Below, piece after piece: positions 1 through 45,076 of a stretch of 45,076 bases of DNA. The notes beneath the pieces are model-generated. The model had not been told where the DNA came from. It made no database searches and worked only from the letters and a program-made list of their open reading frames with translations. This DNA is from a bacterium. Lineage in GTDB: Bacteria; SZUA-182; DTGQ01. The translations under genes and the position numbers were made by a program. The stretch is taken from positions 1-45,076 of the forward strand of contig JBFLZW010000017.1 in the NCBI GenBank assembly GCA_040755755.1, in the 5' to 3' direction. The first letter of the stretch is position 1; every line of letters begins with the position of its first letter.

Positions 1-23
1 ATATCCCGACTTTCATCAGGACC

Positions 24-617
24 TTGCCGGATTGGTTGTTCTCTGCGTCTTCTGCGGGAGATCTTTTTTCCCTGTGTGCTTTGTGTCCTCTCTATATTAT
101 AAGCTTGGCTTATGTAAGTGCCATTCGGTTTAACATATTTATTAGCTACAGCTCGAAGGATATCGAAGATATAATGCCTGTGAATATTTTACTAAAGTCT
201 ATTCAAGATACAGATGTTTTCATTGCTGATGAATCCTTGGCTCCAGGAACTGAAATAAGTAACGAGCTAATAAATAAGATTAGTAAGACAGACATATTTA
301 TTGTTTTTTTCAGTACAAACTCAGCTAAATCAAATTATGTCCAGCAGGAAATTGGTGTAGCAAGGGCTAATAATAAATTGATAATTCCTATAGTGTTAGA
401 CGGCACAAAGCCGACTGGAATGCTTACGGGCATAAACTACCTTGACTTATCAAATCAACAAAAATACCAAGCAGAGATAGGACGACTATATAATTTTATT
501 AATTCAAATATTCAGCAAAAAAAGCAAAATCAACTTATTCTAGTATTAGGATTATTAGGTTTGGGTTATCTAATGCTTAATAATAGTAATAGTAAAAAGC
601 TTATGGAACAAAGATGA
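24..617 (+). CDS. TIR-domain protein with C-terminal membrane helix, coupled to hsdS
   Basis: A TIR domain begins at about residue 36 (FNIFISYSSKD, the beta-A strand and Ser-rich loop) and runs to about residue 160. Glu109 in SNYVQQEIGVA lies where the catalytic glutamate of NAD-consuming TIR domains is found. Residues 171-186 (LILVLGLLGLGYLML) form one hydrophobic helix close to the C-terminus, so the protein is probably membrane-tethered with TIR in the cytoplasm. The stop overlaps the hsdS start as ATGA, implying translational coupling. The start is unresolved: the longest frame opens with TTG, but the first 35 residues are unlike TIR proteins and the DNA there resembles spacer sequence; a later TTG near position 105 is another candidate. 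TIR domains in bacteria commonly act as NADase effectors in anti-phage defence; a role here as an accessory to the restriction operon is inference. Confidence 0.75.
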   Translation: MPDWLFSASSAGDLFSLCALCPLYIISLAYVSAIRFNIFISYSSKDIEDIMPVNILLKSIQDTDVFIADESLAPGTEISNELINKISKTDIFIVFFSTNSAKSNYVQQEIGVARANNKLIIPIVLDGTKPTGMLTGINYLDLSNQQKYQAEIGRLYNFINSNIQQKKQNQLILVLGLLGLGYLMLNNSNSKKLMEQR

Positions 618-1912
618 TGCAGCAGTTAAAATCAAAGTTCAAAGAAACTGAGATAGGAAAAATTCCTGAAGATTGGGAAGAAGCCATATTTTCTGAGGTT
701 GTGGATATAAACCCTATCAGGGAATTGAAAAAAAATGTAGAATCAAAATTTATATCTATGGGAGATATTGAAAGGTATAATAAAAAGATACAAGGATATA
801 TTTTTAAGAAATACAAGGGCGGTTCTAAATTTATAAATCATGATACACTAATGGCCAGGATTACTCCTTGCTTAGAAAATGGGAAAACTGCTTACGTGGA
901 TATTTTAAGTGATGGCGAAATAGGGACTGGCTCGACTGAATTTATAGTCTTATCTGCTAAAGAAGGGAAGACAATTTCTGAATTTGTATATTATTTAGCA
1001 ATATCTCCTGAAATAAGGACTAAAACAATTAAATCTATGACTGGAACCTCTGGTAGGCAAAGAGTTGAGAATGATGTTTTTGATACAATAATAATTAACC
1101 TTCCTTTTCCCAAAGAGCAAAAGTCAATTACCAAAATTCTCTCTGACTTAGACTCTAAAATCGAGCTCAATCAACAAATGAACAAAACCCTTGAAGCAAT
1201 TGGCCAGGCAATCTTCAAGCGATGGTTCATTGATTTTGAATTTCCGAACGAGGAAGGCAAGCCATATAAATCAAGCGGCGGCGAAATGGTTTATAATGAT
1301 GAGTTAGAAGAGGAGATACCGAAGGGGTGGGAGGCTCTACCGTTTTCTGAAGTAGTAAATGTAAATCCTTCCAGAAGGCTAAAAAAAGGGACTGTTACAA
1401 AGAAAGTCGGAATGGCTGATTTGCAGCCTTGGCAATCTTGGATACAATCATATCAAATAGCAGAATACAGCTCTGGACCCAAATTTAAGAATGGCGATAT
1501 CCTTTTTGCAAGGATCACTCCCAGTTTAGAACATGGTAAAACTGCACTCGTATCCATTTTAGCAGAAGATGAGATTGCTTTTGGCACTACTGAATTTATC
1601 ATCTTTTCTCCAAAGGTTATTCCGTCAAGTGTTTATATTTTCAATTTGGTGAGGGATGCAAAGGTAAGAGAAATAGCTATAGGTGCTATGACCGGATCTT
1701 CGGGAAGGCAGAGAGTACCTAATGAATGCTTTGATCACATTATGCTCCCTGTACCTCCTGAACAACTAGTGAATAGATTTGATAATAAGGTTTCTGTAAT
1801 GTATAAAAGAATTTCAAACAGTGCCAGAGAAATTGATTGTTTCACCCAACTCCGTGACTCCCTCCTCCCCAAACTAATGTCCGGGAAAATAAGAGTCAGC
1901 GTTCCGGGGTAG
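614..1912 (+). CDS. hsdS: Type I restriction-modification specificity subunit HsdS
   Basis: 432 residues with the two-target-recognition-domain plan of HsdS (Methylase_S family). TRD1 covers about residues 15-160 and TRD2 about 230-390, each opening with a variant of IPEDWE/IPKGWE and followed by a conserved helical spacer (LDSKIELNQQMNKTLEAIGQ after TRD1; a C-terminal helix ending LRDSLLPKLMSGKI). HsdS determines the DNA sequence bound by the HsdM2S methylase and HsdR2M2S nuclease. The two TRDs are unusually alike: both contain ARITP-LE-GKTA, a G-TEFI segment and MTG-SGRQRV. The start ATG overlaps the TIR stop. The next gene begins 5 bases after the stop. The cognate hsdM is not in this window and would have to lie upstream of base 1 or elsewhere. 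Confidence 0.93.
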   Translation: MMQQLKSKFKETEIGKIPEDWEEAIFSEVVDINPIRELKKNVESKFISMGDIERYNKKIQGYIFKKYKGGSKFINHDTLMARITPCLENGKTAYVDILSDGEIGTGSTEFIVLSAKEGKTISEFVYYLAISPEIRTKTIKSMTGTSGRQRVENDVFDTIIINLPFPKEQKSITKILSDLDSKIELNQQMNKTLEAIGQAIFKRWFIDFEFPNEEGKPYKSSGGEMVYNDELEEEIPKGWEALPFSEVVNVNPSRRLKKGTVTKKVGMADLQPWQSWIQSYQIAEYSSGPKFKNGDILFARITPSLEHGKTALVSILAEDEIAFGTTEFIIFSPKVIPSSVYIFNLVRDAKVREIAIGAMTGSSGRQRVPNECFDHIMLPVPPEQLVNRFDNKVSVMYKRISNSAREIDCFTQLRDSLLPKLMSGKIRVSVPG

Positions 1913-1917
1913 CAAAA

Positions 1918-2667
1918 ATGAGCGGAAATATTCCCCTTCGAGACCAGAAAATCCTTTGCTTAAGAAGTGGCAACCGATGTGCTATTCCAGAATGCCATAA
2001 GGAGCTTATCATCAATAAGACCCAAGGCGACTGTGAATCCATAATTGGAGAGATGGCACACATTAAGGGTGAAAATCCCAATTCAGCCCGCTACGATGCT
2101 GACATGACCGATAAAGAACGTAACTGCTACGATAATCTGATCCTGGTCTGCGGGAACTGCCATAAGATGATTGATGACCAGGTGAATACTTATACCATCG
2201 GGAAGCTGTGCCAAATCAAAAAACAGCACGAAAAATGGATTAACGAATCCACTGAAAAGGAAGTAGTAAATGTTACCTTTGCTGAGCTGAATGTTGTTAC
2301 GAGGTATTTGAACTCAGGCCAATTTGTTCCCAGTGAATCCTTTACAATTATTCCACCGAGAGAAAAAATTAAAAAGAACTCTCTTTCAGGAGAGATAGAA
2401 AGACTAATAACGATAGGAATTACCCAAGTCAATCAGGTTCGGCATTTTATCGATAATTGCCCTGATGCGGAGTTCGGAGAGCGGCTTAAGCAAAGGTTTG
2501 TTGAGGAGTACGAACGCCTGAAAAAAGAAGAAGAGCTTTCAGGGGATGATTTATTTTTCAGCCTTTTTGACTTTGCGTCAGGAAAAAGCAATGAGTTTCG
2601 AGAAAAGGCTGCCGGTCTGACAGTTTTAGTATATTTGTTTGAATTATGCGAGGTATTCGAGAAATGA
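1918..2667 (+). CDS. HNH-nuclease protein, probable ABC-3C effector component
   Basis: The N-terminal 90 residues carry a zinc-supported HNH fold: Cys21-Cys26 (CAIPEC), His48 in GEMAHIKGE, Asn73 in DNLILVC, then Cys78, Cys81 and His82. The C-terminal 120 residues are helical and charged, with no enzymatic motif I recognise; in ABC-three-component (ABC-3C) conflict systems the effector nuclease is fused to a family-specific C-terminal helical domain, and this arrangement fits. The stop overlaps the start of the small middle-component gene (ATGA), and the DUF2326-type ATPase follows, which is the usual ABC-3C gene set. The expected role is DNA cleavage licensed by the ATPase complex in response to invading DNA. 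HNH assignment is firm from motifs; the ABC-3C role rests on gene order and on the neighbours' families. Confidence 0.85.
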   Translation: MSGNIPLRDQKILCLRSGNRCAIPECHKELIINKTQGDCESIIGEMAHIKGENPNSARYDADMTDKERNCYDNLILVCGNCHKMIDDQVNTYTIGKLCQIKKQHEKWINESTEKEVVNVTFAELNVVTRYLNSGQFVPSESFTIIPPREKIKKNSLSGEIERLITIGITQVNQVRHFIDNCPDAEFGERLKQRFVEEYERLKKEEELSGDDLFFSLFDFASGKSNEFREKAAGLTVLVYLFELCEVFEK

Positions 2668-2891
2668 TACTCCCGACGAAGCATATCAACCTGTCAAATT
2701 CATTACTGGGAGTGGGGGCGGCAATTTTGAATTGCATGAACAAAGACAAGACTGTTTCCTTATTATGGGATGAGGCCCGTACATTTCCAGAAGTGAGGAC
2801 CTTTGAGCGATTCACTCTTGGACTGGATCTCTTGTTTATCTTAGGAATGATTGACTTCCGGGATGGCTTGTTAAGGAAGATTAAAAAATGA
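2664..2891 (+). CDS. ABC-3C middle component (small helical adaptor)
   Basis: 75 residues starting MILPTKHINLSNSLLGVGA. The opening MILP-KH, the central GVGAAIL and the TFERFTLGLDLLFILGMI segment match my recollection of the small middle-component family (MC6-like) found between effector and ATPase in ABC-3C operons; there it links the nuclease to the ABC ATPase. I chose the ATG at 2664 instead of the one at 2646 because it overlaps the HNH stop as ATGA and gives the usual family N-terminus. Its own stop overlaps the ATPase ATG, again as ATGA, so the three genes are translationally coupled. No catalytic motifs are expected or seen. Family subclass is from memory of the pattern and should be read as probable. 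Confidence 0.78.
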   Translation: MILPTKHINLSNSLLGVGAAILNCMNKDKTVSLLWDEARTFPEVRTFERFTLGLDLLFILGMIDFRDGLLRKIKK

Positions 2892-4633
2892 TCCACTCAA
2901 TTACCTGTGATAAGGAATCCTTCAAAAATGTCCGGTTTAATCCTGGCTTTAATGTCATTCTTGCTGAAAGAACCGAGGAATCCACCAAGAAAGACTCCAG
3001 GAATGGCCTTGGCAAGTCGACCTTGATTGAGATCATACATTTTTGTTTGGGCGGCAATAAAGGAGAGACCTTATCAAAGCATGAATTGGATGACTGGACC
3101 TTTACATTGGACATTGATTTAGCCGGTAAAAGGTATTCTGTAACGCGAAACACTCTTGCTAATAAAGTAGCCATAGAAGGTGATTGCTCAGATTGGCCCA
3201 TAAAACCGGAACTGGATAAAAAACATGGGAAGCAGATAATCACTAACAGTAATTGGAAAAGGGTATTAGGCGTTTTAATGTTTGGGCTCGAACCTTCGTA
3301 TGATGATATGAAATATGCGCCAACATTCAGAAGCCTGATTTCCTATTTTATACGGCATAATGGCCAAAGTGGAGCATTCCTTAATCCTTTCCAGCATTTT
3401 AAAAATCAAATAGAATGGGATAAACAAATAAACAATGCATTCTTACTGGACCTTGGCTGGGAGTATGCTGCCAGATGGCAGGTACTTAAGGACAGGATAA
3501 GAGTTCTTGATCAGATAAAGCAGGAGGCAAAATCAGGGGTTCTTGCTAATCTCGTCGGCACGATAGGAGAGATTGAAGCATTAAAAATCAGACTGGAATC
3601 CCAGGTAAGGCAGGAAGAAGAGCAACTAAACAGTTTCAAAGTTCACCCCCAATATAGAGAGATCGAGAACCGGGCTAATGAATTAACATACAAGATTCAT
3701 GAGTTAACTAACGCAAATATTGATGAGAAAAGGCTTCTTGAGCATTATGAGAAAAGCTTGCAGGATGAGGTTGAAGCGAAGCCGGAATCAGTAACCAGGG
3801 TTTATCAAGAGGCAGGATTAGTATTACCGGATTCTATAAAACAAAGGTTAGATGAGGTATTATCCTTCCATAAGCAAGTGGTAGCCAATAGGAAAGAGTT
3901 CCTGATAAATGAGATTGAACAAATAAGGAATGCAATTGCAAAGAGAGAGCAACAAATTCAAAGCCTCTCTGATGAGCGTGCAGAGCTGATGCAAATTTTG
4001 AAAAAGCATGGGGCACTGGAAGAATATACCCAATTACAGAATAATCACCAAAAGACCGTTGCCGAGCTTAAAGATGTTGACATTAAGCTTGCAAACTTAC
4101 GGAAATTTGAGCAGGGACGAAGCGCGGTCGCAGTTGAACAGGAAATCTTGCAGCAACAGGTTATTACAGATTTAAACGAGAGAAAGACCCAAAAAGAGAG
4201 GGCTATTTTACTCTTTAATTCCAATTCGCAAGCCCTTTACCAGAGTCCGGGGATACTATCGATTGATATTTCAAAAACAGGATTTAAGTTTAATGTAAAG
4301 ATTGAAAGGTCTGGCAGCCACGGTATCGGCAATATGAAAATTTTCTGTTATGACCTTATGCTGGCACAGCTTTGGTCAAGAAAGGAGAATAGCCCCGGAC
4401 TGCTGGTCCATGACAGCATCATTTTTGCTGACGTTGATGAACGGCAAAAGGCTTTAGCCCTGGAAGTGGCCGCAAAAGAGTCTGAAAGGCTTGGGTTTCA
4501 GTATATATGCACTATGAATTCTGATAATATCCCATCAAAAGATTTTAGCCCGGCTTTCCAGTTTGATAAGTATGTAAGATTAACCTTGACTGATGCCACC
4601 GAAGACGGCGGCCTTCTGGGTATAAGGTTCTGA
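2888..4633 (+). CDS. DUF2326-type ABC/SMC-like ATPase of ABC-3C system
   Basis: 581 residues. The N-terminal ATPase half has [12 protein letters not shown] followed by the Walker A motif NGLGKST at residues 39-45. About residues 185-415 are a long charged coiled-coil region. The C-terminal half carries the second ATPase lobe, with a signature-like [11 protein letters not shown] near residue 478 and a Walker B-like [15 protein letters not shown] near 505. This is the arrangement of RecN/SMC-related ATPases of the DUF2326 family, the motor or sensor of ABC-3C defence systems. The start overlaps the middle-component stop, and hsdR begins 8 bases after its stop, so the cassette is embedded in the restriction operon. 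Codon usage is AT-rich like hsdS and unlike hsdR, which suggests separate acquisition. Confidence 0.85.
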
Positions 4634-4641
4634 AGGGAAAA

Positions 4642-7600
4642 ATGCCCCGACTGATCACCGAATCCGAAGTCGAAGAAGCCTGCCTGGACATACTTGATGA
4701 GCTTGGCTATAAAATCGTTCATGGCCCTGATATCGCTCCCGACAGCAAAGAGCCTGAAAGGGATGACTATTCCCAGATCATCCTCAACAGGAGGCTGCGA
4801 CAGGCCATAGACCGGCTCAATCCCTCTATCCCGGAAGAAGGAAAAGAGCAGGCAATAAAGAAAATTTTTCGGAGTGAAAGCCCCGGCCTTGTCATCAATA
4901 ACCAGCACTTCCATAAAATGCTTGTTGACGGGGTTGACGTTGAGTACAGACAGAACGGACGGATAAAGGGCGACAAGGTCTGGCTATTCGATTATAAGAA
5001 TCCGAAAGACAATGAGTTCCTGGCCGTCAACCAGTTCACGATTATCGAGAACAACAGCAACAGAAGGCCGGATATTGTCCTGTTTGTTAACGGCCTGCCC
5101 CTGGCTGTCATTGAGCTCAAGAATCCCGCAGACGAGAATGCAACAGTAAGAAGCGCTTTCCACCAGTTTGAGACCTACAAATCAGAAATTCCTTCCCTGT
5201 TCCATTACAACGAAATCCTGGTTATCAGCGACGGATGCGAGGCAAAGGCAGGGACCATCACTTCAGACTGGGAAAGATTCTCTCCCTGGAAAACAATCGA
5301 CGGCCTTGAAAAAGCGTCTCCCGCCATCCCCCAGATAGAGGTGCTCCTCAAGGGTATGTTTGACAGGAGGATTTTCCTTGACCTGGTACGGCATTTCATC
5401 GCCTATGAAAAAGATCAGGATAAGATACTCAAGAAATTGGCAGGTTATCACCAATACCATGCAGTAAACAAGGCGATAGAGGCAACGATAAAGGCATCCC
5501 AGCCAAAAGGCGATAAACGCTGTGGTGTCATCTGGCATACCCAGGGGTCAGGAAAAAGCCTGATCATGGTCTTTTATGCGGGGAAACTTGTCCTCGAAAT
5601 GGACAACCCGACAATAGTAGTCCTCACCGACCGGAACGACCTTGACGACCAGCTCTTTGGGACATTCTGCAGATGCCAGGATTTAGTGAGGCAAAAGCCT
5701 GTCCAGGCAGATTCCAGGGACAAGCTTCAGGAATACCTTAAGGTAGCTTCAGGCGGGATCGTGTTCACGACAATCCAGAAATTTTCCCCTGATAAAGGGA
5801 GTAAATACCCGCTCCTTTCAGAGAGAAGGAACATTGTTGTCATTGCAGACGAGGCCCACAGGAGCCAGTACGATTTCATCGACGGGTTTGCAAGGCACAT
5901 GAGGGATGCACTGCCCAACGCTTCCTTTATCGGCTTTACCGGAACTCCAATTGAAATGACAGACAAGAACACCCGTGCAGTGTTCGGGAATTACATCGAT
6001 ATCTATGACATTGAGCAGGCAGTGAAAGACGGCGCAACTGTCAGGATATTTTACGAGAGCAGGCTTGCAAAGCTTGAGTTGAAGGACGATGAAAGGCCGA
6101 AAATTGACCCAGAATTTGAGGAAGTGACCGAAGGCGAAGAGGTAGAAAAGAAAGAGAAGCTGAAAAGCAGATGGGCCAGGCTTGAGGCTGTTGTCGGAGC
6201 AGAAAAACGGGTTAAACAGATTGCCGGGGATATCGTAAGGCATTATGAAGAGCGCGAGGAGGTAATTGACGGCAAGGCAATGATTGTTTGCATGAGCAGG
6301 CGCATCTGTATAGACTTGCACGACGAGATAATCAAGCTCAGGCCCCAATGGTACCACAAGGATGATGATCAGGGCTCGATAAAGGTTATAATGACAGGCT
6401 CTGCCAGTGACGGCGCATCCTGGCAGGAGCATATCAGAAACAAGCCACGGCGGAGAAAACTCGGTGACAGGATCAAGGACCCAAAAGACCCCCTTAAGCT
6501 TGTCATTGTTAGGGACATGTGGCTTACCGGCTTTGATGTCCCCTGCCTGCACACGATGTATATCGATAAACCGATGAAAAGCCACGGGCTGATGCAGGCA
6601 ATAGCGCGGGTGAACCGCGTCTACAAGGATAAGCCTGGCGGACTTGTGGTTGATTACCTTGGGATAGCGGATGAATTGAAGAAGGCTGTTTCCGAGTACA
6701 CTGAGAGCGGAGGCAAGGGGAAACCTATTTTTGACCAGAACGATGCAATCCAGGTCATGCACGAAAAATATGAGATTGTATCCCAGCTATTCCACGGCTT
6801 TGATTACCGGAGATTCTTTACAGCATCTGGCAGGGACAAGATATCCATTTTGGTAAGGGCTGAGGATCATATCCTGAAGCAGAGGGACGGCAAGGAGAGG
6901 CTACTGGCCTATGTAGCGCAATTATCAAAAGCTTTTGCGCTTGCGGTTCCGAGCGAAGAGGCATTGAGGATACGCGATGACGTTATATTTTTCCAGGAGG
7001 TCAAGGCCAGTCTCTCAAAATTCCAGAGCGGGAAGGGAAAAACAGGCGAAGAACTGGATTCTGCCATCAAGCAGATTATTTCCAAGGCAATCACCTCAGA
7101 TGAAGTGATTGATATCTTTGCAGCAGCAGGGCTCAAAAAGCCTGATATCTCGATTCTTTCAGACGAGTTTTTGGCTGAGGTCAGGGGCATGCCCCACAAG
7201 AACCTTGCTCTCGAACTCCTCAAGAAGCTCTTGAACGATGAGATCAAGTCAAGGTCGAAAAAGTATCTTGTCCAGAGCAGGTCGTTTGCTGATATGCTGG
7301 AAAAAACAATAAGAAGTTACCAGAACAAAGCGATCGAAGCTGCGCAAGTCATTGAAAGATTGATTGAGCTTGCCAAGGATATGAGGAAGGCGGCTGACAG
7401 GGGAGAGGAATTAAATCTCAGTGATGAGGAGCTTGCTTTCTATGACGCACTGGAAGTGAATGACAGTGCTGTCAAGGTATTGGGTGATGAGGCATTGAGG
7501 ACCATTGCGAGGGAGCTTGTCGATACTGTCCGAAAGAATGTTACAATCGACTGGACGATAAAAGAGAGCGTCCAGGCAAAGATTAAGGTTGCGGTAAAAA

Positions 7601-7701
7601 GGATTCTCAGGAAATACGGATACCCGCCGGACAAGCAGAAAAAGGCGACTGACACTGTTTTGGAGCAGGCTGCTTTGATATGCAAGGATTGGGTGAGATG
7701 A
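4642..7701 (+). CDS. hsdR: Type I restriction endonuclease subunit HsdR
   Basis: 1019 residues, full length for HsdR. The N-terminal nuclease domain has the PD-(D/E)XK pattern RRPDIVLF...AVIELK (Asp144, Glu158, Lys160). The SF2 translocase follows: Walker A GSGKS near residue 301, DEAH near 403 in [18 protein letters not shown] near 435 and motif [10 protein letters not shown] near 655. The C-terminal third is the helical HsdM-contact region. The enzyme translocates DNA and cuts far from unmethylated target sites as HsdR2M2S. An AAGGGAAAA ribosome-binding site precedes the ATG. It is the last gene of the defence operon. Its base composition is visibly GC-richer than the preceding 4.6 kb, consistent with hsdR belonging to a different acquisition event from the ABC-3C cassette. 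Confidence 0.96.
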
Positions 7702-7747
7702 GAAGAGCTCTGGCTTTTCCGAGAAAAATAAATTTTGGAACGAAAGC

Positions 7748-7924
7748 TCAGTTATTACGTAAGCTCTTCATCCTATTGAAAATTTCTATCCTCTTTTGGG
7801 ATGCTTCCAGTTCCCGGTCTATTAGCTCATCCCAAAGCTTGCTTTCTTCATCAACTCCTTTATTATACTGATCAACTTCTTCATTCTCAATATCTATCGA
7901 TTCATTTTCCTGTTTTATTCCCAT
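7748..7924 (-). CDS. Small acidic hypothetical protein (58 aa)
   Basis: A 58-codon ORF from an ATG preceded nine bases upstream by GGAGAG, a good ribosome-binding site. The product is highly charged, beginning MGIKQENESIDIENEEVDQY and ending in a predicted amphipathic helix (about residues 28-58) rich in Glu, Lys and Arg. There is no membrane segment and no Cys. It lies convergent to hsdR and is not contiguous with the thiamine operon. Size, charge and position at the edge of a defence island would suit a small antitoxin, inhibitor or regulator, but no family is recognisable and no partner toxin is adjacent. It could also be a chance ORF; the ribosome-binding site and coherent codon use argue for a gene. 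Confidence 0.5.
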   Translation of the reverse strand: MGIKQENESIDIENEEVDQYNKGVDEESKLWDELIDRELEASQKRIEIFNRMKSLRNN

Positions 7925-7991
7925 TTGCTGTCTCTCCAGTACCCAAGATAATAGTTTTAGGATTTTTGGACTTGACCAATAATTACTGATA

Positions 7992-9311
7992 TTATACTGT
8001 GGTATAGCCTGCCTTCCGCACCACCTGCTCAGGCTGGTTGAAATACCCCAGTCTGAGCCGGGGGAATTTCTTCCTCAGGGTATCTACTACCTCCCAGATG
8101 GGCACAAACTCCCCCCGTCCATCTTCTTCATCCGCTTCCGGCGCTCCCATTCTTTCCAGGTACAGGTCGGGATCGATATTGAGATTGCGCATCTGGATAA
8201 GGTCAATGCCTGATTGCCCGACAAACTGATAGAGCTTTTCACACTCGATCTTCCGATCGGTTATGCCGGGAAAGACCAGCAGATTGATTGAGGTATAAAG
8301 ATCATGCTCCCTGGCCTTTTTCACGGTCTCGATCACCTGGTCGAAGGTATAGCCGCACGGGGAGTAATAGCGGTTATAGGAGTCGGGGATCAGGCTGTTG
8401 AGGCTGACCCGGACGCTGTCAAGACCAGCCCGAAAGACCTCTTCGGCCTTCTCCGGCAGGCTTCCGTTGGTATTGAGGTTAATAATGCCTTTTGAGGTTT
8501 CCCTTCTCAGCCGGTGGACCGTCCGGGCCAGGGTATCGGCCTGGAGCAGCGGTTCCCCCTCACACCCCTGGCCAAAGCTCACAATGGCATCTTCCCTGCC
8601 AAGGTGCGGCAGGGCAACCTCCACCAGCTCATCCACGGTCGGGACAAAGGTAATCCTCTCCTGGGACGATGGGCAGCACTCACCGGGCTGGAGAGAAAGA
8701 CATCCCAGGCACCGGGCATTGCATGCCGGAGAGGTCGGCAGCGGACATTCCCAGCGCTGCAGGAAGAAGTTTTTAGCGGCAAAACAATGATATTCCAGAG
8801 CGCAGCGGCTCAGTTGCCGAACCAGGCGGTTTTTCGGCTTCTCCTGCAAAAAGGTGCGCACAGCCCTGGCTACCTTTTGGTCATCCTGAAAATATTTCGG
8901 GTGCCAGTGGGGATTGGGATCAATCTGAAGAGCGCTCACCCAGAATCTTCCATTTTTCCAGCCAACAGCGGTGTAGGCCCATAAGGGAAGCTCGATGCGG
9001 GGCTCCTGAACCACCTGGGTGGCCGGGAGCAGGGTTCGTAAAAATCCCGGAGCCAAAAAGGCTGCTACGGGAAAGCATCGTTTTTTCTTCCCGTTGAAAG
9101 AAAACTCTTCGCAGGAGGTAAACTTTTCAGCCCTGGTGTCCCAACCCACAGGAATACGGCCAGGCATGATAAAAAGCTGACTGCCAAAGGGGAGCGGGAT
9201 AAGCTGCCTGCGGCCAGGTCTGACCATCCGGTACCCGGTGCGGGCTGCAAGTTTCAAATACGGGTGGTCGTAAATTTGTCCGGATTCATCTGCCACGAGC
9301 AGAGCAGGCAC
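7992..9311 (-). CDS. Radical SAM protein, last gene of thiamine operon
   Basis: 439 residues. A radical SAM core starts with Cys197-x3-Cys201-x2-Cys204 (CNARCLGC), binding a 4Fe-4S cluster and SAM. It is followed by FGQGCEGEPLL (a GGE-like segment), NTNGSLPEKA and SVRVSLNS, and ends after residue 400 in DTLRKKFPRLRLGYFN. The first 190 residues are a separate, unrecognised domain with several beta-rich stretches and scattered Cys (CEEF, RCF, CALEYHC). Additional Cys at 212-213 may support a second cluster. The start is GTG with GGGAGG before it, 18 bases after the PPC gene. Co-transcription with thi genes suggests a link to cofactor metabolism, but the reaction is unknown; peptide or small-molecule modification are both possible. 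Confidence 0.85.
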   Translation of the reverse strand: MPALLVADESGQIYDHPYLKLAARTGYRMVRPGRRQLIPLPFGSQLFIMPGRIPVGWDTRAEKFTSCEEFSFNGKKKRCFPVAAFLAPGFLRTLLPATQVVQEPRIELPLWAYTAVGWKNGRFWVSALQIDPNPHWHPKYFQDDQKVARAVRTFLQEKPKNRLVRQLSRCALEYHCFAAKNFFLQRWECPLPTSPACNARCLGCLSLQPGECCPSSQERITFVPTVDELVEVALPHLGREDAIVSFGQGCEGEPLLQADTLARTVHRLRRETSKGIINLNTNGSLPEKAEEVFRAGLDSVRVSLNSLIPDSYNRYYSPCGYTFDQVIETVKKAREHDLYTSINLLVFPGITDRKIECEKLYQFVGQSGIDLIQMRNLNIDPDLYLERMGAPEADEEDGRGEFVPIWEVVDTLRKKFPRLRLGYFNQPEQVVRKAGYTTV

Positions 9312-9329
9312 GGCTTTTTCCTCCCGATG

Positions 9330-9761
9330 TTACGACCTTTGCTGCCATAAGGCCAGGCCGGTGACAGCATCGTCTCTCCTTTGGAGAATCCTCCCCTGGA
9401 GCTCCTGAACCTGATACTCAGCCGCAAAAATGATTGTTCCCGGCATGAGATGCCCTCCCCAGGCTTTCCCCTCCCCGTCGGACAGACTGATATGGGCATG
9501 GATGAAGCACCTCTCATCCTTATAGGAGATATTGCCCAGGCAGCAGACGATTTCAGCCGGAGTCGCAAGAGTAATCTGCTGATAGCGCTTTTCACCCTGA
9601 TGATAGAAACCAACGCAGGACTTCTGCACTGCGCCGATAACCCATAAGGTTCCCATCCGGATAGTATGATCTTCGCAGAGGCGATACAGCTCATCCAGTA
9701 AGTCCGCTCCATATTCGAGACGGCCAAGAAAGAGTCTTCCTGCACTATAGCGTTCAACCAT
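9330..9761 (-). CDS. PPC-domain (DUF296 / AF0104-like) protein
   Basis: 143 residues comprising one PPC domain (plant and prokaryote conserved, DUF296). The hallmark segment is FIHAHISLSDGEGKAWGGHL, with His88, His90 and His104 forming the presumed metal site, followed by the GTI strand. Prokaryotic members are small soluble trimers, some implicated in DNA binding, with no firmly established reaction. I placed the start at the ATG preceded by GAGGAGAAG; this overlaps the thiD stop by eight bases, whereas the longer open frame upstream is only the reverse-frame shadow of thiD. Position between thiD and a radical SAM gene suggests a function in the same thiamine or cofactor context, unproven. 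Confidence 0.85.
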   Translation of the reverse strand: MVERYSAGRLFLGRLEYGADLLDELYRLCEDHTIRMGTLWVIGAVQKSCVGFYHQGEKRYQQITLATPAEIVCCLGNISYKDERCFIHAHISLSDGEGKAWGGHLMPGTIIFAAEYQVQELQGRILQRRDDAVTGLALWQQRS

Positions 9762-10617
9762 GATACTTCTCCTCTGGCAGGATGCAGAATCGGGAGTTAA
9801 CCGGGCCGATTCCCCGGCCCAGAGGCTGAGCTGACTGGATGGCCTCTCCGATAACTCCTTGAGCCTTCTGAATGGCCTGAACGAGCGTAAGGCCACGCGC
9901 CAGACAGGCGGTAATGGCCGCAGCCAGGGTGCATCCCACCCCATGAATGTGCTGATTGTTAATTCTTTCCTTCTCAAAAACCCTATATTCTCTTCCATCA
10001 TAAAAAAGGTCAAAAATTTGACCGCCGGAAAGATGCCCTCCCTTGATCAGGACGGACCGGGTACCGGAGGAGTCCATGATTTTTTTGGCCGCATCCTGTA
10101 TCCGGTCTCGGGTGGTCAGGGGAGAAATGCCGCTGAGCAGCTCAGCCTCCGGGATATTCGGTGTCACCAGTGCAGCCAGGGGGAACAGACAGTGCTGGAG
10201 AGCAGGAACGGCCTCAGGCTGGAGCAGAGGCTCTCCCCGCTTTGCGGCAAGAACAGGATCGATAACCAGGAGATATTTTCCTCCCCGGAGCCTGCCAGCA
10301 ACCACTTCGATGATCCCCTGGCTCCAGAGCATGCCTGTCTTGATGGCATCGGCACCGATATCATCCAGCACCGAATCCATCTGCTGCTGCACGACATTTT
10401 CCGGAACACCGAAAATGTGCTGTACCCCCAGGGTGTTTTGCGCTGTAAGTGCCGTGATCACCGAAAGGCCGAAAACTCCCATCAGGGCGAAGGTCTTCAG
10501 GTCTGCCTGGATACCTGCCCCGCCTCCTGAATCCGAACCGGCAATGGTGAGAGCCCGTGGCAGGGGAGGGGAGGGGGGGGCAGAGAATGAAGCTGGTGAA
10601 TTCATGTTCATACTCAA
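9754..10617 (-). CDS. thiD: Hydroxymethylpyrimidine (phosphate) kinase ThiD
   Basis: 287 residues of the ribokinase-like HMP-P kinase family, converting HMP to HMP-P and HMP-PP for thiamine assembly. Seen in order: TIAGSDSGGGAGIQADLKTF (residues 24-43), IKTGML (92-97), the P-rich VTPNIPEAELL (151-161), IKGGH (191-195), and the anion-hole and catalytic segment HGVGCTLAAAI with Cys229. The usual HGTGCT is HGVGCT here. The N-terminus has a 20-residue Pro/Ser-rich extension. Start is uncertain: TTG at 10617 has AGAGG at a workable distance; an ATG at 10611 and another at 10605 are in frame. The stop overlaps the PPC gene start. Confidence 0.95.
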   Translation of the reverse strand: MSMNMNSPASFSAPPSPPLPRALTIAGSDSGGGAGIQADLKTFALMGVFGLSVITALTAQNTLGVQHIFGVPENVVQQQMDSVLDDIGADAIKTGMLWSQGIIEVVAGRLRGGKYLLVIDPVLAAKRGEPLLQPEAVPALQHCLFPLAALVTPNIPEAELLSGISPLTTRDRIQDAAKKIMDSSGTRSVLIKGGHLSGGQIFDLFYDGREYRVFEKERINNQHIHGVGCTLAAAITACLARGLTLVQAIQKAQGVIGEAIQSAQPLGRGIGPVNSRFCILPEEKYHG

Positions 10618-10619
10618 TT

Positions 10620-11273
10620 TCAGGCTGACCTCTGGGCGAGGATCTGGCGGATGTGCCGGATGGTCAGCCGGATGTTGGAAGTTTGATAAATCCCGGCGCT
10701 GACAGCTATCCGGCTGGCTCCGGCTGATACAACGGGAGGCAGGTTTTCCAGAGAAAGCCCGCCGATGACAAAAAAGGGAATCTTCAGGGTCTGGCGAAGC
10801 CGGGTAATATCCTCAAAGCTGATTCTGGGCGAAGTGTCCTTTTTGGTCACGGTCAGATAGCAGGGACCGTATCCAAGGTAGTCTGCTCCCGCCTGCTCCG
10901 CTTCGCATGCCTGCGCAAGAGTATGGGTGGATACGCCGATAATCTTGCGCGGTCCCAGGATTTTTCTGGCTTCTTCCAGGGGAATGTCATCCTGCCCAAG
11001 GTGCAGGCCATCGGCATCCAGGATTTGACAAAAATCCAGACGGTCATTCATGATCAGCATTATCCCTGCTTCCCTGGTCAACCGGCGGATTTGCTGACCG
11101 AGGTCAAGTATCTGGCGATCGGTTTTTCCTTTCAGCCGAAGTTGAAGAAGATCGATTCCCTGGCCTATGGACTCAATGACCTTATTCCAGGAGGTGCTGT
11201 CCTTTTCCAGGTCAGGAGGAGTTAATGCGTAGAGGAAGCAATCTTGAATTGTTTTTATGCCAGTCGGTTTCAT
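10620..11273 (-). CDS. thiE: Thiamine-phosphate synthase ThiE
   Basis: 217 residues, normal for ThiE, which joins HMP-PP and thiazole phosphate to give thiamine phosphate. TIM-barrel signatures are present: LLQLRLKGK (42-50), IMNDRLDFCQILDADGLHLG (74-93), IIGVSTHT (111-118), ADYLGYGP (130-137) with the following T-TKKDTSPRISF phosphate loop, and FFVIGGLSLENL (167-178). I used the ATG at 11273, which has GAGAAG before it and lies 17 bases after the thiC stop; the open frame extends into thiC but that part is a shadow. It is followed almost without gap by thiD. Confidence 0.95.
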   Translation of the reverse strand: MKPTGIKTIQDCFLYALTPPDLEKDSTSWNKVIESIGQGIDLLQLRLKGKTDRQILDLGQQIRRLTREAGIMLIMNDRLDFCQILDADGLHLGQDDIPLEEARKILGPRKIIGVSTHTLAQACEAEQAGADYLGYGPCYLTVTKKDTSPRISFEDITRLRQTLKIPFFVIGGLSLENLPPVVSAGASRIAVSAGIYQTSNIRLTIRHIRQILAQRSA

Positions 11274-11290
11274 ACTTCTCAAAAGATGCT

Positions 11291-12586
11291 TTACGGCAGT
11301 GAAGGTTTTAAAAACTCTTTGACCACACTGATGGCGCAGAATTCTCCGCACATGGTGCAGGTGGCGTTTTCCCGGGGCGGGCTGGCCTGACGCAGCCTCT
11401 CGGCGGTCTTCGGGTAAATGGCAAGCCGGATCTGGGTCTCCCAGTCCTGGGATTTGCGTGCCCGTGACATCTGATTGTCCCATTCCAGGGCTCCCGGTAT
11501 TTTCCTGGCAATATCAGCCGCGTGACCGGCAATGCGGGCGGCGATCACTCCATCCCGTACATCTTCCGGGGTCGGCAGCCGAAGGTGTTCCGAGGGAGTG
11601 ACATAGCAGATGAAATCCGCCCCGGCACGGGCTGCTATGGCTGCTCCGATAGCCGAAGAAATATGGTCGTAGCCGCAGGCGATATCGGTCACCAGAGGAC
11701 CCAGCACATAAAAGGGCGCATTCTTGCAGAGCCGCTTCTGGAGGACGATATTGGCCTCGATCTGATCCATGGGCACATGCCCCGGCCCCTCGATCATTAC
11801 CTGGACATCCGCCTGCCAGGCCCGCTCGGCAAGCTCCCCCAGGGTTAAAAGCTCCTGGATCTGTGCCCGGTCCGTAGCATCTGTCAGGGCTCCCGGCCTG
11901 AGCCCGTCGCCAAGGCTCAGGACCAGATCGAAGCGTCTGGCCAGATCAAGAAGACGGTCGAAATGCTCATATAGCGGGTTTTCTTTCTGGTGATGGACCA
12001 TCCAGGAAACCAGAAAAGCACCGCCCCGGCTGACGATGTCCATCAATCTTCCCTGTTTTTTCAGCCGCTGCACTGCTTCCATGGTTAACCCTGCATGAAC
12101 GGTGACAAAATCCACCCCATCCGCGGCCTGCTCTTCGATGACCTGAAAGAGCTTTTCTTCGGACATCTTGACTACAGCCCCAAACTCTTCAATGGATTCG
12201 ATGGTTGCCTGGTAGATCGGCACCGTTCCAATGGGCAGGGGAGAGTGTTGCAGGATTTTTCTTCGCACAAGATTGATATCACCGCCCGTGGAAAGATCCA
12301 TGACCGCATCAGCCCCGGCCTCAATCGCGGCGCGCAGTTTTTCCATTTCCTGATCCGGGTCGGGCCGGTCTTTGGATGTTCCGATGTTGGCGTTGACTTT
12401 GGTGCGAAGCCCGCCGCCGATTCCGCAGAGCCGGGATTTGGGTCGGATGCGGTTGCAGGGGATAGCGATAACTCCCCGGCTGATGCCTTCCATAATGGTC
12501 TGGGGCGACACCTGCTCCTGTGCGGCTACCAGCTCCATTTCCGGAGTAAGGCAGCCGGATCGGGCCTGCTTCATTTGCGTGGTCAA
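11291..12586 (-). CDS. thiC: Phosphomethylpyrimidine synthase ThiC
   Basis: 431 residues, the short ThiC form lacking the long N-terminal domain of enterobacterial enzymes. ThiC is a radical SAM enzyme that rearranges AIR into HMP-P. Recognisable blocks are GGGLRTKVNANIGTS, AGADAVMDLSTGGDI, PIGTVPIYQA, VHAGLT, SRGGAFLVSWM, LSLGDGLRPGA, MIEGPGHVP, FYVLGPLVTDIACGYDHISSAIG and ITPSEHL-like VTPSEHL. The C-terminal cluster motif reads CTMCGEFC (Cys410, 413, 417), that is Cys-x2-Cys-x3-Cys. I chose the TTG at 12586 because AAGGAG lies nine bases before it and it gives MTTQMKQAR, a typical N-terminus; the nearby ATG is out of frame. Confidence 0.96.
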   Translation of the reverse strand: MTTQMKQARSGCLTPEMELVAAQEQVSPQTIMEGISRGVIAIPCNRIRPKSRLCGIGGGLRTKVNANIGTSKDRPDPDQEMEKLRAAIEAGADAVMDLSTGGDINLVRRKILQHSPLPIGTVPIYQATIESIEEFGAVVKMSEEKLFQVIEEQAADGVDFVTVHAGLTMEAVQRLKKQGRLMDIVSRGGAFLVSWMVHHQKENPLYEHFDRLLDLARRFDLVLSLGDGLRPGALTDATDRAQIQELLTLGELAERAWQADVQVMIEGPGHVPMDQIEANIVLQKRLCKNAPFYVLGPLVTDIACGYDHISSAIGAAIAARAGADFICYVTPSEHLRLPTPEDVRDGVIAARIAGHAADIARKIPGALEWDNQMSRARKSQDWETQIRLAIYPKTAERLRQASPPRENATCTMCGEFCAISVVKEFLKPSLP

Positions 12587-12599
12587 AGCATAGGTCTCC

Positions 12600-13379
12600 T
12601 TATCGCGGATTGTTTTTAGCCACAAGCTCGGCTACTTTCAACCCCGAAAGCAGCATGCCGCCGAAGATCGGCCCCATTCGATGTGCTCCAAATACAGCAT
12701 TGGCAGCCATACCAACCACATATACGCCGGGGTATACTTCCCTGGTATTCTTGAGAATACTCTTCTCACCAATATCGGCCCACATCGGCTTTTCACCCAT
12801 AATCTCACCCGTTTCCGTCAATAGCCTTGCGCCGAATTTCTGGCGCAGAATCTTGACCAGCTCGGCTGCGTGGCCGGTAGCATCGATAATCGTTTCAGCC
12901 TTGATACTCAAAGGATCGATGTGCAGCCCGGCCATGTTGACTGCTGACCAGTTCAGCACCAGACCGATGACCCGCTCCTCCCGGACCATGACATCTTCAA
13001 CCGAGATCAGATTGAAAACCTGAGCTCCCGCTTTGGTCGCATAAGAGGCCAGAGTAGTAACGGTCTGAATCGAGTCGGCTGTAAAGTAGCCGGTCTTATA
13101 TTCACGGCTGGCAACACCGAGCTCATCCAGGATTTTTTTCCCTTCCTCCTGCACAACGATCTCGTTAAACATCATCCCGCCGCCCCACATGCCGCCGCCG
13201 ACACTCAATCTTCTCTCAAAAACAGCTACTTTCAATCCCTTCCTGGCAATGGCATACGAGGCCATCAACCCTGCCGGGCCAGCCCCGACAATAGCTGCAT
13301 CGATCTCTGAGTAGCTCATCAGCTTTTCGGAAAAACGCTCAATGATAGCTTTTGAAACAACAAGATCATCTAATTCCAT
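12600..13379 (-). CDS. thi4: Thi4-family thiazole synthase, sulfide-dependent type
   Basis: 259 residues. The FAD/NAD-binding Rossmann motif IVGAGPAGL is at residues 30-38, the [10 protein letters not shown] glycine patch at 61-70, DATGH at 166-170 and the C-terminal [20 protein letters not shown] near 225. Thi4 makes the thiamine thiazole from NAD and glycine. In yeast Thi4 a cysteine donates the sulfur and is destroyed; here the equivalent position is His153 in GLHIDPL, as in archaeal catalytic Thi4 that use free sulfide and iron. The operon contains no thiG, thiS or thiH, so Thi4 supplies the thiazole. The ATG at 13379 has AGGAGAG five bases before it; the frame stays open 75 bases upstream but without a better start. 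First gene of the operon. Confidence 0.93.
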
Positions 13380-13547
13380 ATACTCTCCTGATACCCTCCT
13401 GCCTGAATAAAGCGCGTTAACTAAGAGATAACGCTCTTTCAGATTGTTTACCATGTAAAAGCAACGTCTTTTGCAGAAGATTGCTTATTTTATCCGGCAA
13501 ACTTTTTATTCTATAGTAATTTGCAAAGAATATCAAATACTTTTTTG

Positions 13548-13579
13548 CTTGTCAATGACTTATCTTGTCAATGACTTAT
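13548..13579. repeat. 16-bp perfect tandem duplication
   Basis: CTTGTCAATGACTTAT occurs twice in immediate succession. It sits about 170 bases upstream of thi4. It could be a duplicated regulator site or a replication-slippage product next to the mobile-element remnant. Confidence 0.85.
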
Positions 13580-13649
13580 TTATGGTATCAGATGTTCCCC
13601 ACGTTGAAAAAATAGGGAGCCGGTGAGAAAATAAGATGGAGAAAAGAGA

Positions 13650-13755
13650 TTACCGTGGGTTTTCTTTCTTCTCTCTTCTTTCTTTTGTGCTGAGAATAGA
13701 GGGCTGGTTGATCTCCCGCCAGTACCTCATAAGAGAGTTACTCTACCCACGGTAA
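13650..13755. repeat. Inverted repeat TTACCGTGGGT / ACCCACGGTAA
   Basis: Two perfect 11-base inverted copies, separated by 84 bases, lie just before the transposase start. They may be internal sites of the insertion element or the arms of a long hairpin. Outer IS ends were not identified. Confidence 0.7.
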
Positions 13756-13779
13756 CCGATGAAAGGGGGTGAATAATTG

Positions 13780-14638
13780 ATGAGAACATCAATCATAGAC
13801 CCAGCTATAATTATAGCAAAAGTAAAAGACCTTTGTCAGAGGTTAGAATTCCTTGGGATAAAAGTAGGAGATGCCAGAAAGCATCCCCGAATTTCTCCTG
13901 TCGATATTTTTAAATCACTTCTTTTGATACCTATCCTGAGACTCAAGAGCCTGAACCAGCTTGATAACAAGCTGCGACTGCCAGAAGCAAGAGATTCTGT
14001 GAGGATGATACTCAAGGCGGTAGTAAGATTTGCTCAGGCAAGAGGGTATCACAAGGTAACCTTATCCAGTGGCAGAAAGCTGATAGCAGGAATAGTGGAT
14101 GGGACCATGATAGGCAAAAAGCTGTGCAGTGTGTTCTATGAGATCGGTAAGATAAATCTGCTGGTTGATGTTGAGCGGATAAAGAAATAAGGGTAAAGAA
14201 CTTGAGGCAAGCTGGAAACTGCTCACAAAACATCTGCCTGAGGTGGATATGATGATTTTCGATGGGCTCTACTATATCAAGAAGTGGATCAACTGGATCA
14301 GAAGCCAGGGTAAAGACGTTCTTCTGATTAAGACCACAGAAAAGAATCTTACCCATATCCAGGATGCAGAAGAGTTATTCGGCCACTATGAAGAGTTTAA
14401 AGATGAGGTAGAGTATTACGAAGGTACTCAGGTCAGAGAGGATGGGGAAAAATTCAGCTACCAGCTATGGGCAGTAGGGGAGCTGACAGCAGAAGGGGTA
14501 GATTATCCCCTGAAGGTAGCCAAAGTCAAGACGGTCAACCTCATCAATAAGCAAGAAGAGACCTCTTACCTGATCACCACCCATGTGGAGTTAACTGGAC
14601 TGGAGATGAAGGAAATCGGCCAGCTTCGATATTTCCGT
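13780..14638 (+). pseudogene. Decayed DDE transposase (IS4-like), frameshifted and 3'-truncated
   Basis: The first frame (to 14190) has an N-terminal helical region and the first catalytic Asp segment LIAGIVDGTMIGK; a one-base frameshift in the A-rich stretch near 14187 moves the protein into the next frame, continuing as [21 protein letters not shown] with the second acidic segment [15 protein letters not shown]. Translation stays IS4-like to about 14638 (LEMKEIGQL), then turns into a different transposase. The third catalytic acidic residue and the C-terminus are missing. AGGGGGTGA is the original ribosome-binding site. The element cannot encode an active transposase. Exact IS family is uncertain. 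Confidence 0.75.
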
Positions 14639-14890
14639 TGCTGGCGACAAGATGAAACGATGGAGAAACTTCATACTGCTCTTCGGCAGAAAGTGAGGAA
14701 AGAATCGGGACGAGATGCCCAGCCCGGTGCTGGTATCATCGATAGCCAATCGGTCAAAACTACTGAAGTTAGTGGACAGAGGGGCTACGATGCTGGCAAA
14801 AAGATCAAGGGGCGTAAGCGTCATATATTGGTTGATACTATGGGATTAGTTCTGATGGTGGTTTACAGCCGGAAGACGTCAGTCTCATAA
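14639..14890 (+). pseudogene. Fragment of an IS5-family transposase
   Basis: In frame with the preceding remnant, the translation becomes [14 protein letters not shown], then [32 protein letters not shown] and TMGLVLMVV. These are hallmark segments of IS5-family (IS1031/IS427-like) transposases: the first DDE aspartate in IIDSQS and the second in HILVDT. Only about 75 residues of the middle remain. Similarity stops near 14863, where the sequence passes into the oxidoreductase remnant. The in-frame junction with an unrelated transposase makes a chimeric ORF by accident of deletion. Confidence 0.8.
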
Positions 14891-15862
14891 TTCGCGACTC
14901 CGCGAACAATAATTATGGAAGTATCCTGGAATATATTGCTGCAAGCTATAATTTGGCTGAAATCGAATCGGCACTTATAAGCTTCAAATGGATCCAATGG
15001 AAATTCAAAAGTCTCAAGAACATCGGGTTCGCCGGGGCAGAGCCGGAACTTTTTATGAATGCTGATAAATTTATCGAAAAGTATCATATCGAGCCAATTG
15101 CCTATGGCTTCAGCCCCTTATGGGCAGGTGCCGGATATGGATACTATTCTGATGTCCCCGCTCTTTATGTCCTCAAATTAATGGTACCGTTTGTAAGCAA
15201 TCTTAGTTCTTCCCCTGATGTTTTACGAAGGGCTCCCGAAGGCTTCCAGAGGCTATGGGAAAAAGTTGCGGAAGACCTGGAAGATGTTCGCCTGAACCAG
15301 ACCGTGGAAAAAGTTAAACGGGGTGATAACGAAAGTTCGATATCAATCGAAGTAACCGCCAACGGCCTTACCGAGACCTTCGACCGCATTATCATTTCCT
15401 GTGACCTGAAAGAAGCCCTCAAATTTATCGATGCATCCCCGGAAGAACAGGAACTGTTTTCCCAGGTTCAAAACAATGACTTTTGCATTCATATTTTGCA
15501 CGCTGATGGGATACCCTATCATGATGGAACTTTGTTATTACTTGCAGAAAATACCATGCCCGAAACAATTGGCCATGTTACGGCCATTATCAGCCGGGAA
15601 GATACTCCTGGAGTTTGGACATCGTACCAGATAGCTCCCCGGGGGGCATCTGCGGACAGGTCGAAAGTATAATCACCCGGAAACGATGGAACTACTTCCC
15701 TCATCTCATGTCAAAACCCAAACTCTGCATGATGGATTCTACGAGAGAATAGAAGCTCTCCAGGGGAAAAAGGGGAGCTATTATAGAGGGGGAATCATGA
15801 ATTTTGAATCCATTGAAAATACCTGTGAATATGCTGAAAAGCTCGTAGAAACATATTTTGCG
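14891..15862 (+). pseudogene. FAD-dependent amine oxidase-like pseudogene, 5'-truncated with two frameshifts
   Basis: The frame to 15672 gives mid-domain features of flavin amine oxidase/phytoene-desaturase-like enzymes (ALYVLKLMVPF, EGFQRLWEKVAEDL, IIISCDLKEALKFI, TSYQIAP). The N-terminal GxGxxG FAD-binding segment is absent, cut away at the transposase junction. Near 15648, a GGGGGG run, the protein continues in a second frame as ICGQVESIITRKRWNYFPHL, and near 15705 in a third frame as TLHDGFYERIEALQGKKGSYYRGG to EYAEKLVETYF. Homologues have these blocks in one frame (RRW-YFPH..., FYERLEALQG...YY). The gene is dead: truncated plus two indels. A transcription terminator follows directly. Confidence 0.8.
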
Positions 15863-15900
15863 GCAGACTGGCAGTCTTTATCTGCCAGTCGCCGTCTTTT
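15863..15900 (+). terminator. Rho-independent terminator after the oxidoreductase pseudogene
   Basis: The nine-base stem GACTGGCAG / CTGCCAGTC (15866-15874 with 15882-15890) has a seven-base loop and is followed by GCCGTCTTTTCC. It marks the 3' end of the decayed oxidoreductase gene. Confidence 0.7.
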
Positions 15901-15988
15901 CCTGCCAGGGAGTGTCTGCAATGCGATGCAGTTCCTACCGGGAAAACCTCAGACATTGGTTGTCGGTCCTCAACCATCGCCAGGGCTT

Positions 15989-17425
15989 CTATATCTGATC
16001 AAAAATCTTAATCCGGTTATCTTTTGAATCCACGATAAGAAGGCGCTTATCCGAATCCTGCACTATTGCCTGGGGAGTATCCAGAGCAGCTTCCCGGGAC
16101 GTGGAGGATGGATCACCGATTTTCTGGATAAATTCGCCATTGGTATTGAACTTGTAAACCGAGCCTTTCTCCTGATCCACAACATAGAGAAACCCGTCCG
16201 AATCAAAATAGATACGAGTCGGTTTGGAGATGGGAAACTCTTTCTGGTGAAATACGTCCAGGGTCCGCAGGAACCGCCCACTGGTGTCAATCTGGTGAAG
16301 CACGAAACCCCTGCGAGTTTGATCCAGCACGTAGAGATAGCCAAATCCAGTGGGGTCGTAGGCGATCCGTGAAGGAGCCAGAAAGCATTCCCTGCACGAG
16401 CCATAGCTTCCGAATTCCTTCTCGAACTCTCCCTCATTGTCAAACTTTTGAATTCGACTGTTACCGGAATCAACTACATAGAGTGCGTTATCATCGTCGA
16501 TAACAATATCGGTGGGTGTCTGAAACTTACTTTCGCCGGAGCCCAGGGAGCCAATAACCTTGAAGAAAAATGAGTAATTCGGGTCATTAACTGGATCTTT
16601 CCATGAATTAAACTTAGCTGGATTAAACTTTTGTATCCGGTTATTACCCGTATCAACTACATAGATGTTGTCATTCTTGTCAATAGCGATAGCCGAGAGA
16701 GAGTCGAATTCGCCCGATTTCGTGCCGCGCTTTCCCCATTGGCAAATAAACTCGCCATCTTTGCTGAACTTCTGGATAAGATTATTTCTCCCCTGGTCAA
16801 CGACGTAGATGTTATCCTGGCTGTCAACGGCAATTGCTACTGGATGATCAAACGATCCTCTCCCCATTCCGGAACCGCCAAATGATGACTCATAGCTGTA
16901 GTGATGATAACCCAGCCGCTTTTTCTGGCCGGTATCCGCACCTGCTGGTGGAAGCGGAGAATCCTGTTTGGGCAGTGGTGCAGTGTCTTTCTCGACAGGA
17001 GGAGGAGATAGAGCGCCTTTTTCCCCGGCTGGAGGTACAGTGTCTTTCTCCGCAGGCTCAGGCAAAGGACTTTTTGCCGGAGGCAAAAGTAAATCCTCTT
17101 TCTCAGAAGATGCAGGCCCCCTCTCGTTGCCGGCAGCAGGTGCAGGCTCAGGTGGTGTCTCTTTTTCAGCAGACGCAGCAGGCACAGGAGTTTTCTCCGG
17201 AGGCAGAAAGCCCTGCTCAGGTGGAGGCACGGGATTCCCTTCCGCTGACGGTGAAGAGGCCAAAGTTTGCGGTTTGGCACCCATTGCCAGAGTTTCATGA
17301 GCGTTCCGTGGCTCTTGTGCCTTTTGGCTATTGATAAGAAACGGCAGCAAACCTATCAGGCAAAACACCCCCAGCCGGAATTTCATCTGCCGATATCTGG
17401 TCTTGAATATTGGAAACTTGCACAT
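15989..17425 (-). CDS. Exported NHL-repeat protein with Pro/Glu/Ala-rich linker
   Basis: 478 residues. A hydrophobic segment at residues 15-33 (MKFRLGVFCLIGLLPFLI) is a signal peptide or anchor. Residues about 50-165 are a low-complexity Pro/Ala/Glu/Lys linker with repeated PPxEKD-type units. From about 190 to the end are at least six NHL repeats, each ending in a strand such as IYVVDQGRNNLIQKF, IYVVDTGNNRIQKF, LYVVDSGNSRIQKF or LLIVDSKDNRIKIF, forming a beta-propeller. NHL propellers bind protein, peptide or glycan partners outside the cytoplasm. No CxxCH haem motif is present. Start could be 17425 (AGAGG at a long distance) or the ATG at 17386, which begins right at the signal. It lies six bases after the lipoprotein gene. 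Confidence 0.88.
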   Translation of the reverse strand: MCKFPIFKTRYRQMKFRLGVFCLIGLLPFLINSQKAQEPRNAHETLAMGAKPQTLASSPSAEGNPVPPPEQGFLPPEKTPVPAASAEKETPPEPAPAAGNERGPASSEKEDLLLPPAKSPLPEPAEKDTVPPAGEKGALSPPPVEKDTAPLPKQDSPLPPAGADTGQKKRLGYHHYSYESSFGGSGMGRGSFDHPVAIAVDSQDNIYVVDQGRNNLIQKFSKDGEFICQWGKRGTKSGEFDSLSAIAIDKNDNIYVVDTGNNRIQKFNPAKFNSWKDPVNDPNYSFFFKVIGSLGSGESKFQTPTDIVIDDDNALYVVDSGNSRIQKFDNEGEFEKEFGSYGSCRECFLAPSRIAYDPTGFGYLYVLDQTRRGFVLHQIDTSGRFLRTLDVFHQKEFPISKPTRIYFDSDGFLYVVDQEKGSVYKFNTNGEFIQKIGDPSSTSREAALDTPQAIVQDSDKRLLIVDSKDNRIKIFDQI

Positions 17426-17431
17426 AATGTC

Positions 17432-18166
17432 TTATCGCCTCTTTTCGACCGGATCGTCTACGGTCACAACTTTATCTCTGGTCTTTTCCGGGGAGGGGGC
17501 TTGAGCTTTGAAGTTCGATACTGTCCTGCTGTTAGCTCGAATCTGGTACTTGAGAGAAGAAACAATCTGCTGGCATACTTCTTTGCTGAGCTTTGATGAA
17601 GAAGGACCATTGGTAAAGCCGAAAATCCTGCCCGCTGACATATCGCCGCTTTTATAGCAATTTCCCGTCCACAGGATATTGCCATTATCGACATCGATCA
17701 TCCGGACGCTCAAGCCGACGAGCGCAGCACTATCTTTGCTCTTTGCATATTCAAAATCGGTCACTGTTCCCAGGATCAGATATTTTACTCCCAGTCTGTC
17801 TCCCAGTGCCTTGATAGTCTCTTTGTCCAAAGAGTCCGGTTTTCGTATCCGCATTCCGCCCAGGGCAGCATTGGCCTGAATCGGATCGACGATATCTTCA
17901 AAAATGTCGGCAGCAAATAACTCGGTGAGAAACACTTCCATAACCTTCAGGTTAACATCCTGCTCCTTGCTGACATTATCAAACGGCAGGACACAAACCT
18001 TCCTGGTCGGCTCCCAGGGTGAATACAAGATATTCCGGGATTTGATAGTCGGCTTTGAAAAGACAGCAGTTCCGTGGTTTGAGCACCCAACGGACATCAG
18101 GAGCAGTATCCCGATTAAAGCGGATAAAAAGACCGAACGAAAACTTTGGTTGGCAAGGCGGTTCAT
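17432..18166 (-). CDS. Outer-membrane lipoprotein with CsgG/LpoB-like domain
   Basis: 244 residues from an ATG with AGGAGGAAG before it. A signal peptide ends in LLLMSVGC, placing lipidated Cys at residue 28. The mature part has the alpha/beta pattern of the CsgG, LpoB and GNA1162-like group: RKVCVLPFDNVS, VMEVFLTELFAADIFEDIV, IKALGDRLGVKYLILGTVTDFEY, SVRMIDVDNGNILWTGN. Such proteins are periplasm-facing outer-membrane lipoproteins that act as secretion-channel subunits (CsgG) or regulators of envelope enzymes (LpoB). CsgG itself is longer and has transmembrane hairpins that are not obvious here. The position between a beta-barrel gene and an NHL protein suggests a joint envelope complex, inferred. 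Confidence 0.8.
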   Translation of the reverse strand: MNRLANQSFRSVFLSALIGILLLMSVGCSNHGTAVFSKPTIKSRNILYSPWEPTRKVCVLPFDNVSKEQDVNLKVMEVFLTELFAADIFEDIVDPIQANAALGGMRIRKPDSLDKETIKALGDRLGVKYLILGTVTDFEYAKSKDSAALVGLSVRMIDVDNGNILWTGNCYKSGDMSAGRIFGFTNGPSSSKLSKEVCQQIVSSLKYQIRANSRTVSNFKAQAPSPEKTRDKVVTVDDPVEKRR

Positions 18167-18223
18167 GGGTTCTTCCTCCTTACAGTAATCCATAATTCAG
18201 TAGTAGGTTAAAATTAGTTTTGT

Positions 18224-20098
18224 TTACAAGAAATTAGCCCGAATTTGCAGCCCAATCCTCTGTTCCTTATTGTTATCCAGAGAATAAGTTTTAGTATACT
18301 TATAGTTGGTTGTAATCTCGTAACTTCTGAACCTATAGACAAGCCTGGTTTCCATGGTCTCAGTATCACCTTCACTTTCCTGCGCGTAATCGCGATCATC
18401 ATACTTGAAGCTGCCACTCCAGGTAAAAGGATCGAACCGCCAATCAAAGTTAAGAGCATAGGAAGTGTCCACTTTATCCCTGGTCAGGTCTCCATTATCG
18501 ATGGTCCTCATATCCTGCCGGTTAATCTGGGAAGAAAAGATAAGATTCTGAAAAGGGGTAAATCTGACGTCAAGCTTGGTATCATCGTTATGCTGTTTGT
18601 TCCTGCTGCCCTGGCTTTCCGAAATCCGTTTTCGGCTCAGGGAGTGTGAAAGGTCAATTTTCAGTTGATGGGAGATAAAGAGGCTGTAAGTAATGACAGT
18701 TTTGAACTCACGGGTAGTTTTGTCTTTGAGTTCCAAATAGTCGTCCTCTTCTGAAAAATCATATTCGGGGGTCAAATTGAGATGCGAGATCGGAGTCAGA
18801 TGGAGTCTCCACCGGTATTGCATCTCCCGCCTTGAGTCGGTGTCTTTTACTTTCTCCTTTACCAGCCTGGCGTCAAAAGCGTTCTGCGCATCGAGGAATT
18901 GAGGAAAGTCCGCGCTCCAGGTCCCTTCGATAGTCCGAGTGTCTTCTTCCGCATCCTGGGCATTATCCGTGAAATGATCGACATCTCTGGATTCGATTTC
19001 GAATTTTCCCAAAAGGTTAAGCCATTTCCGGGGATCGGCCTGGATTTCAGCGTCATAGCTGTTTATTGACTCGTCTTCATTTTCATCCTTGTTCTTTTCG
19101 GATCGGTATTTACCAAAAAGTCTGACAAAGGAAAACATCCTTTGTGATATATCCATCCGGAAAATATCCGCCTGCTCACCCTGATTCCCGTTATTCTGCG
19201 TCTTGTTATTCCTGGTATGCTCATCCTCGTAATAAGTGCTCACTGTAGTGTCTGGTGTAATTGTATACGTAAATTTGGTGATGGCAGTATGTATTAGCCG
19301 ATCGCCGGTATATACCCACTCACTCGATGGGTTATTGCTGCCGGGACTATTGGGATCCAGCTCATTTTTTTCGCTTTCTTTTTCTACCTTATAGTCGAGA
19401 TCAAATCTCAGTTTATTATTCATGAGAAAATGCTTCAGGCTGACCTGACCGACATAGTTCTCCTCTCTGATATCACTCCGGCCTTTGCCCTCAGCCCATC
19501 GGTCTTTCAGATAATCGGTTTTTTCTCCTTCATAGCCAAGCCGGATATTCAGGAAGTCCTGTATGTTATAAATAGAGCTTATTGAAATGTTACGAATGTC
19601 CGTTTCTTCAGATTCAACCGACTTTTTCTCCCGGGAAAAATCATATTTAACATTAATTTCCGGAAGAGACTCAGGTTGAAGGCTGAGATCAGCGAATCCT
19701 TCATCCTGGAGGAGCGTGGAACTGGTTTTGTTTTCAGACTTCTTGTATCCCATTCCAAAATCATACAGGCGGGATTGGACCTGAAATCTTCCATATGGTT
19801 CTTTCAGGCTGGTGTCCGGCTCCGATGATGAGCCTTTGATATACTCCCGCTCGATCTTCCCTCTAAGCTCACTTTCCACTTTTGTTTCCAGGGTAAGAGC
19901 AATATTATGCCTGATCTGGAGTTCCTGTCTCAGGTCCTTGGTGGTTTTTGCAGGTTGACTGCCGGCTGGGGTTTCATCAGTTTTCTCATAAGACAAATCG
20001 ATGCCAAAACTCCAGGGAGATGATGCCAGGGCTTCTGAAGCGGTAACACATAGTACGAGATGCACTACAAGAATCAAGATATGCGTCTGTTTTTTCAC
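18224..20098 (-). CDS. Putative outer-membrane beta-barrel protein
   Basis: 624 residues from a GTG start. The signal peptide MKKQTHILILVVHLVLC..ASEALA is followed by a mature protein made almost entirely of alternating-polarity strands separated by highly charged Asp/Glu/Lys/Asn-rich turns, ending YKYTKTYSLDNN...GLQIRANFL. A terminal aromatic/hydrophobic strand is the usual BamA recognition signal. Strand number suggests a large barrel of perhaps 22-28 strands. No TonB box, plug or POTRA domain is visible, so it is more like a porin-type or structural barrel than a receptor or two-partner transporter. It is the first gene of a three-gene operon with the lipoprotein and NHL protein (gaps of 57 and 6 bases). 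Function unknown. Confidence 0.8.
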   Translation of the reverse strand: MKKQTHILILVVHLVLCVTASEALASSPWSFGIDLSYEKTDETPAGSQPAKTTKDLRQELQIRHNIALTLETKVESELRGKIEREYIKGSSSEPDTSLKEPYGRFQVQSRLYDFGMGYKKSENKTSSTLLQDEGFADLSLQPESLPEINVKYDFSREKKSVESEETDIRNISISSIYNIQDFLNIRLGYEGEKTDYLKDRWAEGKGRSDIREENYVGQVSLKHFLMNNKLRFDLDYKVEKESEKNELDPNSPGSNNPSSEWVYTGDRLIHTAITKFTYTITPDTTVSTYYEDEHTRNNKTQNNGNQGEQADIFRMDISQRMFSFVRLFGKYRSEKNKDENEDESINSYDAEIQADPRKWLNLLGKFEIESRDVDHFTDNAQDAEEDTRTIEGTWSADFPQFLDAQNAFDARLVKEKVKDTDSRREMQYRWRLHLTPISHLNLTPEYDFSEEDDYLELKDKTTREFKTVITYSLFISHQLKIDLSHSLSRKRISESQGSRNKQHNDDTKLDVRFTPFQNLIFSSQINRQDMRTIDNGDLTRDKVDTSYALNFDWRFDPFTWSGSFKYDDRDYAQESEGDTETMETRLVYRFRSYEITTNYKYTKTYSLDNNKEQRIGLQIRANFL

Positions 20099-20148
20099 TT
20101 GAAAGTGTCCCCCACTCCACTCCTCTTCGTCAGCGAGGAAAGAAAAGT

Positions 20149-20188
20149 GGCTGGCTCATATTTCCTGCTCCTCCATGAAGAGCCAGCC
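20149..20188 (-). terminator. Terminator of the resB-ccsB operon
   Basis: The nine-base perfect stem GGCTGGCTC / GAGCCAGCC (20149-20157 with 20180-20188) has a 22-base loop. Read on the minus strand it is followed by ACTTTTCTTTCC, about 90 bases past the ccsB stop. The loop is longer than usual. Confidence 0.55.
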
Positions 20189-20274
20189 CGTATGAGTGCT
20201 TTCTCATGATTGATATACTCTACTTGTCGCCATACCTGGCCGATAAGTTCGGAAAAACAGGCAGTCAAAATTTA

Positions 20275-21117
20275 TTATGCATAGCTATGTAATCCCGGGA
20301 GGAGCCAGCTTACGCCTAAATAGGTGAATAACACGAATAAGAATCCAACAATTGACAGAACAGCGGTTCTTTTCCCTTTCCATCCGGCGGCAAACCGGGC
20401 ATGAAGAAAGGCAGCGTATACAAACCAGGTGATCAGAGACCATGTTTCCTTCGGATCCCAGCTCCAATACGTTCCCCAGGCATAATTCGCCCAGGCAGCA
20501 CCGGTAATAATCCCTATGGTCAGGAAAGGAAAACCGATAACGATAGCCTTATAGGCTAATTCATCAAGAAGTTCGGAGGAAGGCAAAATCTGCAGGACAC
20601 CGACTTGGCCCGCTCCCCTTTCCTCATAGTAAATCCTCACCAGGTACATGATACTGATCCCACAGGCGACAGCAAAGGCTGCATAACCAAAAAAGCAGGT
20701 TACCACATGCGAAAGAAGCCAGTTACTCTGCAGGGCCGGTACAAGCGGTTCGATCTGATCTGACAGCAGGGTAGTAACAGCCAGCAGAATAAATGCAATG
20801 GGAGTGACAAAAACTCCGATCGCTTTCTGCTTGAATTTAAATTCCAAAATAAGATAAGTCAGGATGATGGCCCAGGAAAAAAAGACCATCGAGGAATAAA
20901 GATTGGTAAAAGGAGGCTGGCCGATGCCCTGCCGATAGGAAGCTACGGTCCTGACAATGAGAGCGGCCGTATGGATAAGCAAACCAAGGGTCGCTGTACC
21001 GGTAGCCAGACTGCCGATCTTTTCACTTTTAATAGCCAGGAACGTTGCATAAACAAGAGTGGCAACAATATAAATAATCATCGCCGCTCCGAAAAATTTT
21101 GAACTGAGCGCAAGCAT
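20275..21117 (-). CDS. ccsB: System II cytochrome c biogenesis protein CcsB (ResC/CcsA-like)
   Basis: 280 residues with about eight transmembrane helices. The diagnostic tryptophan-rich WWD signature WGTYWSWDPKETWSLITWF is at about residues 214-232, facing the periplasm, where haem is presented to apocytochrome; His in AFLHAR and in GLLIHTAALIV are likely haem ligands. Together with ResB it exports haem and ligates it to CxxCH motifs (system II). AGGAGGAAA lies before the ATG. The gene starts 21 bases after the resB stop. Presence of this pair implies that c-type cytochromes are made by this organism, though none is encoded in this window. Confidence 0.93.
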   Translation of the reverse strand: MLALSSKFFGAAMIIYIVATLVYATFLAIKSEKIGSLATGTATLGLLIHTAALIVRTVASYRQGIGQPPFTNLYSSMVFFSWAIILTYLILEFKFKQKAIGVFVTPIAFILLAVTTLLSDQIEPLVPALQSNWLLSHVVTCFFGYAAFAVACGISIMYLVRIYYEERGAGQVGVLQILPSSELLDELAYKAIVIGFPFLTIGIITGAAWANYAWGTYWSWDPKETWSLITWFVYAAFLHARFAAGWKGKRTAVLSIVGFLFVLFTYLGVSWLLPGLHSYA

Positions 21118-21138
21118 AAATTATATTTCCTCCTATCA

Positions 21139-22563
21139 TTATCCTACTGTTGTCCTATCGGTAAGATTACTGCCAAGGTTGGTGACAATTTTTGCAAAAA
21201 CAGCCTGAAAAGAAGGTTTATTTTTATTGGTACTGCCTGCAATAGTAATTTCCTGGCTATTTCCTTTATCGGTAACTACAACCCAGAGGCGATAATGGGG
21301 AACCGAAAATATGATAATGATTCCCATGACCAGGATAATACATCCTGTCCATACCAATGGCACTCCCGGATCCCATACGACCTGAAGGCCGGTATATTTT
21401 TTTCCTGAATCGACGGAGATTAACGAGTACTTGTAGTCAGTTTGACCACCATGAGGGAAGTCGGGGAAACGGTGGAAGACCCATGTTTGCCGTGGCTGAT
21501 CATTGGCTGTCCTGATCTCCAGAAAGGCGGCAGGGTTATTCGGGACATTTGAGCGGCTGTCTACCTGCCCATTCTGGTTCATGTAAAAATCTGGAAAGTA
21601 GCGCAGGAGAGTGACCTGCGTCTTTTGACCATCTTTACCGGAAAAGTGGAAAGAGCCGCCTTCCTGCACATCAAAATTACCTATCGGTTCACCTTCCATT
21701 GTTTTTACCGTAACGGTCAATTGAGGCACTTCACCAAAACTGGACTGATAAAAGTATATCCCCTGGTAATTCAGCGGGGCATTGACCTCAATCTCTTTGG
21801 CGAAAACCTCTTTTCCATGATCATGAATTACCAGCAGGCTCTTGTAATCTTTGGGCCGATTGGTAAGATTCCCTGATTCATCCTGATAATAGGTTACTTC
21901 AAACTTCCTGCATTCTACTTCAAAATCAAGCTCCTTGGGACCATGGCCTCCAGACTGGAGCGTAATTACCTTCCCTTTCTGCCCTTCGACAATGTTGATA
22001 AAGCCTTTAAATCCCCTGGCTGCACCGATGATCGCTCCGGCAAAAATGAGAATTATGCTCAAATGGGTGATATGGAAAGCCAGACGGCTGAATTTGCCTC
22101 TTTCCGAGAAAAGGTACCATCCTGTCTCATTTTTTACCTTGTGCCGACAACCGAATCCACTCTTTTTCAGACCGGCGAGCACTGCCTCAAGGGTCTGGTC
22201 GAGAGATTGCTTTTTAACCAGGAGCTTTTCCTGAGAACTGAGCGCTTTGAGCTCATTATCCGTGATCTTCACCCTGGGTGACAGGATAAGCTGCAAATCC
22301 CTGGGCAGCCTTCGCAGCGAACAAAACAGCAGATTCAGGGTCAGGAGGGCTAAAAGTGCCATAAACCACCAGGAGTGATAGAGATCGAAAAACCCGAAAA
22401 CCTTAAAAACCTGATAAACCGGCTTACCGAACTGCTGCAGATAGATAGCCGGATTCTGCTGCTGCTGAATCACTGTTCCAATAATTGAAGTAAGAGCCAG
22501 GATGATGAGGAGAGAAATCGTTAACTTTAAGGAACTGAAAAATCTTACAATTTTTTTTACCAT
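21139..22563 (-). CDS. resB: Cytochrome c biogenesis protein ResB
   Basis: 474 residues from the ATG at 22563 (MVKKIVRFFSSLKLTISLLI). ResB features: N-terminal helices including LTISLLIILALTSIIGTVIQQ, helix at about 60-85 with YHSWWFMALLALLTLNLLFCSL, a third at about 165-185 (LAFHITHLSIILIFAGAIIG), a large periplasmic domain with KEIEVNAPLNYQGIYFYQSSFG, and a C-terminal helix WDPGVPLVWTGCIILVMGIIIIF. It partners CcsB in system II haem delivery. A TTG ten codons upstream is in frame but less likely. The gene heads a two-gene operon; an 800-bp gap separates it from the divergent exported-protein gene. Confidence 0.92.
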   Translation of the reverse strand: MVKKIVRFFSSLKLTISLLIILALTSIIGTVIQQQQNPAIYLQQFGKPVYQVFKVFGFFDLYHSWWFMALLALLTLNLLFCSLRRLPRDLQLILSPRVKITDNELKALSSQEKLLVKKQSLDQTLEAVLAGLKKSGFGCRHKVKNETGWYLFSERGKFSRLAFHITHLSIILIFAGAIIGAARGFKGFINIVEGQKGKVITLQSGGHGPKELDFEVECRKFEVTYYQDESGNLTNRPKDYKSLLVIHDHGKEVFAKEIEVNAPLNYQGIYFYQSSFGEVPQLTVTVKTMEGEPIGNFDVQEGGSFHFSGKDGQKTQVTLLRYFPDFYMNQNGQVDSRSNVPNNPAAFLEIRTANDQPRQTWVFHRFPDFPHGGQTDYKYSLISVDSGKKYTGLQVVWDPGVPLVWTGCIILVMGIIIIFSVPHYRLWVVVTDKGNSQEITIAGSTNKNKPSFQAVFAKIVTNLGSNLTDRTTVG

Positions 22564-23026
22564 GAATTCACCCAGTAAATTTTCCCTTGTCAATTAAGCC
22601 CTTGTGTTATTTGGATATTGTGTGCACTGAACCCTTCCGATCTACTGCCTTGTCTCTTCACTGTCAGAAACTCCTGATCCTATAATTCCGCGATAACCGA
22701 CACCACCTACTTATTTTGGAAAATGGGGGAATTAAAGCGGACACCTGTTCGTCAGATTTATTGATAAAGTTTAGTAAAAGTTTAGTAGATGATTTAAAAT
22801 CAAAAATATACCATACACAAAATTGAATGTCAATCTCCAAGACGTGAACCGGGCATGCTTTCAGTGTTTTTTTATCAGCCGCATGCCTGAAAATAATATT
22901 CTAATATAAGAGTAAGTAATTACCGCTTTATCCGTCCTACATAACAAATAATGTCTTCACCGCTTCTCTTCAGGGCTATATTTAGCCAAGCTTATAGGAT
23001 TAAGGCAATTTGTCAATCGAGTCTAA

Positions 23027-23069
23027 TATTACAACGAGACTTTCATGAGGAAAAAGTCTCGTTGTAATA
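23027..23069. repeat. Perfect 17-bp inverted repeat (hairpin or operator)
   Basis: TATTACAACGAGACTTT and its exact complement are separated by CATGAGGAA. There is no T-run after either arm, so this is not a typical terminator. It lies about 85 bases upstream of the candidate promoter and could be a large operator, a transcript-end structure or a mobile-element relic. Confidence 0.85.
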
Positions 23070-23153
23070 CTAAGCAGGCAATATTTATTTGCCTTTGCAG
23101 TACAGCGCCTTACAGTTACCTTTTTGTCTCTTTTCCGTTGTTGGATTTGATAA

Positions 23154-23181
23154 TTGGCTATTGAACGTGTTATTATATAAT
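23154..23181 (+). promoter_or_regulatory. Candidate sigma-70 promoter for the Gly/Tyr-rich protein gene
   Basis: TTGGCT and TATAAT are separated by 16 bases. The -10 is a consensus match. Transcription would start near 23188, giving a leader of about 180 bases that contains the hairpin ATACAAAG-AAG-CTTTGTAT at 23220-23238. Confidence 0.45.
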
Positions 23182-23367
23182 ATTGTAAATGTTGTACGTA
23201 AGTTGTAGCGGCAAATTGTATACAAAGAAGCTTTGTATCCCCCCGGAATCAGGTATTTATTGTGTTCTTATTTAGGGTGGAGGAGGTGATTGCAAGGGTA
23301 TTGTCAGAAGAGAGGGAGTAAATTTAACTATTTGAATATTTTTTAGGTTCAAGGAAGGAGAAGAACA

Positions 23368-24135
23368 ATGAATACAAAATGTTGGAAAGCATTTGCTTTT
23401 ATCGTCGCTTCAATCGTGGCCACAAGCTTCAGTCTGGCCTCTATTTCAAGAGCACAAACCAGAGAAGCTTCAGGATCGATGCCAGCAACAACAGCGGCTA
23501 CTACCGGAACAACCGCAACTGAATCAGATCCCAACCGGAATGCCCAGTGGTGGGTCAGCAAGACAGTTACCACTCCCTATGGCACTTCCTACCAGTATGG
23601 AGCCGGGCCGGATTTTGGAATGATAGGGCCTACCTTTATGAGCACCGGCTTTACCAGCCCCATTTTCGGCAGCCAAAATTACAGCACGGGTGGAATGACC
23701 TGGGGAGGAGGCTTGCCATTGTATGCAGGTCCGGGAACTCCATACGGCAACATGTCCTATGGCCCCTTTGCCCAACTCATGGGTAGTACGGCCGGTGGCT
23801 TTGGCACTGGCCTTGGATACGGCACTGGCCTTGGATACGGCACTGGCCTTGGATACGGGACTGGCCTTGGGTATGGGACCGGCATCGGATTCGCTACCTT
23901 TGGTTATCCCTCCTACACCAGCTATGGGGGCGGAATCAGCAGCTATGGTTTCCCGGTCAGCTATGGTGTCAGCTACGGCGGCTTTGGCGGTGGTTTAGGT
24001 ACCTTTGGTTATCCGGCCACCGGCTATAATTACCCGGCCAGCTATAGTGGTAGCAGCCCTTACTATGGTGGAGGATATCAGCAGCCTGTATATCCTCAGG
24101 GCGGTACTGCTACTTCATACCCATATTACTTCTAG
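23368..24135 (+). CDS. Exported Gly/Tyr/Ser-rich low-complexity protein with GYGTGL repeats
   Basis: 255 residues; AAGGAAGGAG precedes the ATG. A signal peptide (residues 1-29, MNTKCWKAFAFIV..SLASISRA) is cleaved after ISRA. The mature protein has a short Thr/Ala segment, then is dominated by Gly, Tyr, Ser, Pro and Thr with almost no charge. Residues 146-175 are five six-residue repeats: GTGLGY four times, then GTGIGF. The remainder has irregular SYG/GYP motifs, ending in SYPYYF. Such compositions occur in adhesive, amyloid-like or structural surface proteins. No Cys remains in the mature chain. No enzyme domain is recognisable. The next gene downstream has the same architecture, so they are probably paralogous in role. 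Confidence 0.85.
   Translation: MNTKCWKAFAFIVASIVATSFSLASISRAQTREASGSMPATTAATTGTTATESDPNRNAQWWVSKTVTTPYGTSYQYGAGPDFGMIGPTFMSTGFTSPIFGSQNYSTGGMTWGGGLPLYAGPGTPYGNMSYGPFAQLMGSTAGGFGTGLGYGTGLGYGTGLGYGTGLGYGTGIGFATFGYPSYTSYGGGISSYGFPVSYGVSYGGFGGGLGTFGYPATGYNYPASYSGSSPYYGGGYQQPVYPQGGTATSYPYYF
23803..23892 (+). repeat. 18-bp coding tandem repeat, five units
   Basis: Units GGCACTGGCCTTGGATAC at 23803, 23821 and 23839 are identical; units at 23857 and 23875 have diverged. They encode GTGLGY. The identity of the first three units at every third base indicates recent expansion and likely length variation between strains. Confidence 0.95.
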
Positions 24136-24166
24136 TAAGCTGGAGCCAACAAGTTCCCGAATGTTC

Positions 24167-24203
24167 AGAGCACCCCGCACCCAATGCGGGGTGCTCTCGT
24201 TAT
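24167..24203 (+). terminator. Strong rho-independent terminator
   Basis: The 13-base stem AGAGCACCCCGCA / TGCGGGGTGCTCT has a five-base loop and is followed by CGTTATTT, about 30 bases after the stop of the Gly/Tyr-rich gene. It makes that gene monocistronic. Confidence 0.9.
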
Positions 24204-24541
24204 TTCAAATTACCAAGACAGTCAGTTGACCCTGACCTGACAAAAGGTCCGATGAGCAACAAATGATGTCAGGATTATCATGAAAGGTATTACCCGCATA
24301 TTACTCATGACAGTCATGCACCTTAGATAAACTTTCCAATCACGGCTAACCTCCCCTTTTCAGAGCAATGTTTCCAGATTTACAAGGACACTCTCCCGCT
24401 CTCCCCCCAGCATTGGGGAGGTCAGGTCAATTCCCGGTTTATAATGAAGGAGCCGGGAAACTATTCAGGACAGGGTGTTTTATTTCGCCCAAAACTTTTT
24501 AACAGCGCTTCAGGTCCAATTAAAAATAAGGAGGGAAAAAG
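24204..24541. other. Intergenic region with hairpin before the second Gly/Tyr-rich gene
   Basis: No gene is seen. A perfect inverted repeat TTCCCGG / CCGGGAA (24431-24437 with 24453-24459) encloses TTTATAATGAAGGAG, which contains a TATAAT-like -10 box, so the hairpin may be an operator over a promoter. The strong ribosome-binding site AAGGAGGGAAAAAG directly precedes the next start. Confidence 0.45.
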
Positions 24542-25327
24542 ATGAAGAATACGACAGGAAAACCGTACATCTTATTTACAGCCATCATCATTGCTGCTGT
24601 AAGCTTCACCCTGCTATCTTCATTCACCAGGGCTGCACAAGATGATGACAATGAAAGCACCGATTCTACAAAGCTGGAACCCAAGTGGTATAAATGGGTA
24701 GGTATCAATAGCCCGTTCACCGGGGCTCAAAGCTTTCCCGTTGGGGGGACAACGGCGATTCCCGGCACCAATCCACCGCTCTATTCAGGCATGAGCATCG
24801 CTACTATCCCTGTACTGTACTCAACTTATGGACCTGCACCAATGAATTACTCCTCTCTGGGGAGCACTGCGGGTGTGACAGGTAGCTATTATATGCCGAA
24901 GCAGGCTGCCGGCAATTGGGGAACTGGTGGCGTCAGCTATTATGGCATGGCCAGCAGCTATTATGGTACAAGCAGTGGTACAGGTGCAGGAGGATTTTTC
25001 TCCAGTCCCCTCTACGGCAGTACTATGGGTACTCTGAGCTATAACCCGGTCGGCATGAGCACGGGGTATGTCGGCTATACGGGGGCTGGCAGTATGAGCC
25101 CTGTCTACAGCATGGGGGGGATACCAAGCAGCGGATTACCCGCTGGTTACGGTTACGGCATGGGAAGCATGGGTGCAGCCTATGGCATGGGTACCGGACT
25201 CCCTGCCGGATACGGCTACGGCCTGGGCAGCCCGGTTTATGGTTCTGCAGGCCTTTCTGCCCGGCCATCTTATGGTGGCGCTGGCTATGGCAGCGGTCAC
25301 CGCGGCGGCGGCATGATGATCCCCTAG
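24542..25327 (+). CDS. Second exported Gly/Tyr/Ser-rich low-complexity protein
   Basis: 261 residues. A signal peptide (MKNTTGKPYILFTAIIIAAVSFTLLSSFTRA) is cleaved after TRA. A short acidic stretch (QDDDNESTDSTK) precedes EPKWYKWVG, which parallels the NAQWWVSKT of the upstream protein, and then a Gly/Tyr/Ser/Met-rich chain with two copies of GLPAGYGYG and related GMGS/YGMG units, ending in GSGHRGGGMMIP. There are no Cys in the mature part. The shared plan of signal, WY/WW motif and low-complexity body suggests divergent duplicates of one type of surface or matrix protein. Repeats here are more degenerate than in the first protein. Function unknown. Confidence 0.83.
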   Translation: MKNTTGKPYILFTAIIIAAVSFTLLSSFTRAAQDDDNESTDSTKLEPKWYKWVGINSPFTGAQSFPVGGTTAIPGTNPPLYSGMSIATIPVLYSTYGPAPMNYSSLGSTAGVTGSYYMPKQAAGNWGTGGVSYYGMASSYYGTSSGTGAGGFFSSPLYGSTMGTLSYNPVGMSTGYVGYTGAGSMSPVYSMGGIPSSGLPAGYGYGMGSMGAAYGMGTGLPAGYGYGLGSPVYGSAGLSARPSYGGAGYGSGHRGGGMMIP

Positions 25328-25365
25328 GTCAAGATATGACGAGTGTCACAGGACACCCCTGAAAT

Positions 25366-25767
25366 CTAGAACCGGACCCGTAAAAAATCCGCATGGATGG
25401 AAGCATCTCCTGCTCCTGAGCCTGATGAAAGGGCGAGTGTCGGAATATGAAAGCAAACTCCGCTATTGTTAACCTCGGCCAGGCTCTGGCTATACTCTAA
25501 AAAGACGCCATAGCCTGCGCCAAGAAGTCCTCCGATGGCAGCACCGGCCCCAAGATTTTCACCCCACTCATCGCCATGACCCTCTCCTTTGGCCGCGGTA
25601 ATGGCAGCTCCCAGCACCAGACCGGTGGCCACACCATACAGGGTATCGACAAAGATATTCTGAATCGGCTCTGAACCATCACGGGCTGCTTCAGCTTTCG
25701 AAGTTGCGAACATCGTCCCGCTCAGCAGCAGTGAAAACATAAGGCATAGACTGGCGATTTTCCTCAT
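25366..25767 (-). CDS. Exported glycine-zipper protein
   Basis: 133 residues; GGGGAGGG precedes the ATG. A signal peptide (MRKIASLCLMFSLLLSGTMFATSKAEA) is followed by two Gly/Ala-rich hydrophobic helices (GVATGLVLGAAITAAKG and GENLGAGAAIGGLLGAGYGV) with the small-xxx-small spacing of glycine-zipper proteins, which oligomerise or insert in membranes. The C-terminus, ending SIHADFLRVRF, has alternating polarity with a terminal Phe like an outer-membrane strand. Family members are known as small envelope proteins, some lipoproteins; this one has no lipobox. It is convergent to the second Gly/Tyr-rich gene and divergent from the kinase gene. Confidence 0.8.
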   Translation of the reverse strand: MRKIASLCLMFSLLLSGTMFATSKAEAARDGSEPIQNIFVDTLYGVATGLVLGAAITAAKGEGHGDEWGENLGAGAAIGGLLGAGYGVFLEYSQSLAEVNNSGVCFHIPTLALSSGSGAGDASIHADFLRVRF

Positions 25768-26025
25768 GGCAACCCTCCCCTTTCAATCTGCTTATGAATT
25801 TTATTGATTGATATTTTTCATGTTTAACAGCCTACTCTTACTTTATCGATCTATCATACCAAATTAATTTACTACCGTCAAAAATTTTTCTCCCCAGCCT
25901 TTTGCTTGTTAAGAGGTGCGTTTTATGAAATAATAGCCTCATTCGTTGCTTTCACCTGGTTAAATACCCAGGGGATAAGGGCACAATAAGCAGGGAGACA
26001 GAAGTTAAGCAAATTATCTCCAGAG

Positions 26026-26673
26026 ATGAAACTCCGTAAAATGAACAGAGAAAGACAGGGGTTGTTGATCATTTTCGAGGGAATTGACGGTGCAGGGAAA
26101 ACAACCCAGGCACGGCGGGTGACTGCATGGCTCAAAGAACAAGGACTTCCGGCGGCTTCTTTCAGCGAGCCTTCTCCCCATGGGGTCTATGGGAAAAAAT
26201 TACGGCAGATCATCCTTCATGGCAGAGAGAAAATCACCCCCCAGGAAGAAATGGAGCTGTTTCTCAAAGACCGGGAGGAAGATGTTCAAAAGAATATCCT
26301 GCCTGCCCTCATGCAGGGTTCTATTGTGGTCATGGATCGGTATTACTATTCCAACATGGCTTATCAGGGAGCGCTGGGAATCGATGTCAACCATATTCAG
26401 GCACTCAACGAAAAAATTGCGCCCAGGCCGGATATGGTTATCATTCTGGACCTTGACGCCCAGGCCGGACTCCATCGGATAAATACTCTTCGCCGCGAGA
26501 AAGAGAACCATTTCGAAAGAGAGGATTATCTCCGGAAGGTCAGCCAAATATTCAGGGAAATGAAGGGCGATCATATTTATCACCTCCCCGCTTCCCGCCC
26601 GCTTGAAGAGGTCAACGCTGAGGTAGACCGGCTGATTATGGGCCTCGTACAAAAAAGGATTCTCCCCAGGTAA
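26026..26673 (+). CDS. tmk: Thymidylate kinase-like protein
   Basis: 215 residues. P-loop FEGIDGAGKTTQ at residues 17-28, the DR motif at 104-105 within VVMDRYYYSNMAYQGA, a DLDAQAGLHRI segment near 145 and a short lid region with R-RREKENHFE. These mark the dTMP kinase family, which phosphorylates dTMP to dTDP. The DRYYYSNMAYQG segment differs from the DRY-DSSLAYQG of canonical Tmk, so this may be a divergent or second copy with altered substrate. No strong ribosome-binding site is evident; an ATG five codons later is in frame. It stands alone, with no holB or other usual neighbours. Confidence 0.85.
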   Translation: MKLRKMNRERQGLLIIFEGIDGAGKTTQARRVTAWLKEQGLPAASFSEPSPHGVYGKKLRQIILHGREKITPQEEMELFLKDREEDVQKNILPALMQGSIVVMDRYYYSNMAYQGALGIDVNHIQALNEKIAPRPDMVIILDLDAQAGLHRINTLRREKENHFEREDYLRKVSQIFREMKGDHIYHLPASRPLEEVNAEVDRLIMGLVQKRILPR

Positions 26674-26806
26674 AGATTTACCCGGTGAATCGATCCCCTG
26701 AACAAATTTTTTCTCTCTGGATTAACATTTGATACCAATCCGCCAGCGTTTGTGGTATATTGGTGTCTTCTTTTCCTGGCCGTAAGGAGCTTTCCAGTTT
26801 GTGTAA

Positions 26807-26837
26807 CTACTCACCCTGGGTCAGGCCGAGTGAGTAG
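26807..26837. repeat. Hairpin between tmk and the Cys-cluster gene
   Basis: CTACTCAC / GTGAGTAG form a perfect eight-base stem with an inner CCTG/CAGG pairing. The following bases CTATCTGTTTTGG are only moderately T-rich, so a terminator for tmk is possible but not certain. No other feature is seen in the 230-bp gap. Confidence 0.5.
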
Positions 26838-26903
26838 CTATCTGTTTTGGACATTCGATGGTAATGGTTTGGCTGTCAAGATACGGGTCAGGTAATTACT
26901 GGT

Positions 26904-27227
26904 ATGGGGGTAATGACGGAAATGGGAATAATAAGTTTGAATGCGGTAGCTATCAAGGGTAAGATACGACGGTTCCTTTTACCGAAAATACGTCCCGGAT
27001 ATGTAGAAAAACAGTTGAGCATCCGTCAGGGGAAGTGTCTGCAATGTGGCAAATGCTGCGTTATGCTCTACCGATGTCCGTTTCTCAAAGGTTCAGAAGA
27101 TAATATCCGCTGCCTCATTTACAATACCTGCCGTCCCAATCAGTGCAAGCTCTTTCCCCTTGATGAGCGAGATCTTCAGGAAATTGGGGGGCCATGCGGC
27201 TACTCTTTCCCTTCCAGGGACTCATAG
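26904..27227 (+). CDS. Cysteine-cluster protein (YkgJ-like, putative Fe-S or zinc binding)
   Basis: 107 residues. About residues 44-92 carry CLQCGKCCVMLYRCPFL, then CLIYNTCRPNQCKLFP and GGPCGYSFP: nine or more Cys in the CxxCGxCC...CPFL...C-Y--RP--C arrangement typical of the YkgJ/UPF0153 group thought to bind Fe-S clusters or zinc. The basic N-terminus (KGKIRRFLLPKIRPGYVEKQ) precedes it. No function is established for the family. Start is uncertain: an ATG 18 bases later (MGIISL) is preceded by a G-rich stretch and is equally likely. It stands alone between tmk and hrpA. Confidence 0.75.
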   Translation: MGVMTEMGIISLNAVAIKGKIRRFLLPKIRPGYVEKQLSIRQGKCLQCGKCCVMLYRCPFLKGSEDNIRCLIYNTCRPNQCKLFPLDERDLQEIGGPCGYSFPSRDS

Positions 27228-27370
27228 TCCGCCTGTCCTGTTTTAATGGCCCCCAGGGACCTATAGACCGAAAGAGCCGGGTCAAAGAATCTCAAAAGTT
27301 CCATCATTGAAAATCTTCTCCGCCTCCAGGCCGATCCCTTTCCCCCTTTTCCTCAAAGAGGGCACAGGTA

Positions 27371-30300
27371 ATGCCATGCGCCATTCTTGAGGAGTCTTCC
27401 TGTTTATGGTATCATTCTCGTATGCCGTCTGAAAAATTTAATAAAATCGAAGAGATTGCTAAAAAGCATCAGAACCGCTTTTACCACAGGCGCAGGCAGC
27501 GGGCTTGCCGGCCTGCTCAGGTGCCTCCGGTTCAGTTGCCGCCTGCTCAGGCACAGCCTGAGCGGCCGTCTGGTCAGGAGTCACCTGTTCAGACACTTCC
27601 TGCTCAAATGCCCGCTCAAAGAGAGGGACAGGGTGGGCCGGTTGATCCCGTGATTACCTATCCGGCTGACCTGCCCATCGTGGACAAGCGTGCTGAGATT
27701 ATCCAGGCTATCCGGAAAAACCAGGTGGTAGTCATTACCGGAGATACGGGTTCAGGGAAGACCACCCAGATTCCGAAAATGTGCCTTGAGGCTGGCCGGG
27801 GGCGCACGGGAAAGATCGGCTGCACGCAGCCCCGCCGGGTGGCCGCTGTTTCCGTGGCCCGGCGGGTTGCGGAGGAGCTGGGGGATGCGGGAAGTGAGCT
27901 GGTAGGATATCAGATACGGTTCCAGGACCGGACATCTCCCCGGACACGGATCAAGTTCATGACCGATGGTATCCTGCTGGCCGAGACCCAAGGGGATCCC
28001 CGGCTCTTCAGCTATGATACCCTGATTATCGATGAAGCCCACGAGCGGAGCCTGAACATCGATTTTCTCCTTGGCATCCTGAGGCAGTTGATTACCCGCC
28101 GCCGGGATTTAAAAGTAATCATTACCTCGGCCACGATCGATACCGAAAAATTTTCGCAAAGCTTCAACCGTGCGCCGGTAATCGAGGTCTCAGGCCGCAT
28201 GTATCCGGTTGAGGTCTGGTATCGGCCCCTCAATCATGAGCTGGAAGATGCCGGAGATATCACCTATATCGATCAGGCCATAACGGCCGTGGAGGAATTG
28301 AAAAGGCAGCGGCGTCAGGGTGATATCCTTATCTTCATGCCCACCGAGCGGGATATCCGGGAGACTCAGCAGCGGCTTGAGGGAAGGCAATATCCCCGCA
28401 CGCTCATTCTGCCCCTTTTTGGCCGCCTGACCGCTGATGAGCAAAACCGCGTATTTCAATCCACACTTGAGCAAAAGATCATTATTGCCACCAATGTGGC
28501 TGAAACCTCGATCACCATTCCGGGGATCAAATACGTGATCGATACGGGTCTCGCCCGTGTCTCCCAGTATAACGCCCGCACCAGAACCCAGAGCCTGCCC
28601 ATTCAGCCCATTTCCCGAAGCAGCGCGGATCAGCGCAAAGGCCGGTGCGGACGGGTGGAGGCGGGCATTTGCATCCGGCTCTATGGAGAAGAGGAGTACC
28701 TCGAATGGCCGCAGTTCACCCTGCCGGAGATCAACCGCTCCAATCTGGCCAGGGTCATTCTGCAGATGGTTTTCCTCAAACTGGGCAATGTGGCCGCTTT
28801 TCCCTTTATCGACCCTCCATCTCCCTCGGCCATTAAGGATGGCTATGCAGCCCTGCGGGAGCTTGGTGCCCTCGATGCCCAGAATCAGTTGACGCATATT
28901 GGTCAGATGATGGCCCGGCTGCCCGTCGATCCCCGCGTTGCCCGGATGCTGATCGAGGCCAAAAAGGAGGGGGCAATCAGTGAAGTGGCGGTCATTGCTG
29001 CGGCCCTGAGTATCCAGGACCCGCGGGAGCGGCCCATGGACCAGGAATCCAGAGCGGATGAGATGCACGCCAACTTCCGGGAGCCAAACTCCGACTTTCT
29101 TACCCTGCTCAAAATATGGAACGCCTACCACGAGACCTGGGAAAAATTCAAGACCCAGAACCAGATGCGAAAATTCTGCAAAACCCACTTCCTCTCCTAT
29201 AACCGCATGCGGGAGTGGCAGGATATCCATGAACAGATTCTGACCATTCTGGCCGAGTTGGGAGACTATCCCCTGAATCAGCAGGCAGCAGGCTTTGAGG
29301 CCATTCACCGATCCATCCTGAGCGGGCTGCTCAGCCACGTTGCCCAGCGCATCGAGGATAACCCCAGGGAGAAAAACCTCTACCGTACCTCCCGTGGCCG
29401 GGAAGTCATGATCTTTCCCGGCTCAGGGCAATTCGGCCATGCCGGGCAGTGGATCGTGGCCGCAGAAATCGTCCGCACCTCCCGGCTGTTTGCCCGCGTG
29501 GTAGCCACTATCCAGCCGGAGTGGCTGGAGTCTCTGGCCGCCAGTCTGTGCAAAAAATCCTGGTTTGATCCCCACTGGGAAAAAGACCGCGGGCAGGTGG
29601 TGGCTTTCGAGCGGGTCACCCTCTATGGCCTGATCATCGTTCCAGCCCGCAAAGTCAACTATGGCCTGATCCGGCCGGAAGAGGCCCGCCAGATTTTCAT
29701 CCGCTCCGCCCTGGTGGAGGGGGAAGTCAAGGAGAAATTCTTCTTTCTGGAGCACAATCAGCACCTTATGGACAGCATCGAAGAGTGGGAGGAGAAGACC
29801 CGACGCAGGGACATGCTGGTCGATGACGAGACCCTTTTCCAGTTTTATGCCGAAAGGATCTCAGAGCCGATCAGCGATGTGCGGACCTTCATCCGGTGGC
29901 TGAAGGACCGGGGGGGAGATGAATTTTTGCGGATGAAGCCGGAGGACCTCCTGCGGATAGCTCCGGACGAGGAGGCAATCAGCCAGTTTCCCGACACCAT
30001 CAGGATTGGAGGAATTCCCCTCCCCCTGACCTATCACTTTGAGCCCGGTCATGAAGAAGATGGTGTCACCCTCCATGTTCCGGCTTATCTTTTGCCGCAG
30101 ATTCCAGCGCAGGCACTGAAATGGCTTGTGCCGGGGCTTCTTCCGGAAAAAATCAGCTATCTGCTGAAATCTCTGCCCAAGGCCTACCGAAAGCAGCTCA
30201 TTCCGGTGCAGCAGACCGCGCAGCGGCTTTCCGAGCAACTGGCAGGCCACGCATCACAGGGGTCGGCCTCGCAGGCATATCAGGGATCGCTCTATGAGGC

Positions 30301-31477
30301 CCTTGAGCGGGCCATCCAGAAGGAGTATAACCTTTCCATCCCCCGAAGCGCCTGGCCTGAAGCTGACCTGCCGCCGCACCTTCGCCTCCGGCTGGTGGTG
30401 GAAGACAACCGGGGGAAGGTGCTCGGCCAGGGGAGAGACCTCTCCAGCCTGATTAAAACCGTGCCCCGGCAGCAGGAGGACAACCAGTGGAAGGATGCCT
30501 GCCGGAAGTGGGAGCGGGATGGCATCACCAGTTGGGATTTTGAAAACCTGCCCAAAGAGATCATCCTGAACCCGGATGACGCTGCTCCGCAGAGGACTGC
30601 CCCGAATACTCTCCCGAATACTGCCTTACATACTGTCCCGCCGCGCCTGGCTTACCCCGGCCTGGCAACTGCCAAAAGTCAGGTGCTCGATAACGACAGT
30701 GTCAGCCTTCGCCTTTTTCCCACACCGCAGGAAGCAGCCAAGGCGACCCGCACGGGACTGCTTGTCCTGTATGCGATTTCCTTTCGTGAGGAACTGCGGC
30801 AGTTGAAAAAAACCTGGGAGCCTCCGCTCAACTGGAAACGCTTTTTCCAGGCTCTCGGCAATCAGCAGACCTTCCAGGAAGTGCTCTTTACGAAAATCCT
30901 CCAGGGTATCTTTCCGGTTCAGGATGGCCGCATCCCCAGCCGGAAGGAATTTTTCGAGCACCTGGACCGGGTAAGAGGCAAACTGCTGTTCAAGGGCCGG
31001 TTGATCATGAGCAGATTGCAGGACCTTCTGATCGACTGGCAGGACACCGTAAGCTGCATAGCCCGCTTCCGCCGTCTGGCAGCCGGAAACGCTGTGCTTG
31101 GCCACCTGTTGCAGGAGATTGAGGCTGAAGTCGCCAGACTCCTTCCGCCCGACTTTCTGAGCCGTTATGAAATGGACCGTCTGGCCGAAATTCCCCGCTA
31201 CCTTAAAGCCATCCGCATCCGGGCCGAGAGGGCCTATGCCTCACCGCACAAAGACCAGACCAAAGCCCAGCAACTGACCATCCACCAGACAAGGCTCAGG
31301 CAGGCACTGGCCATGCTGGACAATAGCGCCTCACCCAGCAAGGCGGAGCAGATCGAGGAATTCCGCTGGATGATCGAAGAGTTCAAGATTTCGCTCTTCG
31401 CCCCGGAGGTCGGCACCGCCTGCCCCGTATCAGCCAAACGGCTGGAGAAGAAGTGGGAGGAGATTACCGGGGGGTAA
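27371..31477 (+). CDS. hrpA: ATP-dependent RNA helicase HrpA (DEAH box)
   Basis: 1368 residues, near the roughly 1300 of E. coli HrpA. The N-terminal basic segment (KHQNRFYHRRRQR) is followed by a Pro/Gln/Ala-rich linker (residues about 55-95) that looks lineage-specific. Helicase motifs are in order: GDTGSGKTTQ near 125, TQPRRVAA near 152, DEAHERS near 219, TSAT near 255, ATNVAETSITIPG near 374 and QRKGRCGR near 418. Winged-helix, ratchet and OB-fold regions follow, then the long HrpA-specific C-terminal half. HrpA resolves stalled ribosome collisions in E. coli. The ATG at 27371 has AGAGGG before it; an in-frame ATG at 27422 begins closer to the conserved region. Transcribed alone. Confidence 0.96.
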   Translation: MPCAILEESSCLWYHSRMPSEKFNKIEEIAKKHQNRFYHRRRQRACRPAQVPPVQLPPAQAQPERPSGQESPVQTLPAQMPAQREGQGGPVDPVITYPADLPIVDKRAEIIQAIRKNQVVVITGDTGSGKTTQIPKMCLEAGRGRTGKIGCTQPRRVAAVSVARRVAEELGDAGSELVGYQIRFQDRTSPRTRIKFMTDGILLAETQGDPRLFSYDTLIIDEAHERSLNIDFLLGILRQLITRRRDLKVIITSATIDTEKFSQSFNRAPVIEVSGRMYPVEVWYRPLNHELEDAGDITYIDQAITAVEELKRQRRQGDILIFMPTERDIRETQQRLEGRQYPRTLILPLFGRLTADEQNRVFQSTLEQKIIIATNVAETSITIPGIKYVIDTGLARVSQYNARTRTQSLPIQPISRSSADQRKGRCGRVEAGICIRLYGEEEYLEWPQFTLPEINRSNLARVILQMVFLKLGNVAAFPFIDPPSPSAIKDGYAALRELGALDAQNQLTHIGQMMARLPVDPRVARMLIEAKKEGAISEVAVIAAALSIQDPRERPMDQESRADEMHANFREPNSDFLTLLKIWNAYHETWEKFKTQNQMRKFCKTHFLSYNRMREWQDIHEQILTILAELGDYPLNQQAAGFEAIHRSILSGLLSHVAQRIEDNPREKNLYRTSRGREVMIFPGSGQFGHAGQWIVAAEIVRTSRLFARVVATIQPEWLESLAASLCKKSWFDPHWEKDRGQVVAFERVTLYGLIIVPARKVNYGLIRPEEARQIFIRSALVEGEVKEKFFFLEHNQHLMDSIEEWEEKTRRRDMLVDDETLFQFYAERISEPISDVRTFIRWLKDRGGDEFLRMKPEDLLRIAPDEEAISQFPDTIRIGGIPLPLTYHFEPGHEEDGVTLHVPAYLLPQIPAQALKWLVPGLLPEKISYLLKSLPKAYRKQLIPVQQTAQRLSEQLAGHASQGSASQAYQGSLYEALERAIQKEYNLSIPRSAWPEADLPPHLRLRLVVEDNRGKVLGQGRDLSSLIKTVPRQQEDNQWKDACRKWERDGITSWDFENLPKEIILNPDDAAPQRTAPNTLPNTALHTVPPRLAYPGLATAKSQVLDNDSVSLRLFPTPQEAAKATRTGLLVLYAISFREELRQLKKTWEPPLNWKRFFQALGNQQTFQEVLFTKILQGIFPVQDGRIPSRKEFFEHLDRVRGKLLFKGRLIMSRLQDLLIDWQDTVSCIARFRRLAAGNAVLGHLLQEIEAEVARLLPPDFLSRYEMDRLAEIPRYLKAIRIRAERAYASPHKDQTKAQQLTIHQTRLRQALAMLDNSASPSKAEQIEEFRWMIEEFKISLFAPEVGTACPVSAKRLEKKWEEITGG

Positions 31478-31581
31478 GGATGAGAGGGCGTGGAGGAGAG
31501 ATGGATCATATACTTCTTGATAAAATATTAAAAATAGGCAATAATCCTGGAATAACATAACCTCTTACAAGAACTATCAAT

Positions 31582-31659
31582 ATGCTGACAACACTTAAGC
31601 TCGAACAGTTTAAAAACTTCAAAAAAGCAGACCTGCAGTTAGGCCCATTGACCGTATAA
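31582..31659 (+). pseudogene. First 25 codons of a RecF/SMC-like AAA ATPase, cut off by IS DNA
   Basis: MLTTLKLEQFKNFKKADLQLGPLTV is the characteristic beginning of predicted AAA ATPases with an ABC/RecF-type N-terminus, in which the next residues should be a Walker A segment such as VGxNGSGKS. Here a TAA follows at once and the sequence changes into the IS3-type element. No continuation of the ATPase is found on the far side of the mobile cluster within this window. Such ATPases are common in OLD-like or other defence loci, but the lost remainder prevents assignment. Confidence 0.65.
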
Positions 31660-31745
31660 TGGATTCGGAAATTCGGACAGCGGATTAAGTTACACTGGAG
31701 GCGGAATTGAGCTATACTGGAGCTGAAAGATAAGGAGGTCCGCAG

Positions 31746-32033
31746 ATGGGTTTACGAACCAAACATACCCCAGTATTTAAAGCGAAAGTGGCCCTGGAAG
31801 CACTCAAGGAGGAGAAGACCTCAGCAGAGTTGGCTGGAGAGTACCAAGTGCATCCAGGACAGATAAGGAAATGGAAACAGATAGCCAAGGATGGGTTAGT
31901 AGGAATCTTCAACGGGAAAGAGAAGAGGGAAGATAAGGATAAGGCAGAATTGATTCAGCAGTTGTACCAGCAGATAGGTCAACTAAAGGTTGAACTGGAC
32001 TGGCTTAAAAAAAAATCCGGCCTTAGCTCCTAG
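31746..32033 (+). CDS. IS3-family transposase OrfA
   Basis: 95 residues; AAGGAGGTCCGCAG precedes the ATG. The HTH_Tnp_1 domain (TKHTPVFKAKVALEALKEEKTSAELAGEYQVHPGQIRKWK) is followed by a leucine-zipper-like helix (KAELIQQLYQQIGQLKVELDWLKKK). OrfA binds the IS ends. The gene ends in a run of nine A (32007-32015), at which loss of one A in the transcript, or ribosomal slippage, would join it to the OrfB frame. OrfA is intact but the element is not, because OrfB is broken. Confidence 0.88.
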   Translation: MGLRTKHTPVFKAKVALEALKEEKTSAELAGEYQVHPGQIRKWKQIAKDGLVGIFNGKEKREDKDKAELIQQLYQQIGQLKVELDWLKKKSGLSS

Positions 32034-32232
32034 AGAAAAGGTGGATCTGGTTGACAGAGAAAACCCCGATCTATCAATCACCAGACAAGCTCAACTGTTG
32101 GGCGTGGCTCGATCCAGCATCTATTATCAACCCCAGATAGATGACTACCAACTGGAGCTGATGAAGCTAATTGATAAGCAGTATACCAAGACTCCTTGCT
32201 ATGGCTCTCGAAAAATGGCAGCTATCCTGTAG
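31990..32232 (+). pseudogene. IS3-family transposase OrfB, N-terminal remnant
   Basis: Only the HTH_21 part remains: REKVDLVDRENPDLSITRQAQLLGVARSSIYYQP and the start of the next block, KQYTKTPCYGSRKMAAIL. A TAG then ends the frame and the IS sequence stops near 32230, where group II intron-derived sequence begins. The catalytic DDE core is absent. The frame overlaps OrfA through the A9 run, as in intact IS3 elements. Confidence 0.8.
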
Positions 32233-32287
32233 GAGATACAAGCAGTTAATCCTTTTCCCAAAGGAGGAGGATACTCTACGCCGCGGC

Positions 32288-33180
32288 ATGACTGGTGAAG
32301 GCGGAACCGGAACGAGTCTGCACGAGGAGCGGCAAGCGGTCACGGCATCAAACACAGGACGAGCCTTGGCACAAGACCTGATGGAGCGGGTTTGCGATCG
32401 AGCAAATCTTAACCAGGCATACAGACGTGTGAAAGCCAACGAGGGATCACCAGGAATAGATGGAATGAGGGTCGAAGACCTGGATGAGTGGTGCAGAACA
32501 CACAAAGACGAGTTGATAGCCTCATGAGTGGATGGATCATACCAACCGCAACCCGTAAAGGGAGTGCAAATACCCAAGCCTGGAGGAGGAACGAGACAGT
32601 TGGGCATTCCGACGGCAGTAGACAGGCTGGTACAGCAAGCAATCTTGCAAGTGCTGGAACCTCTCTTTGATCCGATGTTCTCGGATTCAAGCTTTGGATT
32701 TCGTCCCCACCGCAGCGCACACGATGCATTACTCCAAGCAAGCAAATACGTTGAAGAAGGATACAGTATAGTGGTGGATTGCGACGTAGAGAAATTCTTC
32801 GATCGAGTCAACCACGATATCCTCATGGGACGCCTTGCCCGGCACATGGCGGATAAGAGGCTGTTGCGAATTATCCGCCGGTTTCTGCAAGCAGGGCTTA
32901 TGCAGGAGGGAATATGTGTCGAGCGCTATGAGGGCACACCACAAGGAGGGCCACTCTCACCACTGCTGGCCAATATTCTGCTGGATGACCTGGACAAGGA
33001 ACTGGATACGAAGGAAACTTCGGTGTGTGCGCCTGAAGCAATGCAAACGGACGAAAACAATAGCGGAATTTCTCCAGGAATACGGAGTGAGAGAGGACTC
33101 AGCATGGAGATTAGCACTCTCAGGAAAGGGATGGTGGCGGCTGGCTGACACCCCACAAGCTCACCGAGCCATGTCAAATG
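32288..33180 (+). pseudogene. ltrA: Group II intron reverse transcriptase/maturase, nonsense and internally deleted
   Basis: RT blocks read as LMERVCDRANLNQAYRRVKANEGSPGIDGM, an in-frame TGA at 32525, then DGSYQPQPVKGVQIPKPGG, QLGIPTAVDRLVQQAI, FGFRPHRSAHDAL, VDCDVEKFFDRVNHD and TPQGGPLSPLLANILLDDLDKEL. Directly afterwards the expected YADD active site, the rest of the palm and thumb and most of domain X are missing; the protein resumes in another frame as WIRRKLRCVRLKQ...GVREDSAWRLALSGKGWWRLADTPQAH...LVSLIDRYLSL, the maturase C-terminus. So one nonsense codon plus one frame-changing internal deletion of roughly 170 codons inactivate it. The intron ribozyme end follows. Confidence 0.85.
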
Positions 33181-33246
33181 AATGGTTCTCTAAGCATAAA
33201 CTCGTCAGTCTCATAGACAGGTACTTATCGTTACAAACCAAAGGAA

Positions 33247-33318
33247 ACCGCCGTGGTACCGAGCAGGTATGCCCGGTGGTGTGAGAGGGAGGAACCGTGA
33301 GGAACCTCCCTACTCGAT
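33247..33318 (+). ncRNA. Group II intron domains V and VI (3' end of intron)
   Basis: ACCGCCG...CGGTGGT forms the base of a 34-nt domain V hairpin (33247-33280) with the upper stem GTACC/GGTAT. It is followed by GTGAGA and the domain VI stem GGGAGG/CCTCCC (33287-33292 with 33305-33310), then TACTCGAT carrying the presumptive branch-point A; the intron would end at about 33318. This arrangement follows the RT C-terminus as in bacterial group II introns. The 5' part of the ribozyme was not recognised and is probably lost at the junction with the IS3 remnant near 32230. Confidence 0.7.
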
Positions 33319-33976
33319 TTACACCAACATAGCCTAAACCCAACGTCCGTGACACCAACCGCAATAAGGCTTATAGGGCTGCCAATTCGAAGAAATCCCA
33401 TTTCTTCTAACCACAACACAAAAATAAACGTTCATTTTTACTATCCCTCCGCGAAGATGGAAACGTCTGACAATCTTCGAACCACAGCATAAAATTAAAT
33501 CGAAAGCGACGTTTTCTTCTCAGTCTTTTCAGCCAAAATATGGCCTGTCAATGGCCAAAATACAAAGACCAAACCATCCGCAATAAGGATCATAATCAGG
33601 CGGGGCAAAGTCAATTTGATATGATTATCTTGTTGTAGGTGATCAATTGTGGTTCTGGTAAATGTTGGATTTACCCCAAGATGGGGAACATCTGTTAATG
33701 AAAAAAGGAATTTGCTAATAGAGGTAAAATGGTCTATACTATTATTGTGAGTGTCAGTTAATTATATATCCGGTGTTATTCGAATTGCAGAGTAAGAGGT
33801 ATAAGACTTTCAGAGTCTGAGACTCGTTCCGAGGTCATCCCGAAGGCAGAATGATGTGGCTCGTCAATGGCAGAAATATCGTCAGCGTCTTAGCTGCACG
33901 CTTGACCGGCATATTGGTTGAGAGAGTGCAGGAAAGCCCCCGGCAATCTTTTTCAATATCTTCGGGGTAATCGATT
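33319..33976. other. 658-bp non-coding stretch with small hairpins
   Basis: No credible gene is seen. Hairpins: GAAGAAAT-CCC-ATTTCTTC (33389-33407), TGGCC/GGCCA (33541-33557) and GGTAAAT-GTTGG-ATTTACC (33657-33675). CCGCAATAAGG occurs at about 33359 and 33579. A candidate promoter is at 33712-33740. The first part may be the 3' exon flank of the intron or further remnants of the disrupted ATPase locus, but no coding similarity could be read. Confidence 0.5.
33712..33740 (+). promoter_or_regulatory. Candidate sigma-70 promoter for the small membrane-protein gene
   Basis: TTGCTA, a 17-base spacer and TATACT. Transcription would begin about 230 bases upstream of the ATG at 33977, leaving a long leader in which no ORF was seen. 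Confidence 0.4.
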
Positions 33977-34255
33977 ATGAAGTACAACGGCTTTCAGAAC
34001 GATCCTCATTCTCCTCGATCGAAGGAGAATCCAAATAGCAAAGTTGTCCCTTTTGAAAAGAAGAAGAGAAAAGTCTGTCCGCAGACAGAGCAATCGTCGG
34101 TTGCTCAAATCATAGCTTTTCCAAACCGCCCCGCAAAGGGCAATGACCCACCAAAGAGCCGACACCTTCTTTGGGGACTCGAAACACTGAGATTGAGCAG
34201 ATTGATCGGGTTGATCATTCTCTTCCTGATCCTGGCCTTACTGCTAACTCTTTGA
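33977..34255 (+). CDS. Small tail-anchored membrane protein, hypothetical
   Basis: 92 residues. The first 70 are hydrophilic and basic with an unusual Lys/Arg/Pro/Asn composition (PFEKKKRKVCPQT, NRPAKGNDPPKSR). The last 20 (LSRLIGLIILFLILALLLTL) are one membrane helix ending at the C-terminus, so it should be inserted with the N-terminus in the cytoplasm. No clear ribosome-binding site is visible (GGGG only). It lies 68 bases upstream of the ribbon-helix-helix gene in the same direction. No family is recognised. A coding origin is supported by the clean soluble/membrane division. Confidence 0.55.
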   Translation: MKYNGFQNDPHSPRSKENPNSKVVPFEKKKRKVCPQTEQSSVAQIIAFPNRPAKGNDPPKSRHLLWGLETLRLSRLIGLIILFLILALLLTL

Positions 34256-34323
34256 TGAAGAATTCCTTCCCTCATCTCCTGCCGAATATGGTATTATATG
34301 ATGCACTATGAGGATAAACAATC

Positions 34324-34569
34324 ATGAAATCATCGCTTACTCTGCACCTTCCAGAAGAATTAAAGCAAAAGGTAGAGCAGGAAGCTAAACTGAATAAAGT
34401 TACCGTAAACCAGTATATTGTTTATACCCTGACAAAGGAAATATCAGTTCGAGAGGCTGAACGGTGGCTCAGAGACAGGATTGAGCAGGCCCCATCCGGG
34501 GAAGATGCGCTGCAGCTTTTGGAATCAATTGTTCCTGATAGAGCCCCTTTTCCTGAAGACAGGCTATAA
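34324..34569 (+). CDS. Ribbon-helix-helix (Arc/CopG/HicB-C-like) DNA-binding protein
   Basis: 81 residues. The first 45 make a ribbon-helix-helix fold: the strand SSLTLHLPEELKQ, helix A EELKQKVEQEAKLNK, helix B VTVNQYIVYTLTKEIS. The C-terminal 35 residues (EAERWLRDRIEQAPSGEDALQLLESIV) are acidic and helical, as in toxin-binding tails of antitoxins. GAGG precedes the ATG. There is no adjacent toxin gene: the next gene, 23 bases downstream, is a P-type ATPase, so it is either an orphan antitoxin or a regulator of that transporter. As an autoregulatory RHH protein it would bind its own promoter region. Confidence 0.8.
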   Translation: MKSSLTLHLPEELKQKVEQEAKLNKVTVNQYIVYTLTKEISVREAERWLRDRIEQAPSGEDALQLLESIVPDRAPFPEDRL

Positions 34570-34592
34570 AGGGCACGTAGAACCAGGCCAGC

Positions 34593-37157
34593 ATGAAACC
34601 AGGCAAACAGAATCATCAAAACCATTTCCAGGGGTTATCGGACCAGCAGGCAGCCGAGCGGATCCGGACTGAAGGGTATAATGAGATTCCGGTGCGGGGA
34701 ATGCGCACGGGGCTTGCGATCACCCTGGAGGTCGTCAGGGAGCCCATGTTCCTGCTGCTTGTGGGCAGCGGGCTGATTTATCTGCTGTTGGGAGACCCTG
34801 GCGAAGCCCTCATGCTCCTTGGGTTTGTGGTTGTCATCATGGCTACCACCATTTTCCAGGAGCGGAAAACGGAGCGGGCGCTTGAAGCGCTGCGGAAGAT
34901 GGCCAGCCCAAGAGCCCTGGTCATTCGCGGCGGCAAGGAAAAGCGCATCCCAGGGCGTGAAGTTGTCCGGGGGGATATTCTGCTTCTGGCCGAAGGAGAC
35001 CGGGTACCGGCCGATGGGGTGCTCCTGTCGGCCAGTGAGCTGGCAATCGATGAATCCCTGCTGACCGGCGAATCCGTTCCGGTCAGAAAAGCTGCCTGGG
35101 ACGGCAAGCAGAATATGCAAAGTCCGGGCGGGGATGATCTGCCCTTTGTCTATTCGGGAACCCTGGTGGTGCAGGGGCAGGGGGTGGCTGAGGTCCGGCT
35201 GGTCGGCAGCCGGACGGAAATGGGCAAAATCGGTCATTCCCTGCAGCAGCTTGATTCGGGGAAAACCCTGCTGCAAAAGCAGACTAAATGCCTGGTCCGT
35301 GATCTGGCCCTTCTGGGAATCAGCGTCTGTATTCTGGTGGTGATCATTTTTGGCCTGACCAGGGGAGGGTGGCTTGAAGGAATCCTGGCCGGACTGACCC
35401 TGGCTATGGCTATTTTGCCGGAGGAGATCCCGGTCATTCTGACGGTTTTTCTGGCTCTTGGGGCCTGGCGGATTTCGAAGCAGCGGGTTTTGACCCGCCG
35501 GGTTTCAGCCATTGAGAGCCTTGGTTCGGCCACGCTCCTGTGCGTGGATAAAACCGGCACCCTCACCCAGAATCTGATGAGGGTCAAGACCCTGTATGCG
35601 GATCATGAATTCTACCCTGTTTCCTTCCAGGAGCCCAGGGCTTCACTGCCGGAGAAATTTCATTCTCTTATCGAATACAGCGTTCTGGCCAGCGAGATCA
35701 ATCCCTTCGATCCTATGGAAAAAGCCCTGTATCATCTCAGGAAGCATTATCTGTCGGGTACGGAGCATATCCATCCGAACTGGGTGCTGGCTCATGAGTA
35801 TCATTTGTCATCGGAGCTTCTGGCCATGTCCCATGTCTGGAAATCTCCTGATTCCAGTCACTATGTTATCGCTGCCAAGGGAGCGGTGGAAGCTATCTCC
35901 AGCTTATGCCACCTGCCTCCGGAGAGAAACCGGAAGCTGGCTGAGCAGGCTGAATGCATGGCCAATGAGGGTCTGCGGGTCATGGCCGTAGCCAGGGCCC
36001 TGTTCGACAGCAGCCGGATGCCGGAAAGTCAGCATGATTTCGACTTTCAGTTCCTGGGGATGATCGGTCTGGCTGATCCGCCGCGGCCTGCGGCAGCCGA
36101 GGCTATCAGGGATTGCCATGAAGCGGGAATCCGGGTGGTGATGATTACCGGCGATTATCCGGCTACAGCCAGGGCCATTGCCCGACAGATCGGCCTGACC
36201 GCATCGGACCGCTACCTTACCGGGCCTGAGCTTTCTGCCATGAGCGAGGAGGAATTGAGGGAAGAAGTGGGGCAGGTTGATATCTTTGCCCGCATGGTGC
36301 CTGAGCAGAAGGTGAATCTGGTTCAGGCATTTAAAGCCAGGGGCGAGATTGTGGCCATGACTGGCGACGGAGTCAATGATGCACCGGCCCTCAAGGCAGC
36401 CGATATCGGCGTGGCTATGGGCGGGCGCGGAACGGACGTGGCCAGAGAGGCGTCCTCCCTGGTTATTCTCGATGACGATTTTTCCTCGATCGTCCAGGCT
36501 GTCCGATTGGGACGCCGGATACTGGACAATATCAAAAAAGCCATAGCCTATACCCTGGCTATCCATACGCCGATCATCGGCCTGTCACTGCTGCCGTTGT
36601 TCCTTCGCTGGCCCCTGATCTTCTCCCCCATCCATATTGTCTTTCTCGAATTAATCATTGACCCTGCCTGCTCCGTGGCCTTCGAAGCCGAGCCGGAAGA
36701 GGATGATGTAATGAGACGTCCGCCCCGGAGTCCAAAAGAGCCTCTGTTTGGCCGCAGGCTTATGCTGTTGAGCATTTGCCAGGGGATTCTTGTCCTGGTA
36801 CTGCTGGCGGCGATTTATGGCCGAACCATCTTTCTTGGGCAGGGTGCTGTACGGGCACGCACGTTGACCTTTACCACCCTGATTCTGGCCAACCTGACCC
36901 TGATCCTGACCAATCGTTCCTGGTGCAGTACACTCGTTGGCTCCTGCCGCCGGAAAAATGGAGCCCTCTGGGCTATCCTGGCTTCTGCCCCCCTCCTTCT
37001 CGGCCTGGTCCTGTATCTTCCCTGGCTGCGGCAACTATTCCAATTCTCCCCTCTCAGCCCCTGCGATCTGCTCCGGTGCCTTGGCGGCGGCATTGCCAGT
37101 CTCATTCTCCTCGAGGGATTAAAGCTTTTCTTTTTGCCGCCGAAGGGCTCAAGCTGA
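34593..37157 (+). CDS. P-type cation-transporting ATPase (P2-like)
   Basis: 854 residues. N-terminal cation-ATPase domain (QGLSDQQAAERIRTEGYNEI), actuator TGES at about 157-160, membrane motif ILPEEIP near 275 in helix M4, phosphorylation site CVDKTGTLTQN with Asp319, hinge TGDGVNDAPALKAADIG near 590 and the C-terminal helices including HIVFLELIIDPACSVAFEAE. The PEEIP variant of the M4 motif, in place of PEGLP, marks a bacterial subgroup related to Ca2+ P2 ATPases whose ion is not certain; Ca2+ or Mn2+ export are possible. No N-terminal metal-binding CxxC domain is present, arguing against Cu/Zn types. It follows the RHH gene by 23 bases. Confidence 0.92.
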   Translation: MKPGKQNHQNHFQGLSDQQAAERIRTEGYNEIPVRGMRTGLAITLEVVREPMFLLLVGSGLIYLLLGDPGEALMLLGFVVVIMATTIFQERKTERALEALRKMASPRALVIRGGKEKRIPGREVVRGDILLLAEGDRVPADGVLLSASELAIDESLLTGESVPVRKAAWDGKQNMQSPGGDDLPFVYSGTLVVQGQGVAEVRLVGSRTEMGKIGHSLQQLDSGKTLLQKQTKCLVRDLALLGISVCILVVIIFGLTRGGWLEGILAGLTLAMAILPEEIPVILTVFLALGAWRISKQRVLTRRVSAIESLGSATLLCVDKTGTLTQNLMRVKTLYADHEFYPVSFQEPRASLPEKFHSLIEYSVLASEINPFDPMEKALYHLRKHYLSGTEHIHPNWVLAHEYHLSSELLAMSHVWKSPDSSHYVIAAKGAVEAISSLCHLPPERNRKLAEQAECMANEGLRVMAVARALFDSSRMPESQHDFDFQFLGMIGLADPPRPAAAEAIRDCHEAGIRVVMITGDYPATARAIARQIGLTASDRYLTGPELSAMSEEELREEVGQVDIFARMVPEQKVNLVQAFKARGEIVAMTGDGVNDAPALKAADIGVAMGGRGTDVAREASSLVILDDDFSSIVQAVRLGRRILDNIKKAIAYTLAIHTPIIGLSLLPLFLRWPLIFSPIHIVFLELIIDPACSVAFEAEPEEDDVMRRPPRSPKEPLFGRRLMLLSICQGILVLVLLAAIYGRTIFLGQGAVRARTLTFTTLILANLTLILTNRSWCSTLVGSCRRKNGALWAILASAPLLLGLVLYLPWLRQLFQFSPLSPCDLLRCLGGGIASLILLEGLKLFFLPPKGSS

Positions 37158-37196
37158 TATCACCAGGCAGACAGCACCATTGTCCTGGACGCTGTA

Positions 37197-37721
37197 TCAA
37201 TAGTATGGATACAGATACTGATTCATCATCCGCTCATTTTCCCAAAGATAAACCTCTCTGGCAATGAGATAGGGATAGGCATAGTTGAGCTCTCCCATCT
37301 GAACCACACTCCCTGATCGAAGCATTCTTCTGCCTTCCACAATGCCCGCAACGGTGATCTTGACTCCCCTTTGGAAAAGGGCCGGATCAAGGAAGCCTGC
37401 ATCATACAGAACCAGAAACCTGCCACCTGAGATCTTCGTTTCATCCGGCTCCTCAGAACGACCCAGCGGTCTTTGCAGGACTTCGATCAAAGTCCCCTCG
37501 CCAAGGCTCTGCAGGTTAATAATCTCCCCTCCCCAGATCACGAAGGCACCCCGGTACCGTTCGGGATTCTCAGCGATCCATTGAAAGGGAATATCATTAA
37601 CCGCCATATCCCTGGCCTCTTTACTGATTGTATGAGTACAGCCCATGATGCTTATCATACTCAACACAGCCACCAGTATGAGCACAGGAGCAGCCGGAAA
37701 AAATTTTGCTTTCTCTTGCAT
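37197..37721 (-). CDS. Slp-family outer-membrane lipoprotein
   Basis: 174 residues from the ATG at 37721, preceded by GGGGGTGGTG. The signal peptide ends in SIMGC, lipidating Cys28. The mature protein shows the Slp pattern (starvation/stationary lipoprotein): NPERYRGAFVIWGGEIINL, GTLIEVLQRPLG, GRFLVLYDAGFLDPALFQRGVKITVAGIVEG, and a C-terminal YPYLIAREVYLW. Slp proteins are outer-membrane lipoproteins induced in stationary phase or acid stress; molecular role unknown. Convergent with the P-type ATPase gene; about 40 bases separate their ends. Confidence 0.88.
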   Translation of the reverse strand: MQEKAKFFPAAPVLILVAVLSMISIMGCTHTISKEARDMAVNDIPFQWIAENPERYRGAFVIWGGEIINLQSLGEGTLIEVLQRPLGRSEEPDETKISGGRFLVLYDAGFLDPALFQRGVKITVAGIVEGRRMLRSGSVVQMGELNYAYPYLIAREVYLWENERMMNQYLYPYY

Positions 37722-37933
37722 AACCAATCACCACCCCCAGATTTGTCCTTACGATTCATTATTTTTCAATGAATTTCTGCCAAGGCATCAAAGCTTATTC
37801 CCTTACTAATCGGTCTGGAGAAGAGGAAATCACTATAGCCTGAAGTTATGCAGAGACTACTACTATGTTAAGCCTCTCCAGTCATATCCCTGCTTTGGTA
37901 AAAACCGATTGGTATATCAAGTGGAGGTATACC

Positions 37934-39166
37934 GTGCATCGATCGGAAAAATATCATGGCCAGAGCAGGCAGGCAGAAACCATTGAGCCTGCATCCGGAG
38001 GCAGGGATTCCGGGATTGTCGCTCCTCCTCAAAAAAGGGAGAGGCTTCTTCCCCTGGATGCGCTCAGGGGAGTGATAATAATTTTAATGGCTCTGGATCA
38101 CACCAGCTACTATCTGGCCAGAGTTCATCCAGAGGAGTTTTGGGGCTCCCCGCTGCCACAGTATTCGAATGCTCTGGCCTTTCTGACCAGATGGCTCACC
38201 CACCTGGCTGCACCCGGTTTTTTCTTTCTCATGGGTACCAGCATGGTCCTGTTCGCGGAATCACGCCGCCACATGGGATGGCCAGAGAGAAAGATTGTCC
38301 GCTACTTTGCCGTGCGGGGGCTTCTGCTGATCGTGATCCAGGCGCTGGTGGTCAATCCTGCATGGTTGATCGTGAGCCCTAACCTGGTGACCAGACTGCC
38401 CGGGGGGGGTGGTGAAGAGTTCTGGCTCTATCATGCCGGAGTACTCTATGGGCTTGGGGCCACTATGATTGCAGGTGCACCCCTTCTGAAATTTGGTCCG
38501 GCAGCCCTGACAGCACTCAGCTTTTCAGCTATCCTGGCCACTCAGGTTCTCATTCCCCCGCCTGAAAAAGTGGCTGTGCTCTATTCACCGCTGATCCGGC
38601 TCCTTCTGATCCCGGGACAGACACGTAAGTTGCAGGTGTATTATCCCCTTATTCCCTGGCTTGGAATAGTCATTCCGGGAATAATCTTTGGCAGGGAGCT
38701 GTTACGGGACAGGAAACGTGCTTACGGCAGGGCATTGATTTTTGGTCTGGTTTTTATAATCCTTTTTGTCATTGTACGGTGTTTGAACAGGGGCGGGGAT
38801 TTTCATCCTGCGGATACATCCAACTGGATGGCTTTCCTGAATGTGACCAAGTATCCTCCAAGCCTGGTGTTTATCCTGCTGACTCTCGGTCTGAACCTGA
38901 TCCTGCTCTTCCTGCTGGCTCAAATTGGTGACGGCCTTGCGAAATGGGGAGCTTGGCTCCTCACCTTCGGGAGAACGGCGCTTTTCTTTTATATCGTGCA
39001 TCTCTATCTCTATGGGCTCATGGGCTTTTTCATCCCTGGAGATGCGAGTTTGCCCATGGTCTACCCCTGGTGCCTGGCCGGACTCCTGATGCTTTACCCC
39101 GTGTGCAGGTGGTATGGTAACTTTAAACAGAAAACTTCGCCAACCTCGGTGTGGAGGCTTTTTTAA
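37934..39166 (+). CDS. DUF1624 / HGSNAT-like membrane acyltransferase
   Basis: 410 residues from a GTG with GTGGAGG eight bases before it; an upstream ATG at 37865 lacks a binding site and adds unconserved residues. The catalytic-domain signature LPLDALRGVIIILMALDHTSYY is at residues 34-55, followed by RWLTHLAAPGFFFLMGTSMVLF and about ten membrane helices, with FGRTALFFYIVHLYLYGLMG near the C-terminus. The family (heparan-alpha-glucosaminide N-acetyltransferase catalytic domain, HGSNAT_cat) moves acyl groups across the membrane onto glycans or other acceptors. The substrate is unknown here. Monocistronic and convergent with the receiver gene. Confidence 0.88.
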   Translation: MHRSEKYHGQSRQAETIEPASGGRDSGIVAPPQKRERLLPLDALRGVIIILMALDHTSYYLARVHPEEFWGSPLPQYSNALAFLTRWLTHLAAPGFFFLMGTSMVLFAESRRHMGWPERKIVRYFAVRGLLLIVIQALVVNPAWLIVSPNLVTRLPGGGGEEFWLYHAGVLYGLGATMIAGAPLLKFGPAALTALSFSAILATQVLIPPPEKVAVLYSPLIRLLLIPGQTRKLQVYYPLIPWLGIVIPGIIFGRELLRDRKRAYGRALIFGLVFIILFVIVRCLNRGGDFHPADTSNWMAFLNVTKYPPSLVFILLTLGLNLILLFLLAQIGDGLAKWGAWLLTFGRTALFFYIVHLYLYGLMGFFIPGDASLPMVYPWCLAGLLMLYPVCRWYGNFKQKTSPTSVWRLF

Positions 39167-39192
39167 AAGGGAAAAAGATAAAATCCATCTCT

Positions 39193-39552
39193 CTAAAATA
39201 CAGCATCGATCTTGATTCTCAGGTTTTCAAAGTCAAGCGGTTTGGTAATATAATAGATTACTCCGTATTCCTTGGCCTTTTGATAGTAGCTCTGATTAGA
39301 GGAGCCGGTCATGACAATGTTTTTGATTTCCGGGTGCATATCTTTTACGATTCCCAGCAATTGCAGACCATCCATATAGGGCATGTTAATATCGGTAATG
39401 ATCATATCCGGTTTCTGGTGCCTGATTGACTCCAGGGCGGCGATTCCATTATCTGCGGTAGCGATGTCGTAGCCTGCATCCTCAAGGACGTTCTGTAAGA
39501 CGAAAGAGATATTCTGCTCATCATCAACAATAAGAATTCGCTTGCTCGCCAT
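39193..39552 (-). CDS. Stand-alone response-regulator receiver (CheY-like)
   Basis: 119 residues from the ATG at 39552 with GGGGGG before it; the open frame upstream is not conserved. A single receiver domain: acidic pocket Asp10-Asp11-Glu12, phospho-acceptor Asp54 in MIITDINMPYMDG, Thr in IVMTGSS near 82 and Lys in YYITKPLDF near 102. There is no output domain, so it acts by protein-protein contact or phosphotransfer. No histidine kinase lies in the window, so its partner is elsewhere. Confidence 0.92.
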   Translation of the reverse strand: MASKRILIVDDEQNISFVLQNVLEDAGYDIATADNGIAALESIRHQKPDMIITDINMPYMDGLQLLGIVKDMHPEIKNIVMTGSSNQSYYQKAKEYGVIYYITKPLDFENLRIKIDAVF

Positions 39553-39806
39553 CTGGACCCCCCTTTTGCCTGATGATTCGTATGAGTTTGCGCCGTACAG
39601 CTCCACCAGGATATTGAGTTATTCCCTGGATTCTCGTGAGAAGCAAATGATGTGCCAGGAGGTATCCCTTTCCGAGGGAAAGTTTACTGGTCCAGGTTGG
39701 CTGCGCGGGGAGGAAATGGTCCATCCCCGCTGTTCAATTGGTTGGCAACACATAAAAATTTGTCCGAAAAATAGGCACCTGATTATACTGTGAATGGGTG
39801 AATATT

Positions 39807-39936
39807 GAACTTTTTGCTCAGGAGTCAGAAGTCAGGAGCCAGGAGCCAGAAGAAGGTAAAAGAACTCCTTATTTAAGATGGCCCATACCTTCTTCTGAAT
39901 TCTGACTCCTGACTCCTGGCTCCCCTGGAAAAGTTC
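39807..39936. repeat. Large imperfect inverted repeat with internal GGAGTCAG/GGAGCCAG units
   Basis: Left arm from GAACTTTTTGCTCAGGAGTC to CCAGAAGAAGGT and right arm ACCTTCTTCTGAATTCTGAC to GGAAAAGTTC are complementary over about 50 bases with mismatches, enclosing about 30 bases. Each arm is built of short GGAGTCAG-like direct repeats. It is the only structure in the 440-bp gap between the receiver and nitroreductase genes. It resembles dispersed palindromic repeats of some deltaproteobacterial genomes or a small MITE, and could also serve as a bidirectional terminator. Confidence 0.75.
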
Positions 39937-39993
39937 AGTTCTAAGCCGTTTATAGTATACACAGGATTATCTGCCAGGTGGTCTTAGGGATGC

Positions 39994-40491
39994 CTAAAAT
40001 TTTTCCCAATGCACGACATCATCGAGGGATCGTTTCGGCGGGTGATCGGTTTTTTCAGCCGCAAAGCCCAGGGCGATCAGAGAGACCAGCTTGTATCCGC
40101 TCGGAACGGATAAAAGATTCCGGATATCCTCAGCGTAGGGCTTTTTATCTCCGGCAACCCAGCAGGAGGCGATTCCCAGAGCTGTGGCGGCAAGGAGCGC
40201 GTTTTCCGTGGCTGCACAGCCATCTTCGAGATAGTATCTGGTATCCTGGCAAAATACCGCAAGACAGGCAGCAGCCTGAGCGATAAACGCACCGTTGGGC
40301 GCTGTGTCGGCAATCCGCTGTCTGATCTGGCGGTCAGTGATGACGATAAATTCCCAGGGTTGTACATTTCTGGCCGTGGCCGCTGATCTTGCACAATCGA
40401 CAATCTGCAGAAGGTGCTCACGGGAGAGGGGTTGATCGATAAAGCTCCTCTGGCTGTGCCTGGTTTTTATCATTTCCAGAAAATCATTCAT
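39994..40491 (-). CDS. Nitroreductase-family flavoprotein
   Basis: 165 residues from the ATG at 40491, with AGGAAAGG before it; the open frame extends 20 codons further without support. Family blocks: MIKTRHSQRSF (FMN phosphate binding, residues 7-17), CARSAATARNVQPWEFIVI, AAACLAVFCQDTRYYLEDGCAATENALLAATALGIASCWV, VPSGYKLVSLIALGFA. Short single-domain nitroreductases use FMN and NAD(P)H to reduce quinones, nitro compounds or flavins. No specific substrate can be read. It lies 64 bases downstream of the HemN/HemW-like gene and may be co-transcribed with it. Confidence 0.9.
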   Translation of the reverse strand: MNDFLEMIKTRHSQRSFIDQPLSREHLLQIVDCARSAATARNVQPWEFIVITDRQIRQRIADTAPNGAFIAQAAACLAVFCQDTRYYLEDGCAATENALLAATALGIASCWVAGDKKPYAEDIRNLLSVPSGYKLVSLIALGFAAEKTDHPPKRSLDDVVHWEKF

Positions 40492-40555
40492 CGCTTTTTC
40501 CTTTCCTGATAATGGGTAAATGCTGCCTTGTTTGCAGGCATTGGAGCGCAAAAAT

Positions 40556-41851
40556 TCATATGCCGCCTTCCAGACAAACCTCCCGCAAAGAATTCATACC
40601 GGCAAAGATCTGCCGCATCAGAAGGTCAACCTGGTACATGCCTTTTGGGGTCAGGTAGAAAAGATTACTGCTTTCAGCCAGGCAGCCCAGTTTTTTGAAC
40701 AGGGCCAGCCTCCATCGCAGCTCTTTTTCCCTGTGTCCGGGAAAATGGCGAAATATCCGCTGCTTGTTGATCCGTACGCCGAAAAGTCCGGTCAGCAGGC
40801 GGTAATTCGATAATTCCCAGCCGGACAGCTTTCGGCTTCGGACGATCGGCAGCTCTCCTCTGGCCAGAAATTGATGGTATTTGTCAAGCGGGAAGGTATT
40901 GATAGTATAATAGCCGTTGATTATGCTGATCGAACCGCATCCGAGGCCGATATATTCCTCATAGTCAATGGCATATTCATCGATGGCCAGGATTCCGGGC
41001 TTTGAAAAACACCAGACCGTCGAGGGGACGTACCGCTTTCCGAGAGCCTCCCTGATAAACTCATACGCCTGCCGGTGCCGGTGGTTTTTTTGCCACAACC
41101 CCTGATTGATCTGGTGAAACTGCCGCTCCATCAGGGTTTTCTTATTCGGAGAGGGAACAATAGGGTAAAAGGTTACCTGATCCACGTCCAGTTCGAAAAT
41201 AGTCTGGATGTCCTTTTCAAGGTGAGCCTGATCCTGATTGGGCAAATCCCAGATCATATCCACATTCACGGTTTCAAACTTCCCCTGGGTCAGAATAACG
41301 GCTCTTTTGGCTGATTCGCTGTCATGGTGGGCCGATCTTCCCAGATTGTGCAGGATTTCGTCGCTGAAGCTCTGGACCCCGATCGACAACCGGCTCACGC
41401 CACTTTCCGCAAGATCCTTTATTTTTTGCGGATCAAGGTCATTGGGATTTGTTTCCACGGAGATTTCCTTCACTTTCAGATGAACGCGAAGCTCATTGAT
41501 CAGGTCAAGGAGTGACGGATAGGTCAGCAGAGTAGGCGTTCCGCCACCGAAATACGCGCTCTGGATATGGACGCCGGTATTCCGGATAAGACCAAGGTAA
41601 AGGTCCAGTTCCTTTCGCAGGGTTTTCATATAGGCCCAAGCTGCTGATTCTTCATACGGGTAGCGGACAAAAGAGCAATACGGGCACAGGGTGCGGCAAA
41701 AAGGGATGTGAATATAGAGGGCAATCTTTTTATCCTCACCATGCCTTTTGGTCAGCTCATTTTTAATCAGCCTCAGATCGGGAGGTGCCAGGCGATGATA
41801 AAAGCGATAACTTTCCCTGCGGGCCAATGCCTCCAGCCATCCGGTGATCAT
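40556..41851 (-). CDS. HemN/HemW-like radical SAM protein (coproporphyrinogen oxidase family)
   Basis: 431 residues. The cluster motif Cys52-x3-Cys56-x2-Cys59 (HIPFCRTLCPYCSF) is followed by SAYFGGGTPTLL, EISVETNPND, GVSRLSIGVQSFSDEIL, VNVDMIWDLPNQ and the C-terminal HemN domain (IGLGCGSISIINGYYTIN, LLTGLFGVRINK). This is the coproporphyrinogen III oxidase-like family, which includes oxygen-independent HemN and the haem chaperone HemW. HemN needs an N-terminal segment that binds the second SAM; the 40-residue extension (WLEALARRESYRFYHRLAPP) is unlike it, and HemW or a family-specific role (for example a haem or cobalamin-dependent modification) is as likely. Nitroreductase follows. Confidence 0.88.
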   Translation of the reverse strand: MITGWLEALARRESYRFYHRLAPPDLRLIKNELTKRHGEDKKIALYIHIPFCRTLCPYCSFVRYPYEESAAWAYMKTLRKELDLYLGLIRNTGVHIQSAYFGGGTPTLLTYPSLLDLINELRVHLKVKEISVETNPNDLDPQKIKDLAESGVSRLSIGVQSFSDEILHNLGRSAHHDSESAKRAVILTQGKFETVNVDMIWDLPNQDQAHLEKDIQTIFELDVDQVTFYPIVPSPNKKTLMERQFHQINQGLWQKNHRHRQAYEFIREALGKRYVPSTVWCFSKPGILAIDEYAIDYEEYIGLGCGSISIINGYYTINTFPLDKYHQFLARGELPIVRSRKLSGWELSNYRLLTGLFGVRINKQRIFRHFPGHREKELRWRLALFKKLGCLAESSNLFYLTPKGMYQVDLLMRQIFAGMNSLREVCLEGGI

Positions 41852-41862
41852 ATCTGATACTC

Positions 41863-42675
41863 TTAAATAAGCAGGCCGCTGATCAGGGAAATTATCGAGG
41901 CTGTGGCTGCGGGAATGACCGGCAGGGGGGTAAGCGGTGCACTTACAATGGACGGAGTAGTCAGAGCAGTCGGAGTCGGAAGAGAAACCGGGATGGGGAC
42001 CGGCGTGAGAACAGGAGCGGCTGGCAGTACGGGTGCCACGCTGATCGGTGCAGCCGGAACCGGAGCGGGAAGCAGAGTGGTAATGCTCAAACCCGCCGGA
42101 GTAACGGCCGGGACGACAGGGAGCGGGATAACTGGTGCGGGGACAATCGGCACGACCGGAGCAACCAGGGTTGTAGCCACCGTGGGCAGGGTTGCGGTTA
42201 CCGGCGACAGGGTTGTGGGCACAGCAGTGGCAGTGGGTACAACAGTCATGGTGCTGGCAATGGTCCCCGGAAGGGATGCTTTGGGCAGGCCGGTGGCGGT
42301 TACTACCGCAGCCTGCTTCGGGGGCGGAAAGAGCCTGGTAATATCGGCCAGTAATCCCATTTCCAATATTCCAGGCAGAATCAGCGATTGAGGAATGGCG
42401 GATAAAAAGGGGAGGAAGGAGAAAGGCAGGGGATAGGCTGACAGGGAAGGGACCGGCCAGCTTCCCGCTCCCCAGAAAGGATCAAACCAGCATGGGGCAG
42501 CCGGAAATACCGCCCCGGAAAGCCAGGGGACGCAGGGGTAAGAGGCAGCAGGGCAGGGTGGGGGAAAATAGAGCGCATCAGCGGACTTCGGGGTGATACA
42601 TGTCAGGGACATGATAAGCAAAATACCTGCTGGTATCAGTAATCTGGGTAAAATATGAGACTTTGAACTCAGCAT
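41863..42675 (-). CDS. Exported Pro/Val/Ala/Thr-rich low-complexity protein
   Basis: 270 residues; GAAAGGAGAAAAAG precedes the ATG. A signal peptide runs to about residue 34 (cleavage near KSADA). Residues 35-110 are rich in Pro, Trp, Phe and Cys (PPPCPAASYPCVPW, CWFDPFWGAGSWPVP) and may be a compact disulfide-linked domain. Residues 120-260 are almost charge-free repeats of Pro, Val, Ala, Thr and Leu (for example TATAVPTTL, VVPIVPAPVIPLPVV, PAPVPAAPISVAPV) like an extended cell-wall or surface stalk. The opposite strand is also open (162 codons) but lacks a signal or binding site. No family recognised. Confidence 0.75.
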   Translation of the reverse strand: MLSSKSHILPRLLIPAGILLIMSLTCITPKSADALYFPPPCPAASYPCVPWLSGAVFPAAPCWFDPFWGAGSWPVPSLSAYPLPFSFLPFLSAIPQSLILPGILEMGLLADITRLFPPPKQAAVVTATGLPKASLPGTIASTMTVVPTATAVPTTLSPVTATLPTVATTLVAPVVPIVPAPVIPLPVVPAVTPAGLSITTLLPAPVPAAPISVAPVLPAAPVLTPVPIPVSLPTPTALTTPSIVSAPLTPLPVIPAATASIISLISGLLI

Positions 42676-42750
42676 CTTTTTCTCCTTTCGGGTTGTAAGT
42701 TAAGAATAGCAAAAAATATCACAATAAAATAGATAAAATCAAGTATTTTA

Positions 42751-42898
42751 CTCACTGCCGGACACATTTCCGAAAAGTGGGGATGACTCCAATAATGGCT
42801 CGATCTCTCCCAGGACTTTTCGGATAGGTTCTTAGAGTATATCATGAGTGACGGCTAAGGCGTTCTCTATCTATTTTAAAAATGTGTCCGGTAGTGAG
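42751..42898. mobile_element. 148-bp MITE-like element with 19-bp terminal inverted repeats
   Basis: Ends CTCACTGCCGGACACATTT and, inverted, CTCACTACCGGACACATTT differ at one position. The interior (about 110 bases) has no ORF. No direct target duplication is obvious. It sits between the Pro-rich exported protein and the Hsp20 gene. The ends would be those of a parent transposon, whose family I did not identify. The remaining gap to 43016 shows nothing else. Confidence 0.7.
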
Positions 42899-43016
42899 AG
42901 TTTGTAAAGAAAGGAGTGCAGGGAAGCATAGGCAGCAAAGCCCCGATGGTGTTTTTCAGGGCCTTGCCGCCGTCCTCAATGTCTCTTGCGGATTTACTCA
43001 TCTGGCTGATTGTTCA

Positions 43017-43433
43017 TCAGGCCACATTGACTTTAATCTGTTTTGGTTTTGCCTTCTCAGCTTTAGGCAGATAGACAATCAGGGTGCCGTTTTTCAGGTC
43101 AGCGGAAATTTTTTCCTGGTTAACTGCCTCACCCAACTGGAACTGACGAAAATAGCTGAGGAGCGAATACTCAGTATATACCGGATTGCCCGGCGCACTA
43201 TGCCTGGTCTTGCCCTCGATGGTCAGGATGCTGTCATCAATGCGAATACTCACATCATCCTTGCCGACACCAGGCAAGTCTGCAACGACCGTCAATCCTT
43301 CAGTGGTCTCGTAAATGTCCACCGGTGGAACAAGGTATCGTTCCTCCTGCCGTGTTTCCTCACGGGTGACCCCTGCTTTTTCTGCTCCATGAGCAGTTGT
43401 GGGAGCAGTCGTGGGAATGGTTTTCTCAGCCAT
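43017..43433 (-). CDS. Hsp20/alpha-crystallin small heat-shock protein
   Basis: 138 residues from the ATG at 43433, where GGAGGAG lies at the proper distance (an ATG 15 bases earlier overlaps the binding site). The N-terminal arm is Thr/Ala/Glu-rich; the alpha-crystallin domain spans about residues 33-125 (VPPVDIYETTEGLTVVADLPGVGKDDVSIRI to LKNGTLIVYLPK). The C-terminal tail AKPKQIKVNV contains an I-K-V form of the IxI motif that docks neighbouring dimers. It acts as an ATP-independent holdase. It lies downstream of a second Hsp20 gene in the same direction, 127 bases away. Confidence 0.92.
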   Translation of the reverse strand: MAEKTIPTTAPTTAHGAEKAGVTREETRQEERYLVPPVDIYETTEGLTVVADLPGVGKDDVSIRIDDSILTIEGKTRHSAPGNPVYTEYSLLSYFRQFQLGEAVNQEKISADLKNGTLIVYLPKAEKAKPKQIKVNVA

Positions 43434-43560
43434 TGTTTTCTCCTCCATCTAATCTAATATTTTCATTCCGTTACATCATTATTTATTCACTATTCAAGAT
43501 TTGTCCAATATTCAAGCAAGAGCGGAAATTCCTCACCTCCCGCTGGCTTATCCATCCCTT

Positions 43561-44019
43561 TTACCCTATATTTATGGCAATCTGCTTTGGCTTAGCCTTT
43601 TCATGCTTGGGCATTGTCACCAGGAGCAGGCCATTTTTGTAGTCAGCCTTGACCTTGGCTTCATCAATCTCTCCAGGAAGCTCAACGGTGCGGACAAAAC
43701 TGCCGATAGCCCGCTCATTACGATGATAGGCATCTGCTTTGACCTCAGCTCCGGCCCTCAGTTTCTCTCCCGATATGGATAGGGTATTATGGGCCATCGA
43801 GAGGTTGAGATTGTTGGGATCAATTCCTGGAGCCAGGGCTTCAACGTAATAGTTATCTTTATCCTCACTGATATTGATCAGGGGATATTGGCGTGCCGCG
43901 TGCCCAGGTAAAAAGGATACCCGTGAAAATGGAAATGTCCTGCCCGAAGCGGCGTTGAAGACACGTTCCATTTCCTTCCGTAAAGCTTCTATCTCACGAA
44001 AAGGATCCCAGTAAGCCAT
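43561..44019 (-). CDS. Hsp20/alpha-crystallin small heat-shock protein
   Basis: 152 residues; AAAGGAGGTTGATACT precedes the ATG. The N-terminus MAYWDPFREIEALRKEMERVF is the usual bacterial Hsp20 arm. The alpha-crystallin domain is at about residues 47-140 (YPLINISEDKDNYYVEALAPGIDPNNLNL to YKNGLLLVTMPK), with GSFVRTVELPGEID in between. The tail EKAKPKQIAINIG is nearly the same as that of the following Hsp20 and carries the IxI docking motif. The pair probably arose by duplication and may form mixed oligomers. An inverted repeat lies just upstream and might be regulatory. Confidence 0.94.
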   Translation of the reverse strand: MAYWDPFREIEALRKEMERVFNAASGRTFPFSRVSFLPGHAARQYPLINISEDKDNYYVEALAPGIDPNNLNLSMAHNTLSISGEKLRAGAEVKADAYHRNERAIGSFVRTVELPGEIDEAKVKADYKNGLLLVTMPKHEKAKPKQIAINIG

Positions 44020-44364
44020 AGTATCAACCTCCTTTTGGTACTATAGAATTAAATAATTACTACCCACAGGGTACTCTGACAGGATACTCTGTGGGGCTCC
44101 CCTGGTAATAAGCAGGTTTAATTTACCTGACATTTTTCTTGAATTGCATACGGTGTGCCAGACCGGTATATAAAAATATTAATAGGAAAATCATATAGTT
44201 ATCTGATCAGTACTTGAAGTTGAATGGTGTCACGATGATTTTTGAAACTTTGCGCCGTCGCGGAAACCGTCGCTTGCCGGGTCGCACGCGACGGCTATCG
44301 CCCTGACGGACGCCAGTTATTACTCATTGACGGCTGTTGCCAGGGGAGCAGAAAGCAAAAATAA
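44020..44364. other. Upstream region of the hsp20 pair with two inverted repeats
   Basis: No gene is seen. CCCACAG / CTGTGGG (44063-44069 with 44089-44095) encloses two GTACTCTG/ATACTCTG direct repeats, 45 bases upstream of the first hsp20 start, and is a candidate operator or stress-regulator site; it is not the CIRCE sequence. GCCGTCGCG / CGCGACGGC (44254-44262 with 44287-44295) forms a GC-rich hairpin of unknown role. Confidence 0.5.
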
Positions 44365-44406
44365 AGCCCATTGATACCTCCTGAAAGAGCGAGGTATCAA
44401 TGGGCT
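44365..44406 (-). terminator. Rho-independent terminator of the surface-protein gene
   Basis: A 16-base perfect stem AGCCCATTGATACCTC / GAGGTATCAATGGGCT with a ten-base loop. On the minus strand it is followed by TTATTTTTGC, about 80 bases past the stop of the surface-protein gene. Confidence 0.88.
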
Positions 44407-44484
44407 CATACAGATTCACATGAGCTTATGGCAGCCTCTGTCAGAGGATAGACACTCTGCCAAAGGTAGCCGGGTCTCGAAAAT

Positions 44485-45076
44485 CTACTTCACTTTAGGC
44501 AACCGACCTGCATTGAGAGACTTCTGAGCTGGAGTGCTGGGCATCTGTATCTGAATGCTGGGTTGTTGAACCGGAGCGCTGGGCACTTTAACTGGAGTGC
44601 CTGGAGTCTCAATTGGAGTGCCGGGCGTTTTAACTGGAATGCGGGGTTTTGGAGCCGGTGTGCTGGGTACGCTGGTCACCAAAAAATGTACTGAAGCCGA
44701 TCCCGCATTACCGCTTTTATCCATGGCTGTTACCGTTATCACATTCTTCCCGGCCAACTCCGCCATGTTGAGTGAGATTGGCGATAGTCCGGAAATGTCG
44801 ACCGGCGCATTGCCGTTATTGGAAAGCGTTACTACAACTGCCGGACCAGGGTCACAGTTATTAATATCAGTCACTGTATATTCAAGAGCCACAACGTCCG
44901 TAGTGTAATACTCTTTTGCCAATGGTTTGATGGTCACAACCGGACTCACATCATCCACCACCGTCACCCTGGCTATGCAGGTGGCAGACTGGATGCCATC
45001 GCTCACGGTCAGGGTGACATCGATCGGGCTGTTGACAACATCCTCACAGGTGAAGGTGCTGCGGTCAATGCTCTTG
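44485..45076 (-). CDS. C-terminal part of a large surface protein with Ig-like/HYR-type domains (5' end outside window)
   Basis: The frame is open to the window end, adding SIDRSTFTCEDVVNSPIDVTL before the first internal Met. Visible are the end of one repeat (TLTVSDGIQSATCIARVTVVDD) and another beta-sandwich domain (SPVVTIKPLAKEYYTTDVVALEYTVTD to AGKNVITVTAMDKSGNAGSASVHFLV), as in HYR/PKD/cadherin-like domains of bacterial exoproteins. The last 50 residues are a Pro/Thr/Val-rich tail with repeated PGTPxxxPGTPVxxP units (ending NAGRLPKVK). No LPxTG, lipobox or sorting-domain signal is seen, so the anchoring mode is unclear. The gene ends at a strong terminator. Confidence 0.8.
   Translation of the reverse strand, partial: KSIDRSTFTCEDVVNSPIDVTLTVSDGIQSATCIARVTVVDDVSPVVTIKPLAKEYYTTDVVALEYTVTDINNCDPGPAVVVTLSNNGNAPVDISGLSPISLNMAELAGKNVITVTAMDKSGNAGSASVHFLVTSVPSTPAPKPRIPVKTPGTPIETPGTPVKVPSAPVQQPSIQIQMPSTPAQKSLNAGRLPKVK

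What the first reader, a model, noticed from the sequence alone, without database searches (positions are those of the whole stretch)
15989..20098. Three-gene envelope module: large beta-barrel, CsgG/LpoB-like lipoprotein, NHL propeller
The three exported proteins are in one operon with short gaps and match no named system that I recognise. A barrel plus lipoprotein plus propeller could be a secretion or surface-assembly unit. It lies next to cytochrome c maturation genes and two exported Gly/Tyr-rich proteins that would be natural cargo.
Basis: inference. Interest (0 to 1): 0.58.

Follow-up and report, generated by a model that had tools for sequence, protein, structure and literature searches.

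The report
Compact outer-membrane cytochrome-export-like gene module
Three neighbouring genes encode an outer-membrane channel, a ring-type lipoprotein and a propeller protein that travel together in distant bacteria, and they look like a small, so far unnamed cousin of the machinery that some bacteria use to put electron-conducting heme proteins on their surface.

Summary
The trio is real: on the minus strand, in order, a 624-aa outer-membrane barrel, a PelC/CsgG-fold lipoprotein and an NHL propeller, directly after resB-ccsA. It is conserved in 5 of 5 genomes of its order (resB-ccsA-trio in the 4 whose contigs reach that far). Barrel searches found 18 more barrel loci outside the order, plus one from a lipoprotein search. 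In these 19, a PelC-like gene follows in 19 of 19, an NHL gene in 16 of 16 testable, then a CEPC thioredoxin and a redoxin-10-heme fusion cytochrome in 14 of 14 testable. The barrel aligns end to end with barrels of Osc-like cytochrome-nanowire clusters (558 columns, E 4.5e-22). The own genome holds such a cluster with an OmcS homologue. In two Osc-like loci the propeller is inserted inside the barrel. Best reading: a compact Osc-type outer-membrane station for a c-type cytochrome, here uncoupled from its cargo gene and placed next to cytochrome maturation genes. The Gly/Tyr-rich cargo idea is not supported. Function is inferred; homology and linkage are shown.

The parts
18224..20098 (-). outer-membrane beta-barrel, 624 aa, short relative of Osc-type barrels ('B1')
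17432..18166 (-). PelC/CsgG-fold lipoprotein, 244 aa from the RBS-preceded ATG (ORF open to 18193)
15989..17425 (-). exported NHL propeller with Pro/Ala-rich linker, 478 aa
20275..21117 (-). ccsA/ccsB, System II cytochrome c biogenesis; upstream partner in 4 of 4 testable genomes of the order
21139..22593 (-). resB, System II cytochrome c biogenesis; upstream partner in 4 of 4 testable genomes of the order
22805..22833 (-). sigma-70-like promoter (TTGACA-17-TATATT, 11 of 12) ahead of resB; consensus match only

Best explanation
The trio is a compact member of the group of outer-membrane stations that includes the omcS-companion (Osc) clusters: a large barrel (OscE-like), an oligomeric PelC-fold lipoprotein on the periplasmic face (OscF/G-like) and a beta-propeller that docks on the barrel. 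It most likely moves or seats a c-type multiheme cytochrome across or at the outer membrane. In other lineages the same core is followed by a ResA-like thioredoxin and a redoxin-decaheme fusion, the probable client. In the window's order that client gene is absent and the core sits behind resB-ccsA, so the client would be encoded elsewhere in the genome. Shown: homology, synteny, co-inheritance. Inferred: ring formation, docking, client identity, export direction.
For: Barrel aligns over 558 columns with 12 Osc-type barrels, prob 99.4, E 4.5e-22. Lipoprotein profile against the own lineage's Osc-type lipoproteins E 1.6e-29; fold nearest PelC. The own genome has a separate locus with an OmcS homologue (2.5e-10 to 6ef8), barrel, three PelC-like proteins, PPIase and 25- and 16-heme cytochromes. 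Outside the order the core has a fixed order barrel-PelC-(PPIase)-NHL-Trx-10-heme: PelC 19 of 19, NHL 16 of 16 testable, Trx and 10-heme 14 of 14 testable, PPIase 7 of 16; CEPC in 14 of 14 Trx, ten CxxCH and a redoxin CxxC in 14 of 14 fusions. Pairwise-distance correlations across 21 loci: barrel-PelC 0.95, barrel-NHL 0.92, PelC-NHL 0.88, 0 of 999 permutations as high. In G722 and G584 the NHL propeller is inserted inside an Osc-like barrel, a natural fusion of two of the three parts. Osc roles: folding OscH, secretion OscE/F/G, morphology OscD (PMC13194489 passages).
Against: No cytochrome gene lies within the visible trio loci of the order, and the fused redoxin-decaheme protein was not found in G000-G008 (only separate redoxin or heme matches). 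The PPIase is missing here, and only one PelC-like gene is present against two or three in Osc clusters. The Osc gene-to-protein mapping is mine: Shen et al. 2025 could not be read and no Geobacter sulfurreducens Osc sequence was compared. The Osc secretion role is recent, and a review calls the mechanism speculative (PMC12307469 passages). The barrel model is low-confidence. Distance correlation partly reflects shared ancestry of the host genomes.
Confidence: 0.55

Rival explanations
1. A porin-cytochrome electron conduit (MtrAB/Oet-like): the barrel sheathes a decaheme cytochrome so electrons cross the outer membrane; PelC-like and NHL proteins are accessories.
For: A 10-heme cytochrome is in 14 of 14 testable clusters outside the order; the barrel profile weakly hits barrels next to decahemes in 4 genomes, one of them MtrB/PioB by Pfam. 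Seep-SRB OetABI/OmcKL clusters join a porin, cytochromes and OmcS-like proteins (PMC10553843 passages).
Against: 0 of 18 barrels match MtrB_PioB at E 0.01 while the control barrel scores 2.1e-75; the profile match to those barrels covers only 72 columns. The window's order has no adjacent cytochrome, and a PelC-like ring is not part of MtrCAB (recalled).
Confidence: 0.2
2. A polysaccharide exporter of PelBC type: barrel plus PelC ring passes an exopolysaccharide.
For: PelC is the nearest fold; PelBC is an outer-membrane exopolysaccharide transporter (title of entry 9h80). An Osc-type barrel has a sub-threshold EpsL hit.
Against: I saw no glycan synthesis genes in the neighbourhoods read; 0 of 18 barrels match the PelB C-terminal barrel family at E 0.01; linkage is to thioredoxin, cytochromes and System II instead.
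Confidence: 0.07
3. A secretion unit for the neighbouring Gly/Tyr-rich exported proteins.
For: Two such genes lie divergently beyond resB in the window, and G002 has one of similar make-up (19% G, 8% Y) at the same place.
Against: Homologues absent or unlinked in relatives; none in G004's locus nor in the 15 of 19 outside loci that were scanned.
Confidence: 0.06
4. A quality-control or heme-handling envelope module that assists System II cytochrome c maturation without export.
For: resB-ccsA beside the trio in 4 of 4 testable genomes; CEPC ResA-like thioredoxin in the other clusters.
Against: System II works at the inner membrane (recalled), so a conserved outer-membrane barrel and lipoprotein are hard to explain. 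Whether System II genomes in general lack the barrel was not tested.
Confidence: 0.12

Closest known systems
Osc (omcS-companion) nanowire assembly cluster of Geobacter
   Same: Homologous barrel and PelC-like lipoproteins (tested on Osc-like loci), a beta-propeller, a PPIC PPIase in 7 of 16 testable sister loci, association with multiheme cytochromes
   Different: Shorter barrel, one lipoprotein, no PPIase and no cytochrome gene in the window's order; resB-ccsA instead
PelBC exopolysaccharide exporter
   Same: PelC-fold lipoprotein paired with an outer-membrane barrel
   Different: No PelB barrel family match, no Pel synthesis genes seen, different neighbours
CsgG curli secretion channel
   Same: Same lipoprotein superfamily fold
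   Different: CsgG forms its own pore (recalled); here a separate barrel gene is always present, and the Pfam CsgG hit is below cut-off
MtrB/PioB porin-cytochrome conduits
   Same: Large barrel found near decaheme cytochromes
   Different: No MtrB_PioB match in any of 18 barrels; PelC-like partner always present
System II (ResABC) cytochrome c biogenesis
   Same: resB-ccsA share the locus; ResA-like thioredoxin in the sister clusters
   Different: The trio itself is not part of System II

Membership tests
Osc cluster | Osc-type barrel | tested here: met
   558-column profile alignment, E 4.5e-22; against Osc-like loci, not against named Geobacter proteins
Osc cluster | PelC-like channel lipoprotein(s) next to the barrel | tested here: met
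   One copy, not two or three; E 1.6e-29 to Osc-type lipoproteins, 24 of 24 loci
Osc cluster | PPIC prolyl isomerase (OscH) | tested here: not met
   None in 5 of 5 trio loci of the order; present in 7 of 16 testable sister loci
Osc cluster | OmcS-like and 26-/16-heme cytochromes in the locus | tested here: not met
   No protein with 3 or more CxxCH in the trio loci of the order
Osc cluster | beta-propeller gene | tested here: met
   NHL propeller; Osc-type loci carry a YNCE-like propeller before the barrel, so the propeller type differs
MtrB/PioB conduit | MtrB_PioB barrel family | tested here: not met
   0 of 18 at E 0.01; control 2.1e-75
PelBC | PelB C-terminal barrel | tested here: not met
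   0 of 18 at E 0.01
PelBC | PelC fold of the lipoprotein | tested here: met
   Z 15.8, rmsd 3.0, 148 residues aligned to 5t0z
PelBC | dodecameric ring | not testable with these tools
   only single-chain prediction available
CsgG curli channel | CsgG family above curated cut-off | tested here: not met
   16.5 bits against 20.8

The most novel reading that the evidence does not exclude
Barrel-PelC-NHL is the core of a second, unnamed Osc-like machine. Its usual client is a redoxin-decaheme fusion whose surface placement is thiol-controlled by a dedicated ResA-like thioredoxin; in the window's order the machine lost that client and was rewired behind resB-ccsA to serve cytochromes encoded elsewhere.
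Probability: 0.35. Interest if true: 0.72.

Novelty: new variant of a known kind. Interest (0 to 1): 0.52.

Why it matters
How multiheme cytochromes cross the outer membrane and become surface wires is an open question (PMC12307469 passages). A smaller machine with three core parts, a predicted client fused to a redoxin, a propeller found inserted in the barrel in some relatives, and a version tied to heme-attachment genes gives a minimal system in which export, folding and disulfide control can be separated and tested.

Tried and rejected
Rejected: CsgG, LpoB or Pel membership by family hits (sub-threshold or absent). Rejected: MtrB family. Rejected: Gly/Tyr-rich cargo. L074 first looked cytochrome-free because my ORF picker kept an antisense ORF; later scripts found its 10-heme fusion, and the second checkpoint note still carries the wrong statement. 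The barrel fold search gave only generic barrels at TM about 0.14, of no use. A viral contig scan found no relative. The RNA fold of the ccsA-barrel gap was unremarkable, z -1.03. Paper searches for a redoxin-decaheme-NHL or PelC-multiheme cluster returned nothing fitting; other Osc searches.

Dropped before counts: of 28 barrel-positive genomes, 11 were set aside after inspection (5 Osc-type, 4 with decaheme plus barrel, 1 with only a decaheme hit, 1 with nothing). Of 14, G722 and G584 were set aside as Osc-like and 5 weak ones (G006, G007, G627, G638, G732) were not inspected.

Caveat on profiles: the HMMs used for counting were built partly from the same loci; the independent point is that 18 of the 19 outside loci were found by the barrel alone, and PelC, NHL, Trx and 10-heme genes were then seen next to it. 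L205's PelC-like match is weak (8e-4). A lipobox-like pattern was found in 22 of 24 PelC-like frames by a crude regular expression, in two of them far inside a frame that overlaps another gene.

Full report
What is there. On the minus strand the window reads resB (22593-21139), ccsA/ccsB (21117-20275), a 624-aa barrel (20098-18224), a lipoprotein (18166-17432, ORF open to 18193) and an NHL propeller (17425-15989). A consensus promoter precedes resB. The barrel has only weak porin matches; the lipoprotein only sub-threshold LpoB/CsgG/GNA1162 matches; the NHL protein strong NHL repeats. A model of the lipoprotein (mean pLDDT 63.4) is closest to PelC: Foldseek E 1.7e-10 and Z 15.8, rmsd 3.0 over 148 residues. 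The barrel model is poor (pLDDT 52.8), so its strand count is open.

Conservation in its own lineage. The barrel was found in 5 of 97 genomes in a first search, all of the window's order. In all five the lipoprotein and NHL gene follow in the same order. resB-ccsA precede the trio in the 4 genomes whose contigs reach that far; G003's contig is 3875 bp. Identities to the window run 28-65% (barrel), 48-76% (lipoprotein) and 36-71% (NHL). The four other members of the class had no barrel match in the first search; with a later profile G006 and G007 gave short weak matches, not inspected.

A paralogous, recognisable cluster in the same genomes. The lipoprotein also hits a second locus. In the window's genome it holds an NHL gene, an OmcS homologue (E 2.5e-10 to 6ef8 over residues 39-413), a 24-heme protein, a barrel, three PelC-like proteins, a PPIC PPIase, and 25- and 16-heme cytochromes. 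Scanning genome contigs with the lipoproteins gave 80 loci, the cap, of 160 relatives; loci with a barrel, two or three PelC-like proteins, PPIase, 26-heme and 16-heme cytochromes occur in Zixibacteria, Nitrospirota and deltaproteobacterial MAGs, and a spirochaete MAG has the same set with its barrel not seen (titles). In the best-ordered loci (L058, L061) a 6-heme gene is followed by eight genes: a YNCE-type propeller, barrel, two PelC-like, PPIase, 26-heme, 16-heme and NHL. PMC12977616 describes an eight-gene block, GSU2500-GSU2493, after an OmcS-like gene and linked to OmcS maturation and secretion (passage); PMC13194489 gives the roles OscH folding, OscE/F/G secretion, OscD morphology (passage). 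Equating the barrel with OscE and the PelC-like proteins with OscF/G is my inference; the primary paper was not available.

The trio's barrel belongs to this barrel group. Profile comparison of 18 trio-type barrels with 12 Osc-type barrels aligns 558 columns end to end, probability 99.4, E 4.5e-22. Comparison with four barrels adjoining decaheme cytochromes, one confirmed as MtrB/PioB by Pfam, covers 72 columns. No member of 18 matches MtrB_PioB or the PelB barrel in Pfam; a control does match MtrB.

A third context. Using the barrel as query in 395 genomes of another phylum gave 28 positive genomes; inspection sorted them into 17 trio-type, 5 Osc-type, 4 with a decaheme plus a barrel, 1 decaheme only and 1 neither. 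A broad search of 386 genomes gave 14, of which 5 are the window's order, G698 and G520 are trio-type, G722 and G584 Osc-like and 5 weak ones were not inspected. The 19 trio-type loci outside the order share a fixed order: barrel, PelC-like (19 of 19, one weak), PPIase (7 of 16 testable), NHL (16 of 16 testable), thioredoxin and redoxin-10-heme fusion (14 of 14 testable); contigs end too early in L136, L156, L205 for NHL, and also in L162 and L168 for the last two. All 14 thioredoxins carry CEPC, the motif I recall for ResA; the one tested scores best among NCBIfam models to ResA (4.2e-27, below its cut-off). All 14 fusions have ten CxxCH and a redoxin CxxC. The fused protein was not found in G000-G008: separate redoxin or heme matches only. 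The own genome keeps a thioredoxin-like and a DsbD_TM (CcdA-like) gene elsewhere.

Co-inheritance. Lipoproteins of the window's order (5) and of the sister clusters (14) form one side of a branch against 42 Osc-type lipoproteins, support 97/94. Protein distances of the three trio members correlate across 21 loci (0.88-0.95; 0 of 999 permutations as high) and within the 16 outside loci (0.91-0.95); some of this is plain shared descent. Two relatives, G722 and G584 (one family), carry an Osc-like barrel with the NHL propeller inserted between its first about 205 and last about 310 residues, which argues that propeller and barrel act at one place.

Reading. Shown: a conserved three-gene core, homologous to barrel and lipoproteins of cytochrome-rich Osc-like clusters, that in the outside loci precedes a thiol-redox protein and a decaheme fusion, and in the window's order follows System II genes. 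Inferred: the lipoprotein forms a ring under the barrel, the propeller docks there, and the client is a c-type cytochrome. Against: no client gene in the window's locus, one lipoprotein only, no PPIase here, and no experiment. The electron-conduit rival remains open because a decaheme is the constant neighbour in the sister clusters. The Gly/Tyr-rich proteins are unlikely cargo: the 23368 gene has a homologue only in G001, where no resB, ccsA, barrel or PelC-like gene is within the fetched 11.2 kb; the 24542 gene has none in 8 relatives; G002 has a protein of similar make-up beside resB; a composition scan of 30 fetched stretches found such proteins only in the window, G002 and that G001 stretch, and none in the 15 of 19 outside loci that were scanned.

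Novelty. Searches of the paper library for such a trio or a redoxin-decaheme-NHL cluster found nothing that describes it, within open-licence papers only. I file it as a new variant of a known kind: it would work like Osc, but it fails two features of an Osc cluster (PPIase, cytochromes in the locus), so I do not call it an Osc cluster.

Noticed in passing
L207:10385-12868 and L208:10196-12703 (minus): NHL propeller inserted inside an Osc-like outer-membrane barrel, a natural fusion, in a cluster with two PelC-like proteins and a 20-heme cytochrome.
   Followed up: partly
L160:13756-15351 and 13 further loci: Redoxin-decaheme fusion cytochrome preceded by a CEPC thioredoxin; a conserved cluster for which no name was found.
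   Followed up: partly
L034:5703-13388: 2561-aa exported protein with 24 CxxCH motifs ahead of the Osc-like barrel in the window's own genome.
   Followed up: no
window 15989-17425: A CxxC (GSCRECF) not followed by H is conserved in the NHL protein in 4 of 5 genomes of the order and in 0 of 16 outside loci.
   Followed up: no
window 17432-17450: The lipoprotein's C-terminus ends V-E-x-R-R or similar in 5 of 5 genomes of the order.
   Followed up: no
window 13777-16027 (+): Transposase-like ORFs (by eye) beside a truncated, possibly frame-broken amine-oxidase-like gene just downstream of the trio.
   Followed up: no
window 24-7701: Type I restriction-modification-like genes with a TIR-like and an HNH-like ORF at the window start (read by eye from the translations).
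   Followed up: no
window 41863-42675 (minus): Another low-complexity exported protein, Pro/Ala/Val-rich.
   Followed up: no
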